Positions 1-64,000 of a stretch of DNA of 64,000 nucleotides are shown in pieces. The position numbers and the translations under genes are program-made. Numbering within the stretch: position 1 is the first letter of the stretch; every line of letters starts with the position of its first letter. The stretch spans positions 1 through 64,000 of the forward strand of contig JAJQFI010000003.1 in assembly GCA_021201235.1 (NCBI GenBank), in the 5' to 3' direction. Source of the stretch: Oscillospiraceae bacterium. GTDB lineage: Bacteria; Bacillota; Clostridia; Oscillospirales; Ruminococcaceae. The notes under the pieces are model-generated. The model ran no database searches. It was not told the origin of the DNA and saw only the letters and a list, made by a program, of their open reading frames with translations.

Positions 1-75
1 CTGGTGTAGCTCAGTTGGTAGAGCAGCTGATTTGTAATCAGCAGGTCGGGGGTTCAAGTCCGTCCACCAGCTCCA
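1..75 (+). tRNA. tRNA-Thr (TGT), first base cut off by window edge
   Basis: The cloverleaf is readable: D-loop TTGGTAG, anticodon stem CTGAT/ATCAG with loop TTTGTAA (anticodon TGT) and T-loop GTTCAAGTC. The 3' acceptor strand CACCAGC at 65-71 needs a 5' partner GCTGGTG, of which only CTGGTG is inside the window, so the mature 5' G lies one base before position 1. The discriminator is followed by an encoded CCA at 73-75. It lies 15 bases before tRNA-Tyr and is probably cotranscribed with it. Confidence 0.95.
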
Positions 76-90
76 CACGAAATAGAATAT

Positions 91-176
91 GGGAGAGTTC
101 CCGAGTGGCCAAAGGGGGCAGACTGTAAATCTGTTGCTTTTCAGCTTCGATGGTCCGAATCCATCCTCTCCCACCA
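91..176 (+). tRNA. tRNA-Tyr (GTA)
   Basis: Acceptor strands GGGAGAG (91-97) and CTCTCCC (166-172) pair. The anticodon GTA is at 125-127 in the loop of ACT-GTAAAT-CTG. A long class II variable arm (about 132-150) fits tRNA-Tyr, and CCA is encoded at 174-176. The gene is followed directly by an intrinsic terminator. Confidence 0.96.
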
Positions 177-177
177 G

Positions 178-201
178 AAAAAACGCCGAAAGGCGTTTTT
201 T
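178..201 (+). terminator. Intrinsic terminator of the tRNA pair
   Basis: AAAAAACGCC (178-187), a GAAA loop, then GGCGTTTTTT (192-201). The stem ends in a run of six T and begins two bases after the CCA of tRNA-Tyr. Confidence 0.9.
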
Positions 202-203
202 CA

Positions 204-343
204 ATTAAATCCGTCTTCGACGGAAGAAATCTGCCTGCGGCAGATGAAATCGCTTCGCGATGAAATCCGCCTTCGGCGGGATAAAGAGACGGATTTAATT
301 TCATCGTTTGCGAAGCAAACGATTTCTTCTGAAACGAAGTTTC
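204..343 (+). repeat. Array of short hairpins separated by ATGAAAT/ATTTCAT spacers
   Basis: Successive perfect hairpins are at 211-223 (CCGTCTTCGACGG), 231-243 (CTGCCTGCGGCAG), 251-259, 267-279 (CCGCCTTCGGCGG), 305-321 (CGTTTGCGAAGCAAACG) and 331-343. They are separated by seven-base ATGAAAT-like spacers on the left and by its complement ATTTCAT/ATTTC on the right. An outer 12-bp stem pairs 204-215 with 288-299 (ATTAAATCCGTC/GACGGATTTAAT) and shares CCGTC with the first hairpin, so the two folds exclude each other. The array lies between the tRNA terminator and the four-helix-bundle gene. Its function is unknown. Confidence 0.8.
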
Positions 344-400
344 AGATTTCATCCGAGCAACAGCGAGGATTTCATCAAAAGGTGTACGGGAGGCTTAACC

Positions 401-751
401 ATGGCGGAAAACAAGCTTGCAGACCTGTCAATGGACTTTGCTATTAAAGTTTTGAAAATCACTGACAACACCAAAGGTCACTATTCGCTTATGAATCAGT
501 TGGAACGAAGTGCAACTTCCATTGGTGCCAACATCAGAGAAGCAAAGTACGCCCACAGTAAGCCGGATTTTATCTCAAAGATGCAGATTGCTTTGAAAGA
601 ATGTTATGAAACTGAGTACTGGTTGGAGCTATTCCAAAAAGCCTCTTTATGCGATGAGGAAACAGCAACTGACTTGCTACACGATTGTGGCAGTATGCGG
701 CGAATGCTGATTTCTTCCATTAACACCGCAAAAGCTAATATGAAATCATAA
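401..751 (+). CDS. Four-helix-bundle protein (23S rRNA-intervening / S23, Avd-like fold)
   Basis: A 116-residue protein. The ATG at 401 is preceded by GGGAGG at 388-393; an open frame extends upstream to 308 but has no comparable ribosome site. The sequence carries the S23 family signature: a first helix with DLSMDFAIKV, then LMNQLERSATSIGANIREA, and a last helix ending in RRMLISSI. Proteins of this family are small four-helix bundles that form pentamers and are encoded in 23S intervening sequences or free in genomes. The DGR accessory protein Avd has the same fold. The role is unknown here. The hairpin array precedes the gene and a bidirectional terminator follows it. Confidence 0.85.
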   Translation: MAENKLADLSMDFAIKVLKITDNTKGHYSLMNQLERSATSIGANIREAKYAHSKPDFISKMQIALKECYETEYWLELFQKASLCDEETATDLLHDCGSMRRMLISSINTAKANMKS

Positions 752-758
752 TTTGCAT

Positions 759-793
759 AAAAAAGCTGACGTTTTTGGCGTCAGCTTTTTTTG
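759..793. terminator. Bidirectional intrinsic terminator between convergent genes
   Basis: AAAAAGCTGACG and CGTCAGCTTTTTTT flank a TTTTTGG loop. A-rich and T-rich ends on both sides would let it terminate the four-helix-bundle gene on the plus strand and the sirtuin gene on the minus strand. Confidence 0.85.
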
Positions 794-835
794 ATTTGCA
801 GAGTAATTCCGAATTACGCATTGCCGCATAGCGGC

Positions 836-1582
836 TTACAGCCTATCCAATATCTCCCCCGCCTTGCCATGGAGGGTATAGTCGGCGCGGCGGTTGGTGA
901 CATTCGGATTCTTCTCGATGAAGATGAGCTTGTCGCCGGGGTAGTAGTTTATGAACCCTGCCGCCGGATAGACGGCAAGCGAGGTGCCCGCAACTATCAG
1001 CACGTCGGCGTTGCGGATGTAGTGAAGCGTCTTCGTCACGACGCTGTCGTCGAGCGGCTCCTCATATAGGACGGCTCCCGAACGGACAATCTTTCCGCAA
1101 TCGGGGCAACGGAAGATTCCGGTTCCCCCAAGGATGTCCCGCATCGAGAAGATTCTGCCGCACTTCGGGCAGTAGTTCTTGTCGGCGGAGCCGTGGAGCT
1201 CGAGGACCTCCTTCGAACCGGCTTTCTGGTGAAGCCCGTCGATGTTCTGGGTGATGACCGCCCTGAGCTTCCCTTTGCGCTCCCATTCGGCGAGCTTAAG
1301 GTGTCCCTTGTTCGGCTCGGCGTCGACCATCGGTCCGATTGTCTTGTCGCGATAAAACTCGTAGAAGACGTCGGGGTGCGACTCGAAGAAGGAGTGGCTC
1401 AGGATCGTCTCGGGCGGATAGTCGTATTTCTGATTATACAGCCCGTCCACAGACCGGAAATCGGGCACGCCGCTCTCGGTCGACATTCCGGCGCTGCCGA
1501 AGAAGACGATGTTGTCCGACTCCCCGACAATCCTCTTCACCTCTTCGAAGACGCCCTGCTCTTCCGGTAAAATCGGATTCAT
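836..1582 (-). CDS. Sir2-family NAD-dependent protein deacylase
   Basis: A 248-residue sirtuin, the usual bacterial length. Visible motifs are the NAD-binding loop SAGMSTESGVPDFR (30-43), TQNIDGL (111-117), the catalytic His130 in ELHGS, a Zn ribbon with Cys138/141 and Cys159/162, and GTSLAVYPAAG near the end. Sirtuins remove acetyl or other acyl groups from lysines in the cytoplasm and make nicotinamide and O-acyl-ADP-ribose. The first residue of the canonical GAGxS loop is Ser here, a conservative change. It is the last gene of a three-gene operon and starts one base after the stop of the DUF1508 gene. Confidence 0.93.
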   Translation of the reverse strand: MNPILPEEQGVFEEVKRIVGESDNIVFFGSAGMSTESGVPDFRSVDGLYNQKYDYPPETILSHSFFESHPDVFYEFYRDKTIGPMVDAEPNKGHLKLAEWERKGKLRAVITQNIDGLHQKAGSKEVLELHGSADKNYCPKCGRIFSMRDILGGTGIFRCPDCGKIVRSGAVLYEEPLDDSVVTKTLHYIRNADVLIVAGTSLAVYPAAGFINYYPGDKLIFIEKNPNVTNRRADYTLHGKAGEILDRL

Positions 1583-1583
1583 G

Positions 1584-1946
1584 TTATTCGACTGTCGCCT
1601 CGGGAGCGTTTCTGCGGATGCTGTCGATGCCGTTCAGGCAGGAAGCCTTTGCCTTGTAGCCCTCGCCGGTGGCGATGATTTCGCCGTTGCGAGCCTTAAG
1701 ACGGAACCTGTACTCGCCCGCCTTGTCGGTGTAGACCTCAAACTTCGGGTTTGTAGCGGTCTCATAGTTCTCGAGTGTCTGGTCTTCAAGCTTTGCGTCG
1801 ACGGCGTTCTTTCTGACGCTCTCGATGCCGTTCTTGCAGGCGTCCTCGCTCGAATAAACCTGGCTTACGGCGATAACCTGTCCGTTGTCAGCCTTGAGGT
1901 TGAAAACATAGCCGGTGTTGGTTTCTTTTACGGTGAACTTTCCCAT
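1584..1946 (-). CDS. DUF1508 (YegP-family) tandem-repeat protein
   Basis: A 120-residue protein made of two copies of the DUF1508 fold. Repeat 1 is about residues 3-50 (GYVFNLKADNGQVIAVSQ, then CKNGIESVRKNA). Repeat 2 is about 66-117 (EYRFRLKARNGEIIATGE, then CLNGIDSIRRNA). YegP-like proteins are small, cytoplasmic and of unknown function. A good ribosome site (GGAGGT) precedes the ATG. It is the middle gene of the operon. Confidence 0.9.
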   Translation of the reverse strand: MGKFTVKETNTGYVFNLKADNGQVIAVSQVYSSEDACKNGIESVRKNAVDAKLEDQTLENYETATNPKFEVYTDKAGEYRFRLKARNGEIIATGEGYKAKASCLNGIDSIRRNAPEATVE

Positions 1947-1972
1947 TTTGCTACCTCCAAAAATAGTCTTTA

Positions 1973-2191
1973 TTACTTCTTGCCGAAGAGCTTGCCGATG
2001 CCGCCTGAGATGTTGTCAAGATTGACCTTTGCCTGAATGCCGTCGGTCAGTGTCTTGAGCTGGTCGGAAGGAATCTCAACGCCGACAAGATCCTTGACTG
2101 TTCCTGTGGGGTCCTTCTTGAACTTCGCAAGAAGCTCCTCGTCGGAAGTAATCTTCTTGACACATTCTTCTACTTTTGCCTTGATGTCCAT
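1973..2191 (-). CDS. Small acidic/basic protein, weakly like NHLP/Nif11-type leader domains
   Basis: A 72-residue protein, first gene of the operon, with AGGAG upstream. The N-terminal two thirds read as helical with a pattern LLAKFKKDPTGTVKDLVG-VEIP that recalls nitrile-hydratase-like leader peptides. The tail is glycine-rich and ends in LFGKK. No double-glycine cleavage site with a modifiable core is evident, and no RiPP modification enzyme or transporter is nearby, so a leader-peptide role is not supported. Function unknown. Confidence 0.75.
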   Translation of the reverse strand: MDIKAKVEECVKKITSDEELLAKFKKDPTGTVKDLVGVEIPSDQLKTLTDGIQAKVNLDNISGGIGKLFGKK

Positions 2192-2257
2192 GATTTTTTG
2201 CTCCTATCTTTAGCATTATTCGCCTCAATTCCTCACGAAATTTTCTTGGTTAATGTA

Positions 2258-2286
2258 ATTATACCACATAGATTTTAAAGTTGCAA
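2258..2286 (-). promoter_or_regulatory. Sigma-70 promoter of the small-protein/DUF1508/sirtuin operon
   Basis: On the minus strand, TTGCAA (2286-2281), a 17-base spacer and TATAAT (2263-2258). It lies about 65 bases upstream of the ATG at 2191. Confidence 0.85.
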
Positions 2287-2359
2287 CGAGTATTTTGAGA
2301 ATAAATTCGAAATAATCGCAATAAATTTTCGCCTTTCCGAAAATTCCTGAAAAAATCTC

Positions 2360-2388
2360 TTGTACATGAGAAAAAACTGTGTTATACT
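2360..2388 (+). promoter_or_regulatory. Sigma-70 promoter of mreB
   Basis: TTGTAC (2360-2365), a 17-base spacer and TATACT (2383-2388), 65 bases before the mreB ATG. It is divergent from the promoter of the sirtuin operon. Confidence 0.8.
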
Positions 2389-2452
2389 TTATGTGATTAT
2401 TCTCGGAAAAGCGAGAAATGAAGATATTTTATCTGAGAAAGGCAGAATTATT

Positions 2453-3469
2453 ATGTTCAAAAAGGATATAGGAATAGACCTCGGAACGGCTAATACCCTT
2501 GTTTGCGTCAAGGGCAAGGGCATTATCATCCGTGAGCCGTCGGTCGTCGCGGTCGACACCAAGACCGATGCCGTCAAGTATGTCGGACAGGACGCGAAGA
2601 ACATCATCGGTCGTACTCCCGGCTCGATTCGTGCGGTTCGCCCCCTCAAGGACGGAGTCATCGCTGACTTCGACATGTGCACCGTCATGCTTCAGGAGTT
2701 CATCCGCAAAGCTATCGGCTCGAACCCGTTTGTCAAGGCTCGGGTCGTAATCTGCATCCCTTCGGGCGTCACGGCTGTTGAAAGAAGAGCCGTCAAGGAA
2801 GCCGCCGAGGGCGCAGGCGCAAAGAGAGTTTCCATCGTCGAGGAGCCCATGGCGGCGGCAATCGGTGCGGGACTTCCCGTTGAGGAGCCGACCGGCTCGA
2901 TGATAGTCGACATCGGCGGCGGCACCAGCGAAGTAGCTGTCATCTCCCTCTGTGGAATCGTCACAAGCCGCTCGGTAAGAGTTGCGGGCGACGAGTTCGA
3001 CCTCTCAATCATCAACTTCATCAAGAAGAAGTATAACCTCCTCATCGGCGACAGAACCGCCGAGCACATCAAGATTTCGATCGGCTCCGCTTATCCCTTG
3101 GAGGAAGAGATCGAGCTCGAAATCAAGGGGCGCAATCTCCTGACGGGCTTGCCTGAAAACATCACAATCAATTCGGAGGAAATCCGCGAAGCGCTTTCCG
3201 ACCCGCTTGCAAGCATTATCGACGCCGTCAAGACGACCCTTGAGAGAACTCCTCCGGAGCTTTCGGCGGACATCATCGACTCCGGCATCACCCTCGCCGG
3301 CGGCGGAGCTTTGCTCAGAGGTCTCGACCGCCTCATCAACGAAGAGACCGGCATCCCGGTCTATATCGCCGAGAGACCGCTCGACTGCGTAGTCGACGGC
3401 GCAGGCAAGCTCCTTGAGAACATCGAGGAACTGCACGACGTTCTGAATGGGAACGACACGACGGTGTGA
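2453..3469 (+). CDS. mreB: MreB/Mbl-family rod-shape actin homologue
   Basis: A 338-residue actin-fold ATPase that polymerises under the membrane and guides cell-wall elongation. Phosphate-1 motif GIDLGTANT is at residues 7-15, phosphate-2 [13 protein letters not shown] near 160, the adenosine motif [11 protein letters not shown] near 285, and [12 protein letters not shown] in between. I chose the ATG at 2453 because it begins the conserved [11 protein letters not shown] and has GAAAGG upstream. The open frame back to 2360 runs through the promoter. There is no mreC/mreD beside it, so this could be the Mbl or MreBH paralogue. Confidence 0.93.
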
Positions 3470-3528
3470 TTCAATTCGGAATTGTTGGGGTACGAAGTCC
3501 CGGTGTAGTATCCCCTCCGAAAACGCCC

Positions 3529-3552
3529 GGGCGGATGATATCCGCCCCTACA
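3529..3552 (+). repeat. Dispersed REP-like hairpin GGGCGGAT/ATCCGCCC
   Basis: GGGCGGAT (3529-3536), a GAT loop, ATCCGCCC (3540-3547), followed by CTACAT. A diverged copy with the same CCCCTACAT flank is at 59496-59520, which suggests a dispersed intergenic repeat family of this genome. Confidence 0.7.
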
Positions 3553-3565
3553 TTTAAAAAAGCTG

Positions 3566-3594
3566 TTGACAAATCAACAGCTATGGGGTATAAT
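3566..3594 (+). promoter_or_regulatory. Promoter of antisense RNA, toxin-antitoxin module A
   Basis: TTGACA (3566-3571), a 17-base spacer and TATAAT (3589-3594), both consensus. The -35 box sits inside the perfect dyad AGCTGTTGA-CAAA-TCAACAGCT (3561-3582). Transcription would start near 3600 at TAGCAAGAGAG and read towards, and opposite to, the toxin gene at 3707-3799. Confidence 0.85.
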
Positions 3595-3599
3595 AATAG

Positions 3600-3720
3600 C
3601 AAGAGAGCGGGGCTGCTGCGAACAGCCTCGACTCAACCTTAAATGTGCAACTCAAGGCTGCACTAAAAGTGGAATTGGTCGGGGACTTTGTTACTTTAGC
3701 TCTCGGCTATTTCTTTTTGT
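3600..3720 (+). ncRNA. Putative antitoxin antisense RNA of module A (3' end not determined)
   Basis: Expected from the strong plus-strand promoter at 3566. The RNA would start with AGCAAGAGAG, form a hairpin GGCTG-CTGCGAA-CAGCC (3611-3627) and cover at least the stop codon and 3' end of the minus-strand toxin gene. This is the arrangement of type I systems such as txpA/RatA. The 3' end is not readable; the next plus-strand terminator is at 3912-3935. Confidence 0.6.
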
Positions 3721-3799
3721 TTCCGGTCGTTAAACCGAGAATTCCAAAGACGATGGACGAGATGAAATTCAAAAGAAGCATAACTTCAGTAAATGTCAT
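3707..3799 (-). CDS. Small hydrophobic type I toxin-like peptide (module A)
   Basis: A 30-residue peptide beginning MTFTEVMLLLNF, with one hydrophobic helix and the tail GILGLTTGNKKK. The ATG at 3799 has AAGGGAGGT (3814-3806) seven bases upstream. The pattern of short N-terminus, membrane helix and lysine tail is that of the TxpA/'holin-like toxin' class, which damages the membrane. A paralogous peptide is at 8902-9006. Antisense transcription comes from 3566-3594. Toxicity is inferred, not shown. Confidence 0.75.
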   Translation of the reverse strand: MTFTEVMLLLNFISSIVFGILGLTTGNKKK

Positions 3800-3861
3800 A
3801 CAAGCCACCTCCCTTTACAAATGTAAAAGGTCAAGCCGTTTTTTGTTCTCTTGCTATGAGC

Positions 3862-3891
3862 ATTATAGCATATGTTCGAACATGTTGTCAA
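3862..3891 (-). promoter_or_regulatory. Promoter of toxin mRNA, module A, with palindrome in spacer
   Basis: On the minus strand, TTGACA (3891-3886), an 18-base spacer and TATAAT (3867-3862). The spacer contains the perfect 12-bp palindrome ATGTTCGAACAT, a possible operator. The transcript would begin with TAGCAAGAGAA, nearly the same as the start of the opposing antisense RNA. Confidence 0.75.
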
Positions 3892-3911
3892 CAAAATAAT
3901 CCAAAGTGCAC

Positions 3912-3935
3912 AGCTCCCTCTTGGGAGCTTTTCTT
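3912..3935 (+). terminator. Intrinsic terminator
   Basis: AGCTCCC (3912-3918), a TCTT loop, GGGAGCT (3923-3929), followed by TTTCTT. It is oriented for plus-strand transcripts, possibly read-through from mreB or the module A antisense RNA. Confidence 0.7.
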
Positions 3936-3961
3936 ATGCCCAAATCTTAATAATTCCCACC

Positions 3962-3990
3962 TTTACAAACGGCAGAAAGTATGATAAACT
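3962..3990 (+). promoter_or_regulatory. Probable promoter of the GH25 gene
   Basis: TTTACA (3962-3967), a 17-base spacer and TAAACT (3985-3990), 63 bases before the ATG at 4054. Both boxes deviate from consensus. Confidence 0.5.
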
Positions 3991-4053
3991 GGTACTTATC
4001 GACTTTGTCGATTTTTATCGAAAACCGGATTGGAACCAATTAAAGGAGGAAAC

Positions 4054-5172
4054 ATGGACGAAAGAACTATGACGGCTGAGGAGAGGGAAAAGGCTCTTCA
4101 GGAGATTACCGGCGGCGTTGCAACCGCCGAGAAAACGGAGTTTGCCGACGAACAGATACCGAATGAAATGCTCGAGATGTATCGGAGTTCGAACGAACGC
4201 AAGAACGCTTCCGAGGTCAGGACCTACAAGACAATCTTAGGCGCGCTGTGCGCAGTGGTCGCACTTCTGGCGGTGGCGGTGGTTGTCGTCTCGGTCGGAT
4301 GGATTACCGAGCAGGGGACCGTCGTAACCGAGATTCAGACTGTCGAGATTCCGACAGTCGTCACCGAGTACATAGCTATCGACCCGACGAGCGAATATGA
4401 CCACGAGCTGAGCGAGGACACATTCACCCTCAGCGACTCGAACTATGGCACGATTCTTATGTATGCTCTGCAGAACGTCGGGAAGAATGAATACGACGAA
4501 GAGTGCTTCATCGTTGACGAGGAGACCGGGTATATTACCTACGACGACGGAGAGACCTACTCGATTATGGGCATCGACGTTTCCGTCTATCAGGGCGACA
4601 TCGACTGGGACGCCGTGAAAGCGGCGGGGGTCGAGTTTGCGATTATCAGATGCGGCTACAGAGGCTATGTCACCGGAACCGTGAATGAAGATTCGAATTT
4701 CAGGGCGAACATCAAGGGTGCGACGGATGCCGGCATAAAAGTCGGAGTTTACTTCTTCTCGCAGGCTCTGACGACAGAGGAAGCCCTTGAGGAGGCGGAG
4801 TTCTGCCTCGATCTGGTCGAAGGCTATGACCTTGATTATCCCATCTTCTTCGACTGGGAGGTCGTTATCGACGCCGACGGCGACACCGCAAGAACCGCCT
4901 ACATAGACCCTCAGCAGCTTACAGATAATTTCCTCACATTCGCCGCAAGGGTCGAGATTGACGGCTACACCGCCGGAATCTATGCGAACAAGAAAACGGT
5001 CGTCTGGAAGTACGACCTGAGCCGTGTCGACGACTATATGATGTGGTTTGCGGGCTATTCCGACACCCCGACGCTCTACTATGACTTGCAGATGTGGCAA
5101 TATTCCTCGAGCGGAACGGTCGACGGAATAAGCGGCAGTGTCGATTTAAATATCGCTTTTGTAGAGAGATAA
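4054..5172 (+). CDS. Membrane-anchored GH25 muramidase (lysozyme)
   Basis: A 372-residue protein. The ATG at 4054 follows AAAGGAGG (4042-4049). A cytoplasmic N-terminus of about 58 residues is followed by one transmembrane helix (about 60-83), a linker of some 85 residues and a GH25 domain (172-372). That domain has the N-terminal signature GIDVSVYQGDIDW and the catalytic strand PIFFDWE. GH25 enzymes cleave the N-acetylmuramic acid-GlcNAc bond of peptidoglycan. The anchor without a signal-peptidase site suggests a wall-remodelling enzyme held at the outer membrane face. It is monocistronic, between its own promoter and the ilvE promoter. Confidence 0.92.
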   Translation: MDERTMTAEEREKALQEITGGVATAEKTEFADEQIPNEMLEMYRSSNERKNASEVRTYKTILGALCAVVALLAVAVVVVSVGWITEQGTVVTEIQTVEIPTVVTEYIAIDPTSEYDHELSEDTFTLSDSNYGTILMYALQNVGKNEYDEECFIVDEETGYITYDDGETYSIMGIDVSVYQGDIDWDAVKAAGVEFAIIRCGYRGYVTGTVNEDSNFRANIKGATDAGIKVGVYFFSQALTTEEALEEAEFCLDLVEGYDLDYPIFFDWEVVIDADGDTARTAYIDPQQLTDNFLTFAARVEIDGYTAGIYANKKTVVWKYDLSRVDDYMMWFAGYSDTPTLYYDLQMWQYSSSGTVDGISGSVDLNIAFVER

Positions 5173-5175
5173 CTG

Positions 5176-5204
5176 TTGACAACTCACTTTTACTGTGATA
5201 CAAT
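5176..5204 (+). promoter_or_regulatory. Promoter of ilvE-metY
   Basis: TTGACA (5176-5181), a 17-base spacer and TACAAT (5199-5204). The leader to the ATG at 5245 is about 35 bases and shows no riboswitch or T-box. Confidence 0.85.
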
Positions 5205-5244
5205 TTAATCAAATAGCACTTATTGTAATAAGGAGTGGATACTG

Positions 5245-6312
5245 ATGCTAAACATTAAAATCGAGAAAACCACATCGCCGAAGAGAATCCCTGGGAAGGG
5301 TGAGCCTCTCGGCTTCGGTCACATCTTTACCGACCACATGTTCATCATGAACTATGACGAGGGTCAGGGCTGGCACGACCCAAGAGTTGTTCCATACCAG
5401 CCGATTTCTCTTGACCCGTCCGCAATGGTCTTCCATTACGGTCAGACCATGTTCGAGGGCTTGAAGGCTTATAAGGGCGCAGACGGCGAGGTTTATCTCT
5501 TCCGTCCCGACATGAACGCAAAGCGTGCCAACACCTCCAACCAGAGACTTTGCATCCCCGAGATTCCCGAGGAGGACTTTGTCCAGGCTATCAAGGCTGT
5601 TGTCGACGTTGACAGAGCTTGGATTCCCGAGGACGAGGGCACTTCGCTCTATATCAGACCGTTTGTAATTGCAACCGAGCCTCAGCTTGGCGTTTCGCCC
5701 TCGACAAACTATCTCTTCATGGTAATTCTTTCCCCGTCGGGTGCTTATTATGAGAGCGGACTTGCTCCCGTCGGCATCTGGATTGAGGACGAGTATGTAA
5801 GAGCTGTCCGTGGCGGTATGGGCTTTGCCAAGACCGGCGGCAACTATGCGGCTTCCTTGGCGGCACAGGTCAAGGCTCACGACGACGGCTATGCTCAGGT
5901 TCTCTGGCTTGACGGCGTTGAGAGAAAGTATATCGAAGAAGTCGGCTCGATGAACATCTTCTTCAAGATCAATGGCAAGGTAGTCACTCCTATGCTCAAC
6001 GGCTCGATTCTCCCCGGCATCACCCGCAACTCGGTTCTCACCCTTTGCAAGGACTGGGGCTATGAGGTTGAGGAGAGAAAGGTTTCCGTTGACGAGCTCA
6101 TCGAAGCGGCTCATTCCGGCGCACTCGAAGAGGTCTTCGGCACCGGCACCGCGGCGGTAATTTCCCCTGTCGGAAAGCTCAGATATGTCGATGAGGTCTT
6201 CGAAATCGGCGGAGGCAAGATCGGCGAGCTCACCCAGCGTCTCTACGACGAAATCACCGGCATCCAGAGCGGAAAGCTCGAAGATACGAGAGGCTGGAGA
6301 CAGAGGGTATGA
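5245..6312 (+). CDS. ilvE: Branched-chain-amino-acid aminotransferase
   Basis: A 355-residue fold-type IV PLP enzyme of the long BCAT2 type. It transfers the amino group between glutamate and the keto acids of valine, leucine and isoleucine. The PLP lysine is Lys196 in [13 protein letters not shown]. Further signatures are [14 protein letters not shown] (substrate entrance), [18 protein letters not shown] and [18 protein letters not shown] precedes the ATG. Its stop overlaps the start of metY by four bases (ATGA), so the two are translationally coupled. Codon choice (GTT, GCT, CTT) suggests high expression. Confidence 0.96.
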
Positions 6313-7601
6313 CAAAAAGAACCCGTGGGATAGAGACTTCCTGCGTTCAGGGCGGGTATACGCCGGGGAACGGGGAGTCGAGACAGATTCCTATCATACA
6401 GTCCACTACATTTAAATATAACACCGGCGAGGATATGGGCAAGCTCTTCGACCTTGAGGCGAACGGCTACTTCTATTCCCGGCTTCAGAATCCGACCTGC
6501 GACAGCGTTGCGGCGAAAATCTGCGAGCTCGAGGGCGGAACCGCCGCCATGCTGACCTCTTCCGGTCAGGCGGCAAGCTTCTTCTCCGTCTTCAACATCG
6601 CCTCACAGGGCGACCACGTCGTTGCGGAGTCGTCAATCTATGGCGGCACCTTCAACCTCTTCTCCGTAACCATGAAGAGAATGGGCATAGACTTCACCTT
6701 TGTTGCTCCCGACTGCTCGGATGAGGAGCTTGAGGCGGCTTTCAAGCCGAACACCAAGGCTGTTTTTGGCGAGACGATTGCGAATCCGGCTCTTCGGGTT
6801 CTCGACATCGAGAGATTTGCGAATGCGGCGCACGCTCACGGCGTTCCGCTCATCGTCGACAACACCTTCGCAACGCCCGTTAATTGCAGACCCTTCGAGT
6901 GGGGAGCGGACATCGTCACACACTCGACCACGAAATATATGGACGGTCACGGCTCGGCTGTCGGCGGTTGCATCGTCGACTCGGGCAACTTCGATTGGAT
7001 GGCTCATGCCGACAAATTCCCCGGGCTCACAACCCCCGACGAGAGCTACCACGGCATCACCTACGCCGAACGCTTCGGCAAAGAGGGCGCATTCATCACG
7101 AAGGCGACCGCTCAGCTCATGAGAGACTTCGGCTCGACTCCGGCGCCGCAGAGCGCATATCTTCTGAACCTTGGACTTGAGAGCCTCCACGTCAGGATGA
7201 AGCGCCACTGTGAAAACGCCATGGCGATTGCGAAGTACTTGCAGAGCGACGACAGAATCTCGTGGATAATCTACCCCGACCTCGAGGGAGATAAAGATTA
7301 CGAGCTTTGCAAGAAATATCTCCCGAACGGCTCCTGCGGAGTCATCAGCTTCGGCGTAAAGGGCGGAAGAACTGCCGCCGAGAGCTTCATGCGTAATCTC
7401 AAGCTCGCCGCAATCGAGACCCACGTCGCCGACGCAAGAACCTGCTGTCTGCACCCCGCCAGCACCACCCACCGCCAGATGAACGAGGAAGAGCTCGTCG
7501 CGGCAGGAGTGCCCTCGGACCTCGTCCGCTTCTCATGCGGACTCGAGAGCGCAGAGGATCTCATTGCGGATATTAAGCAGGCGTTAGATAATATCGCGTA
7601 A
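6309..7601 (+). CDS. metY: O-acetylhomoserine sulfhydrylase (Cys/Met metabolism PLP enzyme)
   Basis: A 430-residue enzyme of the Cys/Met-metabolism PLP family. The length matches O-acetylhomoserine (thiol)-lyases, which make homocysteine directly from O-acetylhomoserine and sulfide. The PLP lysine is Lys209 in [11 protein letters not shown]. Other signatures are [35 protein letters not shown] and [14 protein letters not shown]. It starts inside the end of ilvE. The acetyl-type MetA encoded just downstream supplies its substrate. Confidence 0.95.
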
Positions 7602-7607
7602 ACCCCT

Positions 7608-7735
7608 CAGTCAGCTACGCTGACAGCTCCCCTTTCAGGGGAGCCTTTGTCTACCCCTATAAAAATTTTGAGAGAATATAAAAAGCCTCCCCTGAAAGGG
7701 GAGGGGGACCGGCGATAGCCGGTGGAGGGGTTTCC
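7608..7735. repeat. Inverted pair of REP-like elements
   Basis: Two arms in opposite orientation flank a short AT-rich core: CTCCCC-TTTCA-GGGGAG (7627-7643) and CTCCCC-TGAAA-GGGGAG (7687-7703). The right arm continues into ACCGGCGATAGCCGGT and GGAGGGGTTTCC. A diverged right-arm copy is at 9336-9405. This looks like a non-coding mobile or REP repeat. It may also act as a terminator between metY and metA. Confidence 0.7.
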
Positions 7736-7751
7736 AGAAAGGAGTCCGAAT

Positions 7752-8669
7752 ATGCCAATAAGAATCCCGAATTCGCTTCCGGCGGCGAAAACACTCCAAG
7801 ACGAGAACATCTTTATAATGCCGGAGACCCGGGCTTCTACGCAGGACATCCGTCCGCTTCGGATTCTCCTTCTTAACCTCATGCCGACGAAAATCGAAAC
7901 GGAAACCCAGTTCGCTCGCCTCCTCGGGAACACTCCTTTGCAGGTCGAAATCGAGCTGATGCACACCGCCAGTCACGAGTCGAAGAACACGTCGGCGGAG
8001 CATCTGCTTTCCTTTTATAAGACGTTCGAAGAGATAAAAAACTCCCGCTATGACGGAATGGTCATAACGGGCGCGCCGGTTGAGCATTTGAGCTATGAGG
8101 ACGTCGAGTATTGGAGCGAGCTCTGCGACATCTTCGAGTGGTCGAAGACGCATGTGCACTCGACATTTCACATCTGCTGGGCGGCGCAGGCGGGGCTCTA
8201 TTACCACTTCGGAATCGAGAAGAAACAGCTCCCCAAGAAGCTTTTCGGAGTCTTCCCGCACAGGGTGAGCTATAAAAACCCGATTCTCTTCCGGGGCTTT
8301 GACGACATTTTCTATGCCCCGCATTCGCGAAATTCGACGATTGACACCCAAGATGTTGAGAAAATCCCCGAGCTGAAAATCCTTGCGGAGAGCGACGAGG
8401 CAGGGCTCTATGCCTGCATGACCGCCGAGGGCAAGCAGATTTTCGTCACCGGGCACTCGGAATACGACCCCGACACATTAGCCCGGGAGTACTTCAGGGA
8501 CGAAGAAAAGGGCTTGAACCCGCAAGTCCCCAAGAACTATTTCCCGAACGACGACCCATCACAGCCGCCGATTGTGAAGTGGCGGGCGCATGCAAACCTC
8601 CTGTTCTCGAACTGGCTGAATTACTTCGTATACCAGACCACGCCGTTTGATGTGGACGCTATAAAATAA
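7752..8669 (+). CDS. metA: Homoserine O-acetyltransferase, MetA family
   Basis: A 305-residue protein. The ATG at 7752 has GAAAGGAGT upstream; an open frame back to 7722 reads into the REP element. It is a class I glutamine-amidotransferase-like acyltransferase with the nucleophile Cys in HICWAAQ and the His in TGHSEYD. Residue 111, in GAPVE, is Glu. In the MetA family Glu at this place goes with acetyl-CoA and Gly with succinyl-CoA. The product O-acetylhomoserine is the substrate of the upstream metY, so the two form a direct sulfhydrylation route to homocysteine and methionine. Confidence 0.95.
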
Positions 8670-8677
8670 AAAAGCTA

Positions 8678-8706
8678 TTGACAAAATAGCTCAGAGAGGG
8701 TATAAT
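8678..8706 (+). promoter_or_regulatory. Promoter of a remnant antisense RNA (third toxin-antitoxin copy)
   Basis: TTGACA (8678-8683), a 17-base spacer and TATAAT (8701-8706). As at module A, the -35 box is inside a dyad (AGCTATT 8673-8679, AATAGCT 8685-8691). Confidence 0.8.
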
Positions 8707-8712
8707 AACAAT

Positions 8713-8805
8713 GGAAATTGACTGAACGTAACAGTTTCGGTTCGACCTAAAAGTAAATAGTCGGTACTGATAAGGTATCGGCTATTTCTTTTTGTCTTTA
8801 GTCGA
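8713..8805 (+). other. Remnant of a third type I toxin-antitoxin module
   Basis: Downstream of the promoter at 8678 only the 3' end of a toxin gene is left on the minus strand: 8805-8782 reads S-T-K-D-K-K-K-stop, the same lysine tail and TAG stop as the toxins at 3707 and 8902. The plus strand still has the shared GGCTATTTCTTTTTGT. The toxin start, ribosome site and promoter are gone; the toxin promoter of module B begins ten bases further on. Reading: module B replaced the body of an older, opposite copy. Confidence 0.6.
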
Positions 8806-8814
8806 ACTTCTGTG

Positions 8815-8843
8815 TTGACACTATTTAAATTATATGTTATAAT
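8815..8843 (+). promoter_or_regulatory. Promoter of toxin mRNA, module B
   Basis: TTGACA (8815-8820), a 17-base spacer and TATAAT (8838-8843), all consensus. The transcript starts at or near TAGCAAGAGAG (8849-8859). Confidence 0.88.
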
Positions 8844-8901
8844 GTCGATAGCAAGAGAGTGAAAACGGCTTGACCTTTGATAAAACTAAGGAGGTGGCTG
8901 T

Positions 8902-9006
8902 ATGACGATTTTTGAGATAGTCTCTACGATTATTTCTGTTATAAATCTGATTGCGGACATTTTCTTCAGAATCCTCGGCTTAAAACCCGGGGATAAAAAG
9001 AAATAG
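8902..9006 (+). CDS. Small hydrophobic type I toxin-like peptide (module B)
   Basis: A 34-residue peptide: MTIFEIVSTIISV at the start, one hydrophobic helix, and FRILGLKPGDKKK at the end. AAGGAGGT (8888-8895) lies six bases before the ATG. It shares the MT-x-x-E start and ILGL-G-KKK end with the peptide at 3707-3799. It matches the TxpA/holin-like class of membrane-acting toxins of Firmicutes. A consensus antisense promoter faces it from 9147-9119. Confidence 0.8.
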   Translation: MTIFEIVSTIISVINLIADIFFRILGLKPGDKKK

Positions 9007-9112
9007 CCGCGAGCTAGCATAACAACGACGGCTGATTTCCAAATTTGGTGCAGGCTCTGTATCTGCACATTTTAAATCAAGCCAGAACTGTTGGCGCAGT
9101 TCCGCTCTCTTG
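9000..9112 (-). ncRNA. Putative antitoxin antisense RNA of module B (3' end not determined)
   Basis: Predicted from the minus-strand promoter at 9119-9147. It begins with AGCAAGAGAG, contains a hairpin GAACTG-CGCCAA-CAGTTC near its 5' end, and covers the last codons and stop of the toxin gene. Its 3' end cannot be read from the sequence. Confidence 0.6.
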
Positions 9113-9118
9113 CTATTT

Positions 9119-9147
9119 ATTATACCCCCAAAAGGCTGTTTTGTCAA
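9119..9147 (-). promoter_or_regulatory. Promoter of antisense RNA, module B
   Basis: On the minus strand, TTGACA (9147-9142), a 17-base spacer and TATAAT (9124-9119). A dyad GGCTATT/AACAGCC again brackets the -35 box. Confidence 0.85.
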
Positions 9148-9335
9148 TAGCCCCTTTTATTTTATTCAAAATTGCCAATCAACCGCCTTAAAATTCTCTT
9201 GCCTATTGTTCAAAACATCCAAAAAAATTTTTTTCAAAACTTTTTGCAACTTTTTGCGGCGTTTTTGACACTACTTAAACAGCGGAAGGCAAAATCCGAG
9301 AGACTGATATCAATCCCCGGTGCGAAAGCACTTAA

Positions 9336-9405
9336 GCCTCACCTGAAATGGGGAGACGAGTTCACAAGTGAATTCGGGACCGGCGAAGCCGGTGGAGGGG
9401 TTTCC
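9336..9405 (+). repeat. Second, decayed copy of the REP-like element
   Basis: AGCCTCACCTGAAATGGGGA, then GGGACCGGCGAAGCCGGTGG and AGGGGTTTCC. This is the same order as 7686-7735, with an about 20-base insertion (GAGTTCACAAGTGAATTC) between the two parts. Confidence 0.65.
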
Positions 9406-9435
9406 GAGAACGTCATCAAATATTTTAAAAAATAC

Positions 9436-9464
9436 TTGACAAGACTTCTCCTCGGTGCTATAAT
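9436..9464 (+). promoter_or_regulatory. Promoter of the surface-protein gene
   Basis: TTGACA (9436-9441), a 17-base spacer and TATAAT (9459-9464), both consensus. A leader of about 105 bases with two short stem-loops (GGGCAAATATTATGCCC near 9496 and CTATACC-TGTT-TATAGG-GATAG near 9528) follows. Confidence 0.88.
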
Positions 9465-9576
9465 GTCGGTGTGTCGGGTTATTCCGAAACAAATCGGGCA
9501 AATATTATGCCCAAGACAAGAATCTCTATACCTGTTTATAGGGATAGAAATAATTTCTTTAAGGAGGAAATTTATC

Positions 9577-11166
9577 ATGAAAATGAGAAAGCTCTTGGCT
9601 GTCGTTTTGGCAGTCACGCTCGCCATCTCTGCAATGGCTATCTCGGTATTCGCTGACGAAGTTGTCGAAGTTGAAATGTATAATTACACTACATCTACAA
9701 CCAAGTCTGCTACCTACACTTGGACAGTTCCTGCATATGCCCTTTACGGTTATGCTTCGCAGGGCGACTACCTCGTATTGAGTCTTCCTACAAGTCTTGC
9801 TGCTGATGTAGCAACCACTACAACTGAAGAGACGACTACAATCACTGGTTATTCTTATACAGATTCCACAACTGGAACTGTTACTACTATCACTGTAGAC
9901 ACTTACGAAGCAGATCCTGATTCGTACACTGAATACACTGCTGTAGAGGAGACCACAGAAACCACAACTACAACTGTTGCCCCTGCTGGAACCTATCCGA
10001 TTTCTTATACTCTTACTGTAAATGGTGTTACAGTTAATCTTAAGGGCTCTGACGGTTCTGCTTATGGTTTGTTCACTCAGACTGTTGATGTCAGCACTTA
10101 CGCTCGTCACTATTCTTCTAGTGCTAATGGTAGCAGTGAAGGCGGTTGGTCAGAAGTAAATGCTACGATTCCTCAGAGCACCATGGTTCAGGACAATACT
10201 CCTATCACCATTACTGCAACCGTTACCGGTTTCTCTAGCATCAGCGACCTCGCAGAGAGCTGGGAATTTGCTGCTGAGTGGTGGCCTTCTTGGTCTGCTA
10301 GTGTTTATGATGCTGACGGCAACTATGTAGAGTATGGTTACGGCGTATACGTTTCTTACTATGACGAGGATAACACTTTGGTTGGCACTGCTTATGCTGC
10401 TAATGGCATGACTTGCTCTGGTCCGACCGATACTTCTTCTTCTTCTCAGAAGAATGTAATCATCATCGCTGATACCACTGCTGATACCACAATCGCTGCA
10501 GCTGAAGGCGTAAATGCTCTTCTCTATTGGGATCACACCCTTGCTAACAGAAACACCATGTTGTTGGCTGCTAACACTGAGGGTGCAACTGCTAAGCTTG
10601 TTATCGAACTTGCTGATTCCATCTATGGATATGCAGTATACACCTTGACCTCTAATATCGAGGCATATGCTTCTAACACCTACACTTATGATTCAAGCTA
10701 CTGGTATGGAACCATCACTGGAGTTGGTATTGACGAGCTTTATGGATATGTTGTTGACACCTACGTCCTTTCTGGTGAGACCGTTAATACTCTTGAATTT
10801 GATGTAGACGTTAGCTTGCTCTACAATGCAATTTATGGTCTTTACAATGGCAACATGTATGTTACTCAGGTAATCACTGGCACTTCAGATGGGATTTCTA
10901 CAAAGTACTACACTAATTCTTCCACTTATGCTTTGGAAGCAACTAGAGTTTACCTTGAAGTTTCCTTCCCGGCTGACGACGACACTGTTGTTGACAACGA
11001 AGACCCTGTTGAGGATACCAACTCCGAGACTGAGGACGACGAGCTCACTGTAGACGACACTGACGACACCACTGAGCCCGAGACCAATCCTACCACCGGT
11101 ATCGTTCTGGCGCTCGTTCCTATGGCTGTTGCCGCTGCTGCTGCTGTAGCTTCTAAGAGAAGATAA
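9577..11166 (+). CDS. Secreted, probably sortase-anchored Thr/Ser/Tyr-rich surface protein
   Basis: A 529-residue protein. The ATG at 9577 follows AAGGAGG (9561-9567); the open frame back to 9172 covers the promoter. A signal peptide of about 27 residues (MKMRKLL, hydrophobic core, SVFADE) starts it. The body is rich in Thr, Ser, Tyr and Ala with a TT/ET-rich stretch near residues 83-150. An acidic linker (about 470-500) leads to NPTTG, a hydrophobic helix and SKRR, a cell-wall sorting signal of the NPxTG type. I recognise no domain in the body. It uses T-ending codons (GCT, ACT, GTT, TAT) far more than its neighbours, fitting high expression or a foreign origin. Confidence 0.85.
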   Translation: MKMRKLLAVVLAVTLAISAMAISVFADEVVEVEMYNYTTSTTKSATYTWTVPAYALYGYASQGDYLVLSLPTSLAADVATTTTEETTTITGYSYTDSTTGTVTTITVDTYEADPDSYTEYTAVEETTETTTTTVAPAGTYPISYTLTVNGVTVNLKGSDGSAYGLFTQTVDVSTYARHYSSSANGSSEGGWSEVNATIPQSTMVQDNTPITITATVTGFSSISDLAESWEFAAEWWPSWSASVYDADGNYVEYGYGVYVSYYDEDNTLVGTAYAANGMTCSGPTDTSSSSQKNVIIIADTTADTTIAAAEGVNALLYWDHTLANRNTMLLAANTEGATAKLVIELADSIYGYAVYTLTSNIEAYASNTYTYDSSYWYGTITGVGIDELYGYVVDTYVLSGETVNTLEFDVDVSLLYNAIYGLYNGNMYVTQVITGTSDGISTKYYTNSSTYALEATRVYLEVSFPADDDTVVDNEDPVEDTNSETEDDELTVDDTDDTTEPETNPTTGIVLALVPMAVAAAAAVASKRR

Positions 11167-11201
11167 TTTCCTCCTGTAACGAAGGATAATTAAAATCGAT
11201 T

Positions 11202-11237
11202 CTCCCCACCTGATGCAGACAGGTGGGGAGTTTTTTG
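11202..11237 (+). terminator. Strong intrinsic terminator of the surface-protein gene
   Basis: CTCCCCACCTG (11202-11212), a seven-base loop, CAGGTGGGGAG (11220-11230) and six T. The T-run leads directly into the left 15-bp repeat of the prophage. Confidence 0.95.
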
Positions 11238-11246
11238 CGTTTTGGT
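11232..11246 (+). other. Candidate attL: left 15-bp direct repeat of the prophage
   Basis: TTTTTGCGTTTTGGT occurs here and exactly again at 40493-40507. The two copies bracket the whole phage gene block. Joining the outer flanks would place the surface-protein terminator directly before the tRNA-Pro promoter, a sensible pre-insertion order. Confidence 0.6.
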
Positions 11247-11312
11247 TGAAAAGTCAACCCCTACAGGCGAAAAAAGTGCAAAAAAGTTTTTAGCCAATAT
11301 TTTTAGACGTGT

Positions 11313-12356
11313 TTAATTTTCAAGCATACTGTTTTTCCATGCCTCGGCGACATCCGCTGAACTGTAAAATCCGAACATTTTCCGGGGATAGTTATTCAGC
11401 CAATCCTCGACTTGCTGAATCTCTTCGTCTGTGACATGTGTAAAATCCGTCCCCTTCGGATGGTGCCGCCGGAGCATTCGGTTTTGATTTTCGTTCGAGC
11501 CTCTTTCACTCGAACAATACGGGTGGCAATAATAGACTTGAGTGCGTTTTTCACCTGTGAGCACACTCCGCTCGATGCCGTTGACGTCCATAAACTCCGA
11601 ACCGTTATCAACAGTTATCGTCTTGAATATCTGTTTGAATTTCTCGGTGCCGATTTGTTTTTCTATTTTGTCGAGCTGTTTGACGACACTTTCGGTTGTC
11701 TTGGACGGCATAAGGCGGAATAATTCCCAACGGCTTTTGCACTCTGTGAGTGCAAGAACCGTTTTCTTTGTCTTCTTTTTGCCCTCGACGCAATCCATTT
11801 CCCAATGTCCGAAATCTTCACGATTGTTGATGCTCTTCGGGCGTTGTTCTATGCTCGTGCCTCTGGGTGCACGGGAACCTCTTTTTTCTTCCTCTTTCTT
11901 TTTCTTGCCTTTGTTTTTCTTGATAGGCAGGTCGGCGTTGGATATAGTAAGAAAGATTCCATCATTGATATAGCGATAAAGCGTTGTCCGTGATACGGTG
12001 GTATTGAATTTTAAGCCTTTGCATTTGATTTCGCCGAGGACAGCGTCGGGCGAATACTTTTTGACGGATATCATATACTCGATATAAGCGGCGTATTCGT
12101 GGTCGTTGCCGATTTTTAAGCCGGTGCCTTTGGCAGTCAGATGCTCCCTATATTTATTTTCGGCGATGTCGGCGCTATAGCGTGTGTCCATAGTATAATC
12201 GCTGTTGAGATGCTCATAGGTTCCACGTTTAAGCTCCCGATATATAGTGCTGATATGTACACCGAGATTTTCTGCCATGACTTTCGCCGGAACTTTGGCA
12301 TTGCTCCAAGCCTCGATTTGAATCCTTGCAGTATAAGTTAAATGTTTGTGACCCAT
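11313..12356 (-). CDS. IS30-family transposase
   Basis: A 347-residue protein starting at MGHKHLTYTARIQIE. The N-terminal HTH (about 8-42, ending in STIYRELKRGT) is the IS30 DNA-binding domain. The DDE core has Asp in GHWEMDCVEG, Asp in ITVDNGSEF and Glu in SSERGSNENQNRMLRRHHPK, the typical IS30 spacing. No clear terminal inverted repeats were found close to the gene. It is the leftmost gene of the prophage and the only recombinase-type gene inside it. It may be a late insertion or the phage's own mobility enzyme. Confidence 0.92.
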   Translation of the reverse strand: MGHKHLTYTARIQIEAWSNAKVPAKVMAENLGVHISTIYRELKRGTYEHLNSDYTMDTRYSADIAENKYREHLTAKGTGLKIGNDHEYAAYIEYMISVKKYSPDAVLGEIKCKGLKFNTTVSRTTLYRYINDGIFLTISNADLPIKKNKGKKKKEEEKRGSRAPRGTSIEQRPKSINNREDFGHWEMDCVEGKKKTKKTVLALTECKSRWELFRLMPSKTTESVVKQLDKIEKQIGTEKFKQIFKTITVDNGSEFMDVNGIERSVLTGEKRTQVYYCHPYCSSERGSNENQNRMLRRHHPKGTDFTHVTDEEIQQVEDWLNNYPRKMFGFYSSADVAEAWKNSMLEN

Positions 12357-12456
12357 GATTTTCTCTCCGTTTCCTATTGAATAAAACAAAGCCCGCTCTT
12401 TGAGAACGGACTTTGTGGCAATGCTGATTTCGGCACAAAATGTTCCGATTTCACGA

Positions 12457-12651
12457 TTATTGCTCCGGCTGACTTATGCCGTTTTTGGCAATATCGGCTC
12501 GGATTAAGCTCTTGATATAGCCTGCCTTATTTGGCATGCTTTCAAGCTTGTCGATGATGTCCTGCTCCGTGGAAGTGAAGCACGGCAAAGAATACTGTTT
12601 TTTATACTTTGCGGCATACCTTTCCTGCGGCGTTATTTTCTCTTTGCTCAA
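12457..12651 (-). CDS. Small basic protein, possible ribbon-helix-helix regulator
   Basis: A 64-residue protein starting MSKEKITPQERYAAKY. The region TSTEQDIIDKLESMPNKAGYIKSLIRADI has the strand-helix-helix pattern of short accessory proteins found with phages and integrative elements, recalling MetJ/Arc-type repressors. It is encoded just upstream of the transposase and on the same strand, so it may regulate it. Function not established. Confidence 0.65.
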   Translation of the reverse strand: MSKEKITPQERYAAKYKKQYSLPCFTSTEQDIIDKLESMPNKAGYIKSLIRADIAKNGISQPEQ

Positions 12652-12682
12652 ATTATTTCACCTCTACGTTAATTTTTGCCTC

Positions 12683-12755
12683 TTGCCTTTTTGGACGGTT
12701 TGATGTATAATAGTTTTGTCCTTAAGAGGGCGGCGGCAAGTACCGCCCTCTCTTT
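12683..12755 (+). ncRNA. Possible short plus-strand RNA: promoter followed by a strong hairpin
   Basis: TTGCCT (12683-12688), a 17-base spacer and TATAAT (12706-12711). Ten bases after the expected start comes AGAGGGCGG-(9)-CCGCCCTCT (12725-12751) followed by CTTT. This would give a very short RNA opposite to the leader of the 64-residue gene. The weak T-run makes termination uncertain. Confidence 0.35.
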
Positions 12756-12773
12756 GGATTTACTCAGCCTTGC

Positions 12774-12914
12774 TTATTTATTAAGCAGGGCTTTCACTTT
12801 TTCCTGAGCCTCTTCAAGGTCTTTACAACTGTTGAGGATTTCGAGGATTTTGCGGGTTTGATTTTCTTCGGTTTTCTCAACCAGTAACTCAACTGCGTTC
12901 ATATCTTCATCCAT
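12774..12914 (-). CDS. 46-residue charged helical protein
   Basis: Begins MDEDMNAVELLVEKTEENQ and ends KVKALLNK. AAAGGAG lies six bases before the ATG. The sequence is mostly charged with leucine/valine heptads, probably one or two helices. It directly follows the promoter/operator at 12976-13004 and so is the first gene of the leftmost minus-strand prophage unit. Function unknown. Confidence 0.6.
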   Translation of the reverse strand: MDEDMNAVELLVEKTEENQTRKILEILNSCKDLEEAQEKVKALLNK

Positions 12915-12975
12915 GTTAATCTCCTTTCTGACACTTGCCGTCTTACTGGTCTCGGTTTCCCTTGACTGTACTTAT

Positions 12976-13004
12976 ATTATACCATAGTTATATAACTATG
13001 TCAA
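12976..13004 (-). promoter_or_regulatory. Consensus promoter with an 18-bp palindromic operator in its spacer
   Basis: On the minus strand, TTGACA (13004-12999), a 17-base spacer and TATAAT (12981-12976). Between and partly overlapping the boxes lies CATAGTTATATAACTATG (12983-13000), a perfect palindrome. A repressor bound there would block the polymerase. It drives the 46-residue gene and probably the 64-residue gene and the IS30 transposase. Confidence 0.85.
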
Positions 13005-13080
13005 GCCCTTTTTCAAAAATTTTTTCACTTTTTCTCACTTTTTTATTGCTTCCCGAGCTGATATTTGCTATAATTTAAGC

Positions 13081-13193
13081 ACCACACAAATCAAATAGTC
13101 TTTAGCCATATATACTCGCTTTTCTTTTTGGTGAAAATGCGAGCTTGCTTTGCATTCTTCGAGTGTATATGGCATTTACGGATTTGTGTGGTA
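13081..13193. repeat. 113-bp imperfect inverted repeat
   Basis: ACCACACAAATC (13081-13092) pairs with GATTTGTGTGGT (13182-13193), and GCCATATATACTCG (13106-13119) pairs with CGAGTGTATATGGC (13159-13172). Together they give a long, interrupted stem. It sits between the divergent transposase unit and the HIRAN protein gene. It could be a folded leader RNA or a binding site for a recombinase or replication protein. Confidence 0.65.
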
Positions 13194-13268
13194 GCAATTC
13201 GGGCTTCGCATTTTTACAGTGTGTGTAGCTTCGGTTGCACACACTTTTTTATTATACGGGGTGTTACT

Positions 13269-14108
13269 ATGAAGAAAATCAAGAAAAAGAAAAGCAAGAA
13301 GTTTGTTGTCGGGGTTGTGCTGATTGTTATCGATGTAATCGGTCTGTTGGGTGTATTCACCGGGACGGAGGACGTCGGGTCTCTTATCGGCGGGAGCTTG
13401 GTGTTTATTGCCGTCGGCGCTCTGTTGCTGATTCTGGACAAGAAATTCCCTGCCAAAACGAAAACGGCGGTGGTTAAAAAGCCGTCAGTTCCGGACGGGC
13501 AAATAAACTATAAGCTGTTTGATGACATTATGGACGACTCCGTCCTCATGTATCAATATGAAAACGATATAGCGATGCTCGATTCGAGCACGATTGCCGG
13601 AAAAGGCGGAAAAACGCTTGACTTCGTTCCCGAGCCGACAAACGAATATGATGATAAAGCCGTTATGATTATGTTAGACGGTAATAAAATCGGCTATGTT
13701 TACCGCCGAGGCAATATCCAAAGCATGGTACATGACTATATCCGAAAAGGGTGGACGTTTTACGGCTATCTCAACAAATACTCGATAGCCGAAAATAAGG
13801 CTACATATAAAATCGGCTTCTATGTGCCTTTGTCGAGGTTTGAGTCGAAAAAGTTTAAACTCACCAAAACAAGAGGAAAAGAAGGCGCTCTTAATGAATG
13901 CACTCTTTACGGAGACGACCTGACCGTTGAGTTTGACGATGAGACCGAGAGCTATGTTGTATCTAATGCGATTGCGAACGATATCGGAGTATTGCCCAAA
14001 TCGGCGCATGAGTGGATAGAAGAGAATGGCTATGATAGAATCGTCGGCATCCTTGACCCTGACCGGAGCGACGGCTTAAAAGCCACGATATACTTAATTT
14101 CAAGGTAA
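13269..14108 (+). CDS. Two-TM protein with a HIRAN-like domain (possible prophage moron)
   Basis: A 279-residue protein starting at the ATG at 13269 (MKKIKKKKSKK). Two membrane helices lie at about 12-31 and 37-56. A soluble part follows, with DFVPEPTNEYDDKAVMIM and DGNKIGYVYR (118-146) matching the core of HIRAN domains, which bind DNA ends in helicases such as HLTF but also occur alone in bacteria. It is the only plus-strand gene inside the prophage, at the end of the lysis module, the usual place for lysogenic-conversion genes. A role in host interaction or superinfection exclusion is only a guess. Its ribosome site (GGGGTG) is weak. Confidence 0.7.
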   Translation: MKKIKKKKSKKFVVGVVLIVIDVIGLLGVFTGTEDVGSLIGGSLVFIAVGALLLILDKKFPAKTKTAVVKKPSVPDGQINYKLFDDIMDDSVLMYQYENDIAMLDSSTIAGKGGKTLDFVPEPTNEYDDKAVMIMLDGNKIGYVYRRGNIQSMVHDYIRKGWTFYGYLNKYSIAENKATYKIGFYVPLSRFESKKFKLTKTRGKEGALNECTLYGDDLTVEFDDETESYVVSNAIANDIGVLPKSAHEWIEENGYDRIVGILDPDRSDGLKATIYLISR

Positions 14109-14110
14109 TA

Positions 14111-14142
14111 AAAATAGCCCGCTCGATTGAGCGGGCTATTTT
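14111..14142. terminator. Bidirectional terminator between HIRAN gene and phage lysis genes
   Basis: AAAATAGCCCGCTC (14111-14124), a GATT loop and GAGCGGGCTATTTT (14129-14142), a 14-bp perfect stem. It ends the plus-strand gene at 14108 and the long minus-strand phage transcript. Confidence 0.93.
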
Positions 14143-14151
14143 CTTATACTG

Positions 14152-14496
14152 TTATCCGGCTTCGGAATCGGTCGAGTTAAAGGCATCGTTAAACGAACCG
14201 ACCGCCGCCTCTATCAACATACGCATCTCGATATCGGAGATTGTTATGCCTTTTTCTTCGAGCATCTGAGACATAGCCTCAAGAGCCTTTGTCAGCTTTT
14301 CTTCACCATCCAAATCGTCATAGAGCTGTTCGACCGCAACGACAACCGTCTCGGCGACCTGCTTCTTCGTCTTGTCGTTTGCGTATTTCTGATAAATGTT
14401 CTTGACCGCAACACCGAGATATCCGGCGATTGCCGTGAGAACAGCGTAGAGGATAGCCGTGCCGTAATCGGATATAAAGCCTTTGATTATGTCCAT
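14152..14496 (-). CDS. Phage holin (LL-H type)
   Basis: A 114-residue protein. One N-terminal membrane helix (about 12-31) is followed by a charged helical domain with KNIYQKYANDKTKKQVAETVVVAVEQ and LTKALEAMSQMLEEKGI. This matches the phage holin LL-H family (holin 6 superfamily). It would form the membrane lesion that lets the neighbouring endolysin out. It is the last gene of the phage late unit, directly after the endolysin. Confidence 0.85.
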   Translation of the reverse strand: MDIIKGFISDYGTAILYAVLTAIAGYLGVAVKNIYQKYANDKTKKQVAETVVVAVEQLYDDLDGEEKLTKALEAMSQMLEEKGITISDIEMRMLIEAAVGSFNDAFNSTDSEAG

Positions 14497-14506
14497 GTTG
14501 AACCTC

Positions 14507-15154
14507 CTATTTCAGATTGTTGAGCTTTTTCGACGTGATGATTTTCGCATAGTCCTTATATGCGTAATCTTGGTCGAGCCTGCTTGTATAGACCGTCGGC
14601 AATATCACGGAGGACGAATATTGCCAGATGCCATAATTGCCGGTGTAATACTTAGAGATGTTTGCCTTTGCACCGACATAAGCCGCACACCAGACATCAA
14701 AGCTCTTGAGCCTTGTCATGTCAAACTTTGAGCCGAGCCACGAAGCCGAGCTGTAGAGCATGACGTAATATCCGGCATCCTCGACACGTTGAAGCCATGT
14801 CTCGGCGATGTCGGTGCGGAGTGCCTTTGTGAGTGATTTCTGACAAGTGTCTTCGATGTCATACGCGACCGGATATTCGAGCTGTTTGCCTTTTACCCAA
14901 GAGAGGAAGCAGTCGGCTTCTTTCTTGGCATCGGCGACTGTTGTCGCATAGCTGTAATGATATGCTCCGACCTTTAGACCGGCGTCGATAGCTCCCTGAT
15001 AGTGCGATTCGAACGCCGAATCTTTTTGTGTCGAGACTTTGCCATAGCCCGCTCGAGCTATAACGAATGTATAGCCGAGCTCTTTCAGTTTGTCAAAGTG
15101 AACTTTTCCGGCTGATTGATGCTTTGAGATGTCAATGCCTTTGTATGTTGCCAT
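14507..15154 (-). CDS. GH25 endolysin
   Basis: A 215-residue protein consisting almost only of a GH25 muramidase domain: KGIDISKHQ at the N-terminus, FVIARAGYG, the catalytic AYDIED and a C-terminal IWQYSSS. There is no signal peptide, as expected of an endolysin released through the holin. A short C-terminal tail (YAKIITSKKLNNLK) lacks a recognisable wall-binding repeat. It differs from the chromosomal GH25 at 4054, which has a membrane anchor. Confidence 0.93.
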   Translation of the reverse strand: MATYKGIDISKHQSAGKVHFDKLKELGYTFVIARAGYGKVSTQKDSAFESHYQGAIDAGLKVGAYHYSYATTVADAKKEADCFLSWVKGKQLEYPVAYDIEDTCQKSLTKALRTDIAETWLQRVEDAGYYVMLYSSASWLGSKFDMTRLKSFDVWCAAYVGAKANISKYYTGNYGIWQYSSSVILPTVYTSRLDQDYAYKDYAKIITSKKLNNLK

Positions 15155-15172
15155 TTTTAATCGTTCTTTCTT

Positions 15173-15607
15173 TTAGATAAGTCTTGATATAAGCGTGACC
15201 GCCAGTGTAAACGCCGCACCAATAGCACCGCTTACAAGATACCATTTGATTGTGCTGATTGCCTTCTTAGCCTTTTCGCCGTCCTGAGTCTCTAAAGCGG
15301 TGAGCCGCTTTGCTTGCTCTTTTTGAGTGGCGTCCAATGCCCGGAGGTCGATTTTCTCAATAGCCTGCAACCGCTGTGATTCCTCTTTTTGAGCTTCGAC
15401 CATTTCGGCGAGTGTCGAGTAGATTCTCTCAATACTTTGGTTTTGTAGCTGTAAGGTGGCGTTCATGTTGGCTATTTCTTTCTGAGTGCCTTCGACATCT
15501 CTGAGCCGATTTGACAACCTTTTTTGCTCGTCATGAAGCCGCTCGAACTTCTCTTCGATGAGCTTCTCTAACTCTTGCTTTTCATAGTGGTTTACCGGTG
15601 TTTCCAT
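15173..15607 (-). CDS. Coiled-coil protein with C-terminal TM (XhlA-like, lysis-associated)
   Basis: A 144-residue protein. A long charged coiled coil occupies about 8-112 and one C-terminal membrane helix about 120-140. The layout matches XhlA/hemolysin-type proteins often encoded next to phage holins. It is located between the small tail-end proteins and the endolysin. Confidence 0.65.
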   Translation of the reverse strand: METPVNHYEKQELEKLIEEKFERLHDEQKRLSNRLRDVEGTQKEIANMNATLQLQNQSIERIYSTLAEMVEAQKEESQRLQAIEKIDLRALDATQKEQAKRLTALETQDGEKAKKAISTIKWYLVSGAIGAAFTLAVTLISRLI

Positions 15608-15611
15608 TTTC

Positions 15612-15800
15612 TTATCCTCTCTTTATGATTATTGTGTAGACCTCATCGTCGTCGACATCGGTATACTTTCGGCACTCTTTTTCAAGGTAGTCCTTATCCC
15701 GTTCGATGTCTTCAAAGGATTTTGTCGGCGTCTTGAGATATAATGCAGTCAGATTATAGACAACTCCCCAAAGCGCCGATATAATCTCGAGCTTAGTCAT
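15612..15800 (-). CDS. Small phage protein of unknown function
   Basis: A 62-residue protein starting MTKLEIISALWGVVYNL at 15800. The ATG overlaps the stop of the upstream XkdX-like gene (ATGACTAA), so it is translationally coupled. The N-terminal part is hydrophobic; the C-terminal part is charged with an acidic DVDDDE patch. An open frame back to 15872 exists but overlaps the XkdX-like gene entirely. Confidence 0.6.
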   Translation of the reverse strand: MTKLEIISALWGVVYNLTALYLKTPTKSFEDIERDKDYLEKECRKYTDVDDDEVYTIIIKRG

Positions 15801-15897
15801 TGCTGATTGCCGCCTCGACATCGGCACGCCATCTCGGCGGAACGTCCTCGAGGGTGATTTTGTGCATTTCAATCTGTAGCTTGTAAAACTTGACCAC
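15793..15897 (-). CDS. XkdX-like small phage protein
   Basis: A 34-residue protein with a GTG start at 15897 and AAGGTG upstream. The sequence (VKFYKLQIEMHKITLEDVPP then RWRADVEAAI) follows the XkdX pattern of a short helix, ITL-DVP and W-A-V. Such proteins occur right after the tail-fibre genes of many Firmicutes prophages. Function unknown. Confidence 0.7.
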   Translation of the reverse strand: MVKFYKLQIEMHKITLEDVPPRWRADVEAAISND

Positions 15898-15899
15898 GA

Positions 15900-16250
15900 T
15901 TAATCACCTTCTTTTGACGCGACGTATTCAATGAAAGCAGCTTCGAGCGCTTCTACTCTTTCCGCCAACGTAGGATTGCTGACAGATTCCTCGCCGGTGT
16001 CCTCGTCGACGGTTGTGCCGTCGTTCTCGAAAAGCTCGTCAAAGCTTTCGGCGACATCCTCCTCACTAAGGCTTGTCCTGAAATAGACCTCATCGGCTTC
16101 GTAATGTGTTCTGGCTTCGCCGTCTTGCTCATCCTCGACCTCGGCGATGTTTTTCCGAAGCCAGACATCTGCAAGCTCTGAGTTAGGCAACGGCATATAC
16201 TGCATTGCCTCCGGCTTTTCCGTGTACTGTGTCAACTGTGACATTTGCAT
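15900..16250 (-). CDS. Acidic tail-associated phage protein
   Basis: A 116-residue, very acidic protein whose start overlaps the 3' end of the reverse-transcriptase gene by 68 bases. AAAGGA stands upstream; the second ATG at 16244 is better spaced and may be the true start. A C-terminal helix (LAERVEALEAAFIEYVAS) is typical of proteins encoded before XkdX in tail-fibre operons. Function unknown. Confidence 0.65.
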   Translation of the reverse strand: MQMSQLTQYTEKPEAMQYMPLPNSELADVWLRKNIAEVEDEQDGEARTHYEADEVYFRTSLSEEDVAESFDELFENDGTTVDEDTGEESVSNPTLAERVEALEAAFIEYVASKEGD

Positions 16251-17451
16251 TCATCCTTTCGTTTATACTGACTATTTCTCCCGCCTTCTTAAAGAGCTTA
16301 TACAGATTGAGCTTGTACATAATCTTATAATTTCTGAATTTCAGCGTTTTCTTTTTCTGCTTATAGTAGCCTTTGAAGGCTGATAACCGTCGGGCTTGTC
16401 TTAAGGACATCCCGTGCCGGTTACTTCTCTGAGCCGTCCGCCGTGAGCGGATAAATACCCGAGGTCTGATGCTGACCGTGCCGTCGGCTCTTACGAGATA
16501 GCCCATCATGTCGATAGGTGTCTTGTCTAACTCTTGTATTTGCCAGAGAGGTTTGATATCAACTCCGATTTCGGCTTTGACATAAGCCTCTATCTTTCTG
16601 ACTGCCTGCTTGAGGCTTGAACGTGAGCTTCCGGTGAAGAGCATATCGTCCATGAAGAAAAGTCCGTGAGTTATAAGCTTGATTTTCTTATCCCGTCGTG
16701 TCTTGGTGAGCGTCATTGCATATCTGTATACGAAAGATAACAGATATTGTGCCGCCTGCTGAGAGATAAGTGCACCAATCATAAAGCCTTCGTAACCGTT
16801 GACCTTATGCGAGTTTAAAAGCGTTTCCCATAGCCAAAGAATATCTTTGTTTTTGCAATCCCGGCGGAATCGCCGCATAAACATCTCGGTGCGGAGCGAC
16901 GGATAGCATTGCTTAACGTCGAGCTTGACGTGTTCCTTACATTTCCGGCTGTATCTGTAGCCGTGCTCTTTGGCGTATTCCGCCGCACGATTGTCCTTTT
17001 GCACCCATGAGCTTATCATTGCGATGCCGTAGACCTGACCTCGGTTTCGGATGCTCGAGGCTTGTTGTGGTACAATCCGACGGTTCCAGATATCCTCACA
17101 TGACCGAATAGCGATATAGTCGAAAATCTGTTGCATCGCAGATTCTCTTCCGATTTGTCTCAACTTGAGAGACGACTTATCCCGCCTGTACTGTATAACC
17201 ACCGGCGCGAGCTTCAAATTTCTTTCTTTGATTCTCTTAGCGGCTTCTTCGGCTATACGTCTTTTCGGCTCTTCGAGTAGGCTTAAATCGCCATTAACGG
17301 CTTTTCGGTAATTCTCTTTTGTCATACCGCCGACCGTGAGAAGAAGCTTCTCAAAGTCGTGCCGCTTTTTATGCCGGTCTATGCACTCTCCAGCCCAAGG
17401 CAAAATAGTATTGACATCGGTAATATCAATCTGTTTACAACTGCTTTTCAT
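16183..17451 (-). CDS. Reverse transcriptase of a diversity-generating retroelement
   Basis: A 422-residue RT. Motif A is VKLDVKQCYPSL with Asp178. The segment IGALISQ (225-231) is the DGR-specific form of the usual QGxxxSP. The catalytic FMDD is at 266-269 and motif D/E lies in DMMGYLVRADG. The start is taken at MKSSCKQ because the frame further upstream only covers the RNA region next to the template. In DGRs the RT copies the TR RNA with adenine-specific errors, and the cDNA replaces the VR of a target gene. TR (17633-17742) and target VR (17906-18015) are adjacent. No avd gene lies between, which is unusual. Confidence 0.95.
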   Translation of the reverse strand: MKSSCKQIDITDVNTILPWAGECIDRHKKRHDFEKLLLTVGGMTKENYRKAVNGDLSLLEEPKRRIAEEAAKRIKERNLKLAPVVIQYRRDKSSLKLRQIGRESAMQQIFDYIAIRSCEDIWNRRIVPQQASSIRNRGQVYGIAMISSWVQKDNRAAEYAKEHGYRYSRKCKEHVKLDVKQCYPSLRTEMFMRRFRRDCKNKDILWLWETLLNSHKVNGYEGFMIGALISQQAAQYLLSFVYRYAMTLTKTRRDKKIKLITHGLFFMDDMLFTGSSRSSLKQAVRKIEAYVKAEIGVDIKPLWQIQELDKTPIDMMGYLVRADGTVSIRPRVFIRSRRTAQRSNRHGMSLRQARRLSAFKGYYKQKKKTLKFRNYKIMYKLNLYKLFKKAGEIVSINERMNANVTVDTVHGKAGGNAVYAVA

Positions 17452-17632
17452 TCCGCCTATGTGTTTCTTTCTGTGACGTTTGCGGGACGTTCGGCTCACT
17501 TTCGTTAGAAAGTGTCTTACCAGCCCCGAGGCTTCGTTCGTCAATTTTCCCCGCAGGGTAGGTGCACCGTTTGAGGTGCGTGTTACTGTTTTCCGCAACC
17601 GCCTTGCATTGTACTGCCTCTAAATCAAAACA

Positions 17633-17742
17633 CAGATTGCCGAGCAACGATGTTCCAGTTCGCATTCGAGACGCCGTTGTTACCGTTGACGCACGAAAGA
17701 CCGCCATTCGCCACGCCGTTGTTCAAGTTACCACGGACGAGC
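17633..17742 (-). repeat. DGR template repeat (TR)
   Basis: A 110-bp non-coding copy of the VR, 181 bases upstream of the RT start on the same strand. On the coding strand it reads as Asn-rich codons (AAC/AAT at 10 places, plus one CAA). The plus strand has 23 T (= coding-strand A) in this interval, 12 of which differ in the VR. No other base differs. Homology stops sharply at 17742/18015. Confidence 0.95.
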
Positions 17743-17836
17743 CCACACGGGAAAAACCGTCGCTATCTCAATGCAAGACCCTATTAAATTTCTAAAAGCC
17801 TATATCACTATTCGATGTTTGTTTGATGTGTGGACA

Positions 17837-17884
17837 AGGGGCAAAGCCCCTCTATGTGGCATTAAGCAAAAGCTTAAGCCACAT
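17837..17884. repeat. Two hairpins downstream of the VR, probable DGR homing structure
   Basis: The first is a 13-bp stem with one bulged A: ATGTGGC (17854-17860), A, TTAAGC (17862-17867), an AAAA loop, then GCTTAA-GCCACAT (17872-17884). It includes the stop codon of the target gene. The second is AGGGGC-AAA-GCCCCT (17837-17851). Inverted repeats just behind the VR are needed for efficient retrohoming in the BPP-1 DGR, and these lie in the matching position. Confidence 0.75.
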
Positions 17885-18974
17885 ATTCACCCCGGGTGCC
17901 ATTTGCAGAAAGCCGAGCAACGATGTTCCAGACCGCATACGAGACGCCGTTGATACCGAGGACGCACGAAAGACCGCCATGCGCCACGCCGTAGTTCAAG
18001 GCACCACGGACGAGCATTTCGCGGGTGCCGGTAGCGTTTGCATTCAGATAAATCGCGTCTCTGGTGTAGGTTGAGCTCGAGCCGCCGATTTCGCAGGGGA
18101 ATCTTACGCCTTCCGATTCGGCAACCTTCTTGATATAGTTCCAACTATCCGAGCTCGGCTGTTTGAGGATGATTCCGGTCGCTATGTAGTTATCGGTGAT
18201 AGAGCTCGAGAGGTTTGCAGACGAATTGACGACATACGGCTCATAATAATAAACCGATTCGTCTTCTTCGTCCTGATAGAGCTTGAGGATAACGTCCGCC
18301 ACAACCTCATATCCGCCGTTCATGATTTCGATTCCCTGAATCTTTGCCGGGTATTTACCGGAAGTGTTAGATTTCGGTGAGCCGTCATTGCCTAAAACGC
18401 AATCGGTCGAGCCGGTTATCCAATGCCATGTGGATATATAGGTTGTGCCTTCGGTCGCCGTTCCATTTGCAGTCGTGTCGAATGTGCTGTCCAAATCAAC
18501 ATAAACAACTGAGTACTCAACCTCGTCTATGGTGACGGTCTCAATCGCCGTGATAAGGCATCCGGCGTTTGTGGATATGCTGTACATTGCCGCCGTGCCT
18601 CTGTCAAGCGGTGAGCTCGCAGATGAATTATAATAGCCGACGATGACACTCATGCCGACCTCGAGATTTGCGGCGCTTGTGGTCGTCAAAATGATTCTCT
18701 TAACGCCTTCCTCGGAGACCTGAGCCGGGTATTGATAATTATTATTGACGCATCCCTGAACAATGCCGTCGAGTGTCAGACTTGCATGCTTGACTTCGAC
18801 CATGATATCAACGAAGGATTTGTCCGCCGATGTCATGCCGGAATACTGCGCGCCGTTCTTATGTGCAAGAGTGATAAGAGACGATTCCGAGTTCCATGCC
18901 GTCGGAATCAAACCTGCGCATGATGTCATCAAGCCGTCGTTGTGTGAGACGGATATTTCGCATGTACAACCCAC
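17874..18974 (-). CDS. DGR target protein, C-terminal part (receptor-binding/C-type-lectin-like, contains VR)
   Basis: The frame from 18974 (GTG) to the TAA at 17874 encodes about 366 residues. It contains SHNDGLMTSCAGLIPTAW, the continuation expected after WVVHAKYPS in the upstream frame, then a variable-domain region ending with the VR-encoded GALNYGVAHGGLSC and GVSYAVWNIVAR. The end matches the C-type-lectin-fold variable domains of DGR targets such as Mtd, with hypervariable residues exposed for receptor binding. The GTG has no clear ribosome site. The part is very probably the broken-off C-terminus of the gene at 18929-20035. Confidence 0.8.
   Translation of the reverse strand: MGCTCEISVSHNDGLMTSCAGLIPTAWNSESSLITLAHKNGAQYSGMTSADKSFVDIMVEVKHASLTLDGIVQGCVNNNYQYPAQVSEEGVKRIILTTTSAANLEVGMSVIVGYYNSSASSPLDRGTAAMYSISTNAGCLITAIETVTIDEVEYSVVYVDLDSTFDTTANGTATEGTTYISTWHWITGSTDCVLGNDGSPKSNTSGKYPAKIQGIEIMNGGYEVVADVILKLYQDEEDESVYYYEPYVVNSSANLSSSITDNYIATGIILKQPSSDSWNYIKKVAESEGVRFPCEIGGSSSTYTRDAIYLNANATGTREMLVRGALNYGVAHGGLSCVLGINGVSYAVWNIVARLSANGTRGEYVA
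17906..18015 (-). repeat. DGR variable repeat (VR) in the target gene
   Basis: Aligns without gaps to the TR at an offset of 273. The twelve differences are at 17910, 17911, 17932, 17933, 17939, 17953, 17959, 17960, 17981, 17993, 18001 and 18002. In every case the TR coding strand has A. Resulting changes against the TR-encoded sequence are Asn to Ala, Tyr, His, Leu, Ile, Tyr and Val, and Gln to Leu. The VR ends 30 bases before the stop codon. Confidence 0.95.
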
Positions 18975-20035
18975 TGGCGGAATGTGCCGTCGGGGTTGAC
19001 CGCCTCCGACAAGGGCATGACGGAATAGGGGACGTTGCTGTTTGCCGAATAGATTCTTGTATAGACGTCATCGGCTTCGACCCTGCATGTCCACGCTGAC
19101 ATCTGCAATACACCGACATAAACGGTTGGGTCGGTGGATTTGAAATCATCGGTAACGCCGTCAATCGCCGTTATAACCGGCTGTAGCGTGTCGGCATCAA
19201 CGATAAAGTTGCAATCCATAATCGCAAAGAGAGGATGACCTTCGTAATCGTCCTGACCTTTGACCGTGTCGGTGGACGGAGTGCAGGTGAAATCGGCATC
19301 GTCGCCGGTCTTTGTGCCGTATGTAACCGCCGACACGCTCGGCTGATAAAATTCGTTTATGGATATCCATTCGCCGGGACGGGTGACGGCATACCACTCA
19401 TCGCAAAAGGCGGTGACGGAATTCCAACTGCCGATAAGATAATACTTTCGCATTACGTCTTTATACGTTGCGTAGGTTCCGTCGAGCAAGGACAAGAGAT
19501 AGGTCTTTGCATTCTGCAATGCGGCTTCGATTGCAATCTTACAGGCTTCCTCGGTGTCCTCTGATAGGCTCAAGGCGTCGGTCGCTATTTCCAGTGCCGA
19601 GGTTGAGACGCCTAAAACGCCGCTTATCGCGTTGAGCGCGGCTGTGAGAGCCGTGTATTCGTCCGAGCTTTCGATATCCGGGTCGACGGATGCCGCCGTT
19701 ACCTTGACGATAAACGGCACCGTTGTAAGGCTTGCATCGTCCGCGTAAAGCGTGACCTCGCAGACGCAATTTCCGACCGCCGCGAGCATGTTTTCGGTGA
19801 GCTCCGCCGTGATTGTATAGTCTTCATTGATAGTTGCATCGTTGAGGACATATGTCCCGTCGGGCTTCCGACATCTGAGTGTGGCTATAGCGCCGTCGGG
19901 AATCTCAAAGGTCTCACCGTTTGACAAGATTGTAATCTTGACATAGCGAGAGCCTTCGTCGCCCTGAACCGCCGTTATGTAGCTGAAATACATTTTGCCC
20001 GAGAGGTCGACCGTGATTTCTTTGATATATTGCAT
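18929..20035 (-). CDS. DGR target / tail-tip protein, N-terminal part (BppU-like)
   Basis: A 368-residue frame. The first about 110 residues (IKEITVDLSGKMYFSYITA, GDEGSRYVKI, DGAIATLRCRKPDG) match the N-terminal domain of phage baseplate upper proteins (BppU family). A helical spacer and a domain ending PDGTFRQWVVHAKYPSH follow. The frame then ends within five codons (TTTA-stop), exactly where the -1 frame carries on with the family sequence. A CACACA tract (18946-18941) lies at the break; removing one CA restores a single gene of about 720 codons. Confidence 0.85.
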   Translation of the reverse strand: MQYIKEITVDLSGKMYFSYITAVQGDEGSRYVKITILSNGETFEIPDGAIATLRCRKPDGTYVLNDATINEDYTITAELTENMLAAVGNCVCEVTLYADDASLTTVPFIVKVTAASVDPDIESSDEYTALTAALNAISGVLGVSTSALEIATDALSLSEDTEEACKIAIEAALQNAKTYLLSLLDGTYATYKDVMRKYYLIGSWNSVTAFCDEWYAVTRPGEWISINEFYQPSVSAVTYGTKTGDDADFTCTPSTDTVKGQDDYEGHPLFAIMDCNFIVDADTLQPVITAIDGVTDDFKSTDPTVYVGVLQMSAWTCRVEADDVYTRIYSANSNVPYSVMPLSEAVNPDGTFRQWVVHAKYPSHTTTA

Positions 20036-20037
20036 GT

Positions 20038-20340
20038 TTATTCACCTTCCTTTGGCGCGGGATTTCCGGGAACCGGAATAGTTTTGCGTTCCGTTTTCGG
20101 CGTCGGCACGGGCGGAGCCGGCAAAGTGGGCTTATTTTCAACAGCCTGCTCTTGCTGTTCCTGCTGTTCTTGCTGATAAGCCTCCCGCTCTTTTTGCACG
20201 GCGTTCATCCGTGACAATCGGACATCATTCAAGATTTCAGTCATGATATAGTCAACAAGGCAGGAAGGCAATCCCGCCCCGTTGATGACCTTGATAATCT
20301 GACTTTTGGTTTCTTCGACTTTTGCATTGATTCCTAACAT
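20038..20340 (-). CDS. Phage protein with Pro-rich tail
   Basis: A 100-residue protein. The N-terminal helical part (MLGINAKVEETKSQIIKVIN) is followed by a Gln/Glu run (about 54-66) and a proline-rich C-terminus (LPAPPVPTPK). It lies between the tail protein genes and the DGR target. Function unknown; a linker or assembly protein is conceivable. Confidence 0.6.
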   Translation of the reverse strand: MLGINAKVEETKSQIIKVINGAGLPSCLVDYIMTEILNDVRLSRMNAVQKEREAYQQEQQEQQEQAVENKPTLPAPPVPTPKTERKTIPVPGNPAPKEGE

Positions 20341-20354
20341 ATTGAACCTCCTAT

Positions 20355-20570
20355 TTATTCGGATTTTGATACTACTGATTTGGCTTTGGCGGTTATCGTT
20401 ACGGTGGTACCCTGAACGGTTTCATCCATAGCCTCTATGTCCTCTTGAGTTAATTCGGTTTCACACGTTTCATCAGAAAATATCTGATAACCCGCCGCCA
20501 GATATTCAAGCGCCTTGTCTTTGTTAGCCCATGCGCCGGTGTTTTCTCCGAGTTTAACAAAACTTATCAC
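20355..20570 (-). CDS. Small phage protein
   Basis: A 71-residue protein beginning MISFVKLGENTGAWANKDKA. The pattern (NKDKALEYLAAGYQIF then ETELTQEDIEAM) recalls short proteins encoded behind tail genes in Firmicutes siphoviruses. A good AGGAG ribosome site lies upstream. Function unknown. Confidence 0.6.
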   Translation of the reverse strand: MISFVKLGENTGAWANKDKALEYLAAGYQIFSDETCETELTQEDIEAMDETVQGTTVTITAKAKSVVSKSE

Positions 20571-20589
20571 TTTTAATGCTCCTTTCGAC

Positions 20590-23130
20590 TTATATTATTG
20601 TTGTAAGCAAGCCTTTTGTAAATGCCAACGTTACGGAACTAAATGTCGCCGGATAATAAATCAAGCCATAATCGACATATATCTCTGTCACATAACCGTA
20701 TGCGTTAGTGGATGTCTCGATATCGCTGACGTATTGTGCAAAGCCATATGAGGATATGCCGGTATAAACAGACACGCTACCTGATTGTGCTATAGTGTAG
20801 TTTCTGCTTGAAGAGCCGCTTTTTACATTGATGTAATCGGCATCGAAATCGAGCAATGTTGATATAAAGGTAATATCATCGGAATGTAGCTCTACTGCGT
20901 TATACGTCTTAGTAGTGCCGTTTATCGTATATGATTTATACGGATATATCATCATCTCACCGACATAAGAGCCGCCATAATATCCTGTCAGCGTTCCAGA
21001 TGTCAACTTCATTTGCGAGCCGGAACTTGTGCCGGCTGTAAATGTTCCGGTTGCCGTGACCTCGCCGGAGGTGGTGAGCTGAAAGTTGTCGGAGTTGATG
21101 CTTATCGAGTTTGAATCGAAAGAGATGACGCCTGATTCGATGGTGATACTGCTCGAATCCATCACAAACCGAGAACGGATTTCGCCGGTCTCGACGTAGC
21201 TTGATAATACCTCGGATAAGTCTTCATCGGTCGGATAATTCTCGAGCGTTGTGGCTGTGACATACTTTTCCGAGACCTCGAGGAGGATATTGCCGGATGA
21301 TACCTCTAACATCGACTCAACCTGAGATGTCGTTGAGTAGCTCAAAAGGATATTTTCCAAATCCTCGGTTGAGGTGTAATCGAGCAAAGTGTTGATTAAA
21401 TCGGTGTTGGTGGTATAGCTTAACAGCGTTTCGCTTAAGTCTGACTTTGTTGTGTAACTTTCGAGAGTGGTGGTTGTCGCATAGGTCTCTGAGACCTCGA
21501 GGAGGATATTGCCTTCGGAAACTGACAGCATTGTTTCAATCTCGGTTGTCGTCGAATAATCCTTTAAGGTTTCGCTCAAGGTTTCGTCAACATCGGTGCC
21601 GGTAACCCAATTGTCACCGGAGAAGGTGACCTTTGATGTGTCGATGTTGGCTATTGTCAACAGCTCGCCGTTAATCGTTCCGGAGGTGATACTATCCGCC
21701 GATAGGTTTATAACCTCGACTTCGGCGGCGTTGAGTGTGCCGGTGGCGATGAAATCGGCGACAATAAGACCGTCGGCGGTGATAGCCGTTGCATATTCGC
21801 CGTCGTAGCCGGTCGAGCTGAATCCGAGACCGCCGGAATTCCAACGCCAGACGTTTTGTGCCGTCGTTATGTCGTCGGTGTCCATGATGAGGATTTCCTG
21901 CGGGTTATTTGACGGATTTAAGACAACGTTTCCGCCACTCTGACCGGTGATAGCGGCTGTTGCTTTTGATATAGCCGCATTGAGCTTCAATGTCTGGTCG
22001 ACTGCCTGACTCTGAATCTGAGACGAAATCTCGTCCGAGATGCCGTTGAGGTTGTCTGCGAGATTTGCCGCCGCATCTCCGAGCTCGATTGATGTGTAGT
22101 GCTCCGCCAATGTGTCATAAACCGTCTTGATAACCTTTGCCGTCGCCTCGATGCCTAAATCCTGATAGTAAACCGTGACGGTGTCGCATAAGCTGACACG
22201 TTCCAATAGCTTATAGCTTTCGTATTCGGGACTATCCCAAAGGCTTTTGAACGATACGGTTATATTCACCGACGGCTCATCAAAGCCGCTTGTCGACATC
22301 CACGATGTGACTTTAGCTCTTAACGTGTCCTCGGTTATGGTTTCATCGTCGTCAAAGAACTCTGTGAAGTCCTTGATATAGACGCGTTGGTGCGCATAGA
22401 GGCTTGCGTTGTCGCTGTATATTATCTTTTCAGATAGCGTAACCGTGACTTCTTCGTTGTCCTCGTCGGCGTATGTGGCGTAAGGATATACCGCGGTGTA
22501 GGTTTCCGAGATACTTTTTTCCTGCGTGACGTCGGTAAGATTCTTACCGTATGCGATTCTGATGCCCGTGTCTTTTCCTCGGGATTTGAGAAGCTTGACC
22601 GTGAAATTATCAAATTCAAATTCGCCTCCGAATGTGTCAAGAATAGAGCCGTCCGTGCCACCGAGAGCGTTGCGGATAGAAATTCTGTTACAGGACATCC
22701 AGACATAGTTTTCGAGTACTATATCGCTATAAGCGGTGAAATCATGGCTTATAAGGGCATAATTGAAGATGGATGACATTGCACCCTGAGCGTTCTTGGA
22801 ATAAAGCCAGACGGAGACCGGAATTCCGCTTAATAGATAAGATATGTGCTCACAATAGAAGGTGACCTTACCGTTGAACGGTTTCGATGATTTGTATATC
22901 CTGAAAAGCTGTAAGTCTGATGTCTCGTTCGGCTTCATCTTGACGATGCAGTCTTCGAAAATTTCCGAATAGAGCTGACCGGTTATAGGATAGACAAATT
23001 CAGCCTCATAGCTTCCGTTTCTGTTTTCCGTGACCGTGCAGGATATGCAATCGACAAGATGACCGATTCCGTTATGTGTGAAATCCGTCTCTGTAGGTTT
23101 GTATAGAATTGGTATCATAGTGACCGCCAC
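20590..23130 (-). CDS. Tail-associated lysin-type / minor structural protein (Tal-like)
   Basis: An 846-residue protein. The N-terminal about 370 residues follow the prophage endopeptidase-tail/minor structural protein pattern (VTENRNGSYEAEFVYPITG, CEHISYLLSG, YPYATYADEDNEEVTVTL). The middle (about 510-680) contains repeated ETYATTTTLE/SYTT-DL-ETLLSY units that read as coiled-coil or beta-helical shaft segments. The C-terminus resembles fibre segments (GVISFDSNSISINSDNFQLT, GTFTAGTSSGSQMK). It follows dit and overlaps it by 16 bases, the conserved dit-tal order. No hydrolase catalytic motif was identified. Confidence 0.82.
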   Translation of the reverse strand: MAVTMIPILYKPTETDFTHNGIGHLVDCISCTVTENRNGSYEAEFVYPITGQLYSEIFEDCIVKMKPNETSDLQLFRIYKSSKPFNGKVTFYCEHISYLLSGIPVSVWLYSKNAQGAMSSIFNYALISHDFTAYSDIVLENYVWMSCNRISIRNALGGTDGSILDTFGGEFEFDNFTVKLLKSRGKDTGIRIAYGKNLTDVTQEKSISETYTAVYPYATYADEDNEEVTVTLSEKIIYSDNASLYAHQRVYIKDFTEFFDDDETITEDTLRAKVTSWMSTSGFDEPSVNITVSFKSLWDSPEYESYKLLERVSLCDTVTVYYQDLGIEATAKVIKTVYDTLAEHYTSIELGDAAANLADNLNGISDEISSQIQSQAVDQTLKLNAAISKATAAITGQSGGNVVLNPSNNPQEILIMDTDDITTAQNVWRWNSGGLGFSSTGYDGEYATAITADGLIVADFIATGTLNAAEVEVINLSADSITSGTINGELLTIANIDTSKVTFSGDNWVTGTDVDETLSETLKDYSTTTEIETMLSVSEGNILLEVSETYATTTTLESYTTKSDLSETLLSYTTNTDLINTLLDYTSTEDLENILLSYSTTSQVESMLEVSSGNILLEVSEKYVTATTLENYPTDEDLSEVLSSYVETGEIRSRFVMDSSSITIESGVISFDSNSISINSDNFQLTTSGEVTATGTFTAGTSSGSQMKLTSGTLTGYYGGSYVGEMMIYPYKSYTINGTTKTYNAVELHSDDITFISTLLDFDADYINVKSGSSSRNYTIAQSGSVSVYTGISSYGFAQYVSDIETSTNAYGYVTEIYVDYGLIYYPATFSSVTLAFTKGLLTTII

Positions 23131-23849
23131 CTCGGAATAATTGCGATTTCGCTGACATCGCCGACGAACGAGATTGCATTCTGACCGGGTGCAAGTGTCG
23201 GGAAATCGACAAAAGAAATCTTACTGTTTTCAAGTGTACTGCCTTTGTATGCGCTCATAAGCTCGCCGTCAATCTCGATATACTCTTCAACATCCTCAAA
23301 GTAGAAAGAGGTATTGCCGTTGTCGTTGCTTATCATGAGCGTTATATCGCCGTCGCCGGTAATCTTGATATAAGGCACCGAATCGAAATCCTCGGGATTA
23401 TAGACGCTTCCTTCTTCGGTCAGAGTGATTTCTTTCTGACCGTCGAGAAGATACTTATACGGTTTACAGTTGAACGTGAGCGTTGCGGTTCCTATTTGCA
23501 AGAGCAAATCCGTGACGCTTATATTTCCCGAGAACGCCGCATACCGAAAGTAATTCGGCTCGTAGGTGTCGCATAGCTTATAATAATTCGCTGATTTCGT
23601 AAGCCATGCCGACATCTTTTTGACCGTCTGAGCGAGAGGGAACACGTCATCGGTGAGGATAACGCTATACTCTTTCGTGACGTTGTTATAGCAACCGTTG
23701 TCGGTCAAGACGTCGCCGCTCCGCCCGCTCACCGATGTAAATTCAATGTCACGCTCGGCAATGACAAAAGGGGGAGTTTCGGCGATGAGAAGACCGAAAT
23801 CGTCATAAGAGCGTTTTCCGTTATATTCAAACTGATTCGGTCTTATCAT
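23115..23849 (-). CDS. Distal tail protein (Dit)
   Basis: A 244-residue protein. The start (MIRPNQFEYNGKRSYDDFGLLI) and SVSGRSGDVL, followed by the TLTFNCKPYKYLLDG region, match the Dit / SPP1 gp19.1-like family that forms the ring between tail tube and tip. Its ATG overlaps the tape-measure stop (ATGA). The position between tape measure and Tal-like protein agrees. Confidence 0.88.
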   Translation of the reverse strand: MIRPNQFEYNGKRSYDDFGLLIAETPPFVIAERDIEFTSVSGRSGDVLTDNGCYNNVTKEYSVILTDDVFPLAQTVKKMSAWLTKSANYYKLCDTYEPNYFRYAAFSGNISVTDLLLQIGTATLTFNCKPYKYLLDGQKEITLTEEGSVYNPEDFDSVPYIKITGDGDITLMISNDNGNTSFYFEDVEEYIEIDGELMSAYKGSTLENSKISFVDFPTLAPGQNAISFVGDVSEIAIIPRWRSL

Positions 23850-26416
23850 GCAAACACGCTCCCTCTGCGTCTGACATATTCCTCCGCCGCTTTCATTCCT
23901 TCCTCGATGAGCTCATTGAAATCAGCTTGAGAATTGTTGTTAAATTCGTGTATCTCGAAATGTAATCCGCCGAGCGATACGGTTCCCGAAGCCGTTGAGC
24001 TTCCGGACGATGAGACCGAAGCCCGCTCTGTAGTAGCCGACAATCCCGCCGAGACTTTCATTTCTTCCGCCTCGAGTGTGGCTGTAACACCGCTCGTCAC
24101 GGATGACAGGCTTTCGTTCAAGGTGTCCTGTAGATTCGGCGTTTCAAACTCGACGCCGACCTCGATACCCTTGACGAGGTTTTCGCCGATAAGGTCTCTG
24201 AATAACGTTGACGGCGAATTGATTCCGAAGAAGCTCTTGATATTGCCGACCAAATTGTCGCAAAAGCCCGAGACCTTATCCCAAAGCCACGAAGCCGCGT
24301 CGTTGATACCGTTCCAAAGACCTTTGATGAGGTTCAAGCCGCATTCCGCAATTTGCGGCACTGCGTCGGTAAATGCTGAAACAAGGCTTGATATAATCTG
24401 CGGAATTGCCTTGACAATCTCGACGATAATCGTCGGCAAGTTCTCGATTAAAGCAACAAAGAGCTCGACGCCCGCCTGAATAATCTGGGGGAGGCTATCT
24501 GTGAGCGCTCCTAAAATTGCCTCGATGATTTCCGGGATGGCATCAATGATGGTGTCGATAATCGTCGGGAGGTTATCTATGAGTGCAATGAGCAAATCGA
24601 CGCCTGCCTGCACTATTTCCGGAATGCTGTCCAATAGAGCCGTGACAATGCTGTCGATAATCTCCGGCAATGCCTCGACAATCGTCTCGATGATGGTCGG
24701 CAAATCCTCAACCAGAGAGACAAGCAGGTCGATTCCGGCTTGAATCAGTTCCGGGATGCAATCCAAGAGCCCGCTCACTATGCTTTCAATGATTTCCGGC
24801 AATGCCTCGACGAGCTGAGGTATTGCGTCTATAAGCCCTTCCGCCAGAGAGGTGATAAGGGTTATCCCGGCTTCGACGATAAGAGGAAGGTTGTCCGTTA
24901 TCGCCGTTATAAGCTCCGGAATCATGTCGACAATAGCCTGAATAATATCCGGTAATGCCTCCGAGATGCCGGTTATAAGCGATGTTATAATCTCAATTCC
25001 GGCACTTACGAACGAAGGCAAATTCGTTGTGATAAACTCGATGACGGCTGTAATAAGTTGCATGATGACAGATGTAATCATGTCAACGTTACCGGTCAAC
25101 GTGTCCATTATCGACTGTAGAATGCTGACAGCCGCATCTATAACAGACGGTAAGCAATCAAGAATTGAGCTTAAAAGAGTAGATATAAGCTCGGGAGCTA
25201 TTTCAAGCACGGAGCTTATAACCGTTTCCAAAACGTCGGTAACCTGAGGTAAGACGTCCTGCAAGCCTTCAATTATGCTTTCGACTCCTTCGGAGATTGC
25301 ATCTTCCGCACCCTCTTGACCGGAAATAAGCATCGAAAAGCCGTCCATAACCTCGGAAAATCCGGGCAAAAGTTCGGCTGATATGCTGTTTTTAACGCCT
25401 GAAAAGGTATTTTGAAGTCGGGTAAGTGAATCCTCAAACTCCGCACTTGCTGAAACGGCGTCCTCGCTCATAATCATGCCGTAATCGTAGGCTTCCTGCT
25501 TGAGAGCCTCCGTTTCCTCGGCTGTCAAGTTGAGAACCGCCGCCATATCGGTGGCTGATTTTCCGAGAAGGTCGGTCGCCGCCGATGTTCTTTCGGCACC
25601 CGATTCCATCCCTTGAAGTGCAGATATTACAAGGTCAAGCTGTTCTTCCTGCGAGAGACCGTTTAAGTCCTCAAGTGAAAGCCCAACAGCTTCTAATTTT
25701 GCCGCCGCTGTATCTGAGCCGTCCGCCGCCTCGGTGATAACATCCGAGAGGGTTTTCATGCCTGTTTGTAGGTTATCAACATCGGTGCCGCAAAGCTCAA
25801 AGACATAAGCCCACTCTTGATAGGCATCTGTGCTTATGCCGATTTTTTGAGACATCTTGTCAATTTCATCGCCTGCTTCGGCGGTATCGTTGACCATGTC
25901 CCGAATCCCGGAGGCAATTTCGGCTACACCTGCCACAACCGCTGTGATAGCCGCTGTAACAGCGACACACGCCGCTGTGGCGACCGACTCGAATGATTCC
26001 CAACCGCTCCCGGAATCCTCTGCGTCCTCGCCCGCCTCTTGAGCGGCGTCACCGGTTTCGTCAAGTTCATCCTGAGCACTTTCGAGAGTGCTTTCGGTAG
26101 AGATAATCTGCCTCTCAAAGGCTCGGTATTGGTCGGTTCCTATTTCTCCGTTCGCAAACTGTTGCTCGACCTGACTCTGGACATCGCCGAGGGTTTCGAG
26201 CTTACTTGATGCGTTTGCAACCTGTTCCGCTAAAATCTGTTCTTTCTGTGCAAGTAGTTCAGTGTTTGTCGGGTCTAACTTTAAGAGGCTTTCAACCTGC
26301 TTAAGCTCACTCTGTAGGTTTCTCGCCTGAGAATCGACATCTTTCAAAGCCGATGTGAGCTTTGTAGACTCGCCACTGATTTCGACGGTAATCCCCTTGA
26401 TACCGTTCGATGCTAT
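23846..26416 (-). CDS. Phage tail tape-measure protein (apparent ATA start)
   Basis: About 856 residues. The N-terminus reads ASNGIKGITVEISGESTKLT and then ALKDVDSQARNLQ, a common tape-measure opening that normally starts MASNG. The codon in the Met place is ATA at 26416-26414, six bases after AGGAGGT (26429-26423). The next in-frame alternative is TTG at 26347, without a ribosome site. A coiled coil covers about 25-100. Hydrophobic TM-like segments follow, then about seven repeats of roughly 40 residues (IPEIVQAGVDLLIALIDNLP type), and a C-terminal KSFFGINSPSTLFRDLIGE. It sets tail length and helps DNA injection. Confidence 0.9.
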   Translation of the reverse strand: MASNGIKGITVEISGESTKLTSALKDVDSQARNLQSELKQVESLLKLDPTNTELLAQKEQILAEQVANASSKLETLGDVQSQVEQQFANGEIGTDQYRAFERQIISTESTLESAQDELDETGDAAQEAGEDAEDSGSGWESFESVATAACVAVTAAITAVVAGVAEIASGIRDMVNDTAEAGDEIDKMSQKIGISTDAYQEWAYVFELCGTDVDNLQTGMKTLSDVITEAADGSDTAAAKLEAVGLSLEDLNGLSQEEQLDLVISALQGMESGAERTSAATDLLGKSATDMAAVLNLTAEETEALKQEAYDYGMIMSEDAVSASAEFEDSLTRLQNTFSGVKNSISAELLPGFSEVMDGFSMLISGQEGAEDAISEGVESIIEGLQDVLPQVTDVLETVISSVLEIAPELISTLLSSILDCLPSVIDAAVSILQSIMDTLTGNVDMITSVIMQLITAVIEFITTNLPSFVSAGIEIITSLITGISEALPDIIQAIVDMIPELITAITDNLPLIVEAGITLITSLAEGLIDAIPQLVEALPEIIESIVSGLLDCIPELIQAGIDLLVSLVEDLPTIIETIVEALPEIIDSIVTALLDSIPEIVQAGVDLLIALIDNLPTIIDTIIDAIPEIIEAILGALTDSLPQIIQAGVELFVALIENLPTIIVEIVKAIPQIISSLVSAFTDAVPQIAECGLNLIKGLWNGINDAASWLWDKVSGFCDNLVGNIKSFFGINSPSTLFRDLIGENLVKGIEVGVEFETPNLQDTLNESLSSVTSGVTATLEAEEMKVSAGLSATTERASVSSSGSSTASGTVSLGGLHFEIHEFNNNSQADFNELIEEGMKAAEEYVRRRGSVFA

Positions 26417-26420
26417 GTCC

Positions 26421-26690
26421 TTACCTCCTAAACTTTTCTCTTAGCTTTTGCCGTTCCGGCTCGGTTGTGCTTAAACGCTTGCAGTCTTCAAGATACTTTC
26501 TGCCGCTTTCTGTCTGTAATTGCTTGTAGATAAACGCCTCACGCAAATAGAACATGAAATCATCAATATAAAGCTCTTCTACATCGTAGAAGCTTATCCG
26601 TAAATAATCAGCAACCAGTTTTTCGGCGTATGTATCGACGCTGTATGACGGAACCGCACTGCCCTCATTCGGGTAGTACGGTATTTTTAG
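26421..26690 (-). CDS. Tail assembly chaperone T-domain, made by -1 frameshift
   Basis: An open frame of about 89 codons in the -1 frame of the preceding gene, without a start codon of its own (LKIPYYPNEGSAVPSY, then DYLRISFYDVEELYIDDFMF, ending LREKFRR). Size, order and position between the G gene and the tape measure match the G/GT tail-chaperone pair of siphoviruses. The fusion product would be about 189 residues. Its last codons contain the ribosome site of the tape-measure gene. Confidence 0.85.
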   Translation of the reverse strand, partial: LKIPYYPNEGSAVPSYSVDTYAEKLVADYLRISFYDVEELYIDDFMFYLREAFIYKQLQTESGRKYLEDCKRLSTTEPERQKLREKFRR

Positions 26691-26989
26691 TTTGGGTTGT
26701 TTCCGAGCTCCTTGAGGAATTTCTGATATTCGTTTATGAGTAGCTTAACATCTCCAATATCGAACATCTCTTCAAGCTCTTCGGGCGTAAAAGTAACGCC
26801 GGAGGGGTTATCAGACAAAATCATCGCTGACATCTCTAAGAGACCGCCGAAGGTTTTGTTTTTTGGATCGCTTCCAAATTCGACGAATTTCTCATAAAAC
26901 TTTTTCTTTGACGGACGGACAAGAACCTTTCTTCCGTCCTCGAGAGTAACCGTCATGAATTTCTTTTCTCTTTTTGTGTAATCGAGCAT
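26687..26989 (-). CDS. Tail assembly chaperone G-like protein
   Basis: A 100-residue protein (MLDYTKREKKFMTVTLEDG at the start, LLINEYQKFLKELGNNPN at the end), with GGAGGT eight bases upstream. It follows the major tail protein and precedes the tape measure, the fixed place of G-type chaperones. The gene ends in C-CCA-AAC-TAA, a canonical slippery heptamer followed directly by the stop. Confidence 0.85.
   Translation of the reverse strand: MLDYTKREKKFMTVTLEDGRKVLVRPSKKKFYEKFVEFGSDPKNKTFGGLLEMSAMILSDNPSGVTFTPEELEEMFDIGDVKLLINEYQKFLKELGNNPN
26690..26696 (-). promoter_or_regulatory. Programmed -1 ribosomal frameshift site CCCAAAC
   Basis: The minus strand reads AAC-CCA-AAC-TAA in the G frame, so the heptamer C-CCA-AAC fits X-XXY-YYZ exactly. 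After slipping back one base the ribosome reads CCC-AAA and continues with CTA-AAA-ATA-CCG into the T-domain frame. The adjacent stop codon would add a pause. Confidence 0.85.
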
Positions 26990-27066
26990 TTTAACAGACC
27001 TCCATAAAATTTATATTGCACCTCAACCGGCGAACCGGCTGAGGTGTGTCTTGGCATTAAGCCGAA

Positions 27067-27615
27067 TTAAGCGGCTGACTTGATTTCTTCCTTGTAGATG
27101 ATTCTGGTTCCGTCGCTGTCATGCGGTGCGGCTCTGAATTCGGCATCTACAACGGTCTCTTTATCCTTTGCAAAGGCGAGAGAGAAGCCGCTTTCGTTCT
27201 TACCGACGATAGTAACCCTGATATCGCCGTCGACGGCGTCCTCATGGACGAAGTGCAGGACATAGAGCTTTTTGTTTTCGTTTCCGATTCCGCCGATTTT
27301 GACGGTGCGGAGCGTGCTGGTCTCGGTGACCTTCGCCGTTGCACAAAGAGCCGCCAAGGTATTGCCATTAAAGGTAATGATGCCGGTCTTGAATTTCGCC
27401 TCTTCGGCGGTGAGAATGGTCTTCTCAACCAGTCCGAAATCGTCTGTTGCGGTGTAGAACGTCGGGCTGTATTCGAGCGTTGCGCCGCCCTGAATCAGAC
27501 CGAGGATGTTGTCGTCGGTTTCGAGTGTTGCATCGTCCGGGATTTCGTTGTCATACTCTGCATAGTAGAGCTTGCCGCTTCCCAAAACGATTATATCAAT
27601 GTTGTTAGTAGCCAT
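27067..27615 (-). CDS. Major tail (tube) protein
   Basis: A 182-residue protein: MATNNIDIIVLGSGKLYYAE at the start, then GGATLEYSPTFYTATDDFG and VVDAEFRAAPHDSDGTRIIY. This fits the phage tail tube family of siphoviruses. It lies between the head-tail completion genes and the tail chaperones, as expected. There is a single Ig-like-free domain. Confidence 0.85.
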   Translation of the reverse strand: MATNNIDIIVLGSGKLYYAEYDNEIPDDATLETDDNILGLIQGGATLEYSPTFYTATDDFGLVEKTILTAEEAKFKTGIITFNGNTLAALCATAKVTETSTLRTVKIGGIGNENKKLYVLHFVHEDAVDGDIRVTIVGKNESGFSLAFAKDKETVVDAEFRAAPHDSDGTRIIYKEEIKSAA

Positions 27616-27617
27616 GT

Positions 27618-27974
27618 TTAATTTTCCTTTCTGATTTTCTCTGTTATCGTAAATTTGTAGGTCGTCTGATATAGAGCTTCATCCGAATTGAATCGCTCTT
27701 CTTTTTCCCACTCAAAGGGATATAGAGCCCGCTCGAGGCTTCTTTCGAGACCGGCGTCAAATTTATCGGTATAGAGTTCAATCTCAATGTCTTTTCTCAC
27801 TAAGAGAATTTTATAGTCCGCTCCGCCTGCCTGCTCACCTGTCGTCCAATAGATGATATAGGGCACCTTCGGCGGGTGAGATGTTTTATAGTCCTTATAC
27901 TGATAAAAGGCAAAGGGAATCCCGAGCGGTTCGAGTATGCTTTCAATCAGCGGCTCTTTTCTCGCATCAGCCAT
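27618..27974 (-). CDS. Tail terminator / tail completion protein
   Basis: A 118-residue protein (ADARKEPLIESILEPLGIPF, VPYIIYWTTGEQAGGADY, IELYTDKFDAGLERSLERAL). The pattern matches the minor capsid / tail-terminator class that caps the tail tube at the head side. It lies immediately before the tail tube gene and after the gp10-like gene, with an eight-base overlap. Confidence 0.75.
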   Translation of the reverse strand: MADARKEPLIESILEPLGIPFAFYQYKDYKTSHPPKVPYIIYWTTGEQAGGADYKILLVRKDIEIELYTDKFDAGLERSLERALYPFEWEKEERFNSDEALYQTTYKFTITEKIRKEN

Positions 27975-28353
27975 TCTCTATTGCCTCCTTAATCAGCTTT
28001 GTAAGTTCTTCTTTGGCTTTCTCGACATTCGGCTCGATGTGCGGAATTGCCGCAACCCGTCCGCCACCGATTTTTGCGTGACCGTTTTCGAGCAAGTGCG
28101 AATAATACCTGCCGGGGGTCTTCACATACCATAGCTTCGTTTTGCCGAAAGTACTGTTTGACGTCGTTTTCGACGATATGGATTTCCGATAGTTTCCGGT
28201 TCTTTTCGGCGCGTCTGCTCTGGTATTCGAGACTAATTCCTTCGTGACCGTGTCCACGGCATCCTTGACAGCCTCGGCGACCTTATCGGAGTAATTGTCG
28301 AGCTGACCGGTAATCTCTTCGGCAATCGCCGAAACACTAACCACATTCGCCAC
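27967..28353 (-). CDS. HK97 gp10-like tail component
   Basis: A 128-residue protein. The N-terminal helix (AIAEEITGQLDNYSDKVAEA) leads to RADAPKRTGNYRKSISSK and GRYYSHLLENGHAKIGG, the signature of HK97 gp10 family tail-joining proteins. Order in the cluster fits. Confidence 0.85.
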   Translation of the reverse strand: MANVVSVSAIAEEITGQLDNYSDKVAEAVKDAVDTVTKELVSNTRADAPKRTGNYRKSISSKTTSNSTFGKTKLWYVKTPGRYYSHLLENGHAKIGGGRVAAIPHIEPNVEKAKEELTKLIKEAIENG

Positions 28354-28363
28354 GAAATCACCT

Positions 28364-28657
28364 CTAATTGCGGATGCCGAGTCTGTCTGTAAGATAAAGC
28401 TCTGTTTTGCCGTTATCCTTCATGTAGGTTCGATAAATCGCATAACGGCGGTGTTTAACAATTACGAGTGTCTGACCTTCGTAATCCTCGGTTCTGACTG
28501 ACAGACGCATTTCTGCTTTAAAGCCGATTTGCGCCGCCGAAAAGAATTCCGCTTGTCCGACACTCGAAATTTCCGCAAACACGTCCGTTTTTTCCTCTTT
28601 GCCTTCGGCAATCTCGGCGATTAATGTAACGATGTCGTCATTAACCACTGTAGCCAC
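28364..28657 (-). CDS. Head closure protein (SPP1 gp16-like)
   Basis: A 97-residue protein with AEISSVGQAEFFSAAQIGFK and AIYRTYMKDNGKTELYLTDR, the pattern of phage head-closure (head-tail adaptor) proteins. It overlaps the connector gene upstream by 17 bases. Confidence 0.8.
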   Translation of the reverse strand: MATVVNDDIVTLIAEIAEGKEEKTDVFAEISSVGQAEFFSAAQIGFKAEMRLSVRTEDYEGQTLVIVKHRRYAIYRTYMKDNGKTELYLTDRLGIRN

Positions 28658-28925
28658 CGCCTTTTATCTTCGTGAGGAACATATCATAAGCGTTCATCAG
28701 CTTGTCACGGTCTGGGTTACTGCCATAGTTCGCATTGGCAAAGGTCAAAACAGCTTCACGGATAAGCGGGTCGTCGCAGGCGGATAGATAGCTATCCGCC
28801 ACGCCAATTCTTTGAAGGTCTCTTATAGCCGCCTCTAAGAGCTGTTTAATATCCTCGTCCAGTACGTTGGAGGTCGTCTTTCTGAGACGGATTTTCGCCG
28901 CATTAAGCAGCTCTTGAGTTACCAT
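28641..28925 (-). CDS. Head-tail connector protein (gp6-like)
   Basis: A 94-residue, mainly helical protein (LLNAAKIRLRKTTSNVLDED, LLEAAIRDLQRIGVADS, ANYGSNPDRDKLMNAYDMFL). This is the gp6/gp15-like adaptor family encoded directly after the major capsid gene. Confidence 0.82.
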   Translation of the reverse strand: MVTQELLNAAKIRLRKTTSNVLDEDIKQLLEAAIRDLQRIGVADSYLSACDDPLIREAVLTFANANYGSNPDRDKLMNAYDMFLTKIKGGGYSG

Positions 28926-28948
28926 AATTTCACCTCACCGATAGCTTA

Positions 28949-30109
28949 TCAGGTTGTAGCCGCCTTCTTGACACGGATAAATCCGTTGTGTGCCGCTACA
29001 TTGCCGCCGGCAAAGATGCTCGCTCTGTGAGCAATCTGTCCCTGCTTGAACTTGTACTCGGTCGACCTCTGAACTTCCATATCAGAGAATATCGGGAGCT
29101 CATAGTTGTGGAGTGAGCCGTATGCCATGCAGTAGGCGCCGTCCTCGGTGGACTCGGACGATATGCTTCCGCAAATCGAGTTGACGACATAAGGCACGCC
29201 GTCAATGGTTCCGGTGTTGCCGTGGTGGACGATGGTATAAGCCTTTGTGCCGTCGGCGTTTCTCGCAGTTGCAAACGCCTTCAGGTCTGTCTTCGAGAGA
29301 ATCAGGTATGCGACGTCCTCGACATCCTCATCTCCGCCGTAGCTATAGATGATTTCGTCAAGCGTGGTTTCGTCGATAGCCGAAATCTCGAGGTCGGTGT
29401 CTCTGTCGATGATGTCCTTTGCGGCTTCATCCGGATTGTAGAAGATGCCGACGAGCTCGCCGGAACCGCCTTCACCGACAAGAATCTGACGCGAGAGATA
29501 CTTCTTTACGGCTCTTTCGGTCGAAGTGCTGATAACGCCGTCGTAATCAGCCGGAGCGAGTCTCGAAATCTCCTCGGGCTCTTCGCAATAAGCAGTGATT
29601 TTGGTCTTTGTCATTTCGGCATAGCCAAACTCCGGCTCGATTTCGTTATAGTCCGAGTTTTCGGCGGTGTATGCGCCGATTCCGTTAGACTTCTCAAATC
29701 CTCTGCGATAGGATTCGCCGCCCTTGAGAGGCACGATTTTGACGAGGTCGACGAGGCTCGAAACGTCGTTAAAGGTAGGATTAACGTCGTTTGCATTATG
29801 CTGAGGCATTGCAACCGTTTCGGAGGTGATAGCATCCTTGTAGGTTACTTTGCTTCCGTCCTTGAGCTGTTTGCCTCTCTTGGTCGCCTCATCGGTGACG
29901 GTCTCAACCTCGGCTCTTGCAGATGCCTCTTCAACACCGGCGTTAGCAAGGTCGGATAGGTGCTTTCTTGCCTCGGCTTCCTCGATTTTGGCTGAGAGCT
30001 CGACGGCTTCATTCGTGAGCTTGTTCAAAGTCTCGATATCGCCTTCGGGGACTTTTGCCGCCTCGTCCTTGATAGCACGCAAGCGGGCTTTCATTTCTTT
30101 CAAATTCAT
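28949..30109 (-). CDS. HK97-type major capsid protein
   Basis: A 386-residue protein with ATG at 30109. The N-terminal coiled coil (MNLKEMKARLRAIKDEAAKV, to about 75) is a scaffold-like delta domain removed by the protease. The mature domain has FNDVSSLVDLVKIVPLKGGE, the GIFYNPDEAAK region, AYCMAYGSLHNYELPIFSDM and the terminal HNGFIRVKKAATT. It is preceded by the ClpP-like protease gene. Confidence 0.92.
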   Translation of the reverse strand: MNLKEMKARLRAIKDEAAKVPEGDIETLNKLTNEAVELSAKIEEAEARKHLSDLANAGVEEASARAEVETVTDEATKRGKQLKDGSKVTYKDAITSETVAMPQHNANDVNPTFNDVSSLVDLVKIVPLKGGESYRRGFEKSNGIGAYTAENSDYNEIEPEFGYAEMTKTKITAYCEEPEEISRLAPADYDGVISTSTERAVKKYLSRQILVGEGGSGELVGIFYNPDEAAKDIIDRDTDLEISAIDETTLDEIIYSYGGDEDVEDVAYLILSKTDLKAFATARNADGTKAYTIVHHGNTGTIDGVPYVVNSICGSISSESTEDGAYCMAYGSLHNYELPIFSDMEVQRSTEYKFKQGQIAHRASIFAGGNVAAHNGFIRVKKAATT

Positions 30110-30126
30110 TGATAGGTTTTCTCCTT

Positions 30127-30840
30127 TCAAATTGCCTTGATATAGGCTCTGATTAATTTTTCTGTTTGCCTCTGGCAAACTGTATTATCAGCCGCTTGCG
30201 CGGGATTGATAATCTGACTGATTTCGGGCATCTTCGCAAATGATAGCGAGGTCGCACATGCCGCCAACTGTACTTTTTCACCGGCGACGACGTTCTTAAA
30301 GAGCTTTTCACTCTGTTCACCTGTGAGCCATGTTTCTTCGTCCATCATTTTCTTGACATCCTCAATGTTGACTCCGTCGCAAAGATTCTCTCTGTAGACG
30401 TTGACGATACCTTCTCCGATGACATCTACCTCATCGGCGAGCTTACGGAGCGCCGCTGAATTGAGACCATATGCCGAAACGATAGGATTGTGAATCATCA
30501 TATAAGCGTTTGACGGAATTTTCACAACATCGCCTGCTAAAGCGATGACCGAGGCTATGGATGCCGCCATGCCGTCAACGTAGACGGTCTTATAGCCCTG
30601 ATGCCGCTTGAGCATGTTGTAGATAGCCATTCCGGCAAATAAAGCTCCGCCGCAGGAATTGATATAGATATTAAGGCTTTTGCCCTGAACGTTGTTCAAG
30701 AAGTCTCTGACATACTGAGGATATTTGTCCTCATCCGTCCATGCCTCCCACTCATCCGAGACTATATCGCCGTAGAAATACAAGTCCGCCGAGGTGAGTG
30801 TTTCATTCTTGACCTTCAAAAGCTCATTCAATTTTGGCAT
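30127..30840 (-). CDS. ClpP-like prohead protease
   Basis: A 237-residue protein starting MPKLNELLKVKN. The Ser-protease fold is readable: YINSCGGALFAGMAIYNML, the nucleophile Ser94 in VDGMAASIASV and His117 in YMMIHNP. It would trim the capsid delta domain during head maturation. It starts inside the portal gene's end, as in HK97-like head operons. Confidence 0.9.
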   Translation of the reverse strand: MPKLNELLKVKNETLTSADLYFYGDIVSDEWEAWTDEDKYPQYVRDFLNNVQGKSLNIYINSCGGALFAGMAIYNMLKRHQGYKTVYVDGMAASIASVIALAGDVVKIPSNAYMMIHNPIVSAYGLNSAALRKLADEVDVIGEGIVNVYRENLCDGVNIEDVKKMMDEETWLTGEQSEKLFKNVVAGEKVQLAACATSLSFAKMPEISQIINPAQAADNTVCQRQTEKLIRAYIKAI

Positions 30841-32068
30841 TGTTATTCTCCCTTCGTGTTTTGTCGTTGGCTTCCGACTTATCTGCACCGCCGTCCTCAT
30901 TCCTGCCGACCTGATAAAGAGACTGATTATTTGTGTTGACGTAGTTCAAAGATATTTGTCTTACGTCGCCGTCCTCAATCTGAGGCATGTATAACAGCTC
31001 TCTGTATTCGTTGATTGTGATAACGCCTCGGTCGAAGAGCGTCTGACCGATTGATGCTCTTGACGTCAAGCTTGCATACTGTAGCCGGTTCGGCGTGAAT
31101 ATAACCGAGTTGCCGAAGCCTCTTTCGCGCTCTGTAAAAAGCTTATAGGTAAACTCGAGCGATAATTGAACGGCAATCGGCTCAATGGTAGACTCAAAGA
31201 AGCTGTTCCATTCTTCGGCGTTATAATTGCCGGTCAGAATCTTTTCATTGATGCCGTAATAGCGATAAATATCGCTTCGGAAAAATTCAGCCTGAGACGT
31301 GGGAACGCTTTTTGCCTCTTGGTTGATTTCGTGGAACTCAAATTCGTTGTCAATGCCGGCAATTCCGCCTTCGTTTTCGGCTGAAAGATAGGCGCTCTTG
31401 AAGTCATTAACCTTCTGCTGTAGCTCTTTATCGTCGATAAAGTTGTTATATTTCAGATAGCCCCGAAGGCTCGCGGAATTTTTGACAACGTTTTTGATGC
31501 CTTGATAGGTGGTATTGAGAAGGTCGAGCGTTCCGCCTAAATCGTAATCCGGCGGAGTACCTAAGAACCGCTTTTCGTTATATCGAGCCTTAAGGTGTAT
31601 GACGAACTGATAAGGCACGGTATATTCGTTATTGTCATAGCTCCAGATGAACCGGAACCAGACGTTGCCGTCTTCATCTTCAAAGATTCGATGCGAGCCG
31701 ACGGATATCGGCTGAATCCTTTCGACCTCGGTGTAATCGTCCGACCAGAATATAACCGCGAAGGCGTTTGATGTAAACACCAAATCCGCCGCCATACGGT
31801 AAAGAAAATCATATGTAGAGCATTCCGGGCACGGTCTTATGTTCAAGAGCCGTGATAGCTTATCGTTTTTGACAACAGTGCCTTTTGAATCTTTGCGGAT
31901 GACCTGAGGCGATAGCTTGGCGACATTCGATGCGATTGCATTGGCAATTCCGCCGATGATTGCACTATCCCGCAGGCTTCCCGACGTTCCGTATTCCGAC
32001 CGACCGCCGAAAAATATCTGCACTGTTTTCTTTTTCAAACCGCTGAAAAAGCGCTGAAATATATTCAC
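30824..32068 (-). CDS. HK97-type portal protein
   Basis: A 414-residue protein: MNIFQRFFSGLKKK at the start, then GGIANAIASNVAKLSPQVIR, NAFAVIFWSDDYTEVERIQP and TTYQGIKNVVKNSASLRGYL. It ends KLFTERERGF, PNRLQYASLTSRAS and INEYRELLYMPQIEDGD. Portal dodecamers form the DNA entry channel. The ATG overlaps the terminase stop by four bases. Confidence 0.92.
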   Translation of the reverse strand: MNIFQRFFSGLKKKTVQIFFGGRSEYGTSGSLRDSAIIGGIANAIASNVAKLSPQVIRKDSKGTVVKNDKLSRLLNIRPCPECSTYDFLYRMAADLVFTSNAFAVIFWSDDYTEVERIQPISVGSHRIFEDEDGNVWFRFIWSYDNNEYTVPYQFVIHLKARYNEKRFLGTPPDYDLGGTLDLLNTTYQGIKNVVKNSASLRGYLKYNNFIDDKELQQKVNDFKSAYLSAENEGGIAGIDNEFEFHEINQEAKSVPTSQAEFFRSDIYRYYGINEKILTGNYNAEEWNSFFESTIEPIAVQLSLEFTYKLFTERERGFGNSVIFTPNRLQYASLTSRASIGQTLFDRGVITINEYRELLYMPQIEDGDVRQISLNYVNTNNQSLYQVGRNEDGGADKSEANDKTRRENNNAKIE

Positions 32069-33756
32069 TTGGTGCTCTTCACCTCCAGATGCTGATTCTT
32101 GAGTTGTTTCTCGTATTGAGAGTAATATTTGCTCCTGACCGTCAACGCATCTACAACCGACATAAATCCGTCGATATGTGAGCGTGGATTAATCTTGACC
32201 GGCTTCATTCGCCCGTCGCCAGAGTTAATCTGCACGGCGACATTCAAGAGGTGAGATTTCAAGAGCTGATTCTCACCGAACTCGATTCTTTGCTCTTTTA
32301 TTGTGCCTTCAAGCTCTTTGAGGATAGGCGATAAGTTCGTGCCCTGATAAACATCATCGGTATGGAGCCCGGCTTTGTTGAGGTCTTGGATGAGATACTG
32401 AATCGAATATCTATCATAGCCGACCATAAGCGGTCTTATCTTGTATTGCCTTAGCAGTGTTACCATCCAATCGAAGATGTCTTTATAGTCGATAAAGTGG
32501 TCTCCCGATGGCGTCAGCCAACCTCGTTTGACGTAAATCGAGTATGGAACGCCTTCCTCATCTTCGGCAACCTTGATTCGGTCTCTTGGCATGAAAAGCT
32601 GAGTAATGGCATACATCTTTTCGTTCTTTTCGATAACCACCGAAGCCGCTGTGAGGTCGGTTGTCTGAGAGGCATCTATTCCGGCGACACAATAGCAACC
32701 GGCAAAGTCTAATAGCGAGTATTTTGCCTGAGTGACCTTGTCCACGTCCTCATACGATAACCATGCGACCGATGTATTTTGTTTTATATTGCAGTATTTT
32801 GCTAAGAACTCCGCTCTTTTCGATAGCGAGCCTTTGGCAATCTTGATTTCTTCTTTGTAAAAATCCTCTGAGACCGAAACGCCTAAATTTGGATTCGACT
32901 TTTCTAACTCTTCGAGACTATCCCATTTTTCGGTATCATCGATCATGTAGAGAAACGGCAAAAGCCTCTCTTCGGCGTCGCTTCCGCCCAAGCCTCTGAG
33001 GAACGCCGTCGAGCGTCTGACAAGTTCGTCATAGATTCCACCGTCGACATATCCGGCGGTGCAAATTGACAGCATGAGCGGTTGTCTTCGAGCACCGAGT
33101 GCGGATTTCATAACTTCGTATTGTCTCAAGCCTTGAGCCGATGTCCACGCCTCGATTTCATCACACACAACCAGATGCGGATTAAAGCCGTCTGATTTCT
33201 TCGAGTTGAAAGCTAAACGGCGAATCGACGTATTGAGCGACGGGATATAAATATCATTTCGGCGCTTGAGTGTGAATTTCGGATTTGCAAGGTCGGGGTC
33301 TGACTGCGTTATCTGATAAAAGGCATCATATACCAAATCAGCCTGCTCGAGTTTCGGAGCGAGGCAATATATCTTTGCACCGTATTCGCCGTCGATATAT
33401 GCCATATATGCGATGATAGCCGCCGCAAAAAGCGTTTTGCCGTTCTTCCTCGCTACAACGATAAATACCTCTCGAAATTGTCTGTAGCCTTCATCGTCGA
33501 CGATGCCGAATATAGCTGAAACGATAGCTTTTTGCCAAAGCTCGAGCTTGAGAAGGTCTGACCGACCCTCGGAATGGTGGCAAAAGTTTTCTATGAATTT
33601 GATGGCTTTGTTAGCTTTGCGGGAATCGAATTTGTATCTGCCTGAATCCAGCCCGGCGATGAGAATCTCATAGATTCGATGAATCCATTTGCCGGCTCTG
33701 ATTTGCCCGCTCTTGATGGCATCATAATATTCGTGGATATAATTTGCACTGCTCAT
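32065..33756 (-). CDS. Terminase large subunit
   Basis: A 563-residue packaging motor. Walker A-like VVARKNGKTLFAA is at about 100-112 and Walker B LVVCDEIEAW near 190. The nuclease half begins near 350 (YCVAGIDASQTTDLTAASVV) and ends ALTVRSKYYSQYEKQLKN. It is of the phage TerL_ATPase/nuclease type that goes with P27-like small subunits. The small subunit gene is 386 bases upstream. Confidence 0.93.
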   Translation of the reverse strand: MSSANYIHEYYDAIKSGQIRAGKWIHRIYEILIAGLDSGRYKFDSRKANKAIKFIENFCHHSEGRSDLLKLELWQKAIVSAIFGIVDDEGYRQFREVFIVVARKNGKTLFAAAIIAYMAYIDGEYGAKIYCLAPKLEQADLVYDAFYQITQSDPDLANPKFTLKRRNDIYIPSLNTSIRRLAFNSKKSDGFNPHLVVCDEIEAWTSAQGLRQYEVMKSALGARRQPLMLSICTAGYVDGGIYDELVRRSTAFLRGLGGSDAEERLLPFLYMIDDTEKWDSLEELEKSNPNLGVSVSEDFYKEEIKIAKGSLSKRAEFLAKYCNIKQNTSVAWLSYEDVDKVTQAKYSLLDFAGCYCVAGIDASQTTDLTAASVVIEKNEKMYAITQLFMPRDRIKVAEDEEGVPYSIYVKRGWLTPSGDHFIDYKDIFDWMVTLLRQYKIRPLMVGYDRYSIQYLIQDLNKAGLHTDDVYQGTNLSPILKELEGTIKEQRIEFGENQLLKSHLLNVAVQINSGDGRMKPVKINPRSHIDGFMSVVDALTVRSKYYSQYEKQLKNQHLEVKSTK

Positions 33757-34142
33757 CGCCTCACCTTCGTTAAAGGCTTTAATTGCCTGTGAAATGCTTG
33801 TTAATTGCTTGCAACTGACTTACAACCAAGTTGCAACTTGTAAATATCGCTTACAAGTTGAAAAGGGGTGTCGTCCGCCCGTGGACGAGCTTGAATAAGC
33901 AGGGGAAGCCAGTAAAACCGCCAATACCGACTCCCGGGCGGACTGATAGGAAAGACAGATATGGGTCTGTTGCAATATTATCATACAACAAATTTAGCCT
34001 TCACCACTCGCAACTTTAATTTACAGCGTAAACAGTGACACTGCCACGGCGTGGATAATTCCGTGACGGTGTCTGACAAGAAAAAAGAAGTTTTTCTGAT
34101 ACTGTCTTATAGCTTGACTATCCGGCAATTCCGGATAGTTCA
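33757..34142 (-). other. Structured leader between terminase subunits
   Basis: No convincing gene; the best frame (plus strand 33831-34019) has no ribosome site. Inverted repeats seen are AACTTGTAA/TTACAAGTT (near 33833-33860), GTCCGCCCG/CGGGCGGAC (33868 and 33934), GACAC-GCCACGG with CCGTGAC-GTGTC (34036-34074) and ACTATCCGG/CCGGATAGT (34119-34141). The stretch may hold RNA processing or packaging signals. Confidence 0.45.
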
Positions 34143-34502
34143 TCATTCGTTTGCAAGCTCTTCAAGTCTGTTCTTTTTCGGCTTTGCCGCCGGAGCGATG
34201 TCGGCGAGGGTCTTTATCATGGCGGAATAGTTCTTTTGAAGAGCAATCAGCGTTTTGACCTCGTCGCTCTGTTTCGTGCCCCACTGGTTCTCGCCGTTCT
34301 GATATTCGGAGGTAACGCCTTTTTCGTTGACGACCTCCTCAAGGTCTTTAAGCAACACCGACGTAAAAGCCGCCCGCTCGATAAGAGGTTTAACAACCTC
34401 AAGCTTATTCGGGTCTAAATCCCTTAACGCCCTCTTGAGCCGCCTGACCTCGCTCTGAACCCGCTCGTCCTTCGTCATGTCTTCAACTTTCTTTTTCGCC
34501 AT
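34143..34502 (-). CDS. Terminase small subunit, P27-like
   Basis: A 119-residue protein: MTKDERVQSEVRRLKRALRD, then LEVVKPLIERAAFTSVLLKD, YQNGENQWGTKQSDEVKTL and KNYSAMIKTLADIAP. This is the pattern of P27-family small terminases, which recognise phage DNA and load the large subunit. It has GGTGAT upstream. Confidence 0.85.
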   Translation of the reverse strand: MAKKKVEDMTKDERVQSEVRRLKRALRDLDPNKLEVVKPLIERAAFTSVLLKDLEEVVNEKGVTSEYQNGENQWGTKQSDEVKTLIALQKNYSAMIKTLADIAPAAKPKKNRLEELANE

Positions 34503-34514
34503 AATATCACCTCA

Positions 34515-35216
34515 CTATAGAGCCCACATTTCGGGCGGAATCATTGATATTTTTCTGTTGAGCTCTTGAACCTCCGGGTACCAAAGATATTTAAAGCCTT
34601 CAGACACTTCATCGGCAATGTCATAAGCTTTTTCGATTTCTTTAATTGCTCTGAGGATTTCGACGTCACGCTCTTTGAGAATATCAATCGACGCCTGCAG
34701 GCAGTCTAAGCGATACTTCAACGCAACATAAGAGCTATAAATCTTAAAGCATTGTTTTGCCGCCTTTATAATCTCGTCTTTTGTCATCCGCTTAAATCTC
34801 TTTTGGGATTCCTTGACCGCCCATTCAGCCTCAAAGCTGTTTATCGAGAGATAGTCGTTCTCATATTCGTCAAACCCCAGATACCCGTCCGAGCCTCCGC
34901 CGTCAATCGCAACGAAAAACAAATCAAAGCATTCGGGAACATACGAAGACCAGTCGTTCAAATCGTTCACCATGTCCTCACAATCCGATGATAGACATGA
35001 AAACATGTATTTAAACTCTTGTGCCTGCTCTTCACCGCCTAAAGCCTCTTCTAAATCCTCATCGTCAAACCAAGATAACTCACCACAAAGGTTGTACCAT
35101 TCGCTTAAATCGCTTTGTATTTTTTCGAGAGATATATCTTTGCAAAGCGGCTTTTTATATCTCATTTCTCTTGATTTTTGCCGTTTTTTCTCCAATAAAT
35201 CCTCACTGTCAGCCAT
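34515..35216 (-). CDS. Phage protein of unknown function
   Basis: A 233-residue, acidic, mostly helical protein (SEWYNLCGELSWFDDEDLEE, FDLFFVAIDGGGSDGYLGFD, ending MIPPEMWAL). It lies between the terminase small subunit and a one-TM peptide. I do not recognise a family. There are no membrane segments. Confidence 0.7.
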   Translation of the reverse strand: MADSEDLLEKKRQKSREMRYKKPLCKDISLEKIQSDLSEWYNLCGELSWFDDEDLEEALGGEEQAQEFKYMFSCLSSDCEDMVNDLNDWSSYVPECFDLFFVAIDGGGSDGYLGFDEYENDYLSINSFEAEWAVKESQKRFKRMTKDEIIKAAKQCFKIYSSYVALKYRLDCLQASIDILKERDVEILRAIKEIEKAYDIADEVSEGFKYLWYPEVQELNRKISMIPPEMWAL

Positions 35217-35235
35217 AAAAACACCCCTTTTCGGT

Positions 35236-35331
35236 TTAATCCCGGCGACCTCTGAAGAACGCCAGAATTACAAGAGCGGCGAACTCCATAGCCAGAGTAA
35301 ATGCCACGCCGGCAAAGAAATAACCAATCAT
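35236..35331 (-). CDS. 31-residue single-TM phage peptide
   Basis: MIGYFFAGVAFTLAMEFAAL, then VILAFFRGRRD. AGGAGG lies seven bases before the ATG at 35331. It is one membrane helix with a basic end. Similar tiny membrane peptides are common in phage early regions; function unknown. Confidence 0.6.
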   Translation of the reverse strand: MIGYFFAGVAFTLAMEFAALVILAFFRGRRD

Positions 35332-35349
35332 CAATATGCCTCCTAAAGT

Positions 35350-36123
35350 TTATAATTCCATCTGCACGCCCTCGGCATATCGCTTTTCGATACGCTTGCA
35401 AGCCCGCTCGAAGTAGGTTTCGTCTTTTTCAAAGCCGATGAAATGTCGGTCGGTACCGATGCAGGCGACTGCCGTCGTCCCGGAACCCATGCAACAATCG
35501 AGAACCAAGTCACCGACATCGGAATAGGTCTTTATCAGATACTCGCAGATGTCGACCGGCTTTTGTGTCGGATGACCTTCGCCTTGCTCCGGCTTATCCG
35601 ATGAGATATTCACTTGAGCAAAGCTGATTATATCAACAGGGAAACGACGACCGTCTGAAACGGTGGGGGTTCTGTCAATGCCTCCTCGATAATTAGTTGA
35701 CGATGAGTTCGATTTTCGTATGTACGGGTTACCCCCCGTCACAAATTGCGGGTGGTACGTCGGAAGTTTCTGATAAAACACGGCTATATTCTCATGCCGC
35801 TTGAGCGGCATTTTGTTAGCATTCAAGAAGCCCGTCGACATCTGCTTGTCCCAAATCCACTCATACCGAAAGAGCTTCCTTCCGGCGTTTATCAAATCGG
35901 TCTCAAACGGCTGTTGACAGAAAAACAGCATAGCCGCATTTTCTTTTGTCACTCTGAGAAGCTCCCGGAATAGCTTGTCAAGAGGCAAACAGACATCCCA
36001 TTTGTTACTGGTTGTTCCGTAAGGCAAATCAGTAAGAACCAAATCCACCGACCCGTTCTCGATGCCTTTCATGCCCTCGATACAATCGCCGAGATAGATT
36101 TTATCAATTTCGAGATTGCTCAT
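35350..36123 (-). CDS. Site-specific DNA methyltransferase (beta-class)
   Basis: A 257-residue protein. Motif IV is TDLPYG (31-36, DLPY instead of the common DPPY), followed by TSNKWD. The AdoMet motif VLDCCMGSGTTAVACIG lies near the end, so the motif order is beta-class (N6-adenine or N4-cytosine). No restriction gene accompanies it; phages use such orphan enzymes to protect DNA or for regulation. It overlaps the preceding gene by four bases. Confidence 0.9.
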   Translation of the reverse strand: MSNLEIDKIYLGDCIEGMKGIENGSVDLVLTDLPYGTTSNKWDVCLPLDKLFRELLRVTKENAAMLFFCQQPFETDLINAGRKLFRYEWIWDKQMSTGFLNANKMPLKRHENIAVFYQKLPTYHPQFVTGGNPYIRKSNSSSTNYRGGIDRTPTVSDGRRFPVDIISFAQVNISSDKPEQGEGHPTQKPVDICEYLIKTYSDVGDLVLDCCMGSGTTAVACIGTDRHFIGFEKDETYFERACKRIEKRYAEGVQMEL

Positions 36124-36539
36124 TCGACCGGCTCCGCACTTAAGATTTCTCTAAGTCCGACTGTTTCGCCGACTCGCAGGCTTGGAAGCCACGGGTTATT
36201 TGTAGGGATGGTCACTGTAACGTCCAAATCGCCTAACTGTTGCTCAAACAACAACTTATCGCCGCTTCTCTGTATGTATGCAATGTTGCGAAATAACCTA
36301 ATCATCGCTTTCGCATCCTCGACATCTTGCTTTGTCCATCTCGATTTTGGCTTTCGGACAATGACTTCGGGATTATTGATGATATACATGAGGTCGTAGA
36401 TGTCTCCTGATTCGCAGGCGCCGTTGATATAAAATACGCCACAATTATCTACAGAACACTCTTTGTTCGTTTCGCCTTTGATGGTGAATACTTCATCAAC
36501 TTCGACGCCCAAAATTTCAGCTAATCTTGGCTTGCTCAT
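36120..36539 (-). CDS. Phage protein of unknown function
   Basis: A 139-residue protein (MSKPRLAEILGVEVDEVFTI, YDLMYIINNPEVIVRKPKSR, WTKQDVEDAKAMIRLF). The first 20 residues look like an HTH-type start (LAEILGVEVDE). It is similar in style to small phage early proteins that accompany methyltransferases. Coupled to both neighbours by four-base overlaps. Confidence 0.65.
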   Translation of the reverse strand: MSKPRLAEILGVEVDEVFTIKGETNKECSVDNCGVFYINGACESGDIYDLMYIINNPEVIVRKPKSRWTKQDVEDAKAMIRLFRNIAYIQRSGDKLLFEQQLGDLDVTVTIPTNNPWLPSLRVGETVGLREILSAEPVE

Positions 36540-36796
36540 GCCTGCACCTCCTCTCGGTTAAAGCATTTTGCCAACGCCGGCAAAATGTCATCCTCAAAAT
36601 GTCCGCCGACTGAATAATCCCACTCGATAGAGCCGTCGGGGTATTGCCAGATACCGCAGGCTGTGAATGTCCAGTCGGTCTCGATGTTTCTGAAGACAAA
36701 ATCACCGTTTTTTGTTGAGACACAAAGATAAGAATTGCCGTTGATATTCTTGTATATCAAACCTTCCTGTAAATCCGTGAATCTTTCTTTTTGCAT
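36536..36796 (-). CDS. Small phage protein
   Basis: An 86-residue protein starting MQKERFTDLQEGLIYKNING at 36796, after GGAGGG. It has a beta-rich first half (SYLCVSTKNGDFVFRNIE) and DGSIEWDYSVGGHFED. Function unknown. Confidence 0.6.
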   Translation of the reverse strand: MQKERFTDLQEGLIYKNINGNSYLCVSTKNGDFVFRNIETDWTFTACGIWQYPDGSIEWDYSVGGHFEDDILPALAKCFNREEVQA

Positions 36797-36918
36797 AAAC
36801 AAATCCCTCCAAATTGATATAAAATCTTGCATGTTCCGTCAAATCCTTTCATCTTGACACCCCACCCCCTATGTACACCCGTCACGCGCGCCCGCGCGGA
36901 GTTTTTTGTAAGAGGGCA
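36797..36918. other. Short non-coding stretch with GC-rich palindromes; possible cos region
   Basis: Contains CACCCCACCCCCT and ACGCGCGCCCGCGCGGAG around 36860-36900 and lies directly beside the HNH gene. In HNH-containing cos phages the cohesive-end site lies near the HNH and terminase genes. No cleavage site can be read, so this is a location guess. Confidence 0.3.
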
Positions 36919-37233
36919 TCATCGGTTACCAGACGAGCCGCCGAATTTTCGAGCCGGGGGAGTGATATTGCCGTTCTTGTCGAAAGAATATCTTTCGTTC
37001 TGCCTCTCAAGGTGCTCTTTGTTGTGACAGTCCTGACATAGTAGCTCGAGATTATCAAACGACAAAGCAATCTTGGGGTCTCGGATATTCGAGGGCGAAA
37101 GATATATCTTATGATGCACTATGTCGCCTGCGGCACCGCACCGCTCGCACACGCCGCACCGGTATCTGTAATAAGCCTCACGGGTTGACCGCCAAGCTTT
37201 CGACAAGTAAAATTTTCTCGCGTATTCTTTCAT
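36919..37233 (-). CDS. HNH endonuclease
   Basis: A 104-residue protein starting MKEYARKFYLSKAWRSTREA. The Zn-finger HNH core has CGVCERCG, the catalytic VHHKIYLSP, ALSFDNLELLCQDCHNKEH. Small HNH proteins next to the terminase assist DNA packaging cleavage in HK97-like phages. The ATG overlaps the stop of the upstream gene. Confidence 0.92.
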   Translation of the reverse strand: MKEYARKFYLSKAWRSTREAYYRYRCGVCERCGAAGDIVHHKIYLSPSNIRDPKIALSFDNLELLCQDCHNKEHLERQNERYSFDKNGNITPPARKFGGSSGNR

Positions 37234-37664
37234 CGCTTCACATTGCCCTTGCTGTCGATGAGCCTCAAGCCTCTGAATCCGGCACAAAGCTGTTTGGCAT
37301 CCCGAAGCCATCTGTAGGCTGTGCCGATGTCACACGGACAGCTTGACGCAAAAGCTATCACACGCTCCGAAATATCGCCTTTATGCAGGTCGTCTTTCGG
37401 ACGGACAAAATAGACGGCTTTTACAACGTCGATTTTGTATGCCTTGTCCTCACGCCGGAAAAAGTCGAAAGTCTGCTCGACGGCGAGAATGTCGGCGAGA
37501 TAGGGAAGGCTTTTCTGAAAAGCCATGTCCGCCAGTTCCGGCGCATTCGGATATTTTGCGACTGCCTCGGCTTGCAATCTTTCTTTTTCCGATTCGTAAG
37601 TCGGACAACCGGAAGCCGCATATAGTCGAAACATATCGCCGGCATAGTCTAAACTGCTTTTCAT
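37230..37664 (-). CDS. Phage protein with C-terminal HTH-like part (possible late regulator)
   Basis: A 144-residue protein with ATG at 37664, six bases after AGGAGG. The C-terminal region SERVIAFASSCPCDIGTAYR plus WLRDAKQL has a helix-turn-helix look, as in ArpU-like regulators encoded before HNH and terminase genes. The N-terminal part is helical. The regulatory role is an inference from position. Confidence 0.6.
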   Translation of the reverse strand: MKSSLDYAGDMFRLYAASGCPTYESEKERLQAEAVAKYPNAPELADMAFQKSLPYLADILAVEQTFDFFRREDKAYKIDVVKAVYFVRPKDDLHKGDISERVIAFASSCPCDIGTAYRWLRDAKQLCAGFRGLRLIDSKGNVKR

Positions 37665-37680
37665 ATCAAGCCTCCTCAAG

Positions 37681-38586
37681 CTAATAATCCGTGGTTATCC
37701 ACTCACCCGACCGCCATTCCGGCGGAGCGTTGCTTGTCCGATACATGACTACAGACACATACCAATGTCCATTGTAGGCGTTATATCGGCAATAGGTTCG
37801 GATGAATCTATAGCCCTTGAATTTCTTTTCCCAGTATTCTTTATCGTCTTTTCGTTCGTTCGCCATTTTGGCGACCGTCCGCTTTGACACTTTGCCGTCC
37901 CTGATTTTCTTTTCGGGCTTGCTGAGGTTCCGGGAATAGCAGAATCTCTTCGAGCCCTGCGGGTCTTTGCTCATATATCGACCTGCGGCTTCCGGCGAAA
38001 AGGTTTCCGGCTGATAGTTGTTGCAATTCGCCCAGATGCCTTTTGTCCACATTTGCTCGAGCGTGCCCCGGTCGATTCCACCGGTAAGGAAAACGTGAAA
38101 GTGCCAGTTATCTCTTCCGGCAAATTTGCCCCGCTGATATGTCCGCTTTTCGATAACATAGATATATTTCAGCGGTTGCCGGAGCTTATCGGCTTTTCTC
38201 TTGAGCTCATCTGCAAGCTCAATCATCCGGTGGCTTTTCGGTTCGCCGAGGTCTTTGAGCTGTTGTTCAACTCTTTTCAAGTCAGCCGCTCGGCGTGTCT
38301 TCACCCGGCGGAAATAGTTGACGATATCCCGCCGAGCCTCCTCGATGCTCTGAGGCGCGAGCTCGGGCTTATATGTCGGGTGCATGAAGTAATCGGTCTC
38401 GTCGAAATTTGCGTTTACCAGACGGATGAGCTTTTTTGCCGCAATCGTCCGATTGTATCTTTGCTGTTCCTCGGTTGACGGCTTTTCTTTCGCCGCTCTG
38501 ACCGGCATCCGCCGACCGTCGTCGAACACCGGATAATAGTCGACTTCAAGAAGCTTACCTGAAACCGTTCTCTTTTCACGTTGCAT
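37681..38586 (-). CDS. HUH-type rolling-circle replication initiator-like protein
   Basis: A 301-residue protein. His-hydrophobic-His in DNWHFHVFLTGG (162-164) and Tyr204 in AAGRYMSKDPQG stand in the order and spacing of motifs 2 and 3 of HUH Rep enzymes; the region LKYIYVIEKRTYQRGKFAGR precedes them. Such proteins nick DNA and start rolling-circle replication, as in microviruses and small plasmids. The N-terminal 140 residues are helical and probably a DNA-binding extension. The ATG lies in the end of the DUF6017-like gene. Confidence 0.75.
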   Translation of the reverse strand: MQREKRTVSGKLLEVDYYPVFDDGRRMPVRAAKEKPSTEEQQRYNRTIAAKKLIRLVNANFDETDYFMHPTYKPELAPQSIEEARRDIVNYFRRVKTRRAADLKRVEQQLKDLGEPKSHRMIELADELKRKADKLRQPLKYIYVIEKRTYQRGKFAGRDNWHFHVFLTGGIDRGTLEQMWTKGIWANCNNYQPETFSPEAAGRYMSKDPQGSKRFCYSRNLSKPEKKIRDGKVSKRTVAKMANERKDDKEYWEKKFKGYRFIRTYCRYNAYNGHWYVSVVMYRTSNAPPEWRSGEWITTDY

Positions 38587-38983
38587 CGTTTCGCCTCATG
38601 TCGTTTATATACCGAGCCGAAAGCTCGAACACCGAATTGTAGAGTGTGGTGCGGAGATACGTCTTGATGTGATTGATGTCATAGAGGATAACGCGATATC
38701 GGTCTATAACTTCCTTGACATGGTCGGACGTGAGCTCTTGGTAGACGTCGGCGACCATTCGGGCGGTCAAATCATTCCCGCCGATTCTGACCGGCATATC
38801 TTTCGGCAAAACATACACCTCGGCGATTATCATCGCTATTTCGTCCGCCTGAATTATGTCGGCTCCCTGAAAGCTGTTGACGTCAATCTGCTCTCTCACT
38901 TCCTCTAGTGTCTCATGAAAGCTTGACTTGACTTGACCTGACTCTGATTCTTTCGCAGAACTTTTCTTGTAATTCTTTAACAT
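38576..38983 (-). CDS. DUF6017-like replication-associated protein
   Basis: A 135-residue protein starting MLKNYKKSSAKESESGQVKS at 38983, after AAAGGAG. The second half (DVYQELTSDHVKEVIDRYRV, then ILYDINHIKTYLRTTLYNSV) matches the DUF6017 domain found at the C-terminus of plasmid and ICE replication initiator proteins. Here it stands as a separate small protein before the HUH-like gene, so the two may act together. Confidence 0.75.
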   Translation of the reverse strand: MLKNYKKSSAKESESGQVKSSFHETLEEVREQIDVNSFQGADIIQADEIAMIIAEVYVLPKDMPVRIGGNDLTARMVADVYQELTSDHVKEVIDRYRVILYDINHIKTYLRTTLYNSVFELSARYINDMRRNDAT

Positions 38984-39086
38984 TTCGGCAACTCCTTTTT
39001 GATTCTTGATTTTTCGGCATTCCATCGTCGATAAAATACTATACAATACAAGCCCGCAACGCAGGACTCTCACCTGCATTTGCGGC

Positions 39087-39115
39087 TTGACATTTTGTTG
39101 CTGCCGTATTATAAT
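39087..39115 (+). promoter_or_regulatory. Consensus promoter opposite to the phage early genes
   Basis: TTGACA (39087-39092), a 17-base spacer and TATAAT (39110-39115) on the plus strand, between the DUF6017-like gene and the 75-residue gene. Both boxes are perfect. Confidence 0.88.
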
Positions 39116-39121
39116 AGTTAT

Positions 39122-39190
39122 GTACTTTTATATCGGCGACAACTTTCGCCTGCAGTCTGATAATTGCTACTTGTCAGACTGCTTTTTCTT
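39122..39190 (+). ncRNA. Candidate about 70-nt antisense small RNA
   Basis: Starts about seven bases after the promoter at 39087-39115. It contains GGCGA-CAACTT-TCGCC (39135-39150) and ends with the terminator GCAGTCTGA (39152-39160)/TCAGACTGC (39174-39182) plus TTTTTC. It is complementary to the minus-strand mRNA leader of the DUF6017-like and HUH-like replication genes and to the end of the 75-residue gene. The layout recalls countertranscribed RNAs that limit plasmid replication. Confidence 0.75.
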
Positions 39191-39401
39191 TTATAAGCTC
39201 GACGTCTTTCGGATTGCAAACAGTAACCGACCGACCGCACGCATCTTCAAGTTCGACTTGGACATACACGCCGTCGCCGCTCGGGTGAGGTCGGTACACG
39301 ACCGCCGAAATCCTGTTATACTCAAGGTCGCCGTGTCTCGGGTCTTTGAGCATAACCCGCTCCCGGTTCAATAACGCCTGCTTAACCTCTTCAATGCTCA
39401 C
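39174..39401 (-). CDS. Small phage early protein
   Basis: A 75-residue protein (MSIEEVKQALLNRERVMLKD, YRPHPSGDGVYVQVELEDAC, GRSVTVCNPKDVELI). It looks like a short helix followed by an SH3-like beta fold. The start overlaps the upstream gene by 11 bases. Its stop lies in the terminator stem of the opposing small RNA. Confidence 0.65.
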   Translation of the reverse strand: MSIEEVKQALLNRERVMLKDPRHGDLEYNRISAVVYRPHPSGDGVYVQVELEDACGRSVTVCNPKDVELIKEKAV

Positions 39402-39720
39402 GTTTTTTCACCGCCTTTACTCTTGCAGAGGCTGTTTCAAAGTCTACTTGGCAATGCACCATAATGCAGGCGGTTACAACGTCAACGCCTTTTGCGACTA
39501 ACTTGTCAACCTCACAAGCTTTGATAGTTTGCTCTACACATTCAGCATAGGAACGGGAAGAGTGCATCTGAATCCCGTTGAGCTTTTGGGCTAGTCTGCC
39601 ATCGCCATCAATGTACTTGTCCTCAATCGCCAAGTAGTGGTAATCCTGACTGAAAACAATGTAAAACGAGCGCCCGCTTACATAAATCTTAGTTATGTAC
39701 TTTTCAATAATCTGTTCCAT
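39391..39720 (-). CDS. Small phage early protein
   Basis: A 109-residue protein starting MEQIIEKYITKIYVSGRSFY at 39720, which has AAAAGGAG six bases upstream; a further ATG at 39741 is less well placed. A second half with VDKLVAKGVDVVTACIMVHC is helical. Function unknown. Confidence 0.6.
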   Translation of the reverse strand: MEQIIEKYITKIYVSGRSFYIVFSQDYHYLAIEDKYIDGDGRLAQKLNGIQMHSSRSYAECVEQTIKACEVDKLVAKGVDVVTACIMVHCQVDFETASARVKAVKKREH

Positions 39721-39829
39721 GATTTTCTCCTTTTCGCTCATCCCGCCAATCTTGCAGGATTAAAAGACCTTCACGGAGCTTATATATTCCGATGATTCCG
39801 AGTGCCAATGCCGCTAAGTATGCTCCCAT
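39704..39829 (-). CDS. 41-residue phage peptide with N-terminal hydrophobic helix
   Basis: MGAYLAALALGIIGIYKLRE then GLLILQDWRDERKGENHG. AGGAGGAGG lies before the ATG at 39829. Its end overlaps the start of the next gene, whose ribosome site it contains. Function unknown. Confidence 0.55.
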   Translation of the reverse strand: MGAYLAALALGIIGIYKLREGLLILQDWRDERKGENHGTDY

Positions 39830-39831
39830 AG

Positions 39832-40113
39832 TTAAACCTCCTCCTGACCGATTCCGACCGCTTTGCAATTATCGGCATATTTCTTTAGAGCAAGCGATGG
39901 AACAAAGCCATGTTCTATAACCCTATCGTAAAGCCTTACGATGTCGGCAAAGCTCATCGTCTTAAATGAGATAGTGTTTTGAGTTGTGACTGTGATTCCG
40001 GCGCCTTCAGAAAAGCCGAGGGAAGCACAAATCTCATAGTAGGTTAGGGCGATATATCCGCCCGAAGCGAGCTTCAACCGATACAATTTCTTTTTCGTTT
40101 TTGCCTTACTCAT
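39832..40113 (-). CDS. Small phage early protein
   Basis: A 93-residue protein starting MSKAKTKKKLYRLKLASGGY at 40113, inside the end of the HTH gene. YYEICASLGFSEGAGITVTT and LYDRVIEHGFVPS follow. The basic start suggests nucleic-acid contact, but no family is recognised. Confidence 0.6.
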   Translation of the reverse strand: MSKAKTKKKLYRLKLASGGYIALTYYEICASLGFSEGAGITVTTQNTISFKTMSFADIVRLYDRVIEHGFVPSLALKKYADNCKAVGIGQEEV

Positions 40114-40363
40114 TGCACACCTCCCGAGATGTCGGCTTCCGACCTCTACGCTTGAGACGCTCGATAAAAGCCCGCTCTGCGGCATCCGCCGAATAGATAG
40201 GTCTGCCATATTCATCTTTGCCGGTGCTTCCGTTTTCGATTTCCCGGTAGATGGTGACAACGCTTACTCCAATGCTGTCGGCAATGTCCGCAAACCTTGC
40301 TTCGCTTTGATAGAGCTTCTCGATTTCCTGACGGTCTGCGAGTGTCAAGTAACGATATTTCAT
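40106..40363 (-). CDS. HTH protein related to the IS30 DNA-binding domain
   Basis: An 85-residue protein starting MKYRYLTLADRQEIEKLYQS at 40363, after AAGGAGG. The region FADIADSIGVSVVTIYREIE is an HTH_38-type helix-turn-helix, the same type as the N-terminus of the IS30 transposase at the other end of the prophage (LGVHISTIYRELKRG). The rest (RPIYSADAAERAFIERLKRR) continues the similarity to IS30 but there is no DDE core. As first gene of the early unit it is a candidate regulator. Confidence 0.75.
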   Translation of the reverse strand: MKYRYLTLADRQEIEKLYQSEARFADIADSIGVSVVTIYREIENGSTGKDEYGRPIYSADAAERAFIERLKRRGRKPTSREVCNE

Positions 40364-40383
40364 CTGATACCTCCTTGTAATGC

Positions 40384-40421
40384 AAAATGAGAGTGAATGG
40401 CATGCCATTCACTCTCATTTT
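40384..40421. promoter_or_regulatory. 38-bp perfect palindrome upstream of the early operon
   Basis: AAAATGAGAGTGAATGGCA joined to its exact complement, followed by further T on the plus strand. It can be an intrinsic terminator for plus-strand reading or a large operator in front of the phage early gene at 40363. A -10-like TATAAT on the minus strand at 40482-40477 lies just upstream, without a recognisable -35. Confidence 0.7.
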
Positions 40422-40492
40422 TTTAGTCGAATCTTTAAAAATAAGTGCGAAACGGCTCGAAAAACCTTTCGCATTTATTATAAGACGGCTCA

Positions 40493-40507
40493 TTTTTGCG
40501 TTTTGGT
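40493..40507 (+). other. Candidate attR: right 15-bp direct repeat of the prophage
   Basis: TTTTTGCGTTTTGGT, identical to 11232-11246. It lies between the last phage feature and the tRNA-Pro promoter, 12 bases before its -35 box. Confidence 0.6.
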
Positions 40508-40518
40508 GATTTTTATCC

Positions 40519-40547
40519 TTGACAGAGGGAGCGTTCTGTGCTATAAT
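40519..40547 (+). promoter_or_regulatory. Promoter of tRNA-Pro
   Basis: TTGACA (40519-40524), a 17-base spacer and TATAAT (40542-40547), both consensus. Confidence 0.93.
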
Positions 40548-40560
40548 AATTGATGGTCTT

Positions 40561-40637
<77 letters not shown>

Positions 40638-40640
40638 TAC

Positions 40641-40671
40641 AAAAAGCCGCCCTATTGGGCGGCTTTTTTTG
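40641..40671 (+). terminator. Intrinsic terminator of tRNA-Pro
   Basis: AAGCCGCCC, a TATT loop, GGGCGGCTT and five further T. Confidence 0.92.
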
Positions 40672-40690
40672 CATATGCAGCTCCAATAAC

Positions 40691-40719
40691 CGGCGTGACT
40701 GTGCGGTCACGCCTTTTTT
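40691..40719 (+). terminator. Second intrinsic terminator
   Basis: GGCGTGAC, a TGTGCG loop, GTCACGCC and TTTTTT. It insulates the following gene from tRNA transcription. Confidence 0.85.
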
Positions 40720-40738
40720 CGTTTTGTCGAAAAAGAAG

Positions 40739-40767
40739 GTGACAAGAGGGGTTTAATGTGATATAAT
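40739..40767 (+). promoter_or_regulatory. Promoter of the 442-residue protein gene
   Basis: GTGACA (40739-40744), a 17-base spacer and TATAAT (40762-40767). About 75 bases of leader follow before the TTG start. Confidence 0.75.
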
Positions 40768-40848
40768 AAGATAGTATTTTTTATGCGAGAGAACAGGGCG
40801 GAACTTTTTCATCCGAAAGTATTGAAATTGCTGTAGGGAGGTGAAGGC

Positions 40849-42177
40849 TTGGGGCTTGAAAACGAATTTGTTCAGTTCACGGAAATTGCGTGGGAGTCGT
40901 TCTACGACTCGGTTGATTCCACGGCTTTCCCCGAGCAGGACACCGATGTCATATATGAATCACTGTCAAAGAACCTTGACGCTGTGCCGTTCTGCGACTA
41001 TCTGAAAAGATTTTTGCACACAAGAATGGGGCTGTCGGGCGACTATACCCAGACGCCTGTCGAGGTTTACCAGAAATATATCTGCGAGCAGTTCCAGATT
41101 AACAGCACGCCCGCATCCTTCGACTCGAAGACCACGAGGCTCGGTACCATGGCGAAGAACTGGCTCACACAGCAGACGGTCAAGAGAAGCGTCGTATTTC
41201 TTCTCGGGTTCGGGCTTTCGATGAGCGAGGACGACGTCAACAACTTCCTCGAGAAGGCTCTTCACGAGAGCTGTATCAACCCGAAGGACCCGTTCGAGAC
41301 GGTTTGCTGGTACTGCCTGCAACACGGGCTCGGGTTCGACGAGTATCAGAGGATATGGGAGAAATATCTCAAGCTTCCGGCTCTTACATACGACGAGCTT
41401 GACCACATCCTCGAAAGCAAAACCGTGTTCGTCCGGAGCCACCTGTTCACCGTCAAGACGGAAGAGGACCTCATGTACTATCTCTCCGTCCTGAAAAGGG
41501 ACAAGAAAAATTCCCGCATGAGCGTTTCGGCAAGCATGAACTTCAACGAGCTCTACAACAAGGCTCGGCTTCTCGTTGCCAATCTCAAGAACCAGATGGA
41601 GGACGAGACCTTCAGCCGGGAGATGTATGCCTATAAGCAGACCCTTTCCCGCGACCCGAGGCTTTCGGACGAGGAGATATGCGCCCGCATCTCAAAAAAG
41701 CAAGCCTCGAGGCACTACTACACGCCGAAGGACATTACCGAGGGCGACATCGAAAAGGTCATCTGCTCGGCGGTACCCACCGACAAGCACGGCAACCTTG
41801 TGCCGGCGAAAACCTCGTCGCTCAACAGGGCATTCTATGGCAAGCGGTTCAGCAGACAGCACATCCACGACGTTCTCAACGGCAGAATCGAGATTGACCG
41901 CTTCGACCTTATCACCCTCAACTTCTTCATCTATTCGCAGTCGGGCGACGTCTACATTAACAACCTGTCCCGGTTCAACGCCTTTATGGAGTCGACCAAC
42001 TGGATTCTGGCGGAATGCTCAATGGGCGAGCTGTATGTCACCAACCCCTACGAAAGCTTCGTCCTTATGTGCATGCTCACCGACGAGCCGCTTACCACCT
42101 ATGCGGACGTTCTCGAGCTCTCATACATCGAGGGCGCAAAGACCGGTGCCGGTGCAAAGAATTACAAACGCAAATAA
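40849..42177 (+). CDS. Unknown 442-residue cytoplasmic protein (TTG start)
   Basis: The frame begins at TTG 40849, six bases after GGGAGGTG; no in-frame ATG is better placed. There is no signal peptide or membrane helix. It is rich in helix-forming sequence, with FLLGFGLSMSEDDVNNFLEK, a KQASRHYYTPKDITEGD segment and a C-terminal SLNRAFYGKRFSRQHIHDVL that hints at a DNA-binding or repeat fold. I do not recognise the family. It stands alone between terminators, next to the phosphorylation island but on the opposite strand, so a functional link is only possible. Confidence 0.7.
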   Translation: MGLENEFVQFTEIAWESFYDSVDSTAFPEQDTDVIYESLSKNLDAVPFCDYLKRFLHTRMGLSGDYTQTPVEVYQKYICEQFQINSTPASFDSKTTRLGTMAKNWLTQQTVKRSVVFLLGFGLSMSEDDVNNFLEKALHESCINPKDPFETVCWYCLQHGLGFDEYQRIWEKYLKLPALTYDELDHILESKTVFVRSHLFTVKTEEDLMYYLSVLKRDKKNSRMSVSASMNFNELYNKARLLVANLKNQMEDETFSREMYAYKQTLSRDPRLSDEEICARISKKQASRHYYTPKDITEGDIEKVICSAVPTDKHGNLVPAKTSSLNRAFYGKRFSRQHIHDVLNGRIEIDRFDLITLNFFIYSQSGDVYINNLSRFNAFMESTNWILAECSMGELYVTNPYESFVLMCMLTDEPLTTYADVLELSYIEGAKTGAGAKNYKRK

Positions 42178-42180
42178 AAA

Positions 42181-42215
42181 AAGCCCCAACCGTGATTTAC
42201 GATTGGGGTTTGATT
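42181..42215. terminator. Bidirectional terminator between convergent genes
   Basis: AAGCCCCAACCG and CGATTGGGGTTTG form an imperfect stem with A-rich and T-rich flanks. It lies between the plus-strand gene ending at 42177 and the minus-strand gene ending at 42221. Confidence 0.75.
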
Positions 42216-42220
42216 TTTGT

Positions 42221-42850
42221 TTACTGGTTACTGTCGACAACCGACTCTGCCATGAACTGGTCGCTCCTGAGCTCGATGAATCTTCCTACCGAAGCGCAGA
42301 CCCTCCTGTCGAACGTCTTTTTGTCGACAAGCAGATTGCGGCAGGCGGTCTTTGACTTTTCCGAAGCCGACATATCCGTCATGCGGATTCCGACACGCCC
42401 GAGTGCCTCCGCAAACTTTTGCGCCGGTTTCTTCTGGAAGCCGAGGAGGAAGTCTCTGCCGTCGCGGCTCACAAACCGGAAGACTCTTTCCGGCTTATAG
42501 CCCTTCATGGGGCAGGGGTTCTCGACCACGGAAATCTCGGTCATATCGTAATAGGCTCTCGGATTGGCGGAACGCATCGCCGCATCGGCAAGCCCGCCGA
42601 CCAAAGCTCCCAGAGCTCCGAACGAAGCCGCTCCAACGGCACTTCCCGCGCCGCTTCCCGACTTTCTGACAATCAGATATCCGTTGCCCGTGAGCACGAT
42701 TTCAGTCTGCGCATAGTACTCGCGCCTTGTCTGCCCGAAATAGAACACCCCGAGCCCCGAGAACAAAGCCTGTCCGCAAACCCTGCAGACTCCATTCTCC
42801 GGCAATTCATTCCCACAAAACTCGCACTTTTTAACCTTGTCTTTACTCAT
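42221..42850 (-). CDS. Zinc-ribbon protein with Gly/Ala-rich helix
   Basis: A 209-residue protein. A zinc ribbon with CEFCGNELPENGVCRVCG is at 9-26 and a Gly/Ala-rich, possibly membrane-associated stretch at about 66-92. A C-terminal PH-like beta part has YDMTEISVVENPCPMKGYK and ERVFRFVSRDGRDFLLGF. It is the last gene of the phosphorylation island; the ribbon resembles those on the island's kinases. Possibly a membrane-recruited adaptor. Confidence 0.7.
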   Translation of the reverse strand: MSKDKVKKCEFCGNELPENGVCRVCGQALFSGLGVFYFGQTRREYYAQTEIVLTGNGYLIVRKSGSGAGSAVGAASFGALGALVGGLADAAMRSANPRAYYDMTEISVVENPCPMKGYKPERVFRFVSRDGRDFLLGFQKKPAQKFAEALGRVGIRMTDMSASEKSKTACRNLLVDKKTFDRRVCASVGRFIELRSDQFMAESVVDSNQ

Positions 42851-42874
42851 ATAAATCGCCCTTTCTGAAAGATT

Positions 42875-45800
42875 TTAGCCGGTAACTCTGACCACTGCTA
42901 CTCCAGTGAGGTTGGCATAATTGCCGCCGTCTTTGCCTGCCCACCAGTTCAAAATAACACCGTCGCTCACATCAAATCCAGCATCTTCAAAAGCTTCCTT
43001 AATCTCGACTAGTGAAACAATTATAACCCCGCTTCTGTCAACTCCGCCGATCTGTTCACCGAAGAGTGCAGTAATCATGTTCCAGTTTGAGGTATAAATC
43101 CCCATAGGACCCCAACCGATGTAATCGTCATCCAAAAGGTCATAGTAAATGTACAAATACAACTCAGGGTCGGTAAAGTCGTAATCCTGCAAGAAGTCAA
43201 GCATATCGCTGTCGGTCATTTTTTCAGAATAGAGGACGGTTTCGACCGTTTCGGCGCTTGCGCTCTCAGCTTCTGTTTCACTGTATTGTACCACCGAGAA
43301 GCTCTTGAAGACGGTGCCCTCTTCGCAGTTAAGACTTACGAGGCGAAGGTCATTGACATCGTAACCGTTCTCCTCAAAAGCTTCAAGGATTTTACTGCAA
43401 GAGAACAGATAGGTAATTGTGCCGTCGTCGTTCTCTGTAACCGTATACAACGGAATCTCCTCATTGGAATTAGAATCATAACTGACAAAGCTAAGCCAAT
43501 CACAGAAAACTTCGAGCGTGAACTGAATATTAAGTATCAGATACGAAGAACGTGGAGCATAGGAAACAATTTCAATGTAAGTGTCCTCACCTTGAATAGC
43601 CTCGATAAGCTCAGACATGTGCTCGCCTTTGTAATTTATAAAGACAACATCGCCTAATACAAAAGCTCCTACTTCCCCTTGCTCACCGGCAACAATGCCA
43701 TCAATGAGCCACTGTTCTTCGATAACTTCTCCATCACCGTCATCTTCATCGTAATACTCAATACCATCGGTGTATTCGAGAGACCAAGGGTAGGATATGC
43801 CGGTATAGGTAGCTTCCGGAATTTCATCCACAACCTCTATCTTCGTCACATGAATCTTCTCTTCCCAAGTCAGACTGTCGATATAGACACAGCGGATGTC
43901 TTCGAGAGTTAAACCGAGGTCGGAGACGAGGTCGATTATGCTTTGGCACTCGAAATAGGTAGTATAGGTGCCGTCGTCGTTGCGGACTGCGGTGCACCTT
44001 TCGACGTACTGCCAACCAACTAAGCCGATATTCATGGCAAGCTTGATGTCTGCCGAGTCTGCGGTTACGGCGACATAAGCGCCATCCTGATTGACTGCGG
44101 CATAGAATTGTTCAAGAAGCTCTGTGTCGCCTTCTTCTATAACTCCGCTTCCCTCTCCGAAGGTCAGAACGGTGACGTCGACATCAAGCGACCAAGCGGC
44201 GAAGCTGTTTTCGGCAACGATTTCCTCTTCCCCGTTGTCTTCCTGATTTGTCTTGACGGAAGAGATTACCACTGCTCCTGCGTCTTCGCCGCACCGAAGG
44301 ACTATCGAGGAGACGGTCTTGCTTGAGTCGATGTCGAGAGTCATGGTGTTGGTGAATTTGTAGCCGGTCTGGGTGAGGGTGCCGTCGGAGTAGTTGACGA
44401 TGAGGTTCACGCCGACGTTTCTTTCGGAGAGGTTGACCTTGATGTAATCAAGGGTAGCTCCCTCGTCGAACGCCCAACCTGTGGCGGCTTTGGCTTCCGT
44501 ATACTCGATGGTTCTGGTGCTTGCGTCGTAGCTTGCACCGTCCTCGTGATAGGAGTCGATGGCGACGCCTTCAATCCTGAACCACTTTTCGTTTAAGTAG
44601 CCAGAGGTGTCGTTATTATTCTTACTGCCGCTGTTCGACCCGACTATAGCCCAGACTATGCCGGTGACGGCGAGGGCTATTACGAGGATGATGACGACGA
44701 CGGCGATGATAACGGTTTTGTTGCCGGATTTCTTTTTCTCCTCGAGCTTGTCCTTCGGGACGACTATTTCGTCGGTGACGAAGAGGGGCTTTTCCTCGGC
44801 AGTAAGAATTCTGTCGGGATCTTTTGCAGGCTCGGTCTCCGAAGAAACCTCCTCCGGCTCCTCCTCGGGATTGTCGAAGAGCTTTTCCCGGACGGTAAGA
44901 CCCATGGCGGGCGCCGTCTTCTTCTGCTTCGGCTTGCGAATCTGACCCTTCTTCTGGGCTTTCTCGCTGACAACCGTCTCGACGGTGTTGCCATAGAGTG
45001 CGCCCTGGAACTGATTCATCGAAGAGAAACGGTCAACCGGTCTGACGGCAAGAGCCTTCATCAGGGCATCCTCCTGCCGCTCGGTTATCTTGATGCCGAG
45101 CTTGTGCGGCGGGACGATGTTGTCGCCCATGATTCTGTCGGTCGAACGTGGCGGCGGATTGCCCGTCAAGCAATAGTAGATTGAGGCGCCGAAGGCATAG
45201 ACGTCCGTCCAAGGACCCTGATTACTGCTCATCTGGTATTGCTCAAAGGGAGAATAGCCGTGCTTGAGAATGAGGGTCTGGGTCTGCTGATTGACCTGCG
45301 AGCTGTCGGTGACATCCTTGGCACAGCCGAAATCGAGGAGCTTGATGTCTCCGTTTTCGAGCATGAGGTTGTCAGGGCTTATGTCGCGGTGGATAAGCCC
45401 GAGGTCGTGCATGTGCTGAATCGCTCCGAACATCGGCTTTATCATCTCGAAAAGCTCGTCTGCGGGGATTCTTCCTCCGCGCTGGGCGGTCAGCTCTTTG
45501 AGGGTTGTGCCCTCGATGTATTCCATGACGATATAGACGGTGTTGTTCTCCTGGAAGAAATCCTTGACACCGACAATCTGCGGTTCCTTTTCGAGCTTGC
45601 CCATGGTCATTGCTTCCTGCAAAAACTTGAACTTGCCCTTTTCATAGGTGCCGGTCGTTCTTGACGAACTGGTTACCGTTATGGACTCCTGATTGTTTCT
45701 CGCGGCATTTCCGACGGGATAATACTCCTTGACGGCAATCTTAAGCCCAAGGCGGGTGTCACGCCCGACATATGTAATGCCGAAGCCGCCCTCACCGAGG

Positions 45801-45955
45801 ACTCTGCCGATTAAGTATCTGTCCTGAAGAACCGTACCCGGGAGCAGATGATGCGGTGCGGGAACATAGCTTCCCTCCGTCAGTCCGCAGGCGGGGCAAA
45901 CCCCGTTCTCCTTGACAGGTGTCATACAGTATGGACAATATCTCACTTCATCCAT
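42875..45955 (-). CDS. Transmembrane Ser/Thr kinase with N-terminal zinc ribbon and large outer domain
   Basis: A 1026-residue protein. A zinc ribbon (YCPYCMTPVKENGVCPACG, 6-24) is followed by a Hanks-type kinase domain (about 45-325): G-loop LGEGGFGITY, VKEYYP with the ATP lysine, HRDISPDNLM, LLDFGCAKD and GYSPFEQY in the activation segment. An acidic linker leads to one TM helix (about 424-448) and about 570 outer residues of repeated beta domains without PASTA motifs. The outer part may sense an envelope signal. AAGGAG lies before the ATG. Confidence 0.93.
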   Translation of the reverse strand: MDEVRYCPYCMTPVKENGVCPACGLTEGSYVPAPHHLLPGTVLQDRYLIGRVLGEGGFGITYVGRDTRLGLKIAVKEYYPVGNAARNNQESITVTSSSRTTGTYEKGKFKFLQEAMTMGKLEKEPQIVGVKDFFQENNTVYIVMEYIEGTTLKELTAQRGGRIPADELFEMIKPMFGAIQHMHDLGLIHRDISPDNLMLENGDIKLLDFGCAKDVTDSSQVNQQTQTLILKHGYSPFEQYQMSSNQGPWTDVYAFGASIYYCLTGNPPPRSTDRIMGDNIVPPHKLGIKITERQEDALMKALAVRPVDRFSSMNQFQGALYGNTVETVVSEKAQKKGQIRKPKQKKTAPAMGLTVREKLFDNPEEEPEEVSSETEPAKDPDRILTAEEKPLFVTDEIVVPKDKLEEKKKSGNKTVIIAVVVIILVIALAVTGIVWAIVGSNSGSKNNNDTSGYLNEKWFRIEGVAIDSYHEDGASYDASTRTIEYTEAKAATGWAFDEGATLDYIKVNLSERNVGVNLIVNYSDGTLTQTGYKFTNTMTLDIDSSKTVSSIVLRCGEDAGAVVISSVKTNQEDNGEEEIVAENSFAAWSLDVDVTVLTFGEGSGVIEEGDTELLEQFYAAVNQDGAYVAVTADSADIKLAMNIGLVGWQYVERCTAVRNDDGTYTTYFECQSIIDLVSDLGLTLEDIRCVYIDSLTWEEKIHVTKIEVVDEIPEATYTGISYPWSLEYTDGIEYYDEDDGDGEVIEEQWLIDGIVAGEQGEVGAFVLGDVVFINYKGEHMSELIEAIQGEDTYIEIVSYAPRSSYLILNIQFTLEVFCDWLSFVSYDSNSNEEIPLYTVTENDDGTITYLFSCSKILEAFEENGYDVNDLRLVSLNCEEGTVFKSFSVVQYSETEAESASAETVETVLYSEKMTDSDMLDFLQDYDFTDPELYLYIYYDLLDDDYIGWGPMGIYTSNWNMITALFGEQIGGVDRSGVIIVSLVEIKEAFEDAGFDVSDGVILNWWAGKDGGNYANLTGVAVVRVTG

Positions 45956-46004
45956 TTATATCTGCTCCTTTATCCATAATCAATATTACTCATTAGGGTT
46001 CGGT

Positions 46005-46045
46005 CGTGCAGGGACGCAAGCCCCAATCAAGGGGTGCATCCCCGA
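46005..46045. repeat. Imperfect hairpin between two kinase genes
   Basis: On the minus strand GGGATGCACCCC and GGGGCTTGCGTCCC pair around a TTGATT loop. There is no T-run, so this is rather a REP-like or processing element than a terminator. Confidence 0.5.
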
Positions 46046-46061
46046 CACTTCCTTTATAGAA

Positions 46062-47237
46062 TCAGCCCTTCCACTTGCTGTTTCTATAGATGCTGACAAT
46101 CAGTGCGACCAGTCCGACCAAGCCGCCGAGCGCAAACACAGCACCCGCAAAGCTTCCCTCGCACATGGCGCAGAAGCCCGCTATGAAGATGATTCCGAAA
46201 ACAACCGCACAGATAATCAGAACTATGTTGCCGGACGAGCCGGTGGGCTTCTTCCTGTCGCCAATTTCGATGGTGAATATGGGCTCGGGCTCCGGCTCAG
46301 GGATGGGAGTCGGTCCCGGAATTGGCGGAAGAGGCTTTTGCGTATCTTCCCACGGGAACGCCCTGATGAATTCGCCGACCGTTCTGTAACGGGGATTCTT
46401 CCCGGGAATTTTAGCCGTCGGAGGCTGAACCGCAAGACCTCTCAGGAGAACCTCCTGCTGTCTTTCGGTGAGTCCCGCTCCGTATTGGTTCGGTGGGACA
46501 AGCGGGTCGTTGTCGAGGCGGCTCATCGCCTCGGGCGGAACCTTGCCGGTGAGGCAATAGTAAATCGAGGCGCTGATGCCATAAACGTCGGTATATGTGC
46601 CCTGACCACGGCTCATGTATTGCTCGACGGGAGCAAATCCGGGCTTAAGTAGTACTTTCGCCGACCTGCCATCCTCCATCGAACGTGCGCTTCCGAAGTC
46701 TATGAGCTTGAGATTGCCGTCGTTATCGAGCATGATATTGTCGGGTGCGATGTCGCGGTGAAGGAGACCCGTTTTGTGCATCTTCTCGATGCCCTCAAGA
46801 AGGACCCTAAATTTGGGCAGGAATTCTTCGGCACTGACCGGTCCTTCATTCCTGAGAAGGCTTTTAAGGGATGTGCCTTCAATAAATTCCATGACAAGGT
46901 AAGCTGTTCCGTTTGCCTGGAAATAGCTGTAAGCCTTAACCACCGAGGAAAGATTCCTGAGCTTCGCCAGAGCCTTCGCTTCGTCCAAGAAGCTGTTCAT
47001 ACCGCCCTGATAAAGTTCCTGAACATCCTTGCCTGCGTGAACGGTTCCGTCGGATGCCCTTTGCAGGTTGAGCTGATTCGGAAAAAACTCCTTGACGGCG
47101 ACATGCAGGTTGTCCTCGGCACGATGTGCGCTATATGTAATGCCGAAGCCGCCCTGACCCTGTACATTATCAATTATATAGCTATAATCCCAATTTTGCA
47201 ACTTGTAGCCGTAGGGCAAAGTCATCTCGTTAAACAT
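46062..47237 (-). CDS. Ser/Thr protein kinase with two C-terminal TM helices
   Basis: A 391-residue protein. The kinase domain (about 15-275) has GQGGFGITYSA, AVKEFFP, LLHRDIAPDNIMLD, LIDFGSAR and GFAPVEQYMSRGQGTYTD. A Pro/Glu-rich linker (PPIPGPTPIPEPEPEPIF) leads to two adjacent hydrophobic helices (about 333-358 and 362-382) and a short basic tail. It has no outer domain, unlike the kinase downstream. GGAGGG precedes the ATG. Confidence 0.93.
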   Translation of the reverse strand: MFNEMTLPYGYKLQNWDYSYIIDNVQGQGGFGITYSAHRAEDNLHVAVKEFFPNQLNLQRASDGTVHAGKDVQELYQGGMNSFLDEAKALAKLRNLSSVVKAYSYFQANGTAYLVMEFIEGTSLKSLLRNEGPVSAEEFLPKFRVLLEGIEKMHKTGLLHRDIAPDNIMLDNDGNLKLIDFGSARSMEDGRSAKVLLKPGFAPVEQYMSRGQGTYTDVYGISASIYYCLTGKVPPEAMSRLDNDPLVPPNQYGAGLTERQQEVLLRGLAVQPPTAKIPGKNPRYRTVGEFIRAFPWEDTQKPLPPIPGPTPIPEPEPEPIFTIEIGDRKKPTGSSGNIVLIICAVVFGIIFIAGFCAMCEGSFAGAVFALGGLVGLVALIVSIYRNSKWKG

Positions 47238-47290
47238 TCCGTTCCCTCCCTGCCGTTTGATAAATGTAGCTTTTTGTCATGATTGATACC

Positions 47291-48040
47291 TCAGCTTGCA
47301 TCTGAAACCATTGCGATAACGTCGTCTGCGGTAACATTGAAACCGTCATACACGGTTATTATCATTCCGAACATGTAATCGTCTACTCTTTTGAACAGTA
47401 ATTCCTGTGTTATTTCAAGACCTTCGCTCACGATAGTGCATACAACACGGGAATATTCATTCGAACCTACCGTAATCGTATCAATACTTTCAATGGTATA
47501 GCCTGAAAGTTCAAACTGATTTGCATTAAATTCCGCATATGTAGGAGCGTCGTAGCGAGTTCCGTTAGGTGAAAATGTCAGATCTTCCACCTCCATTATG
47601 ATGTTTGCACCGGTTGTCAGGTCAACAGACATCGCACAGTATACAACTTGCAATTCGGACAACACTTCAAGCCTCTGCTCGTCGGTGGTGATGCTGTCAG
47701 AGTTTATGTCCATAAACTCCAAGAGTTGGTCATCGTCGTAGAAAAACCATGTTGAACCGGGCATAAAGCTCACATCGAAGTATTCGTTGATATAGACTCC
47801 GTCTTCCACGCTTCCAAGAATCTTGCCAAAATCAACCTCGGGTTCTTCATCTTCCGCTTCGGTGGTAGCAGCGGTGGTGGCGGAGGTGGATGCCTCCGCC
47901 GTTGTTGCCGCCGTGGTGGTTGCTTCGGGTGTGCTTGCTTCGTCTTCATCGTTGGTCACCGTTCCGAGACTGCACGCACAGGTCGCGAGCATCACCGCAA
48001 GGGAAGTGAGTATCAGGAGTAAACGCCTTAGCGTGCTCAT
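47291..48040 (-). CDS. Lipoprotein of the phosphorylation island
   Basis: A 249-residue protein. A signal peptide with lipobox ATCAC (Cys22-24 region) is followed by a Thr/Ala/Glu-rich linker (about 36-70) and one beta-rich domain (VDFGKILGSVEDGVYINEYF, FDVSFMPGSTWFFYDDDQLL). Domains of this style occur in Firmicutes lipoproteins that follow kinases or secreted proteases. It starts two bases before the end of the protease gene's stop region and is coupled to it. Confidence 0.8.
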   Translation of the reverse strand: MSTLRRLLLILTSLAVMLATCACSLGTVTNDEDEASTPEATTTAATTAEASTSATTAATTEAEDEEPEVDFGKILGSVEDGVYINEYFDVSFMPGSTWFFYDDDQLLEFMDINSDSITTDEQRLEVLSELQVVYCAMSVDLTTGANIIMEVEDLTFSPNGTRYDAPTYAEFNANQFELSGYTIESIDTITVGSNEYSRVVCTIVSEGLEITQELLFKRVDDYMFGMIITVYDGFNVTADDVIAMVSDAS

Positions 48041-48041
48041 C

Positions 48042-49484
48042 TTACTTCGTTCCTCCCTTATTGACTATCTCGAACATCTCGTTCTTCGAGCCAAGGTAGA
48101 ATCTGTCGCCGACCTTGACGGGCATCGGCTGATTGGCGGCAAGTCTGCCCTTGCCTTCGAGATATGTGCCATAGGTGGAGCCGAGGTCCTTGAGGTAAAC
48201 GATGCCGTTTACATATTCGAGCTGGCAATGAACGCCGCTTACACCGCTTGCATCGCCGGGGATGATAATCTCGTTGCAATTCGGGTTTCTGCCCATTCTG
48301 AGTATGCCGGTAATCGGATAACGCTTTCCGACCAAGGCACCCGCTGTGCACTGAACACGAGGATACTTGGCTGTCGGGTCATTGGCAGGTGCGGGAGAAG
48401 GAACGGGATTGGGTGCCGGAGCAGGGATGGGAGTGGGTGCAGGTGTAACAGCAACCTTCTGCTGTGCCGGCTTCTTTTTCTTGGTTGCGAGAGCGACGAT
48501 AACGATAACCAATACGATTATAACGACAACCGCCGCAATAATGCCAATTATGAGGGCAAGATTTACGCCAGAGGAAGATGTTATATTGAGCGTATAGCCG
48601 TTTTCCTCTGCAAGTTCCCAGGCATAAGAGATATCTATGGCGTAGTATGTAGAAGCTTCGTCATCGGTATAGCCGTAGGTGTTGATGCCGACAACTTTTC
48701 CTTCATCGGTGACCATAGGACCGCCCGAGTTGCCGGACGAAATTCTCGCATCGGTGCTGATAACATTAACGCTTCCGCCGAAGTAAGACGTTGTTCCTAT
48801 TCTCGAAATGATACCCTGAGTCAATGTCTGGGCAGAGACTGAGCCGTCAAACTTGTAGGTGAAGTAATATTTTCCTTCATCGGAGGAATACTGCAAATCC
48901 TCAGTTCCAAATACATCTGTGCTCACGCCCGGATAGCCTATTGCATAGACCGTATCACCGACTGAGGAGCTTGCTGCTTCATCAGTGAGCTCGAGTGCAA
49001 CTCTTCCGCTTGCGGTGCTGTCAGCCTTGAGGATTGCGCAGTCGAAATCTTCCGAATAGTCAACAACGTTGCAAAGCACCATTCTGGAATGTTCCGCATC
49101 CCACTTCATGTTTGAAAGTCTCAGAGTTGATGCACTGTAATAATAGGTTATTGCAAAGGCATCATCTGTATATACGAGATAGACCTTATCAGCCAATGTA
49201 TAACTTCCATCTGAATTTTCATCTGTTATGACATGTCTGTTAGTGACAAACAAATCGGTTTCTTCTCCTACTGACACTGAGCTGGAGCCTTTTTCGTAGC
49301 TTACGCCAAAAGCGGTTCCTGTATTCGCAAACATAAGGTCACCGTCAGCATCGTAAAATTCTGCATATACCATTACAACGCCTTTTGTTGCGTCAGAAAC
49401 GGAGCTTGCCGAGACGTTTACTGCCGCGAGCGGCGTTATCATTAATACTAATGCCAATATAAGGCAGGAAAGCCTTTTAAACAT
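48042..49484 (-). CDS. Trypsin-like serine protease with TM helix and cytoplasmic FHA domain
   Basis: A 480-residue chimera. After a signal peptide (1-27) comes an outer trypsin/HtrA-like domain with His84 (FVTNRHVI), Asp148 (DFDCAIL) and Ser253 (SSGNSGGPMV). A TM helix lies at about 308-333 and a Pro-rich linker at about 345-370. An inner FHA domain (about 385-476) has RMGRNPNCNEI, SGVHCQLEY and LGSTYGTYLEGK. FHA domains bind phospho-threonine, so phosphorylation inside could be tied to proteolysis outside. It lies between a PP2C gene and a lipoprotein gene. Confidence 0.92.
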   Translation of the reverse strand: MFKRLSCLILALVLMITPLAAVNVSASSVSDATKGVVMVYAEFYDADGDLMFANTGTAFGVSYEKGSSSVSVGEETDLFVTNRHVITDENSDGSYTLADKVYLVYTDDAFAITYYYSASTLRLSNMKWDAEHSRMVLCNVVDYSEDFDCAILKADSTASGRVALELTDEAASSSVGDTVYAIGYPGVSTDVFGTEDLQYSSDEGKYYFTYKFDGSVSAQTLTQGIISRIGTTSYFGGSVNVISTDARISSGNSGGPMVTDEGKVVGINTYGYTDDEASTYYAIDISYAWELAEENGYTLNITSSSGVNLALIIGIIAAVVVIIVLVIVIVALATKKKKPAQQKVAVTPAPTPIPAPAPNPVPSPAPANDPTAKYPRVQCTAGALVGKRYPITGILRMGRNPNCNEIIIPGDASGVSGVHCQLEYVNGIVYLKDLGSTYGTYLEGKGRLAANQPMPVKVGDRFYLGSKNEMFEIVNKGGTK

Positions 49485-49505
49485 AATTTTTACCTTCTGA
49501 GAGTT

Positions 49506-50216
49506 TTAGTAAATCCACACAGCGGCGGCTGTGTTGTTGTCATTGTCGGAAGGGATGCGTGCCTTTAGACGGCGGCGCATCCTTCTTATCCATTTGCCCG
49601 GGGTGGAGGAACGCTTGAGGTCGTATTCCATTTCGTCCTCAAGAACATACTCCCAGAACCCATCCGAGCAAAGGAGAAACGCATATTTGTCGCCACTAAT
49701 CAGGTCGAGCGAGCCGGTGTCGATTTTCAGCTCTTCCTCCTGCCCGAGGGCACGGATGATTCTGCTCCGGTCCTCGTGGAACCTGATTTCGGCGGGCGTT
49801 ATCTGTCCGAGATAAACCGCAAGCTGTGAGGCACTGTGGTCAAGAGTCTGGAATTCGAGAACGTTGTTATGAAAACGATAGATTCTTGAGTCGCCGCAGT
49901 GCGCCCAGACGCATTTTCCGTCCGAATAGCTGACAGCAGTAATCGTGCTTTTCATCCGGCAGGACGGAGTCTGTAGCCTGAGAATTTCGGCGTTGGCGGT
50001 CTGGATGTCGGCACAGAGCTTGTCAAGGTCGACTTTGCCCGACCAACCGCCCGAGATGATTTCAACAGCCTTGCGTGAGGCTATGTCGCCTCCGCCGTGT
50101 CCTCCCAAGCCGTCGGCTACGAGAGCAATGACGCCGTCACCGGAAGCACGAACGACTACCGAGTCCTCATTGCAGTTCCTTCCGCCGATATTCGTGTAGC
50201 TTGCAGTTCTTATCAT
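49506..50216 (-). CDS. PP2C-type Ser/Thr protein phosphatase (soluble)
   Basis: A 236-residue protein starting MIRTASYTNIGGRNCNEDS at 50216 after AAAGGAG. Metal-binding motifs are NEDS, VADGLGGHGGGD, CGDSRIYRF and LLCSDGFWEY. It is the counterpart that would dephosphorylate substrates of the island's kinases. No membrane segment. Confidence 0.93.
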   Translation of the reverse strand: MIRTASYTNIGGRNCNEDSVVVRASGDGVIALVADGLGGHGGGDIASRKAVEIISGGWSGKVDLDKLCADIQTANAEILRLQTPSCRMKSTITAVSYSDGKCVWAHCGDSRIYRFHNNVLEFQTLDHSASQLAVYLGQITPAEIRFHEDRSRIIRALGQEEELKIDTGSLDLISGDKYAFLLCSDGFWEYVLEDEMEYDLKRSSTPGKWIRRMRRRLKARIPSDNDNNTAAAVWIY

Positions 50217-50254
50217 TGTGATTTCTCCTTTGAATGTGTGCATGTGTTCGCGTA

Positions 50255-51175
50255 TCAAACCTCAAGAACAACCGCTGTGTAGTTGTCCTGATTGGAATAT
50301 TCCTTTGCGGCAACGGCTTTTCCGAGAGCCTCCGCCGTTTCTTCGGCGGTGCCGGTTGCTATGCAGGAGATAAGCTCTTCCTGAGTCAGAGCGTTATAAA
50401 CGCCGTCACTCATTAAAATATACTTATCTTTTGCGTGAATGTCAATCGCCGATGCGGGCATGTCGACATGCTTTATTTCACCCATACCGAAGAAGCTAGT
50501 GAGCCCCGAAGCTTCCTTTGAGGCAAATGCTTCCTCGATTGTGCCGGAGCCGTTCGAAGCCTTGAGCTCGAGGTCGTGGCGATAGATGTGCTCACGGTTG
50601 AGCTGAATCAGGGAGCCGTCACGCCAGAGATAGATTCTCGAATCGCCGATGCTGAACCACATGAACTTGCCCTGTCTGATGAGACCGGCAACCATTGTGG
50701 AGCCGCTCTTATAGTACTTCGACGGACCGAGCATATTGTTTACAGCCTTGTTGCTCTCCGAGATTATCTTCCACATAAGAGGCTCGAACTGCTCGGCGGC
50801 GTTCGCTACGAAGGTGTTGAGAGCTGTTTCGACGGCGAGCTGTGAAACCTTGTCGCCGTCTTCGAGACCGCCCATGCCGTCCGCAACTATTGCAAGGACT
50901 CCCATCCCGCTTGCCGCATCTGCGGGCGAAACGGTAAAGCTGTCCTGCTGACACTGTCTCGAGCCTTGATTGTGGAGCTTTCCGACACGGGGAACGGCAA
51001 GATAGCTCTTTTCCACCGCTTCCTTTTCGCGAGCCAGTCTGTCCTTGCGGTTTCTAAGCACAATGCTGATTACCAAGCCGATTATCACGGCGGCAAAGAG
51101 CACGCAGACCGCAATCAGGATAATCATGCCGATATTGACGGAAGTCGTTGCAACTTCGCTAGTAACTTCGCCCAT
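50255..51175 (-). CDS. Membrane-anchored PP2C-type phosphatase
   Basis: A 306-residue protein. An N-terminal TM helix (about 15-42) is followed by a basic segment and a PP2C domain with QGSRQCQQDSF, IVADGMGGLEDGD, SIGDSRIYLWRDG and LMSDGVYNAL. GxxDS (GDSRIY) and the metal aspartates are present. It starts directly after the FHA/zinc-ribbon gene, with which it is cotranscribed. Confidence 0.93.
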   Translation of the reverse strand: MGEVTSEVATTSVNIGMIILIAVCVLFAAVIIGLVISIVLRNRKDRLAREKEAVEKSYLAVPRVGKLHNQGSRQCQQDSFTVSPADAASGMGVLAIVADGMGGLEDGDKVSQLAVETALNTFVANAAEQFEPLMWKIISESNKAVNNMLGPSKYYKSGSTMVAGLIRQGKFMWFSIGDSRIYLWRDGSLIQLNREHIYRHDLELKASNGSGTIEEAFASKEASGLTSFFGMGEIKHVDMPASAIDIHAKDKYILMSDGVYNALTQEELISCIATGTAEETAEALGKAVAAKEYSNQDNYTAVVLEV

Positions 51176-51176
51176 A

Positions 51177-51857
51177 TCAGTTTACCTTATCCTCGCCCTG
51201 CTTCCATGTGAACTGGTCACTGCAAAGCGGAACGAACAGAAGCTTGGTGGTGCCTATCTTGATGACATCATAAGCGTGAATCTGCTCGGCATTGAAGACT
51301 GAGCGACCGTTGAGCTTGATGATGTTTCTGCCGTCGGCAGGACCGAAATAGAATGCGTTGTCGTCGGCATCATAGGCAATCATTGCGTGCTTCTCACGGG
51401 AAATCTGGAGGTCGTTGGAGATGTGGATATCGCCAATTTCACGACCGATATAGTTATATCCGTTGTGAACTCTGAAATCGGTGCCTTTTTCGGGACCGTC
51501 GATGCAGACGAGCCATCCGCAAACGGGGTCAACCGAGCTTCCGTCATCCGAACGGATGCCGCCGTTGATTCCACCGATCTGTGTGGGCTCCATGCTTTCG
51601 GCTCTGTTGCCTTCTTCATAGGGCTTTACAGGGATGGTGCCGCCCATGTTGTCGGCATAGCCTGAACCTCCGCTCGGAGGAGCTGTGGGACCGAAGGGGT
51701 CACCGGTGGCGCCGACTCCGCCGCCTACGACGTTGGGAGCGGTTGTTGCACCGAAGGAGCTTGCTCCGCCGGCACAGTTGGGGCATACGGAGTGGACAGC
51801 CGCGTCATAGTAACCTCCGCAATTAGGGCATCTTGTCAATTTGTTCTGAACTTCCAT
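51177..51857 (-). CDS. FHA-domain protein with zinc ribbon
   Basis: A 226-residue protein. A zinc ribbon (CPNCGGYYDAAVHSVCPNC, 9-27) is followed by a Gly/Pro-rich linker (to about 105) and an FHA domain (about 110-215) with VHNGYNYIGREIGDIHI, ISREKHAMIAYD and GPADGRNIIKLNGR. It probably binds threonine-phosphorylated partners. AGGAGG precedes the ATG. Confidence 0.9.
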   Translation of the reverse strand: MEVQNKLTRCPNCGGYYDAAVHSVCPNCAGGASSFGATTAPNVVGGGVGATGDPFGPTAPPSGGSGYADNMGGTIPVKPYEEGNRAESMEPTQIGGINGGIRSDDGSSVDPVCGWLVCIDGPEKGTDFRVHNGYNYIGREIGDIHISNDLQISREKHAMIAYDADDNAFYFGPADGRNIIKLNGRSVFNAEQIHAYDVIKIGTTKLLFVPLCSDQFTWKQGEDKVN

Positions 51858-51938
51858 TTTAATATCCTCCTGAATATAGTATTTTTTATTTTAGCCTGTG
51901 CGTATGTTCACACAAGCTCATAAACTGTAATGTGGGGC

Positions 51939-52553
51939 TCAGTTCTGCACGATTTCAAATGTGTTGTTCCTCGAGCCTACATAGAAGCGGGAGCCGATTC
52001 CGAGCGGAACGGGGTTGTTTCTCTGGAGCTGTCTGCCGTCCTCAAGATAGGTTCCATAGCTCGAGCCGAGATCGACGAGCATTATCGCGTCACCCTGACG
52101 ATAAATCTTGCAGTGATTCGAGCTTACGCCCGATTCGTTCGCCGCAAATCTGACACTGCTCGAAGAGGTTCTTCCGAACGTAAGACCGTTGCCCAAGCCG
52201 TAGACCCTTCCCTTGAGTGAGCCGGAGATGCACATGACTCCTATCGAGCCGTATGAAGCGGGAGCCGTGCCGCCGTTGTTGTTACTATAGTAGACGACGC
52301 CGGCATTTGCGGAAGCCTTTTTTCTTGAAATGGGCGCAGTGTCGCGGGAGCTGACCAGGACGGCGATTGTGAAGCCGACTGCTATCAGAAGCGCAAGCGT
52401 TCCTCCGCTTATCATTCCTCCGACACAGCAACAGATCATCGCAAGAGTGCCCATATTGTCCCTGCATCTCGACCTTCCGATAAAGAAGGGAATGAGTCCG
52501 AACAACGCGCCAACCAACGCTCCTCCGATAAGTACACCGATAAGATATGCCAT
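51939..52553 (-). CDS. FHA-domain protein with N-terminal TM pair
   Basis: A 204-residue protein. Two hydrophobic helices (about 3-25 and 36-67) come first, then a linker and a cytoplasmic FHA domain (about 112-200) with LTFGRTSSSSVRFA, VSSNHCKIY and DLGSSYGTYLEDGRQL. A phosphopeptide-binding adaptor anchored in the membrane is likely. Confidence 0.9.
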   Translation of the reverse strand: MAYLIGVLIGGALVGALFGLIPFFIGRSRCRDNMGTLAMICCCVGGMISGGTLALLIAVGFTIAVLVSSRDTAPISRKKASANAGVVYYSNNNGGTAPASYGSIGVMCISGSLKGRVYGLGNGLTFGRTSSSSVRFAANESGVSSNHCKIYRQGDAIMLVDLGSSYGTYLEDGRQLQRNNPVPLGIGSRFYVGSRNNTFEIVQN

Positions 52554-52590
52554 GATATTTTACCTCCGATTTATATTTTGATATGTTCAC

Positions 52591-52614
52591 ATTATACTCA
52601 ATTCGAATTTATTT
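52591..52614 (-). promoter_or_regulatory. Possible -10 element upstream of an FHA gene
   Basis: On the minus strand TATAAT (52596-52591) lies about 40 bases before the ATG at 52553, in an AT-rich spacer with the dyad AAATTCGAATT. A good -35 box is not visible, so the call is weak. Confidence 0.35.
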
Positions 52615-52635
52615 TCGTAGTTTTGATTCGGCACA

Positions 52636-52989
52636 TCATTGTTTTGCAACAACTATGAATTTTTCGTATTCCGAGCCAAGCCAGAAGATGTCGCCGTAGA
52701 AAAGCTCGGCGGTCTGGTTTGCCGCAAGACGCTGACCGTTTCTTATGAAGGTGCCGTAGGTGGAACCGAGGTCGGTGATGTAGATTCTGCCGTTGCGGAA
52801 GATAAGCTCGCAGTGGTAGCCGCTTATGCCCTGAGTGTTCACCGGATAACAGAGGTCATTGCCCGGATTTCTCCCGAGAGTAATCCTGTCGGAGAAGGCA
52901 TATCTTTTGCCGCAAAAGAATCCGCATGTGCCCTGAATCCTCGGTCGGAAATCAGCCGACCTTCGACCGAAAAGTTGCTGTGATGTCAT
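52636..52989 (-). CDS. Stand-alone FHA-domain protein
   Basis: A 117-residue protein, nearly all one FHA domain: FSDRITLGRNPGNDL, GISGYHCELIF and DLGSTYGTFIRNGQRL. There is no membrane segment. It follows an upstream region (53022-53050) with repeated GAAC-GTTC half-sites, a possible regulator-binding region. Confidence 0.9.
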   Translation of the reverse strand: MTSQQLFGRRSADFRPRIQGTCGFFCGKRYAFSDRITLGRNPGNDLCYPVNTQGISGYHCELIFRNGRIYITDLGSTYGTFIRNGQRLAANQTAELFYGDIFWLGSEYEKFIVVAKQ

Positions 52990-53110
52990 TTCTGAATGCT
53001 CCCTTCAATCATATGCCTACAGAACAGTTCTTTTGAACAATTCTTCTGTTCTTTCGACAATTTAAATTGTATCATTCGTAATATTAAAATCGTAGTTTTT
53101 CTTTACAAAA

Positions 53111-53140
53111 TGCAAAAAAGAGACAGTCCGAAGACTGCCT
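53111..53140 (-). terminator. Intrinsic terminator after the CvpA-like gene
   Basis: On the minus strand AGGCAGTC, a TTCG tetraloop and GACTGTCT lead into CTTTTTT. It separates the kinase/CvpA pair from the downstream FHA and phosphatase genes, which therefore need their own promoter. Confidence 0.85.
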
Positions 53141-53162
53141 CCTGATATCTTTCTTGTTATAT

Positions 53163-54080
53163 TTATATTCCGAGATACTCGACTAAACGGAAGAAATGCC
53201 CGAACACCGCCGTGTTTTCTATCGTTTCGATTACGGTGGCATCAAAATCACTGCCGAAAAGCATGATTAATATCACCGCTATGCCAACCAAAGCCGCCGC
53301 ATAGCAGACCCATGCCGCACCTCCGGCTATTCCCTCGACGGTTCCGAATATGACGTCAAGGGCATATGGGATATGTATGCCTTCAAGAAGCTTGAATATC
53401 CTCATTATCAAGCTCATCAGGAACCGGAGCAGAAGCACAAGCACCATTAACAGAATTACTTCGAGGCAATAGACTATGAGGGGCTCGAAAATCCGGGATT
53501 CGACAATCTCTCCCACGTTGTCACCTGCAAAATAAGCGCTGACTGTATCTCTGACGGCTTGGGCGACCTCTTCCTCGCCGACAACAAATCCGGCAGAATT
53601 GATGATGCTTTCGGACGTGAATAAATCGTTGCCGATAATCATACTCATGATTTCATCATCCGAATCTGTCACATGCTCAAGCGGATCGGAGGAGGAAATT
53701 GCGTTATTCACCGAATCGGAAATCGAATTTCTTATAAGACCGTCGTAGATGAGCGGCGCCAGAGTCTGTGCCGAGAAAACGCTTACCGAAAAGACGATTG
53801 CAAGGAGAACCGTCGAGAACGTTCCGTAAAGAAAGCCACGCCTTACTCCGACGAAAAGCCCGATGAGGATTGCCGCGACTGCCAGTATGTCGACGATGAT
53901 GACCGGCAACTCATTGCCGTTGTCGGCAATTATCACCGCCGCAAATCCGGCGATTGTCAGAAGAACTGCCGCAATAATCAGGACTACCGAGCGGGAGCGA
54001 TTGTAGGGGGTCTGTGCTCCGCATTGGGCACAGCTTTTTACTCCTCGGCGGAGCTTGTATCCGCATTTTTCGCAGTACAT
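53163..54080 (-). CDS. Zinc-ribbon and CvpA-like membrane protein
   Basis: A 305-residue protein. The zinc ribbon YCEKCGYKLRRGVKSCAQCG (2-21) is followed by several membrane helices. DILAVAAILIGLFVGVRRGF and the following helix match the CvpA family, and a further pair of helices lies near 200-285. CvpA-like proteins belong to envelope processes of unclear mechanism. The start overlaps the upstream kinase gene by 43 bases. Confidence 0.8.
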   Translation of the reverse strand: MYCEKCGYKLRRGVKSCAQCGAQTPYNRSRSVVLIIAAVLLTIAGFAAVIIADNGNELPVIIVDILAVAAILIGLFVGVRRGFLYGTFSTVLLAIVFSVSVFSAQTLAPLIYDGLIRNSISDSVNNAISSSDPLEHVTDSDDEIMSMIIGNDLFTSESIINSAGFVVGEEEVAQAVRDTVSAYFAGDNVGEIVESRIFEPLIVYCLEVILLMVLVLLLRFLMSLIMRIFKLLEGIHIPYALDVIFGTVEGIAGGAAWVCYAAALVGIAVILIMLFGSDFDATVIETIENTAVFGHFFRLVEYLGI

Positions 54081-55429
54081 AACTTCTCCTCGCTTTCCCC
54101 GACAGTTTCTTCGACCGGCTCTTCCGGCAGGTCGGCTTCGGAAAGCTTTTCCTCAAACGCCGGCATGTCCTCTGGAGTGATTTCGGCTTCTTCAGCTTGC
54201 TTCTTCCTGCCAAAGAGCCTGAGTCTCGGAAAGAGCTTCTTGTCGTCTGCGGTCTTCATGACCCACTCGTTGACCGGCTTGCCACACCAGCGGCAATAAG
54301 CGGCGGTGTCGCCGATCTGCTTTTTGCAGGAGGAGCAGTAACGCTTTATCGACACGCTGTCATAAAGGCTGTCGTGGAACTCCTTCATCGACTGGAATCT
54401 GTCAGTCGGTCGGACGCCGAGAGCAAGCAGGATGGATTTCTCCTGCTGTTCGGTTATGTCGGCATGGAGCTTGCGGGGCGGGATGAGTTCGTCTTCTGAA
54501 ATTCTGTCGACCGAACGCACGGGAATCTGCCCCGTCAGGCAATAATAAATGGAGGCGGCAAAGGCATAGACGTCCGTCCACGGTCCCTGACCCTTGCGCT
54601 GATACTGTTCCAGAGGCACATAGCCGTGCTTCAGCGTCAGCGTCTGGGTTTCGGAATTTTCGGAAACGTCCCGGGCACAGCCGAAATCTATAAGCCTAAG
54701 CCTGCCGTTTTCAATCATAAGATTGTCGGGACTGATATCCCGGTGGATAAGACCGGCATCGTGAACCGTTCCAAGAGCTCCGAACATCGGCTCGAGCATT
54801 GCAAAAAGCTCTCTGGAAGGGATTCTTCCTCCACGAAGCTCTGTCTGCTTTTTGAGGGTGACCCCTTCGATATATTCCATTACAATATAGGCTGAGTTGT
54901 TCTCTTCGAAATAGTCTATTACCGAAACAACCTCGCTCTGCTTGGTGAGGCGTGCCATTATTCTGGCTTCGCCCAGAAATTTTTCCTTGCCCTTCTCAAA
55001 GCTGTCGACGGCACCCGTGAAGCTCGAAACGTTCAGAGACATTGTCGACTGTCTCATAGAAAGCCCGACGGGATAGTATTCCTTGATTGCGACCTTCATG
55101 TCAAGCGTCAGGTCACAGCCGATATATGTAATGCCAAAGCCGCCTTCGCCCAGAACCCGTCCGACAAGGTACTGATTTTTGAGGACGGTTCCGAGAGGCA
55201 GATGGTGTGCCGCAGACTCGTATTCCGAGAACTTCTTATTGTCTGCACAATTATTGCAAATTCCGGCTCCTTTACTCACGGGATTCATGCAGAAAAGGCA
55301 ACGGTCTTCATGCCTGACTTTGCGTGCTGTTGTGGACACAGACTCATCGTCTACAGACGCATCCCTTCGGACAACTCCCGCTCGCTCCGTCACCGCATCG
55401 GATTTTATCTTATCGGCATCGTCAGTCAT
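54038..55429 (-). CDS. Soluble Ser/Thr kinase with zinc ribbons at both ends
   Basis: A 463-residue protein. A ribbon CLFCMNPVSKGAGICNNC (about 45-62) precedes a kinase domain (about 80-355) with LGEGGFGITY, AIKEYYP, LIHRDISPDNLMIE, LIDFGCARD and GYVPLEQYQRKGQGPWTD. A second ribbon, CSSCKKQIGDTAAYCRWCG, lies at about 372-390, then an acidic tail. No TM helix. It heads the island, with GGAGGG before the ATG. The ribbons may dock it to the zinc-ribbon membrane proteins of the cluster. Confidence 0.92.
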   Translation of the reverse strand: MTDDADKIKSDAVTERAGVVRRDASVDDESVSTTARKVRHEDRCLFCMNPVSKGAGICNNCADNKKFSEYESAAHHLPLGTVLKNQYLVGRVLGEGGFGITYIGCDLTLDMKVAIKEYYPVGLSMRQSTMSLNVSSFTGAVDSFEKGKEKFLGEARIMARLTKQSEVVSVIDYFEENNSAYIVMEYIEGVTLKKQTELRGGRIPSRELFAMLEPMFGALGTVHDAGLIHRDISPDNLMIENGRLRLIDFGCARDVSENSETQTLTLKHGYVPLEQYQRKGQGPWTDVYAFAASIYYCLTGQIPVRSVDRISEDELIPPRKLHADITEQQEKSILLALGVRPTDRFQSMKEFHDSLYDSVSIKRYCSSCKKQIGDTAAYCRWCGKPVNEWVMKTADDKKLFPRLRLFGRKKQAEEAEITPEDMPAFEEKLSEADLPEEPVEETVGESEEKLCTAKNADTSSAEE

Positions 55430-55570
55430 GATAACCCTCCAAACCCATTTTAAGTAGATAACAAAATTATATCATCGACGATTGTTGGAGTGTAGTTCAG
55501 GTTTTCGGAGAGATTGCCACGAATGTCCGGCAACGATTTGAGTAGCCTCGCCGGCTTTTAAAATATCCAT

Positions 55571-55614
55571 AAATGAAAAGCCCCGATTATTCTCAATCAG
55601 GGGAATAATCGGGG
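55571..55614 (-). terminator. Intrinsic terminator of the arginine operon
   Basis: On the minus strand CCCCGATTATTC and GAATAATCGGGG pair, followed by CTTTTCATTT. It lies 47 bases after the stop of argD. Confidence 0.85.
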
Positions 55615-55660
55615 TAGGTGGTTGTTCAATGGGAGATGGCTTTTACGACAGCTTTTTCTG

Positions 55661-56839
55661 TTATATGACTTTTGATAATTTCTCCCCCATCTCATCCACA
55701 TCCGCTTCCGTGATAATCAGCGGCGGGACGAATCTTATGACGTTCTTGCCGGCGGAGATGAGGACGAGATGCTCATCCATGAGCGCAGACTTCACTATGT
55801 CCGCGACGGGAACGTTGAACTCAAGACCCTGAATCAAGCCTCTGCCTCTGTGGGCTGTTATTTTGTCCGAAGAAGCCATGAGTGCTTCTAATTTATCCCA
55901 AAGATATCCTCCGACATTCCTGACATGTCCGGGGATGTCTTTTTCTTTATAGATGTCGAGGACCTTCGAGGCGACGGCGCAGACGAGCGGATTGCCGCCA
56001 TAGGTCGAGCCGTGGTCGCCGACGGTCATCGCATTTGCGGCTTTGCCCTGAGCGAGGAAAGCACCAATCGGGAAGCCGTTTCCGAGAGCCTTCGCGACCG
56101 TCATGACGTCCGGCTTGACGCCGTAAGCCTGCCATGCGAACATGTTGCCGCTTCTTGCCATTCCGCACTGAATTTCATCAAGGATGAGAAGCGCGCCGGT
56201 CTCGTCGCAGAGGGCTCTTACGCCCTTGAGGAACTCCTCGGTTGCCGGATAGATTCCGCCTTCGCCCTGAATTGTCTCCATGATGACGGCGGCGGTCTTG
56301 TCGCTCCACAGGGCTTTGACGCTGTCAAGATTGTTGTACTCGGCAAACCTGATATTCGGAATCAGCGGGTCGAACGGCTCGCGATAGTGGGCGTTGCCGG
56401 TGACGGAGAGTGCGCCGAGGCTTCTTCCATGAAAAGAGTGCTCCATGGCGATAATCTCGTAATCATTGGAAAGCCCCCTATTATAAGCGTGACGCTTCGC
56501 AATCTTGAGGGCACCCTCGATGGCTTCGGTGCCGCTGTTTGTGAAGAATACCCTGTCCATCTCGGAAACTTTCAACAGCTTTTCAGCCGCTTCGGTTGCG
56601 GGGATGTTATAAAAAAGGTTGGAAGTGTGGACGAGCTTGTCAATCTGGGCTTTCGCCGCCTCGTCGACCTCGGGATAGTGATACCCGAGACCCATAACGG
56701 CGATTCCGGCTCCGAAATCGAGGTATTCTGTGCCCTTGTCGTCGTATAGCCTTACGCCCTCGCCCCGCTCAAACACGACGGGAAAGCGGGAATAGGTCTT
56801 ATAAAGTGCATCCTCGGCACGGTCAATATATGTAGACAT
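55661..56839 (-). CDS. argD: Acetylornithine aminotransferase
   Basis: A 392-residue class III PLP aminotransferase. Signatures are TNSGTEAIEGALKIAKRH, HSFHGRSLGALSVTGN, LILDEIQCGMARSG and the PLP lysine in TVAKALGNGFPIGAFL. It converts N-acetylglutamate semialdehyde to N-acetylornithine. The ATG at 56839 is eight bases after AAGGAG; a GTG at 56848 is less likely. It is the last gene of the operon and directly follows argB. Confidence 0.95.
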   Translation of the reverse strand: MSTYIDRAEDALYKTYSRFPVVFERGEGVRLYDDKGTEYLDFGAGIAVMGLGYHYPEVDEAAKAQIDKLVHTSNLFYNIPATEAAEKLLKVSEMDRVFFTNSGTEAIEGALKIAKRHAYNRGLSNDYEIIAMEHSFHGRSLGALSVTGNAHYREPFDPLIPNIRFAEYNNLDSVKALWSDKTAAVIMETIQGEGGIYPATEEFLKGVRALCDETGALLILDEIQCGMARSGNMFAWQAYGVKPDVMTVAKALGNGFPIGAFLAQGKAANAMTVGDHGSTYGGNPLVCAVASKVLDIYKEKDIPGHVRNVGGYLWDKLEALMASSDKITAHRGRGLIQGLEFNVPVADIVKSALMDEHLVLISAGKNVIRFVPPLIITEADVDEMGEKLSKVI

Positions 56840-56844
56840 TGCGC

Positions 56845-57756
56845 TCACTCCTTGTAGTATCTTTCCCCGCCGTCACGGATGATGGCGGTGCCGATTCCCT
56901 TATTGGTGAAGATTTCGAGCAGGAGGCAGTGCGCGATTCTGCCGTCCAGAATATGCACGCGGTTGACGCCGTGATTGATGGCGTCGATGCAGTTCTGCAT
57001 TTTGGGGAGCATTCCGCCGCCGAAGCTTCCGCTTTCAACATAGCTCTGAGCCTCCGAAACGGTCATCTCGGAAATGAGCGTCGACTTGTCGTTGAAATCC
57101 TTGTAAACGCCCTCGACGTCCGTCAGAAACGCAAGCTTTTCGGCATTGACTGCCCTTGCAATCGCGCAAGCCGCGTCGTCTGCGTTGATGTTGTAGCTGT
57201 AGAAGTCGTTGTCAAATCCAATCGGGCAGATAATCGGGAGGAAGTCCTTCTCGAGCAAATCATAGATTATCTTCGGATTGACCTCGGTAATTTCTCCGAC
57301 AAAGCCGATGTCCTCGCCGCCCGAGAGCTTCTTCTCGCACTTGAGGAGCATTCCGTCCTTGCCGCTGATGCCGACCGCCTTGACGCCGAGCTCGTTGACG
57401 AACTGAACAAGGCTCTTGTTGACGCGATTCAGAACCATTTCGGCGATTTCCATTGTCGGCTCGTCGGTGACACGAAGACCGTTCACGAAATGCGGCTCCA
57501 TCCCGACTTTTCCGACCCAACGGCTGATTTCCTTGCCGCCGCCGTGGACGATGATGGGCTTGAATCCGACAAGCTTCAGAAGCACAACGTCCTGGATGAC
57601 GCTGTACTTGAGCTTTTCGTCGACCATCGCACTCCCGCCGTACTTGACGACGATTATTTTGCGGTTGAACCGCTGTATATAGGGCAGTGCCTCGATGAGC
57701 ACCTGCGCCTTCTGCATTACGTCCATATCCGGGACGGCATTAGTATTTTCTGTCAT
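56845..57756 (-). CDS. argB: Acetylglutamate kinase
   Basis: A 303-residue amino-acid-kinase-family enzyme with [48 protein letters not shown] and [17 protein letters not shown]. It phosphorylates N-acetylglutamate. The N-terminal helix (about 10-25) is the extension often linked to arginine-sensitive hexameric forms. Confidence 0.95.
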
Positions 57757-57770
57757 TTTATATAGCTCCT

Positions 57771-59000
57771 TTATGAACGATAGTCGGCGTTGATTTTAAC
57801 GTAGTCATATGTCAGGTCACAGCCCCATGCGGTTGCGCTTGCTTCGCCGCCCTTGACATCGGCGATAACCGTCACTTCGGGCTCCGAAAGAATCTTTGTG
57901 GCGAATTCTTCCGAGTAATCGGTTGCCATGCCGTTCTCGACGACCCGGAGCTTTCCTGCGGCGCTGATGAAGTATAAATCGGTCGTGTCGGGATTGAACT
58001 TGGCACCCGAATAGCCAAGAGCACAGAGGATTCTTCCCCAGTTTGCGTCGTGCCCGTAGATTGCCGCCTTCGTGAGGCTCGAGCAGACGACCGACTTCGC
58101 AAGAGTTTTGGCTGTCTCTTTGTCCGATGCGTTGACTACTTTTACTTCCAAGAGAGCCGTGCAACCTTCACCGTCGCCGGCAATTTTCTTGGCGAGCGTT
58201 TCTGTCACGACTCGAAGAGCTTTGCAGAAGAGTTCATAATCCTCGCCCTCTTCGGTAATCTCGGGGTTGCCAGCAAGACCGTTCGCCATGAGAATTACGG
58301 TGTCGTTTGTCGAGGTGTCGCCGTCGACAGAAATCATGTTGAATGTATCCTGAATGTCGGCTTTGAGCGCCTTATTCAGCAATTCCTTCGAAATAGCAAT
58401 ATCCGAAGTGATGAAGCAGAGCATCGTGCACATGTTCGGGTGAATCATTCCCGAGCCCTTGCACATGCCGCCAATTGTGACGGTCTTGCCGCCGAGTTCA
58501 AATCTGACGGCGACCTCCTTCGGCTTTGTATCTGTTGTCATGATTGCTCTTTCAGCCGCAGTGCCGTGGGCCTCGTCGGTGCCGAGTCTTTCGGAAAGTG
58601 CTTTGACGCCCGCCTTGAGCTTGTCAACGGGGAGCTGTTTGCCGATAACACCTGTTGAAGCTACCAAAACAGAGCCTTCGCCCAAGCCGAGAACCGATTT
58701 AGCCTCGTCGGCGACTTCATTACAGCAGTCGAAGCCCTCTTTGCCGGTGCAGGCGTTTGCAATGCCGGAATTGATAACGACCGCCTGTGAGGTCTCATAG
58801 TTCTCGACGATTTCCTTATCGAAGAGGACGGGAGCGGCTTTCACAAGATTTGTGGTGAAGGTTCCGGCGGTGACGGCAGGCACTTCGCTTAAAATCATAG
58901 CCATATCGTCCCGACCCTGATATTTTATTCCCGCCGCATAAGAACCGGCAGAAAAGCCGATAGCGGCAGTTACGCCGCCCGAAATTTTTTCGATTTTCAT
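57771..59000 (-). CDS. argJ: Bifunctional ornithine acetyltransferase / N-acetylglutamate synthase
   Basis: A 409-residue protein of the self-cleaving ArgJ family. The cleavage motif is [14 protein letters not shown] with the nucleophile Thr192, giving alpha and beta chains. It recycles the acetyl group from acetylornithine to glutamate, which closes the cyclic pathway and removes the need for a separate argE. Cleavage after Cys instead of the more common Ala is a small deviation. Confidence 0.95.
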
Positions 59001-59011
59001 TGTAATTCCCT

Positions 59012-59476
59012 CTATAGATTTCTTTTTATTTTATTTTCATCATTGAGAACCAAATCATAGACGTTTACGTCCTCCCTCGGCGACCAGCCGGTCGATTGCC
59101 AGAAGGAGTTGCCGAGGCGGTTTTGCTTGAAGGCGATGAGGCTTATTTTGTTGACGCCGTCGGCTTTGAGAGCCTCGGTGCAGAAGCGCACCATGTCCGA
59201 GCCGATGCCGTGGTTGCGGTAGCTTCTTTCGACGCAGACGTGGTAGAAATAGCCCGTTCTGCCGTCGCTCCCGCAAAGGATAGTCCCGACGAGCTTGCCG
59301 TCGAGCTCAGCCACGACGCTCAGCCCCGGGTTTCTTGCTAAGAATCTCTTCACGCCGTCATACGAGTCGTCGATACTGCGAATCGCAAACCCCTCGATGC
59401 TCTCCCAGAGAGCGAACACTTCGGGGTAGTTTTCTATTGTCATGGGGCGCAAGGTTGCGCCGGATTTAGTAGTCAT
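59012..59476 (-). CDS. GNAT-family N-acetyltransferase in the arg operon
   Basis: A 154-residue GNAT: LRPMTIENYPEVFALWES at the start, then LVGTILCGSDGRTGYFYHVC, the acetyl-CoA loop SYRNHGIGSDMVRFC and FWQSTGWSPREDVNVYDLVL. Its place between argC and argJ makes N-acetylglutamate formation (an ArgA-like role) an attractive but unproven job. Confidence 0.85.
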   Translation of the reverse strand: MTTKSGATLRPMTIENYPEVFALWESIEGFAIRSIDDSYDGVKRFLARNPGLSVVAELDGKLVGTILCGSDGRTGYFYHVCVERSYRNHGIGSDMVRFCTEALKADGVNKISLIAFKQNRLGNSFWQSTGWSPREDVNVYDLVLNDENKIKRNL

Positions 59477-59495
59477 AGGTATTTACCCTTCTTGC

Positions 59496-59520
59496 GGGCG
59501 AATAATATCCGCCCCTACAT
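59496..59520. repeat. REP-like hairpin, second copy
   Basis: GGGCGAATAATATCCGCCC followed by CTACAT; same family as 3529-3552. It lies in the gap between argC and the GNAT gene, inside the operon. Confidence 0.65.
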
Positions 59521-60560
59521 TATAGCGGTAGCTGTTCGATTCCCTTAGCCTCGGGGAGACCAAACATCAGGTTCATGTTCTGAATTGCCTGTCCTGCGGC
59601 GCCCTTGACCATGTTGTCGATGGCGCCCATCATGATGACCCTGTTCGTGCGCTCGTCCAGCTTGCAGGAAACGTCGGCAAGGTTCGAGCCACGAACCCAT
59701 CTTGTCTCGGTCGGCACGCCATAGGGGAGGACACGGACGAAATGCTCGTCCTTATAGCAGGCTTCATATGCGTTATGCAATTCCTCCGGAGTTACGGATT
59801 TTACGAGGCTTGCATATGCCGTCACCAAGATTCCTCTTTGCATGGGCACGAGGTGCGGGGTGAAGCTGATTCTTACGTCACGTCCTGCGACGTTCGAAAG
59901 CTGTTCCTCAATTTCGGGAACATGCCTGTGTGCGGCGACGGAATAAGCCTTGATGGATTCGTTGACCTCGCAGAAGAGGTTTGCGGTCTTCGCACCTCTG
60001 CCGGCGCCTGAGGTGCCGCTCTTCGCGTCGATGATGATTGAATCGGGGTCGATATAGCCCGCTTTCAGAAGCGGATAGATGCTTAAGAATGAGCAGGTCG
60101 GATAGCAACCCGGGTTAGCGATGAGCCGGGCGCTCTTTATTTTATCCCGATTGATTTCGGGCAAACCGTAGACGGCTTCTTTAATGAATTCGGGGCAGGG
60201 ATGATGAATCTTGTACCACTGCTCATAGATTTCGGGATCTGTTATTCTGAAATCGGCGCTGAGGTCGATAATCTTGCATTTCGAGAGAATTTCCTCGGTC
60301 ACCTGAGAGGCGCAAAAGCCCTGCGGAGTTGCGGTGAAGATAACGTCGCAGTTTTTCGACATTTTAAGCATATCCTCGCCACAGCATTCATCGTCTTCAT
60401 AATCACGAAGAGCGCCGTATTCGTTCGAGAATGGCGTTCCCGCATAGCTACGCGACCCGAGCCCGACGATTTCGACATCGTCACGCTGTTTCAACAATCT
60501 TACCAATTCGGCACCGGCATACCCCGTCGCGCCGATTATTCCAACTTTAATCTTATTCAT
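59520..60560 (-). CDS. argC: N-acetyl-gamma-glutamyl-phosphate reductase
   Basis: A 346-residue protein starting MNKIKVGIIGATGYAGAELV at 60560. The NADP-binding start, the catalytic Cys in IANPGCYPTCS, GTSGAGRGAKTANLF and HRHVPEIEEQL are present. It is the first gene of argC-GNAT-argJ-argB-argD, all on the minus strand. A frame back to 60599 would enter the leader hairpin. Confidence 0.95.
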   Translation of the reverse strand: MNKIKVGIIGATGYAGAELVRLLKQRDDVEIVGLGSRSYAGTPFSNEYGALRDYEDDECCGEDMLKMSKNCDVIFTATPQGFCASQVTEEILSKCKIIDLSADFRITDPEIYEQWYKIHHPCPEFIKEAVYGLPEINRDKIKSARLIANPGCYPTCSFLSIYPLLKAGYIDPDSIIIDAKSGTSGAGRGAKTANLFCEVNESIKAYSVAAHRHVPEIEEQLSNVAGRDVRISFTPHLVPMQRGILVTAYASLVKSVTPEELHNAYEACYKDEHFVRVLPYGVPTETRWVRGSNLADVSCKLDERTNRVIMMGAIDNMVKGAAGQAIQNMNLMFGLPEAKGIEQLPL

Positions 60561-60588
60561 ACTATACCAATCTCCCGAAAGTGATTGT

Positions 60589-60609
60589 GGAAGTTGCAAA
60601 GCAACTTCC
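60589..60609 (-). promoter_or_regulatory. Leader hairpin of the arginine operon
   Basis: GGAAGTTGC-AAA-GCAACTTCC, a 9-bp perfect stem in the untranslated leader, about 29 bases before the argC ATG. No T-run or leader peptide rich in Arg codons is seen. Confidence 0.6.
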
Positions 60610-60610
60610 G

Positions 60611-60668
60611 CAGCTTGGGATACTTATATCCCAAGCTGTATTATACAACATATGCACTTTTTTTGCAA
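60611..60668 (-). promoter_or_regulatory. Promoter of the arginine operon with palindrome at the start site
   Basis: On the minus strand TTGCAA (60668-60663), a 17-base spacer and TATAAT (60645-60640). From 60638 to 60611 follows CAGCTTGGGATA-TAAG-TATCCCAAGCTG, a perfect 12-bp dyad that covers the expected transcription start. It is well placed as an operator. It does not match the usual ARG-box pattern. Confidence 0.8.
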
Positions 60669-60725
60669 CCATTATTTTTAAAAAGAGAGGTTCTCAAAAA
60701 AATTCCCGAGAATCGAAATTCCCTA

Positions 60726-60800
60726 TTGCATTTTGGAAAATATAATGCTATAATTGGTGTACTGAGTGGTATCGAGTGTTAAAAGGTGGCAAAAAGTGAG
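60726..60800 (+). promoter_or_regulatory. mraZ promoter with MraZ-box-like repeats
   Basis: TTGCAT (60726-60731), a 17-base spacer and TATAAT (60749-60754). Behind it come GAGTGG (60764), GAGTGT (60774), AGGTGG (60784) and AGTGAG (60795), spaced by 10-11 bases. MraZ is known to bind such direct repeats upstream of its own gene. Confidence 0.75.
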
Positions 60801-60809
60801 GTGAATCCG

Positions 60810-61244
60810 ATGCCGGAAGAGTTAAAAATGAGCGGCGAGCTCCCTTATACGATTGACGTGAAGGGCAGAATGAGCTTCCCGCAAAGATTTCGTGACGTAC
60901 TGGGCGACAGCTTTGTTTTGACGCGTGGCGCAGACCATCGGCTGGTTGCATACTCAACCGAGCATTGGAACACACTCCGTGACAAGATTTCACTCATGCG
61001 TGAGGGCAAGGACAAGGAAATCCTCAAGCAGATTTACATCAAGGGAGCTATTCAGGTCGAAACGGATAAGCTCGGAAGAATTCTGGTGCCACAGGCTTTG
61101 AGAGAATACGCCCGGCTCCTCAAGGACGTTTACGTCGTCGGAGCTATCGACACGGCGGAAATCTGGGACAAGAACACCTATGAAGAGTTCACGCAGTCGA
61201 TTTCGCCGGATGACCTCTATGCGGCTCTTGAAGCGTTGGAATAA
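60810..61244 (+). CDS. mraZ: MraZ, transcriptional regulator of the division/cell-wall cluster
   Basis: A 144-residue protein. The ATG at 60810 gives the normal MraZ length and has GAGGTG upstream; the GTG at 60786 lies in the binding repeats. Two MraZ/AbrB-like halves are visible: LPYTIDVKGRMSFPQRFRD, and VETDKLGRILVPQALREYA. It probably represses the dcw cluster that begins here. Confidence 0.95.
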   Translation: MPEELKMSGELPYTIDVKGRMSFPQRFRDVLGDSFVLTRGADHRLVAYSTEHWNTLRDKISLMREGKDKEILKQIYIKGAIQVETDKLGRILVPQALREYARLLKDVYVVGAIDTAEIWDKNTYEEFTQSISPDDLYAALEALE

Positions 61245-61262
61245 AGAAATAAGGATAGTTTC

Positions 61263-62186
61263 ATGGAATTTCGGCATATACCGGTTCTACTGGATGAATG
61301 TATAGACGGGCTTAATATCAAGCCCGACGGGATTTATGTTGACGGAACCGCCGGCGGTGCGGGGCACTCAAGAGCGATTGCGAAAAAGCTTGTTACAGGC
61401 AAGCTCATAGCGATTGATCGCGACCCCGAGGCTGTCGAAGTTGCCCGTGAACGGCTTTTCGGGCTGAATGCCACGGTTGTCCGGGGCACATTCGGAAACG
61501 TCGACAAAATACTTGACGAGCAGGGAATCGAAGGCATCGACGGATTGCTCCTTGATATCGGCGTCAGCTCCTATCAGCTTGACAATCCCTCGAGAGGCTT
61601 CTCCTATCACTCGGAAGAGAGCGATCTCGACATGAGAATGAGCGAGAGCGGACTGAGCGCCCGGGACGTCGTCAACACATATTCGTATGAAGACCTGACC
61701 CGTATACTTTTTGAATACGGCGAAGAAAAGTTTGCGAAGAGCATCGCCTCGAATATCGTCAAGGAACGAGAAAAAGGCGAGATAAAAACCGTCGGAGACC
61801 TGGCGGATATAATAAGAGAGTCGGTTCCGGCAAAGGTGAAACGGGAGAAAAACCCCTGCAAGAAGACCTTTCAGGCAATCAGAATAGAAGTAAACAACGA
61901 GTTCGGCGAGCTTTCGGAAGCTCTTGACAAGGGCTTCGACAGGCTCAAGCCCGGCGGAAGGCTTTGCGTGATTACCTTCCACTCGCTCGAGGACAGAATG
62001 GTGAAGCAGAGATTTTTAAGCTTCGCCCAGGGCTGTATCTGCCCGCCCGAGTTCCCCGTGTGCGTATGCGGCAGAACCCCGAGGGGTAAGATGATCACCA
62101 AGAAGCCCATCGAACCGAGCGAAGAAGAACTCGCATCGAATAACAGAAGCCATTCGGCAAAATTACGGATAGTAGAAAAATTGTAA
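61263..62186 (+). CDS. rsmH: 16S rRNA (cytosine-1402-N4)-methyltransferase
   Basis: A 307-residue protein with HIPVLLDECIDGL, the AdoMet site VDGTAGGAGHSRAI, LLDIGVSSYQLDNPSRGFSY, NEFGELSEALDKGF and ITFHSLEDRMVKQRF. It methylates C1402 in the ribosomal P site region. The gene follows mraZ by 18 bases, the conserved order. Confidence 0.96.
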   Translation: MEFRHIPVLLDECIDGLNIKPDGIYVDGTAGGAGHSRAIAKKLVTGKLIAIDRDPEAVEVARERLFGLNATVVRGTFGNVDKILDEQGIEGIDGLLLDIGVSSYQLDNPSRGFSYHSEESDLDMRMSESGLSARDVVNTYSYEDLTRILFEYGEEKFAKSIASNIVKEREKGEIKTVGDLADIIRESVPAKVKREKNPCKKTFQAIRIEVNNEFGELSEALDKGFDRLKPGGRLCVITFHSLEDRMVKQRFLSFAQGCICPPEFPVCVCGRTPRGKMITKKPIEPSEEELASNNRSHSAKLRIVEKL

Positions 62187-62198
62187 GAGGGTGTAAAC

Positions 62199-62702
62199 AT
62201 GGCGTATCGTGACGACAATTTAGCTTATGATATTTCGGTCTATGAGCCGAAGAGCAACGCCCAGCCGAAGACTCAGCCGAAGGCGGAGCCGAAACGCAAG
62301 CCCCGTATCGAAATACGGCATAACACAATCGCTCTGCCGCAGAACCTCTTCACGATTTTCGTAACCGCCGCAGTCGTCTTTGCGGTGATGTTCGCACTTC
62401 TCTATGGCAAGGTCGAGAGCAACCGGCTCTTCAACGAGATTTCGACGCTTGAAAGCGAGCTTACCGAGCTCGAGAGCGACAACGCAAGCCTCGCCGCCGA
62501 GTATGAATCGAAAACATCGCTGAAGACCGTCGAGGAATACGCCCAGAACGTTCTTGGGCTTGAGAAGTTGGATAAATCCCAGATTGAATATGTCGAGGTC
62601 GAGGCGGACACCGTCATCGAGGTTGTAGAAACGGAGAGCTCAAACATATTCGTAATCTTAAAGAACTGGTTTGACGACCTGTTTGAATATCTTGGGTTCT
62701 GA
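62199..62702 (+). CDS. ftsL: FtsL/septum-formation-initiator-like division protein
   Basis: A 167-residue protein. A Pro/Lys-rich cytoplasmic part (1-45) is followed by one TM helix (about 50-70) and a coiled coil with Glu/Leu heptads (about 72-110, EISTLESELTELESDNASLA). The short C-terminal part has a hydrophobic end. Sequence conservation of FtsL is low, so the call rests on topology and on its place between rsmH and a class B PBP gene. Confidence 0.8.
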   Translation: MAYRDDNLAYDISVYEPKSNAQPKTQPKAEPKRKPRIEIRHNTIALPQNLFTIFVTAAVVFAVMFALLYGKVESNRLFNEISTLESELTELESDNASLAAEYESKTSLKTVEEYAQNVLGLEKLDKSQIEYVEVEADTVIEVVETESSNIFVILKNWFDDLFEYLGF

Positions 62703-62738
62703 TTAAATAGTATTGGTAATGAGATAAGTGTATCGAGG

Positions 62739-62787
62739 GAAAGTTAAGTTTTGCCTTCTTGAATATTGAAGGGTAAACTTAGCTTTC
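62739..62787 (+). promoter_or_regulatory. Hairpin in the leader of the PBP gene
   Basis: GAAAGTTAAGTTT (62739-62751) pairs with AAACTTAGCTTTC (62775-62787), a 13-bp stem with one G-T pair and a 23-base loop. There is no T-run. The gap between ftsL and pbp is 139 bases, longer than usual in this cluster. Confidence 0.55.
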
Positions 62788-62841
62788 TTCAGTAAGAGGC
62801 AAAAAGTCGGAACGTGTTATTTTTTGCAAGAAGGAGTTAAA

Positions 62842-64000
62842 ATGGCAGAACAAAAAAAGACAACTCCAAAAATGAAGAGGCGACTGCTGATACCGCTGAT
62901 GGCAATCATGATGGTGGCGCTTGTGTATGTCACATACACCATGTATCAGGTTGCGATTGTTGACAGTGAAACGTATCAGGCTCTCGCCAACGACCAGCAG
63001 TTCAAGACAACGACAATCAGCGCAAACAGAGGAACAATCTACGATTCGAACGGTCAGGTGCTCGCACAGAGCGTGACGGTCTATACCGTCTATGTCGACC
63101 CGAGAACCTTCTCAGAAAGAGACACCGAGCAGGAGGATCTCATCGTCGAGACGCTTTCCGAGTACCTCGGTGTGGATGAGGACACAATAGAAACAAAGCT
63201 CCATAAGGACAACGCCTATCAGGTCATCGCGACCGAGGTCGACAAGACCACGGCGACCTCAATTCTCACTATAATGAGTGAGGCAGGAGTTACTTCCGTC
63301 GGAGCTACGGCAACGACCGAAAGATACTATCCTCAGGACGACCTGGCGGCGAACGTGGTCGGGCACCTGCATTATGACGGCTACGGAATCTACGGAATTG
63401 AGGCTTCGTATGACGACTATCTTACGGGCACCGACGGCGAAATCGTCACGGCGATAGATGCGAACGGCTCGGAGATCCAGTATAAGTACAAGCAGAGCTA
63501 TGACGCCGTAGACGGCTACTCGGTCTATTCGACAATCGACGCGACCATTCAGTACTATGTCGAGGAGGCGCTTGCCAACGCGGTCGAGGCGAACGACCCC
63601 GAAAACGGCGCCTGTGCAATAGTCATGAACTGCAAGACCGGGGCTATCTATGCGATGGCTTCGTCTCCCACATATAATCTTAACGAACCCTCTGTAGTAA
63701 CGGACGAATCCCTCTCCGAATATCTGGCGGGGCTTTCGGACACAGCTACGGATGAGGAATACAGCGCGGCGCTCTCCGAATCGCTCTATACCCAGTGGAC
63801 GAACAAGGCGATTTCGAGCATCTACTTCCCGGGCTCCGTTTTCAAGGTTGTAACCGGCTCGGCGGCTCTTGAGGAGAACGCAATTACTCTGAGCGACACC
63901 TTCTATTGCTCGGGCACGATAACCGTTGCCGACACACTCTATCACTGCTGGAGCTATGCGACATCAGGCGCACATGGCTCGCAGACCTTCGTCGAGGCTA
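62842..64000 (+). CDS. Class B penicillin-binding protein (FtsI/SpoVD type), 3' end outside the window
   Basis: The frame from the ATG at 62842 (GAAGGAG upstream) stays open to the window end, 386 codons. A TM helix lies at about 15-36. The dimerisation-domain start ISANRGTIYDSNGQVLAQS follows, then GHLHYDGYGIYGIE and the transpeptidase region with the catalytic Ser in FPGSVFKVVTG (SxxK). It cross-links septal or spore peptidoglycan. The SxN and KTG motifs lie beyond the window, so FtsI and SpoVD (PASTA domain) cannot be told apart. Confidence 0.93.
   Translation, partial: MAEQKKTTPKMKRRLLIPLMAIMMVALVYVTYTMYQVAIVDSETYQALANDQQFKTTTISANRGTIYDSNGQVLAQSVTVYTVYVDPRTFSERDTEQEDLIVETLSEYLGVDEDTIETKLHKDNAYQVIATEVDKTTATSILTIMSEAGVTSVGATATTERYYPQDDLAANVVGHLHYDGYGIYGIEASYDDYLTGTDGEIVTAIDANGSEIQYKYKQSYDAVDGYSVYSTIDATIQYYVEEALANAVEANDPENGACAIVMNCKTGAIYAMASSPTYNLNEPSVVTDESLSEYLAGLSDTATDEEYSAALSESLYTQWTNKAISSIYFPGSVFKVVTGSAALEENAITLSDTFYCSGTITVADTLYHCWSYATSGAHGSQTFVEA

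What the first reader, a model, noticed from the sequence alone, without database searches (positions are those of the whole stretch)
16183..18015. Complete phage DGR with pure adenine-specific mutagenesis signature
TR 17633-17742 and VR 17906-18015 align without gaps over 110 bases. All 12 differences fall on A of the TR coding strand; 11 of the remaining A are unchanged and no C, G or T differs. The RT next to it has the DGR-type IGALISQ and FMDD motifs. The changed codons alter seven Asn codons and one Gln codon in the C-terminal lectin-like domain. This points to a mutagenic element active in the recent past that diversifies the phage's receptor-binding protein.
Basis: partly seen in the sequence, partly recalled or inferred. 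Interest (0 to 1): 0.88.

Follow-up and report, generated by a model that had tools for sequence, protein, structure and literature searches.

The report
Phage protein-diversifying element with split target

Summary
TR (17633-17742, minus strand) and VR (17906-18015) align without gaps; all 12 differences fall on the 23 TR adenines (p = 4e-10). The RT groups with diversity-generating retroelement (DGR) RTs (100/99 support). Of 9 other loci scanned, 7 show the same pattern (0-1 other changes).

Three corrections. (1) Two of the 12 differences (17637-17638) lie where six of six VRs of the family in this genus read CGGCTTTC while their TRs differ: best read as IMH/IMH* marks, leaving about 10 mutagenic changes. 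(2) The target gene is split: VR lies in ORF 17874-18974, in another frame from the BppU_N ORF 18929-20035; 5 of 6 other family loci of the genus read through this region in one ORF. (3) The lectin fold could not be confirmed.

The last copying event looks recent: 0 of 87 non-A sites differ, where 7-9 would be expected had it preceded the split from the nearest relative. That relative lacks a separate VR and has a stop in its RT. No Avd gene was found. An acidic ORF (15900-16250) follows a DGR-type RT in 15 of 16 viral contigs found with it alone.

The parts
17633..17742 (-). template repeat (TR)
   Evidence: 110-base gapless match to VR, all 12 mismatches at TR adenines
17906..18015 (-). variable repeat (VR), near the 3' end of the target ORF
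   Evidence: no other copy found in the genome
17637..17638 (-). probable IMH* difference in the TR (pairs with 17910-17911 of the VR)
   Evidence: VR 3' end CGGCTTTC is the same in six of six family VRs of the genus while the TRs differ there
16183..17451 (-). DGR reverse transcriptase, 422 aa (open frame extends up to 17598)
   Evidence: phrog_1423, family alignment, tree, profile match to BPP-1 Brt
17452..17632 (-). TR-RT spacer, predicted structured RNA
   Evidence: consensus structure with covarying stems
17874..18974 (-). C-terminal part of the target gene, holds VR
   Evidence: phrog_17147 positions 263-616; 52-83% identity to the five relatives with one ORF
18929..20035 (-). N-terminal part of the target gene, in another frame; BppU_N baseplate domain
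   Evidence: PF10651 E=3.7e-11; phrog_17147 positions 25-262
18929..18974 (-). overlap of the two target ORFs, where the frame is broken
   Evidence: homology to uninterrupted relatives passes from one frame to the other here
17853..17885 (-). hairpin/cruciform sequence 3' of VR; 14 pairs, one-base bulge, TTTT loop
   Evidence: DNA fold of 17840-17900, z=-4.4; comparison
17837..17851 (-). second short G+C-rich hairpin after the target gene
15900..16250 (-). acidic 116-aa ORF overlapping the RT end, DGR-linked family of unknown function
   Evidence: phrog_37768; directly after the RT in 15 of 16 viral contigs found with it

Best explanation
This is a prophage DGR of the BPP-1 type in a Clostridia genome (its nearest named relative is an Oscillospiraceae MAG). 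Inferred mechanism, by analogy with BPP-1: a transcript of TR plus the structured spacer is reverse transcribed by the RT with random bases opposite A. The cDNA then replaces VR at the 3' end of a baseplate/tail-tip fibre gene, guided by IMH and the hairpin that follows VR. Shown here: the anatomy, the adenine-only signature, the RT's phylogeny, the conserved RNA and the likely recency of the last homing. Also shown: in this assembly the target gene is split between two frames, so the VR domain is either not joined to its baseplate anchor or is made only by recoding or re-initiation. The copy is most likely a recently working DGR whose target has since begun to decay (inference).
For: 12 of 12 differences at A. 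RT inside the DGR side of a 50-row tree, 100/99, with 22 RTs on the other side beside which no adenine-type repeat pair was found. Profile match to BPP-1 Brt at E=1.6e-7. Of 9 other loci scanned for TR/VR, 7 show pairs with 0-1 non-A mismatches, one is decayed (9 non-A) and one has no pair. The spacer's consensus structure pairs in 90.2% of cells, with 10 of 25 pairs changed on both sides. Expected non-A differences if the last homing were as old as the split from G001: 7-9; seen: 0 (p 9e-5 to 5e-4). phrog_17147 covers both ORFs in order; 4 of 6 other family loci of the genus have one ORF of 556-559 aa, and G001 one of 809 aa.
Against: No reads or second strain were available, so the frame break could be an assembly error. 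No Avd gene was found. The lectin fold is unconfirmed. The hairpin differs from most relatives. The recency estimate assumes that non-A sites of TR and VR change as fast as the neighbouring genes. A frame break need not be fatal: the first ORF's stop codon overlaps an in-frame ATG of the second (TGATG, 18931-18927, read).
Confidence: 0.85

Rival explanations
1. A fully working DGR: the apparent split of the target is an assembly or sequencing error and the phage makes one continuous diversified fibre.
For: Four family relatives and G001 have one ORF through this region; RT, TR, VR and spacer all look intact.
Against: A second genome (G004) also has a split target, at a different place, and G001 has other lesions, so damage to these genes is not rare in the genus. 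The hairpin is unusual too.
Confidence: 0.25
2. Two-polypeptide or recoded target: the stop of the first ORF overlaps a start of the second (TGATG), or ribosomes shift frame, so that the variable part is still made.
For: TGATG at 18931-18927. Precedent for frame-shifted DGR genes: the Quimbyvirus RT lies in three overlapping frames (PMC8008677, passages seen).
Against: The split is not conserved: five of six other family loci of the genus have one frame here, and G004 is split elsewhere. No Shine-Dalgarno-like sequence was seen upstream of the ATG (by eye).
Confidence: 0.15
3. Dead element: the DGR no longer homes because target and hairpin are damaged, and the TR/VR pattern is a relic.
For: Split target; unusual hairpin loop, and in BPP-1 loop changes drop homing to near background (PMC3240598 section 10). 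The sister G001 element looks dead.
Against: RT frame, RNA spacer, TR and IMH look intact, and 0 of 87 non-A sites have changed.
Confidence: 0.3

Closest known systems
BPP-1 DGR of Bordetella phage (mtd, avd, TR, brt)
   Same: Order target(VR)-TR-RT on one strand next to the tail and endolysin genes; adenine-only TR/VR; IMH/IMH*, hairpin after VR and structured spacer between TR and RT (BPP-1 side from PMC3240598 and PMC12875486, passages).
   Different: No Avd found (BPP-1 has it between mtd and TR); the target shows no detectable similarity to Mtd; the RT is about 20% identical in the aligned part; the target is split here.
RTs of Lactobacillus phage LBR48, Butyrivibrio phage Arawn and Faecalibacterium phage Epona
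   Same: Nearest named RTs in the tree; a small acidic ORF follows the RT. Their own TR/VR pairs were not checked here.
   Different: The window's family of 15 rows sits on a long own branch (1.04 changes per column); their small ORFs show no convincing similarity to the 116-aa ORF (best E=0.019 in a set of 8).
Unannotated human-gut phage records (MT836575, MT835469, MT835477, MT835485, MT839517)
   Same: RT 27-31% and target 29-34% identical, in the same five records.
   Different: Distant; all matches in that collection are below 60% identity.

Membership tests
Diversity-generating retroelement | RT of the DGR clade | tested here: met
   Tree of 50 RTs, 100/99 split from 22 other RTs; IGxxxSQ motif
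Diversity-generating retroelement | TR/VR pair with mismatches at TR adenines | tested here: met
   12 of 12 at A, p=3.8e-10; 0-1 non-A mismatches in 7 of 9 other loci scanned
Diversity-generating retroelement | IMH in VR distinct from IMH* in TR | tested here: met
   VR end CGGCTTTC constant in six of six family VRs of the genus, TR ends differ; sequence comparison only
Diversity-generating retroelement | structured RNA spacer between TR and RT | tested here: met
   7 sequences: 90.2% of cells paired, 10 of 25 pairs changed on both sides, covariation score reached by 0 of 500 shuffles; two of the five measures do not stand out (86 and 257 of 500)
Diversity-generating retroelement | hairpin/cruciform 3' of VR | tested here: inconclusive
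   A hairpin is present, but with a long stem and TTTT loop, unlike most relatives
Diversity-generating retroelement | Avd accessory protein (BPP-1; not universal, from recall) | tested here: inconclusive
   tblastn with BPP-1 Avd and a 136-aa candidate finds nothing in the window; distant forms are not excluded
Diversity-generating retroelement | C-type lectin fold of the target | tested here: inconclusive
   Model pLDDT 48; no relevant Pfam match in 11 members; hhalign with Mtd, probability 0.1%
Diversity-generating retroelement | ongoing homing in a population | not testable with these tools
   No reads and no second strain of the species at hand

The most novel reading that the evidence does not exclude
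The acidic 104-116-aa protein encoded directly after the RT (window 15900-16250) is a dedicated, unnamed partner of this DGR lineage (an accessory factor of RT or target that stands in for Avd), and the DGRs of this bacterial genus are being lost in different ways in different prophages.
Probability: 0.2. Interest if true: 0.5.

Novelty: new member of a known kind. Interest (0 to 1): 0.3.

Why it matters
Taken alone it adds one more prophage DGR to the many known. The useful part is comparative: one bacterial genus holds relatives with an intact pair, a collapsed TR/VR, a decayed TR and two split targets, which makes the loss of DGRs after lysogeny open to study (with the caveat that the named copies of these relatives are metagenome assemblies). 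The DGR-linked acidic ORF is a testable accessory candidate.

Full report
Observation. TR 17633-17742 and VR 17906-18015 (minus strand) were aligned. Over 110 bases there is no gap and there are 12 differences, all at the 23 TR adenines; p = 3.8e-10 for that under random placement. Seven Asn codons and one Gln codon change. Whole-genome searches find this pair only.

IMH correction. In one search I compared the pair with eight other loci. In the six loci of the window's own family in the genus (window, G003 twice, G004, G019, G029) the VR 3' end reads CGGCTTTC in every case, while the TRs read CGGCAATC, CGGAATTC or CGGATTTC. The two adenines at 17637-17638 are therefore best read as the fixed IMH/IMH* difference, and about ten changes as mutagenesis. 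In more distant relatives the spot varies: in L039 TR and VR agree there.

RT. The RT hits phrog_1423 at E=4e-38 and RVT_1 below its cut-off. A 50-row tree puts it with BPP-1 Brt, LBR48, Arawn, crAssphage LMMB, Epona and seven RTs with adenine-type TR/VR beside them, apart from 22 RTs for which no such repeats were found in the fetched flanks (100/99). Of 29 RT loci from the order, one gave no ORF (L078) and two with short ORFs were left out (L082, L084) before the tree. The window's family of 15 rows forms one clade on a long branch.

Relatives. Of 60 genomes searched with the RT, 7 match, the window's own included (G000, G001, G003, G004, G019, G029, G058). Contigs of five of these genomes have named copies: Clostridia MAGs, one titled Oscillospiraceae bacterium U.4_5, the others from samples named Lapin; a gut origin is my inference. 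In the TR/VR scan, besides the window, seven loci have a pair with 0-1 non-A mismatches (G003b, G004, G019, G029, G004C55, G004C36, G058), G003a has 10 A and 9 non-A mismatches, and G001 has no separate pair. In viral contigs, 4 of 6 RT relatives had a pair; the other two loci begin inside the RT.

Target gene. The VR sits near the end of ORF 17874-18974 (366 aa). The ORF before it, 18929-20035 (368 aa), carries a BppU_N baseplate domain. phrog_17147, one 616-residue family, matches the first ORF at 25-262 and the second at 263-616. In G003a, G003b, G019 and G029 the matching gene is one ORF of 556-559 aa (it lacks the BppU_N-like start), and in G001 one of 809 aa. G004 is also split, at another place. 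So intact copies exist and the window's copy is broken within 18929-18974. Whether this is a real mutation, an assembly error, or tolerated by re-initiation (stop and ATG overlap as TGATG) is open.

Closest relative. G001 is 90-92% identical over RT, acidic ORF and endolysin, but 271 of the 273 bases of VR and the VR-TR gap have no counterpart, so one repeat remains, and the RT has an in-frame stop. Its DGR looks dead while its target is continuous: the opposite of the window.

Recency. None of 87 non-A positions differs between TR and VR. Had they been apart as long as the window and G001, 7-9 differences would be expected (p 5e-4 to 9e-5), if non-A sites change as fast as those neighbouring genes. 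The last homing is therefore probably younger than that split.

RNA and hairpin. The TR-RT spacer has a conserved consensus structure. Counted on 7 sequences (two pairs of them close relatives), 90.2% of cells pair, 10 of 25 pairs have changes on both sides, and 0 of 500 shuffles reach the percentage paired, the cells changed on both sides or the covariation score; the number of pairs changed on both sides (86 of 500 shuffles as high) and of further pair types (257 of 500) do not stand out; sliding the partners drops the score from 0.49 to 0.12 or less. After VR the window has a stable hairpin (z = -4.4 for 61 bases) of 14 pairs with a one-base bulge and a TTTT loop. In 12 of 21 loci (the window counted among the 21, and three near-copies L052-L054 among the 12) the target stop codon lies in a 3-5-base loop of a hairpin of at least five pairs; the window is not one of them, and neither are eight others. 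In BPP-1, longer stem insertions gradually lower homing and loop changes drop it to near background (PMC3240598, section 10 read), so homing here may be reduced (inference).

Accessory genes. tblastn with BPP-1 Avd finds no match in the window or in 19 loci, only in its own record. An acidic ORF (7 K+R, 32 D+E) overlaps the RT end. Searching viral contigs with this family alone gave 16 loci, of which 15 have an RT of this profile directly upstream; 12 of the 15 also show an adenine-type TR/VR pair, the other three (L051, L059, L062) being cut off inside or shortly before the RT. The 15 include one contig already in the RT set (L066, same contig as L042), three near-copies (L052-L054) and one RT lying in two frames (L060). 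L065 has the ORF after a tail-type gene but no RT in 10 kb. A further scan with divergent members gave no new contig. In 295 genomes of the order, three besides the window's own match: two have the RT beside it, and in the third the contig ends 186 bases upstream. Similar acidic ORFs follow the RTs of LBR48 and Epona without convincing similarity, so a tail-module gene with the DGR inserted before it explains the data as well as an accessory protein.

Literature. Papers seen: passages of PMC8144416, PMC11792537, PMC12875486, PMC6642488 and PMC8008677; passages and section 10 of PMC3240598; other titles in listings only. PMC8144416 reports that alignments of TR and VR overwhelmingly have at least 75% of mismatches facing A across all DGR clades, so the signature itself is ordinary. 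A search for DGR, prophage and Oscillospiraceae gave one paper, by its abstract about Mushuvirus mushu. I make no claim that this element is absent from DGR catalogues.

Noticed in passing
L025:11013-12760 and L028:10512-12259: Downstream of the first DGR, two relatives carry a second RT with a 136-aa ORF before it and a weak Rfam RT-2 match just upstream (E=0.004). The L025 copy falls on the DGR side of the tree: two DGR-type RTs in one prophage; no second TR/VR pair was found in these loci.
   Followed up: partly
L024:8727-8838: The TR of G003a itself is changed at 8 of 20 adenines conserved in other TRs against 6 of 47 conserved non-A sites (p=0.017), as if the template had been mutated by its own machinery; weak evidence.
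   Followed up: partly
L023:7656-10085: In G001 VR and TR appear collapsed into one repeat, so that the target gene now ends in TR-type sequence, and the RT has an in-frame stop.
   Followed up: yes
L026:1478-3153: A second split target gene in the genus, broken at a different place.
   Followed up: no
window 11313-12389: Transposase gene (phrog_4646) near the lysis end of the prophage.
   Followed up: no
window 42875-45955: 1026-aa protein with a match to phage serine-threonine kinases (phrog_2361).
   Followed up: no
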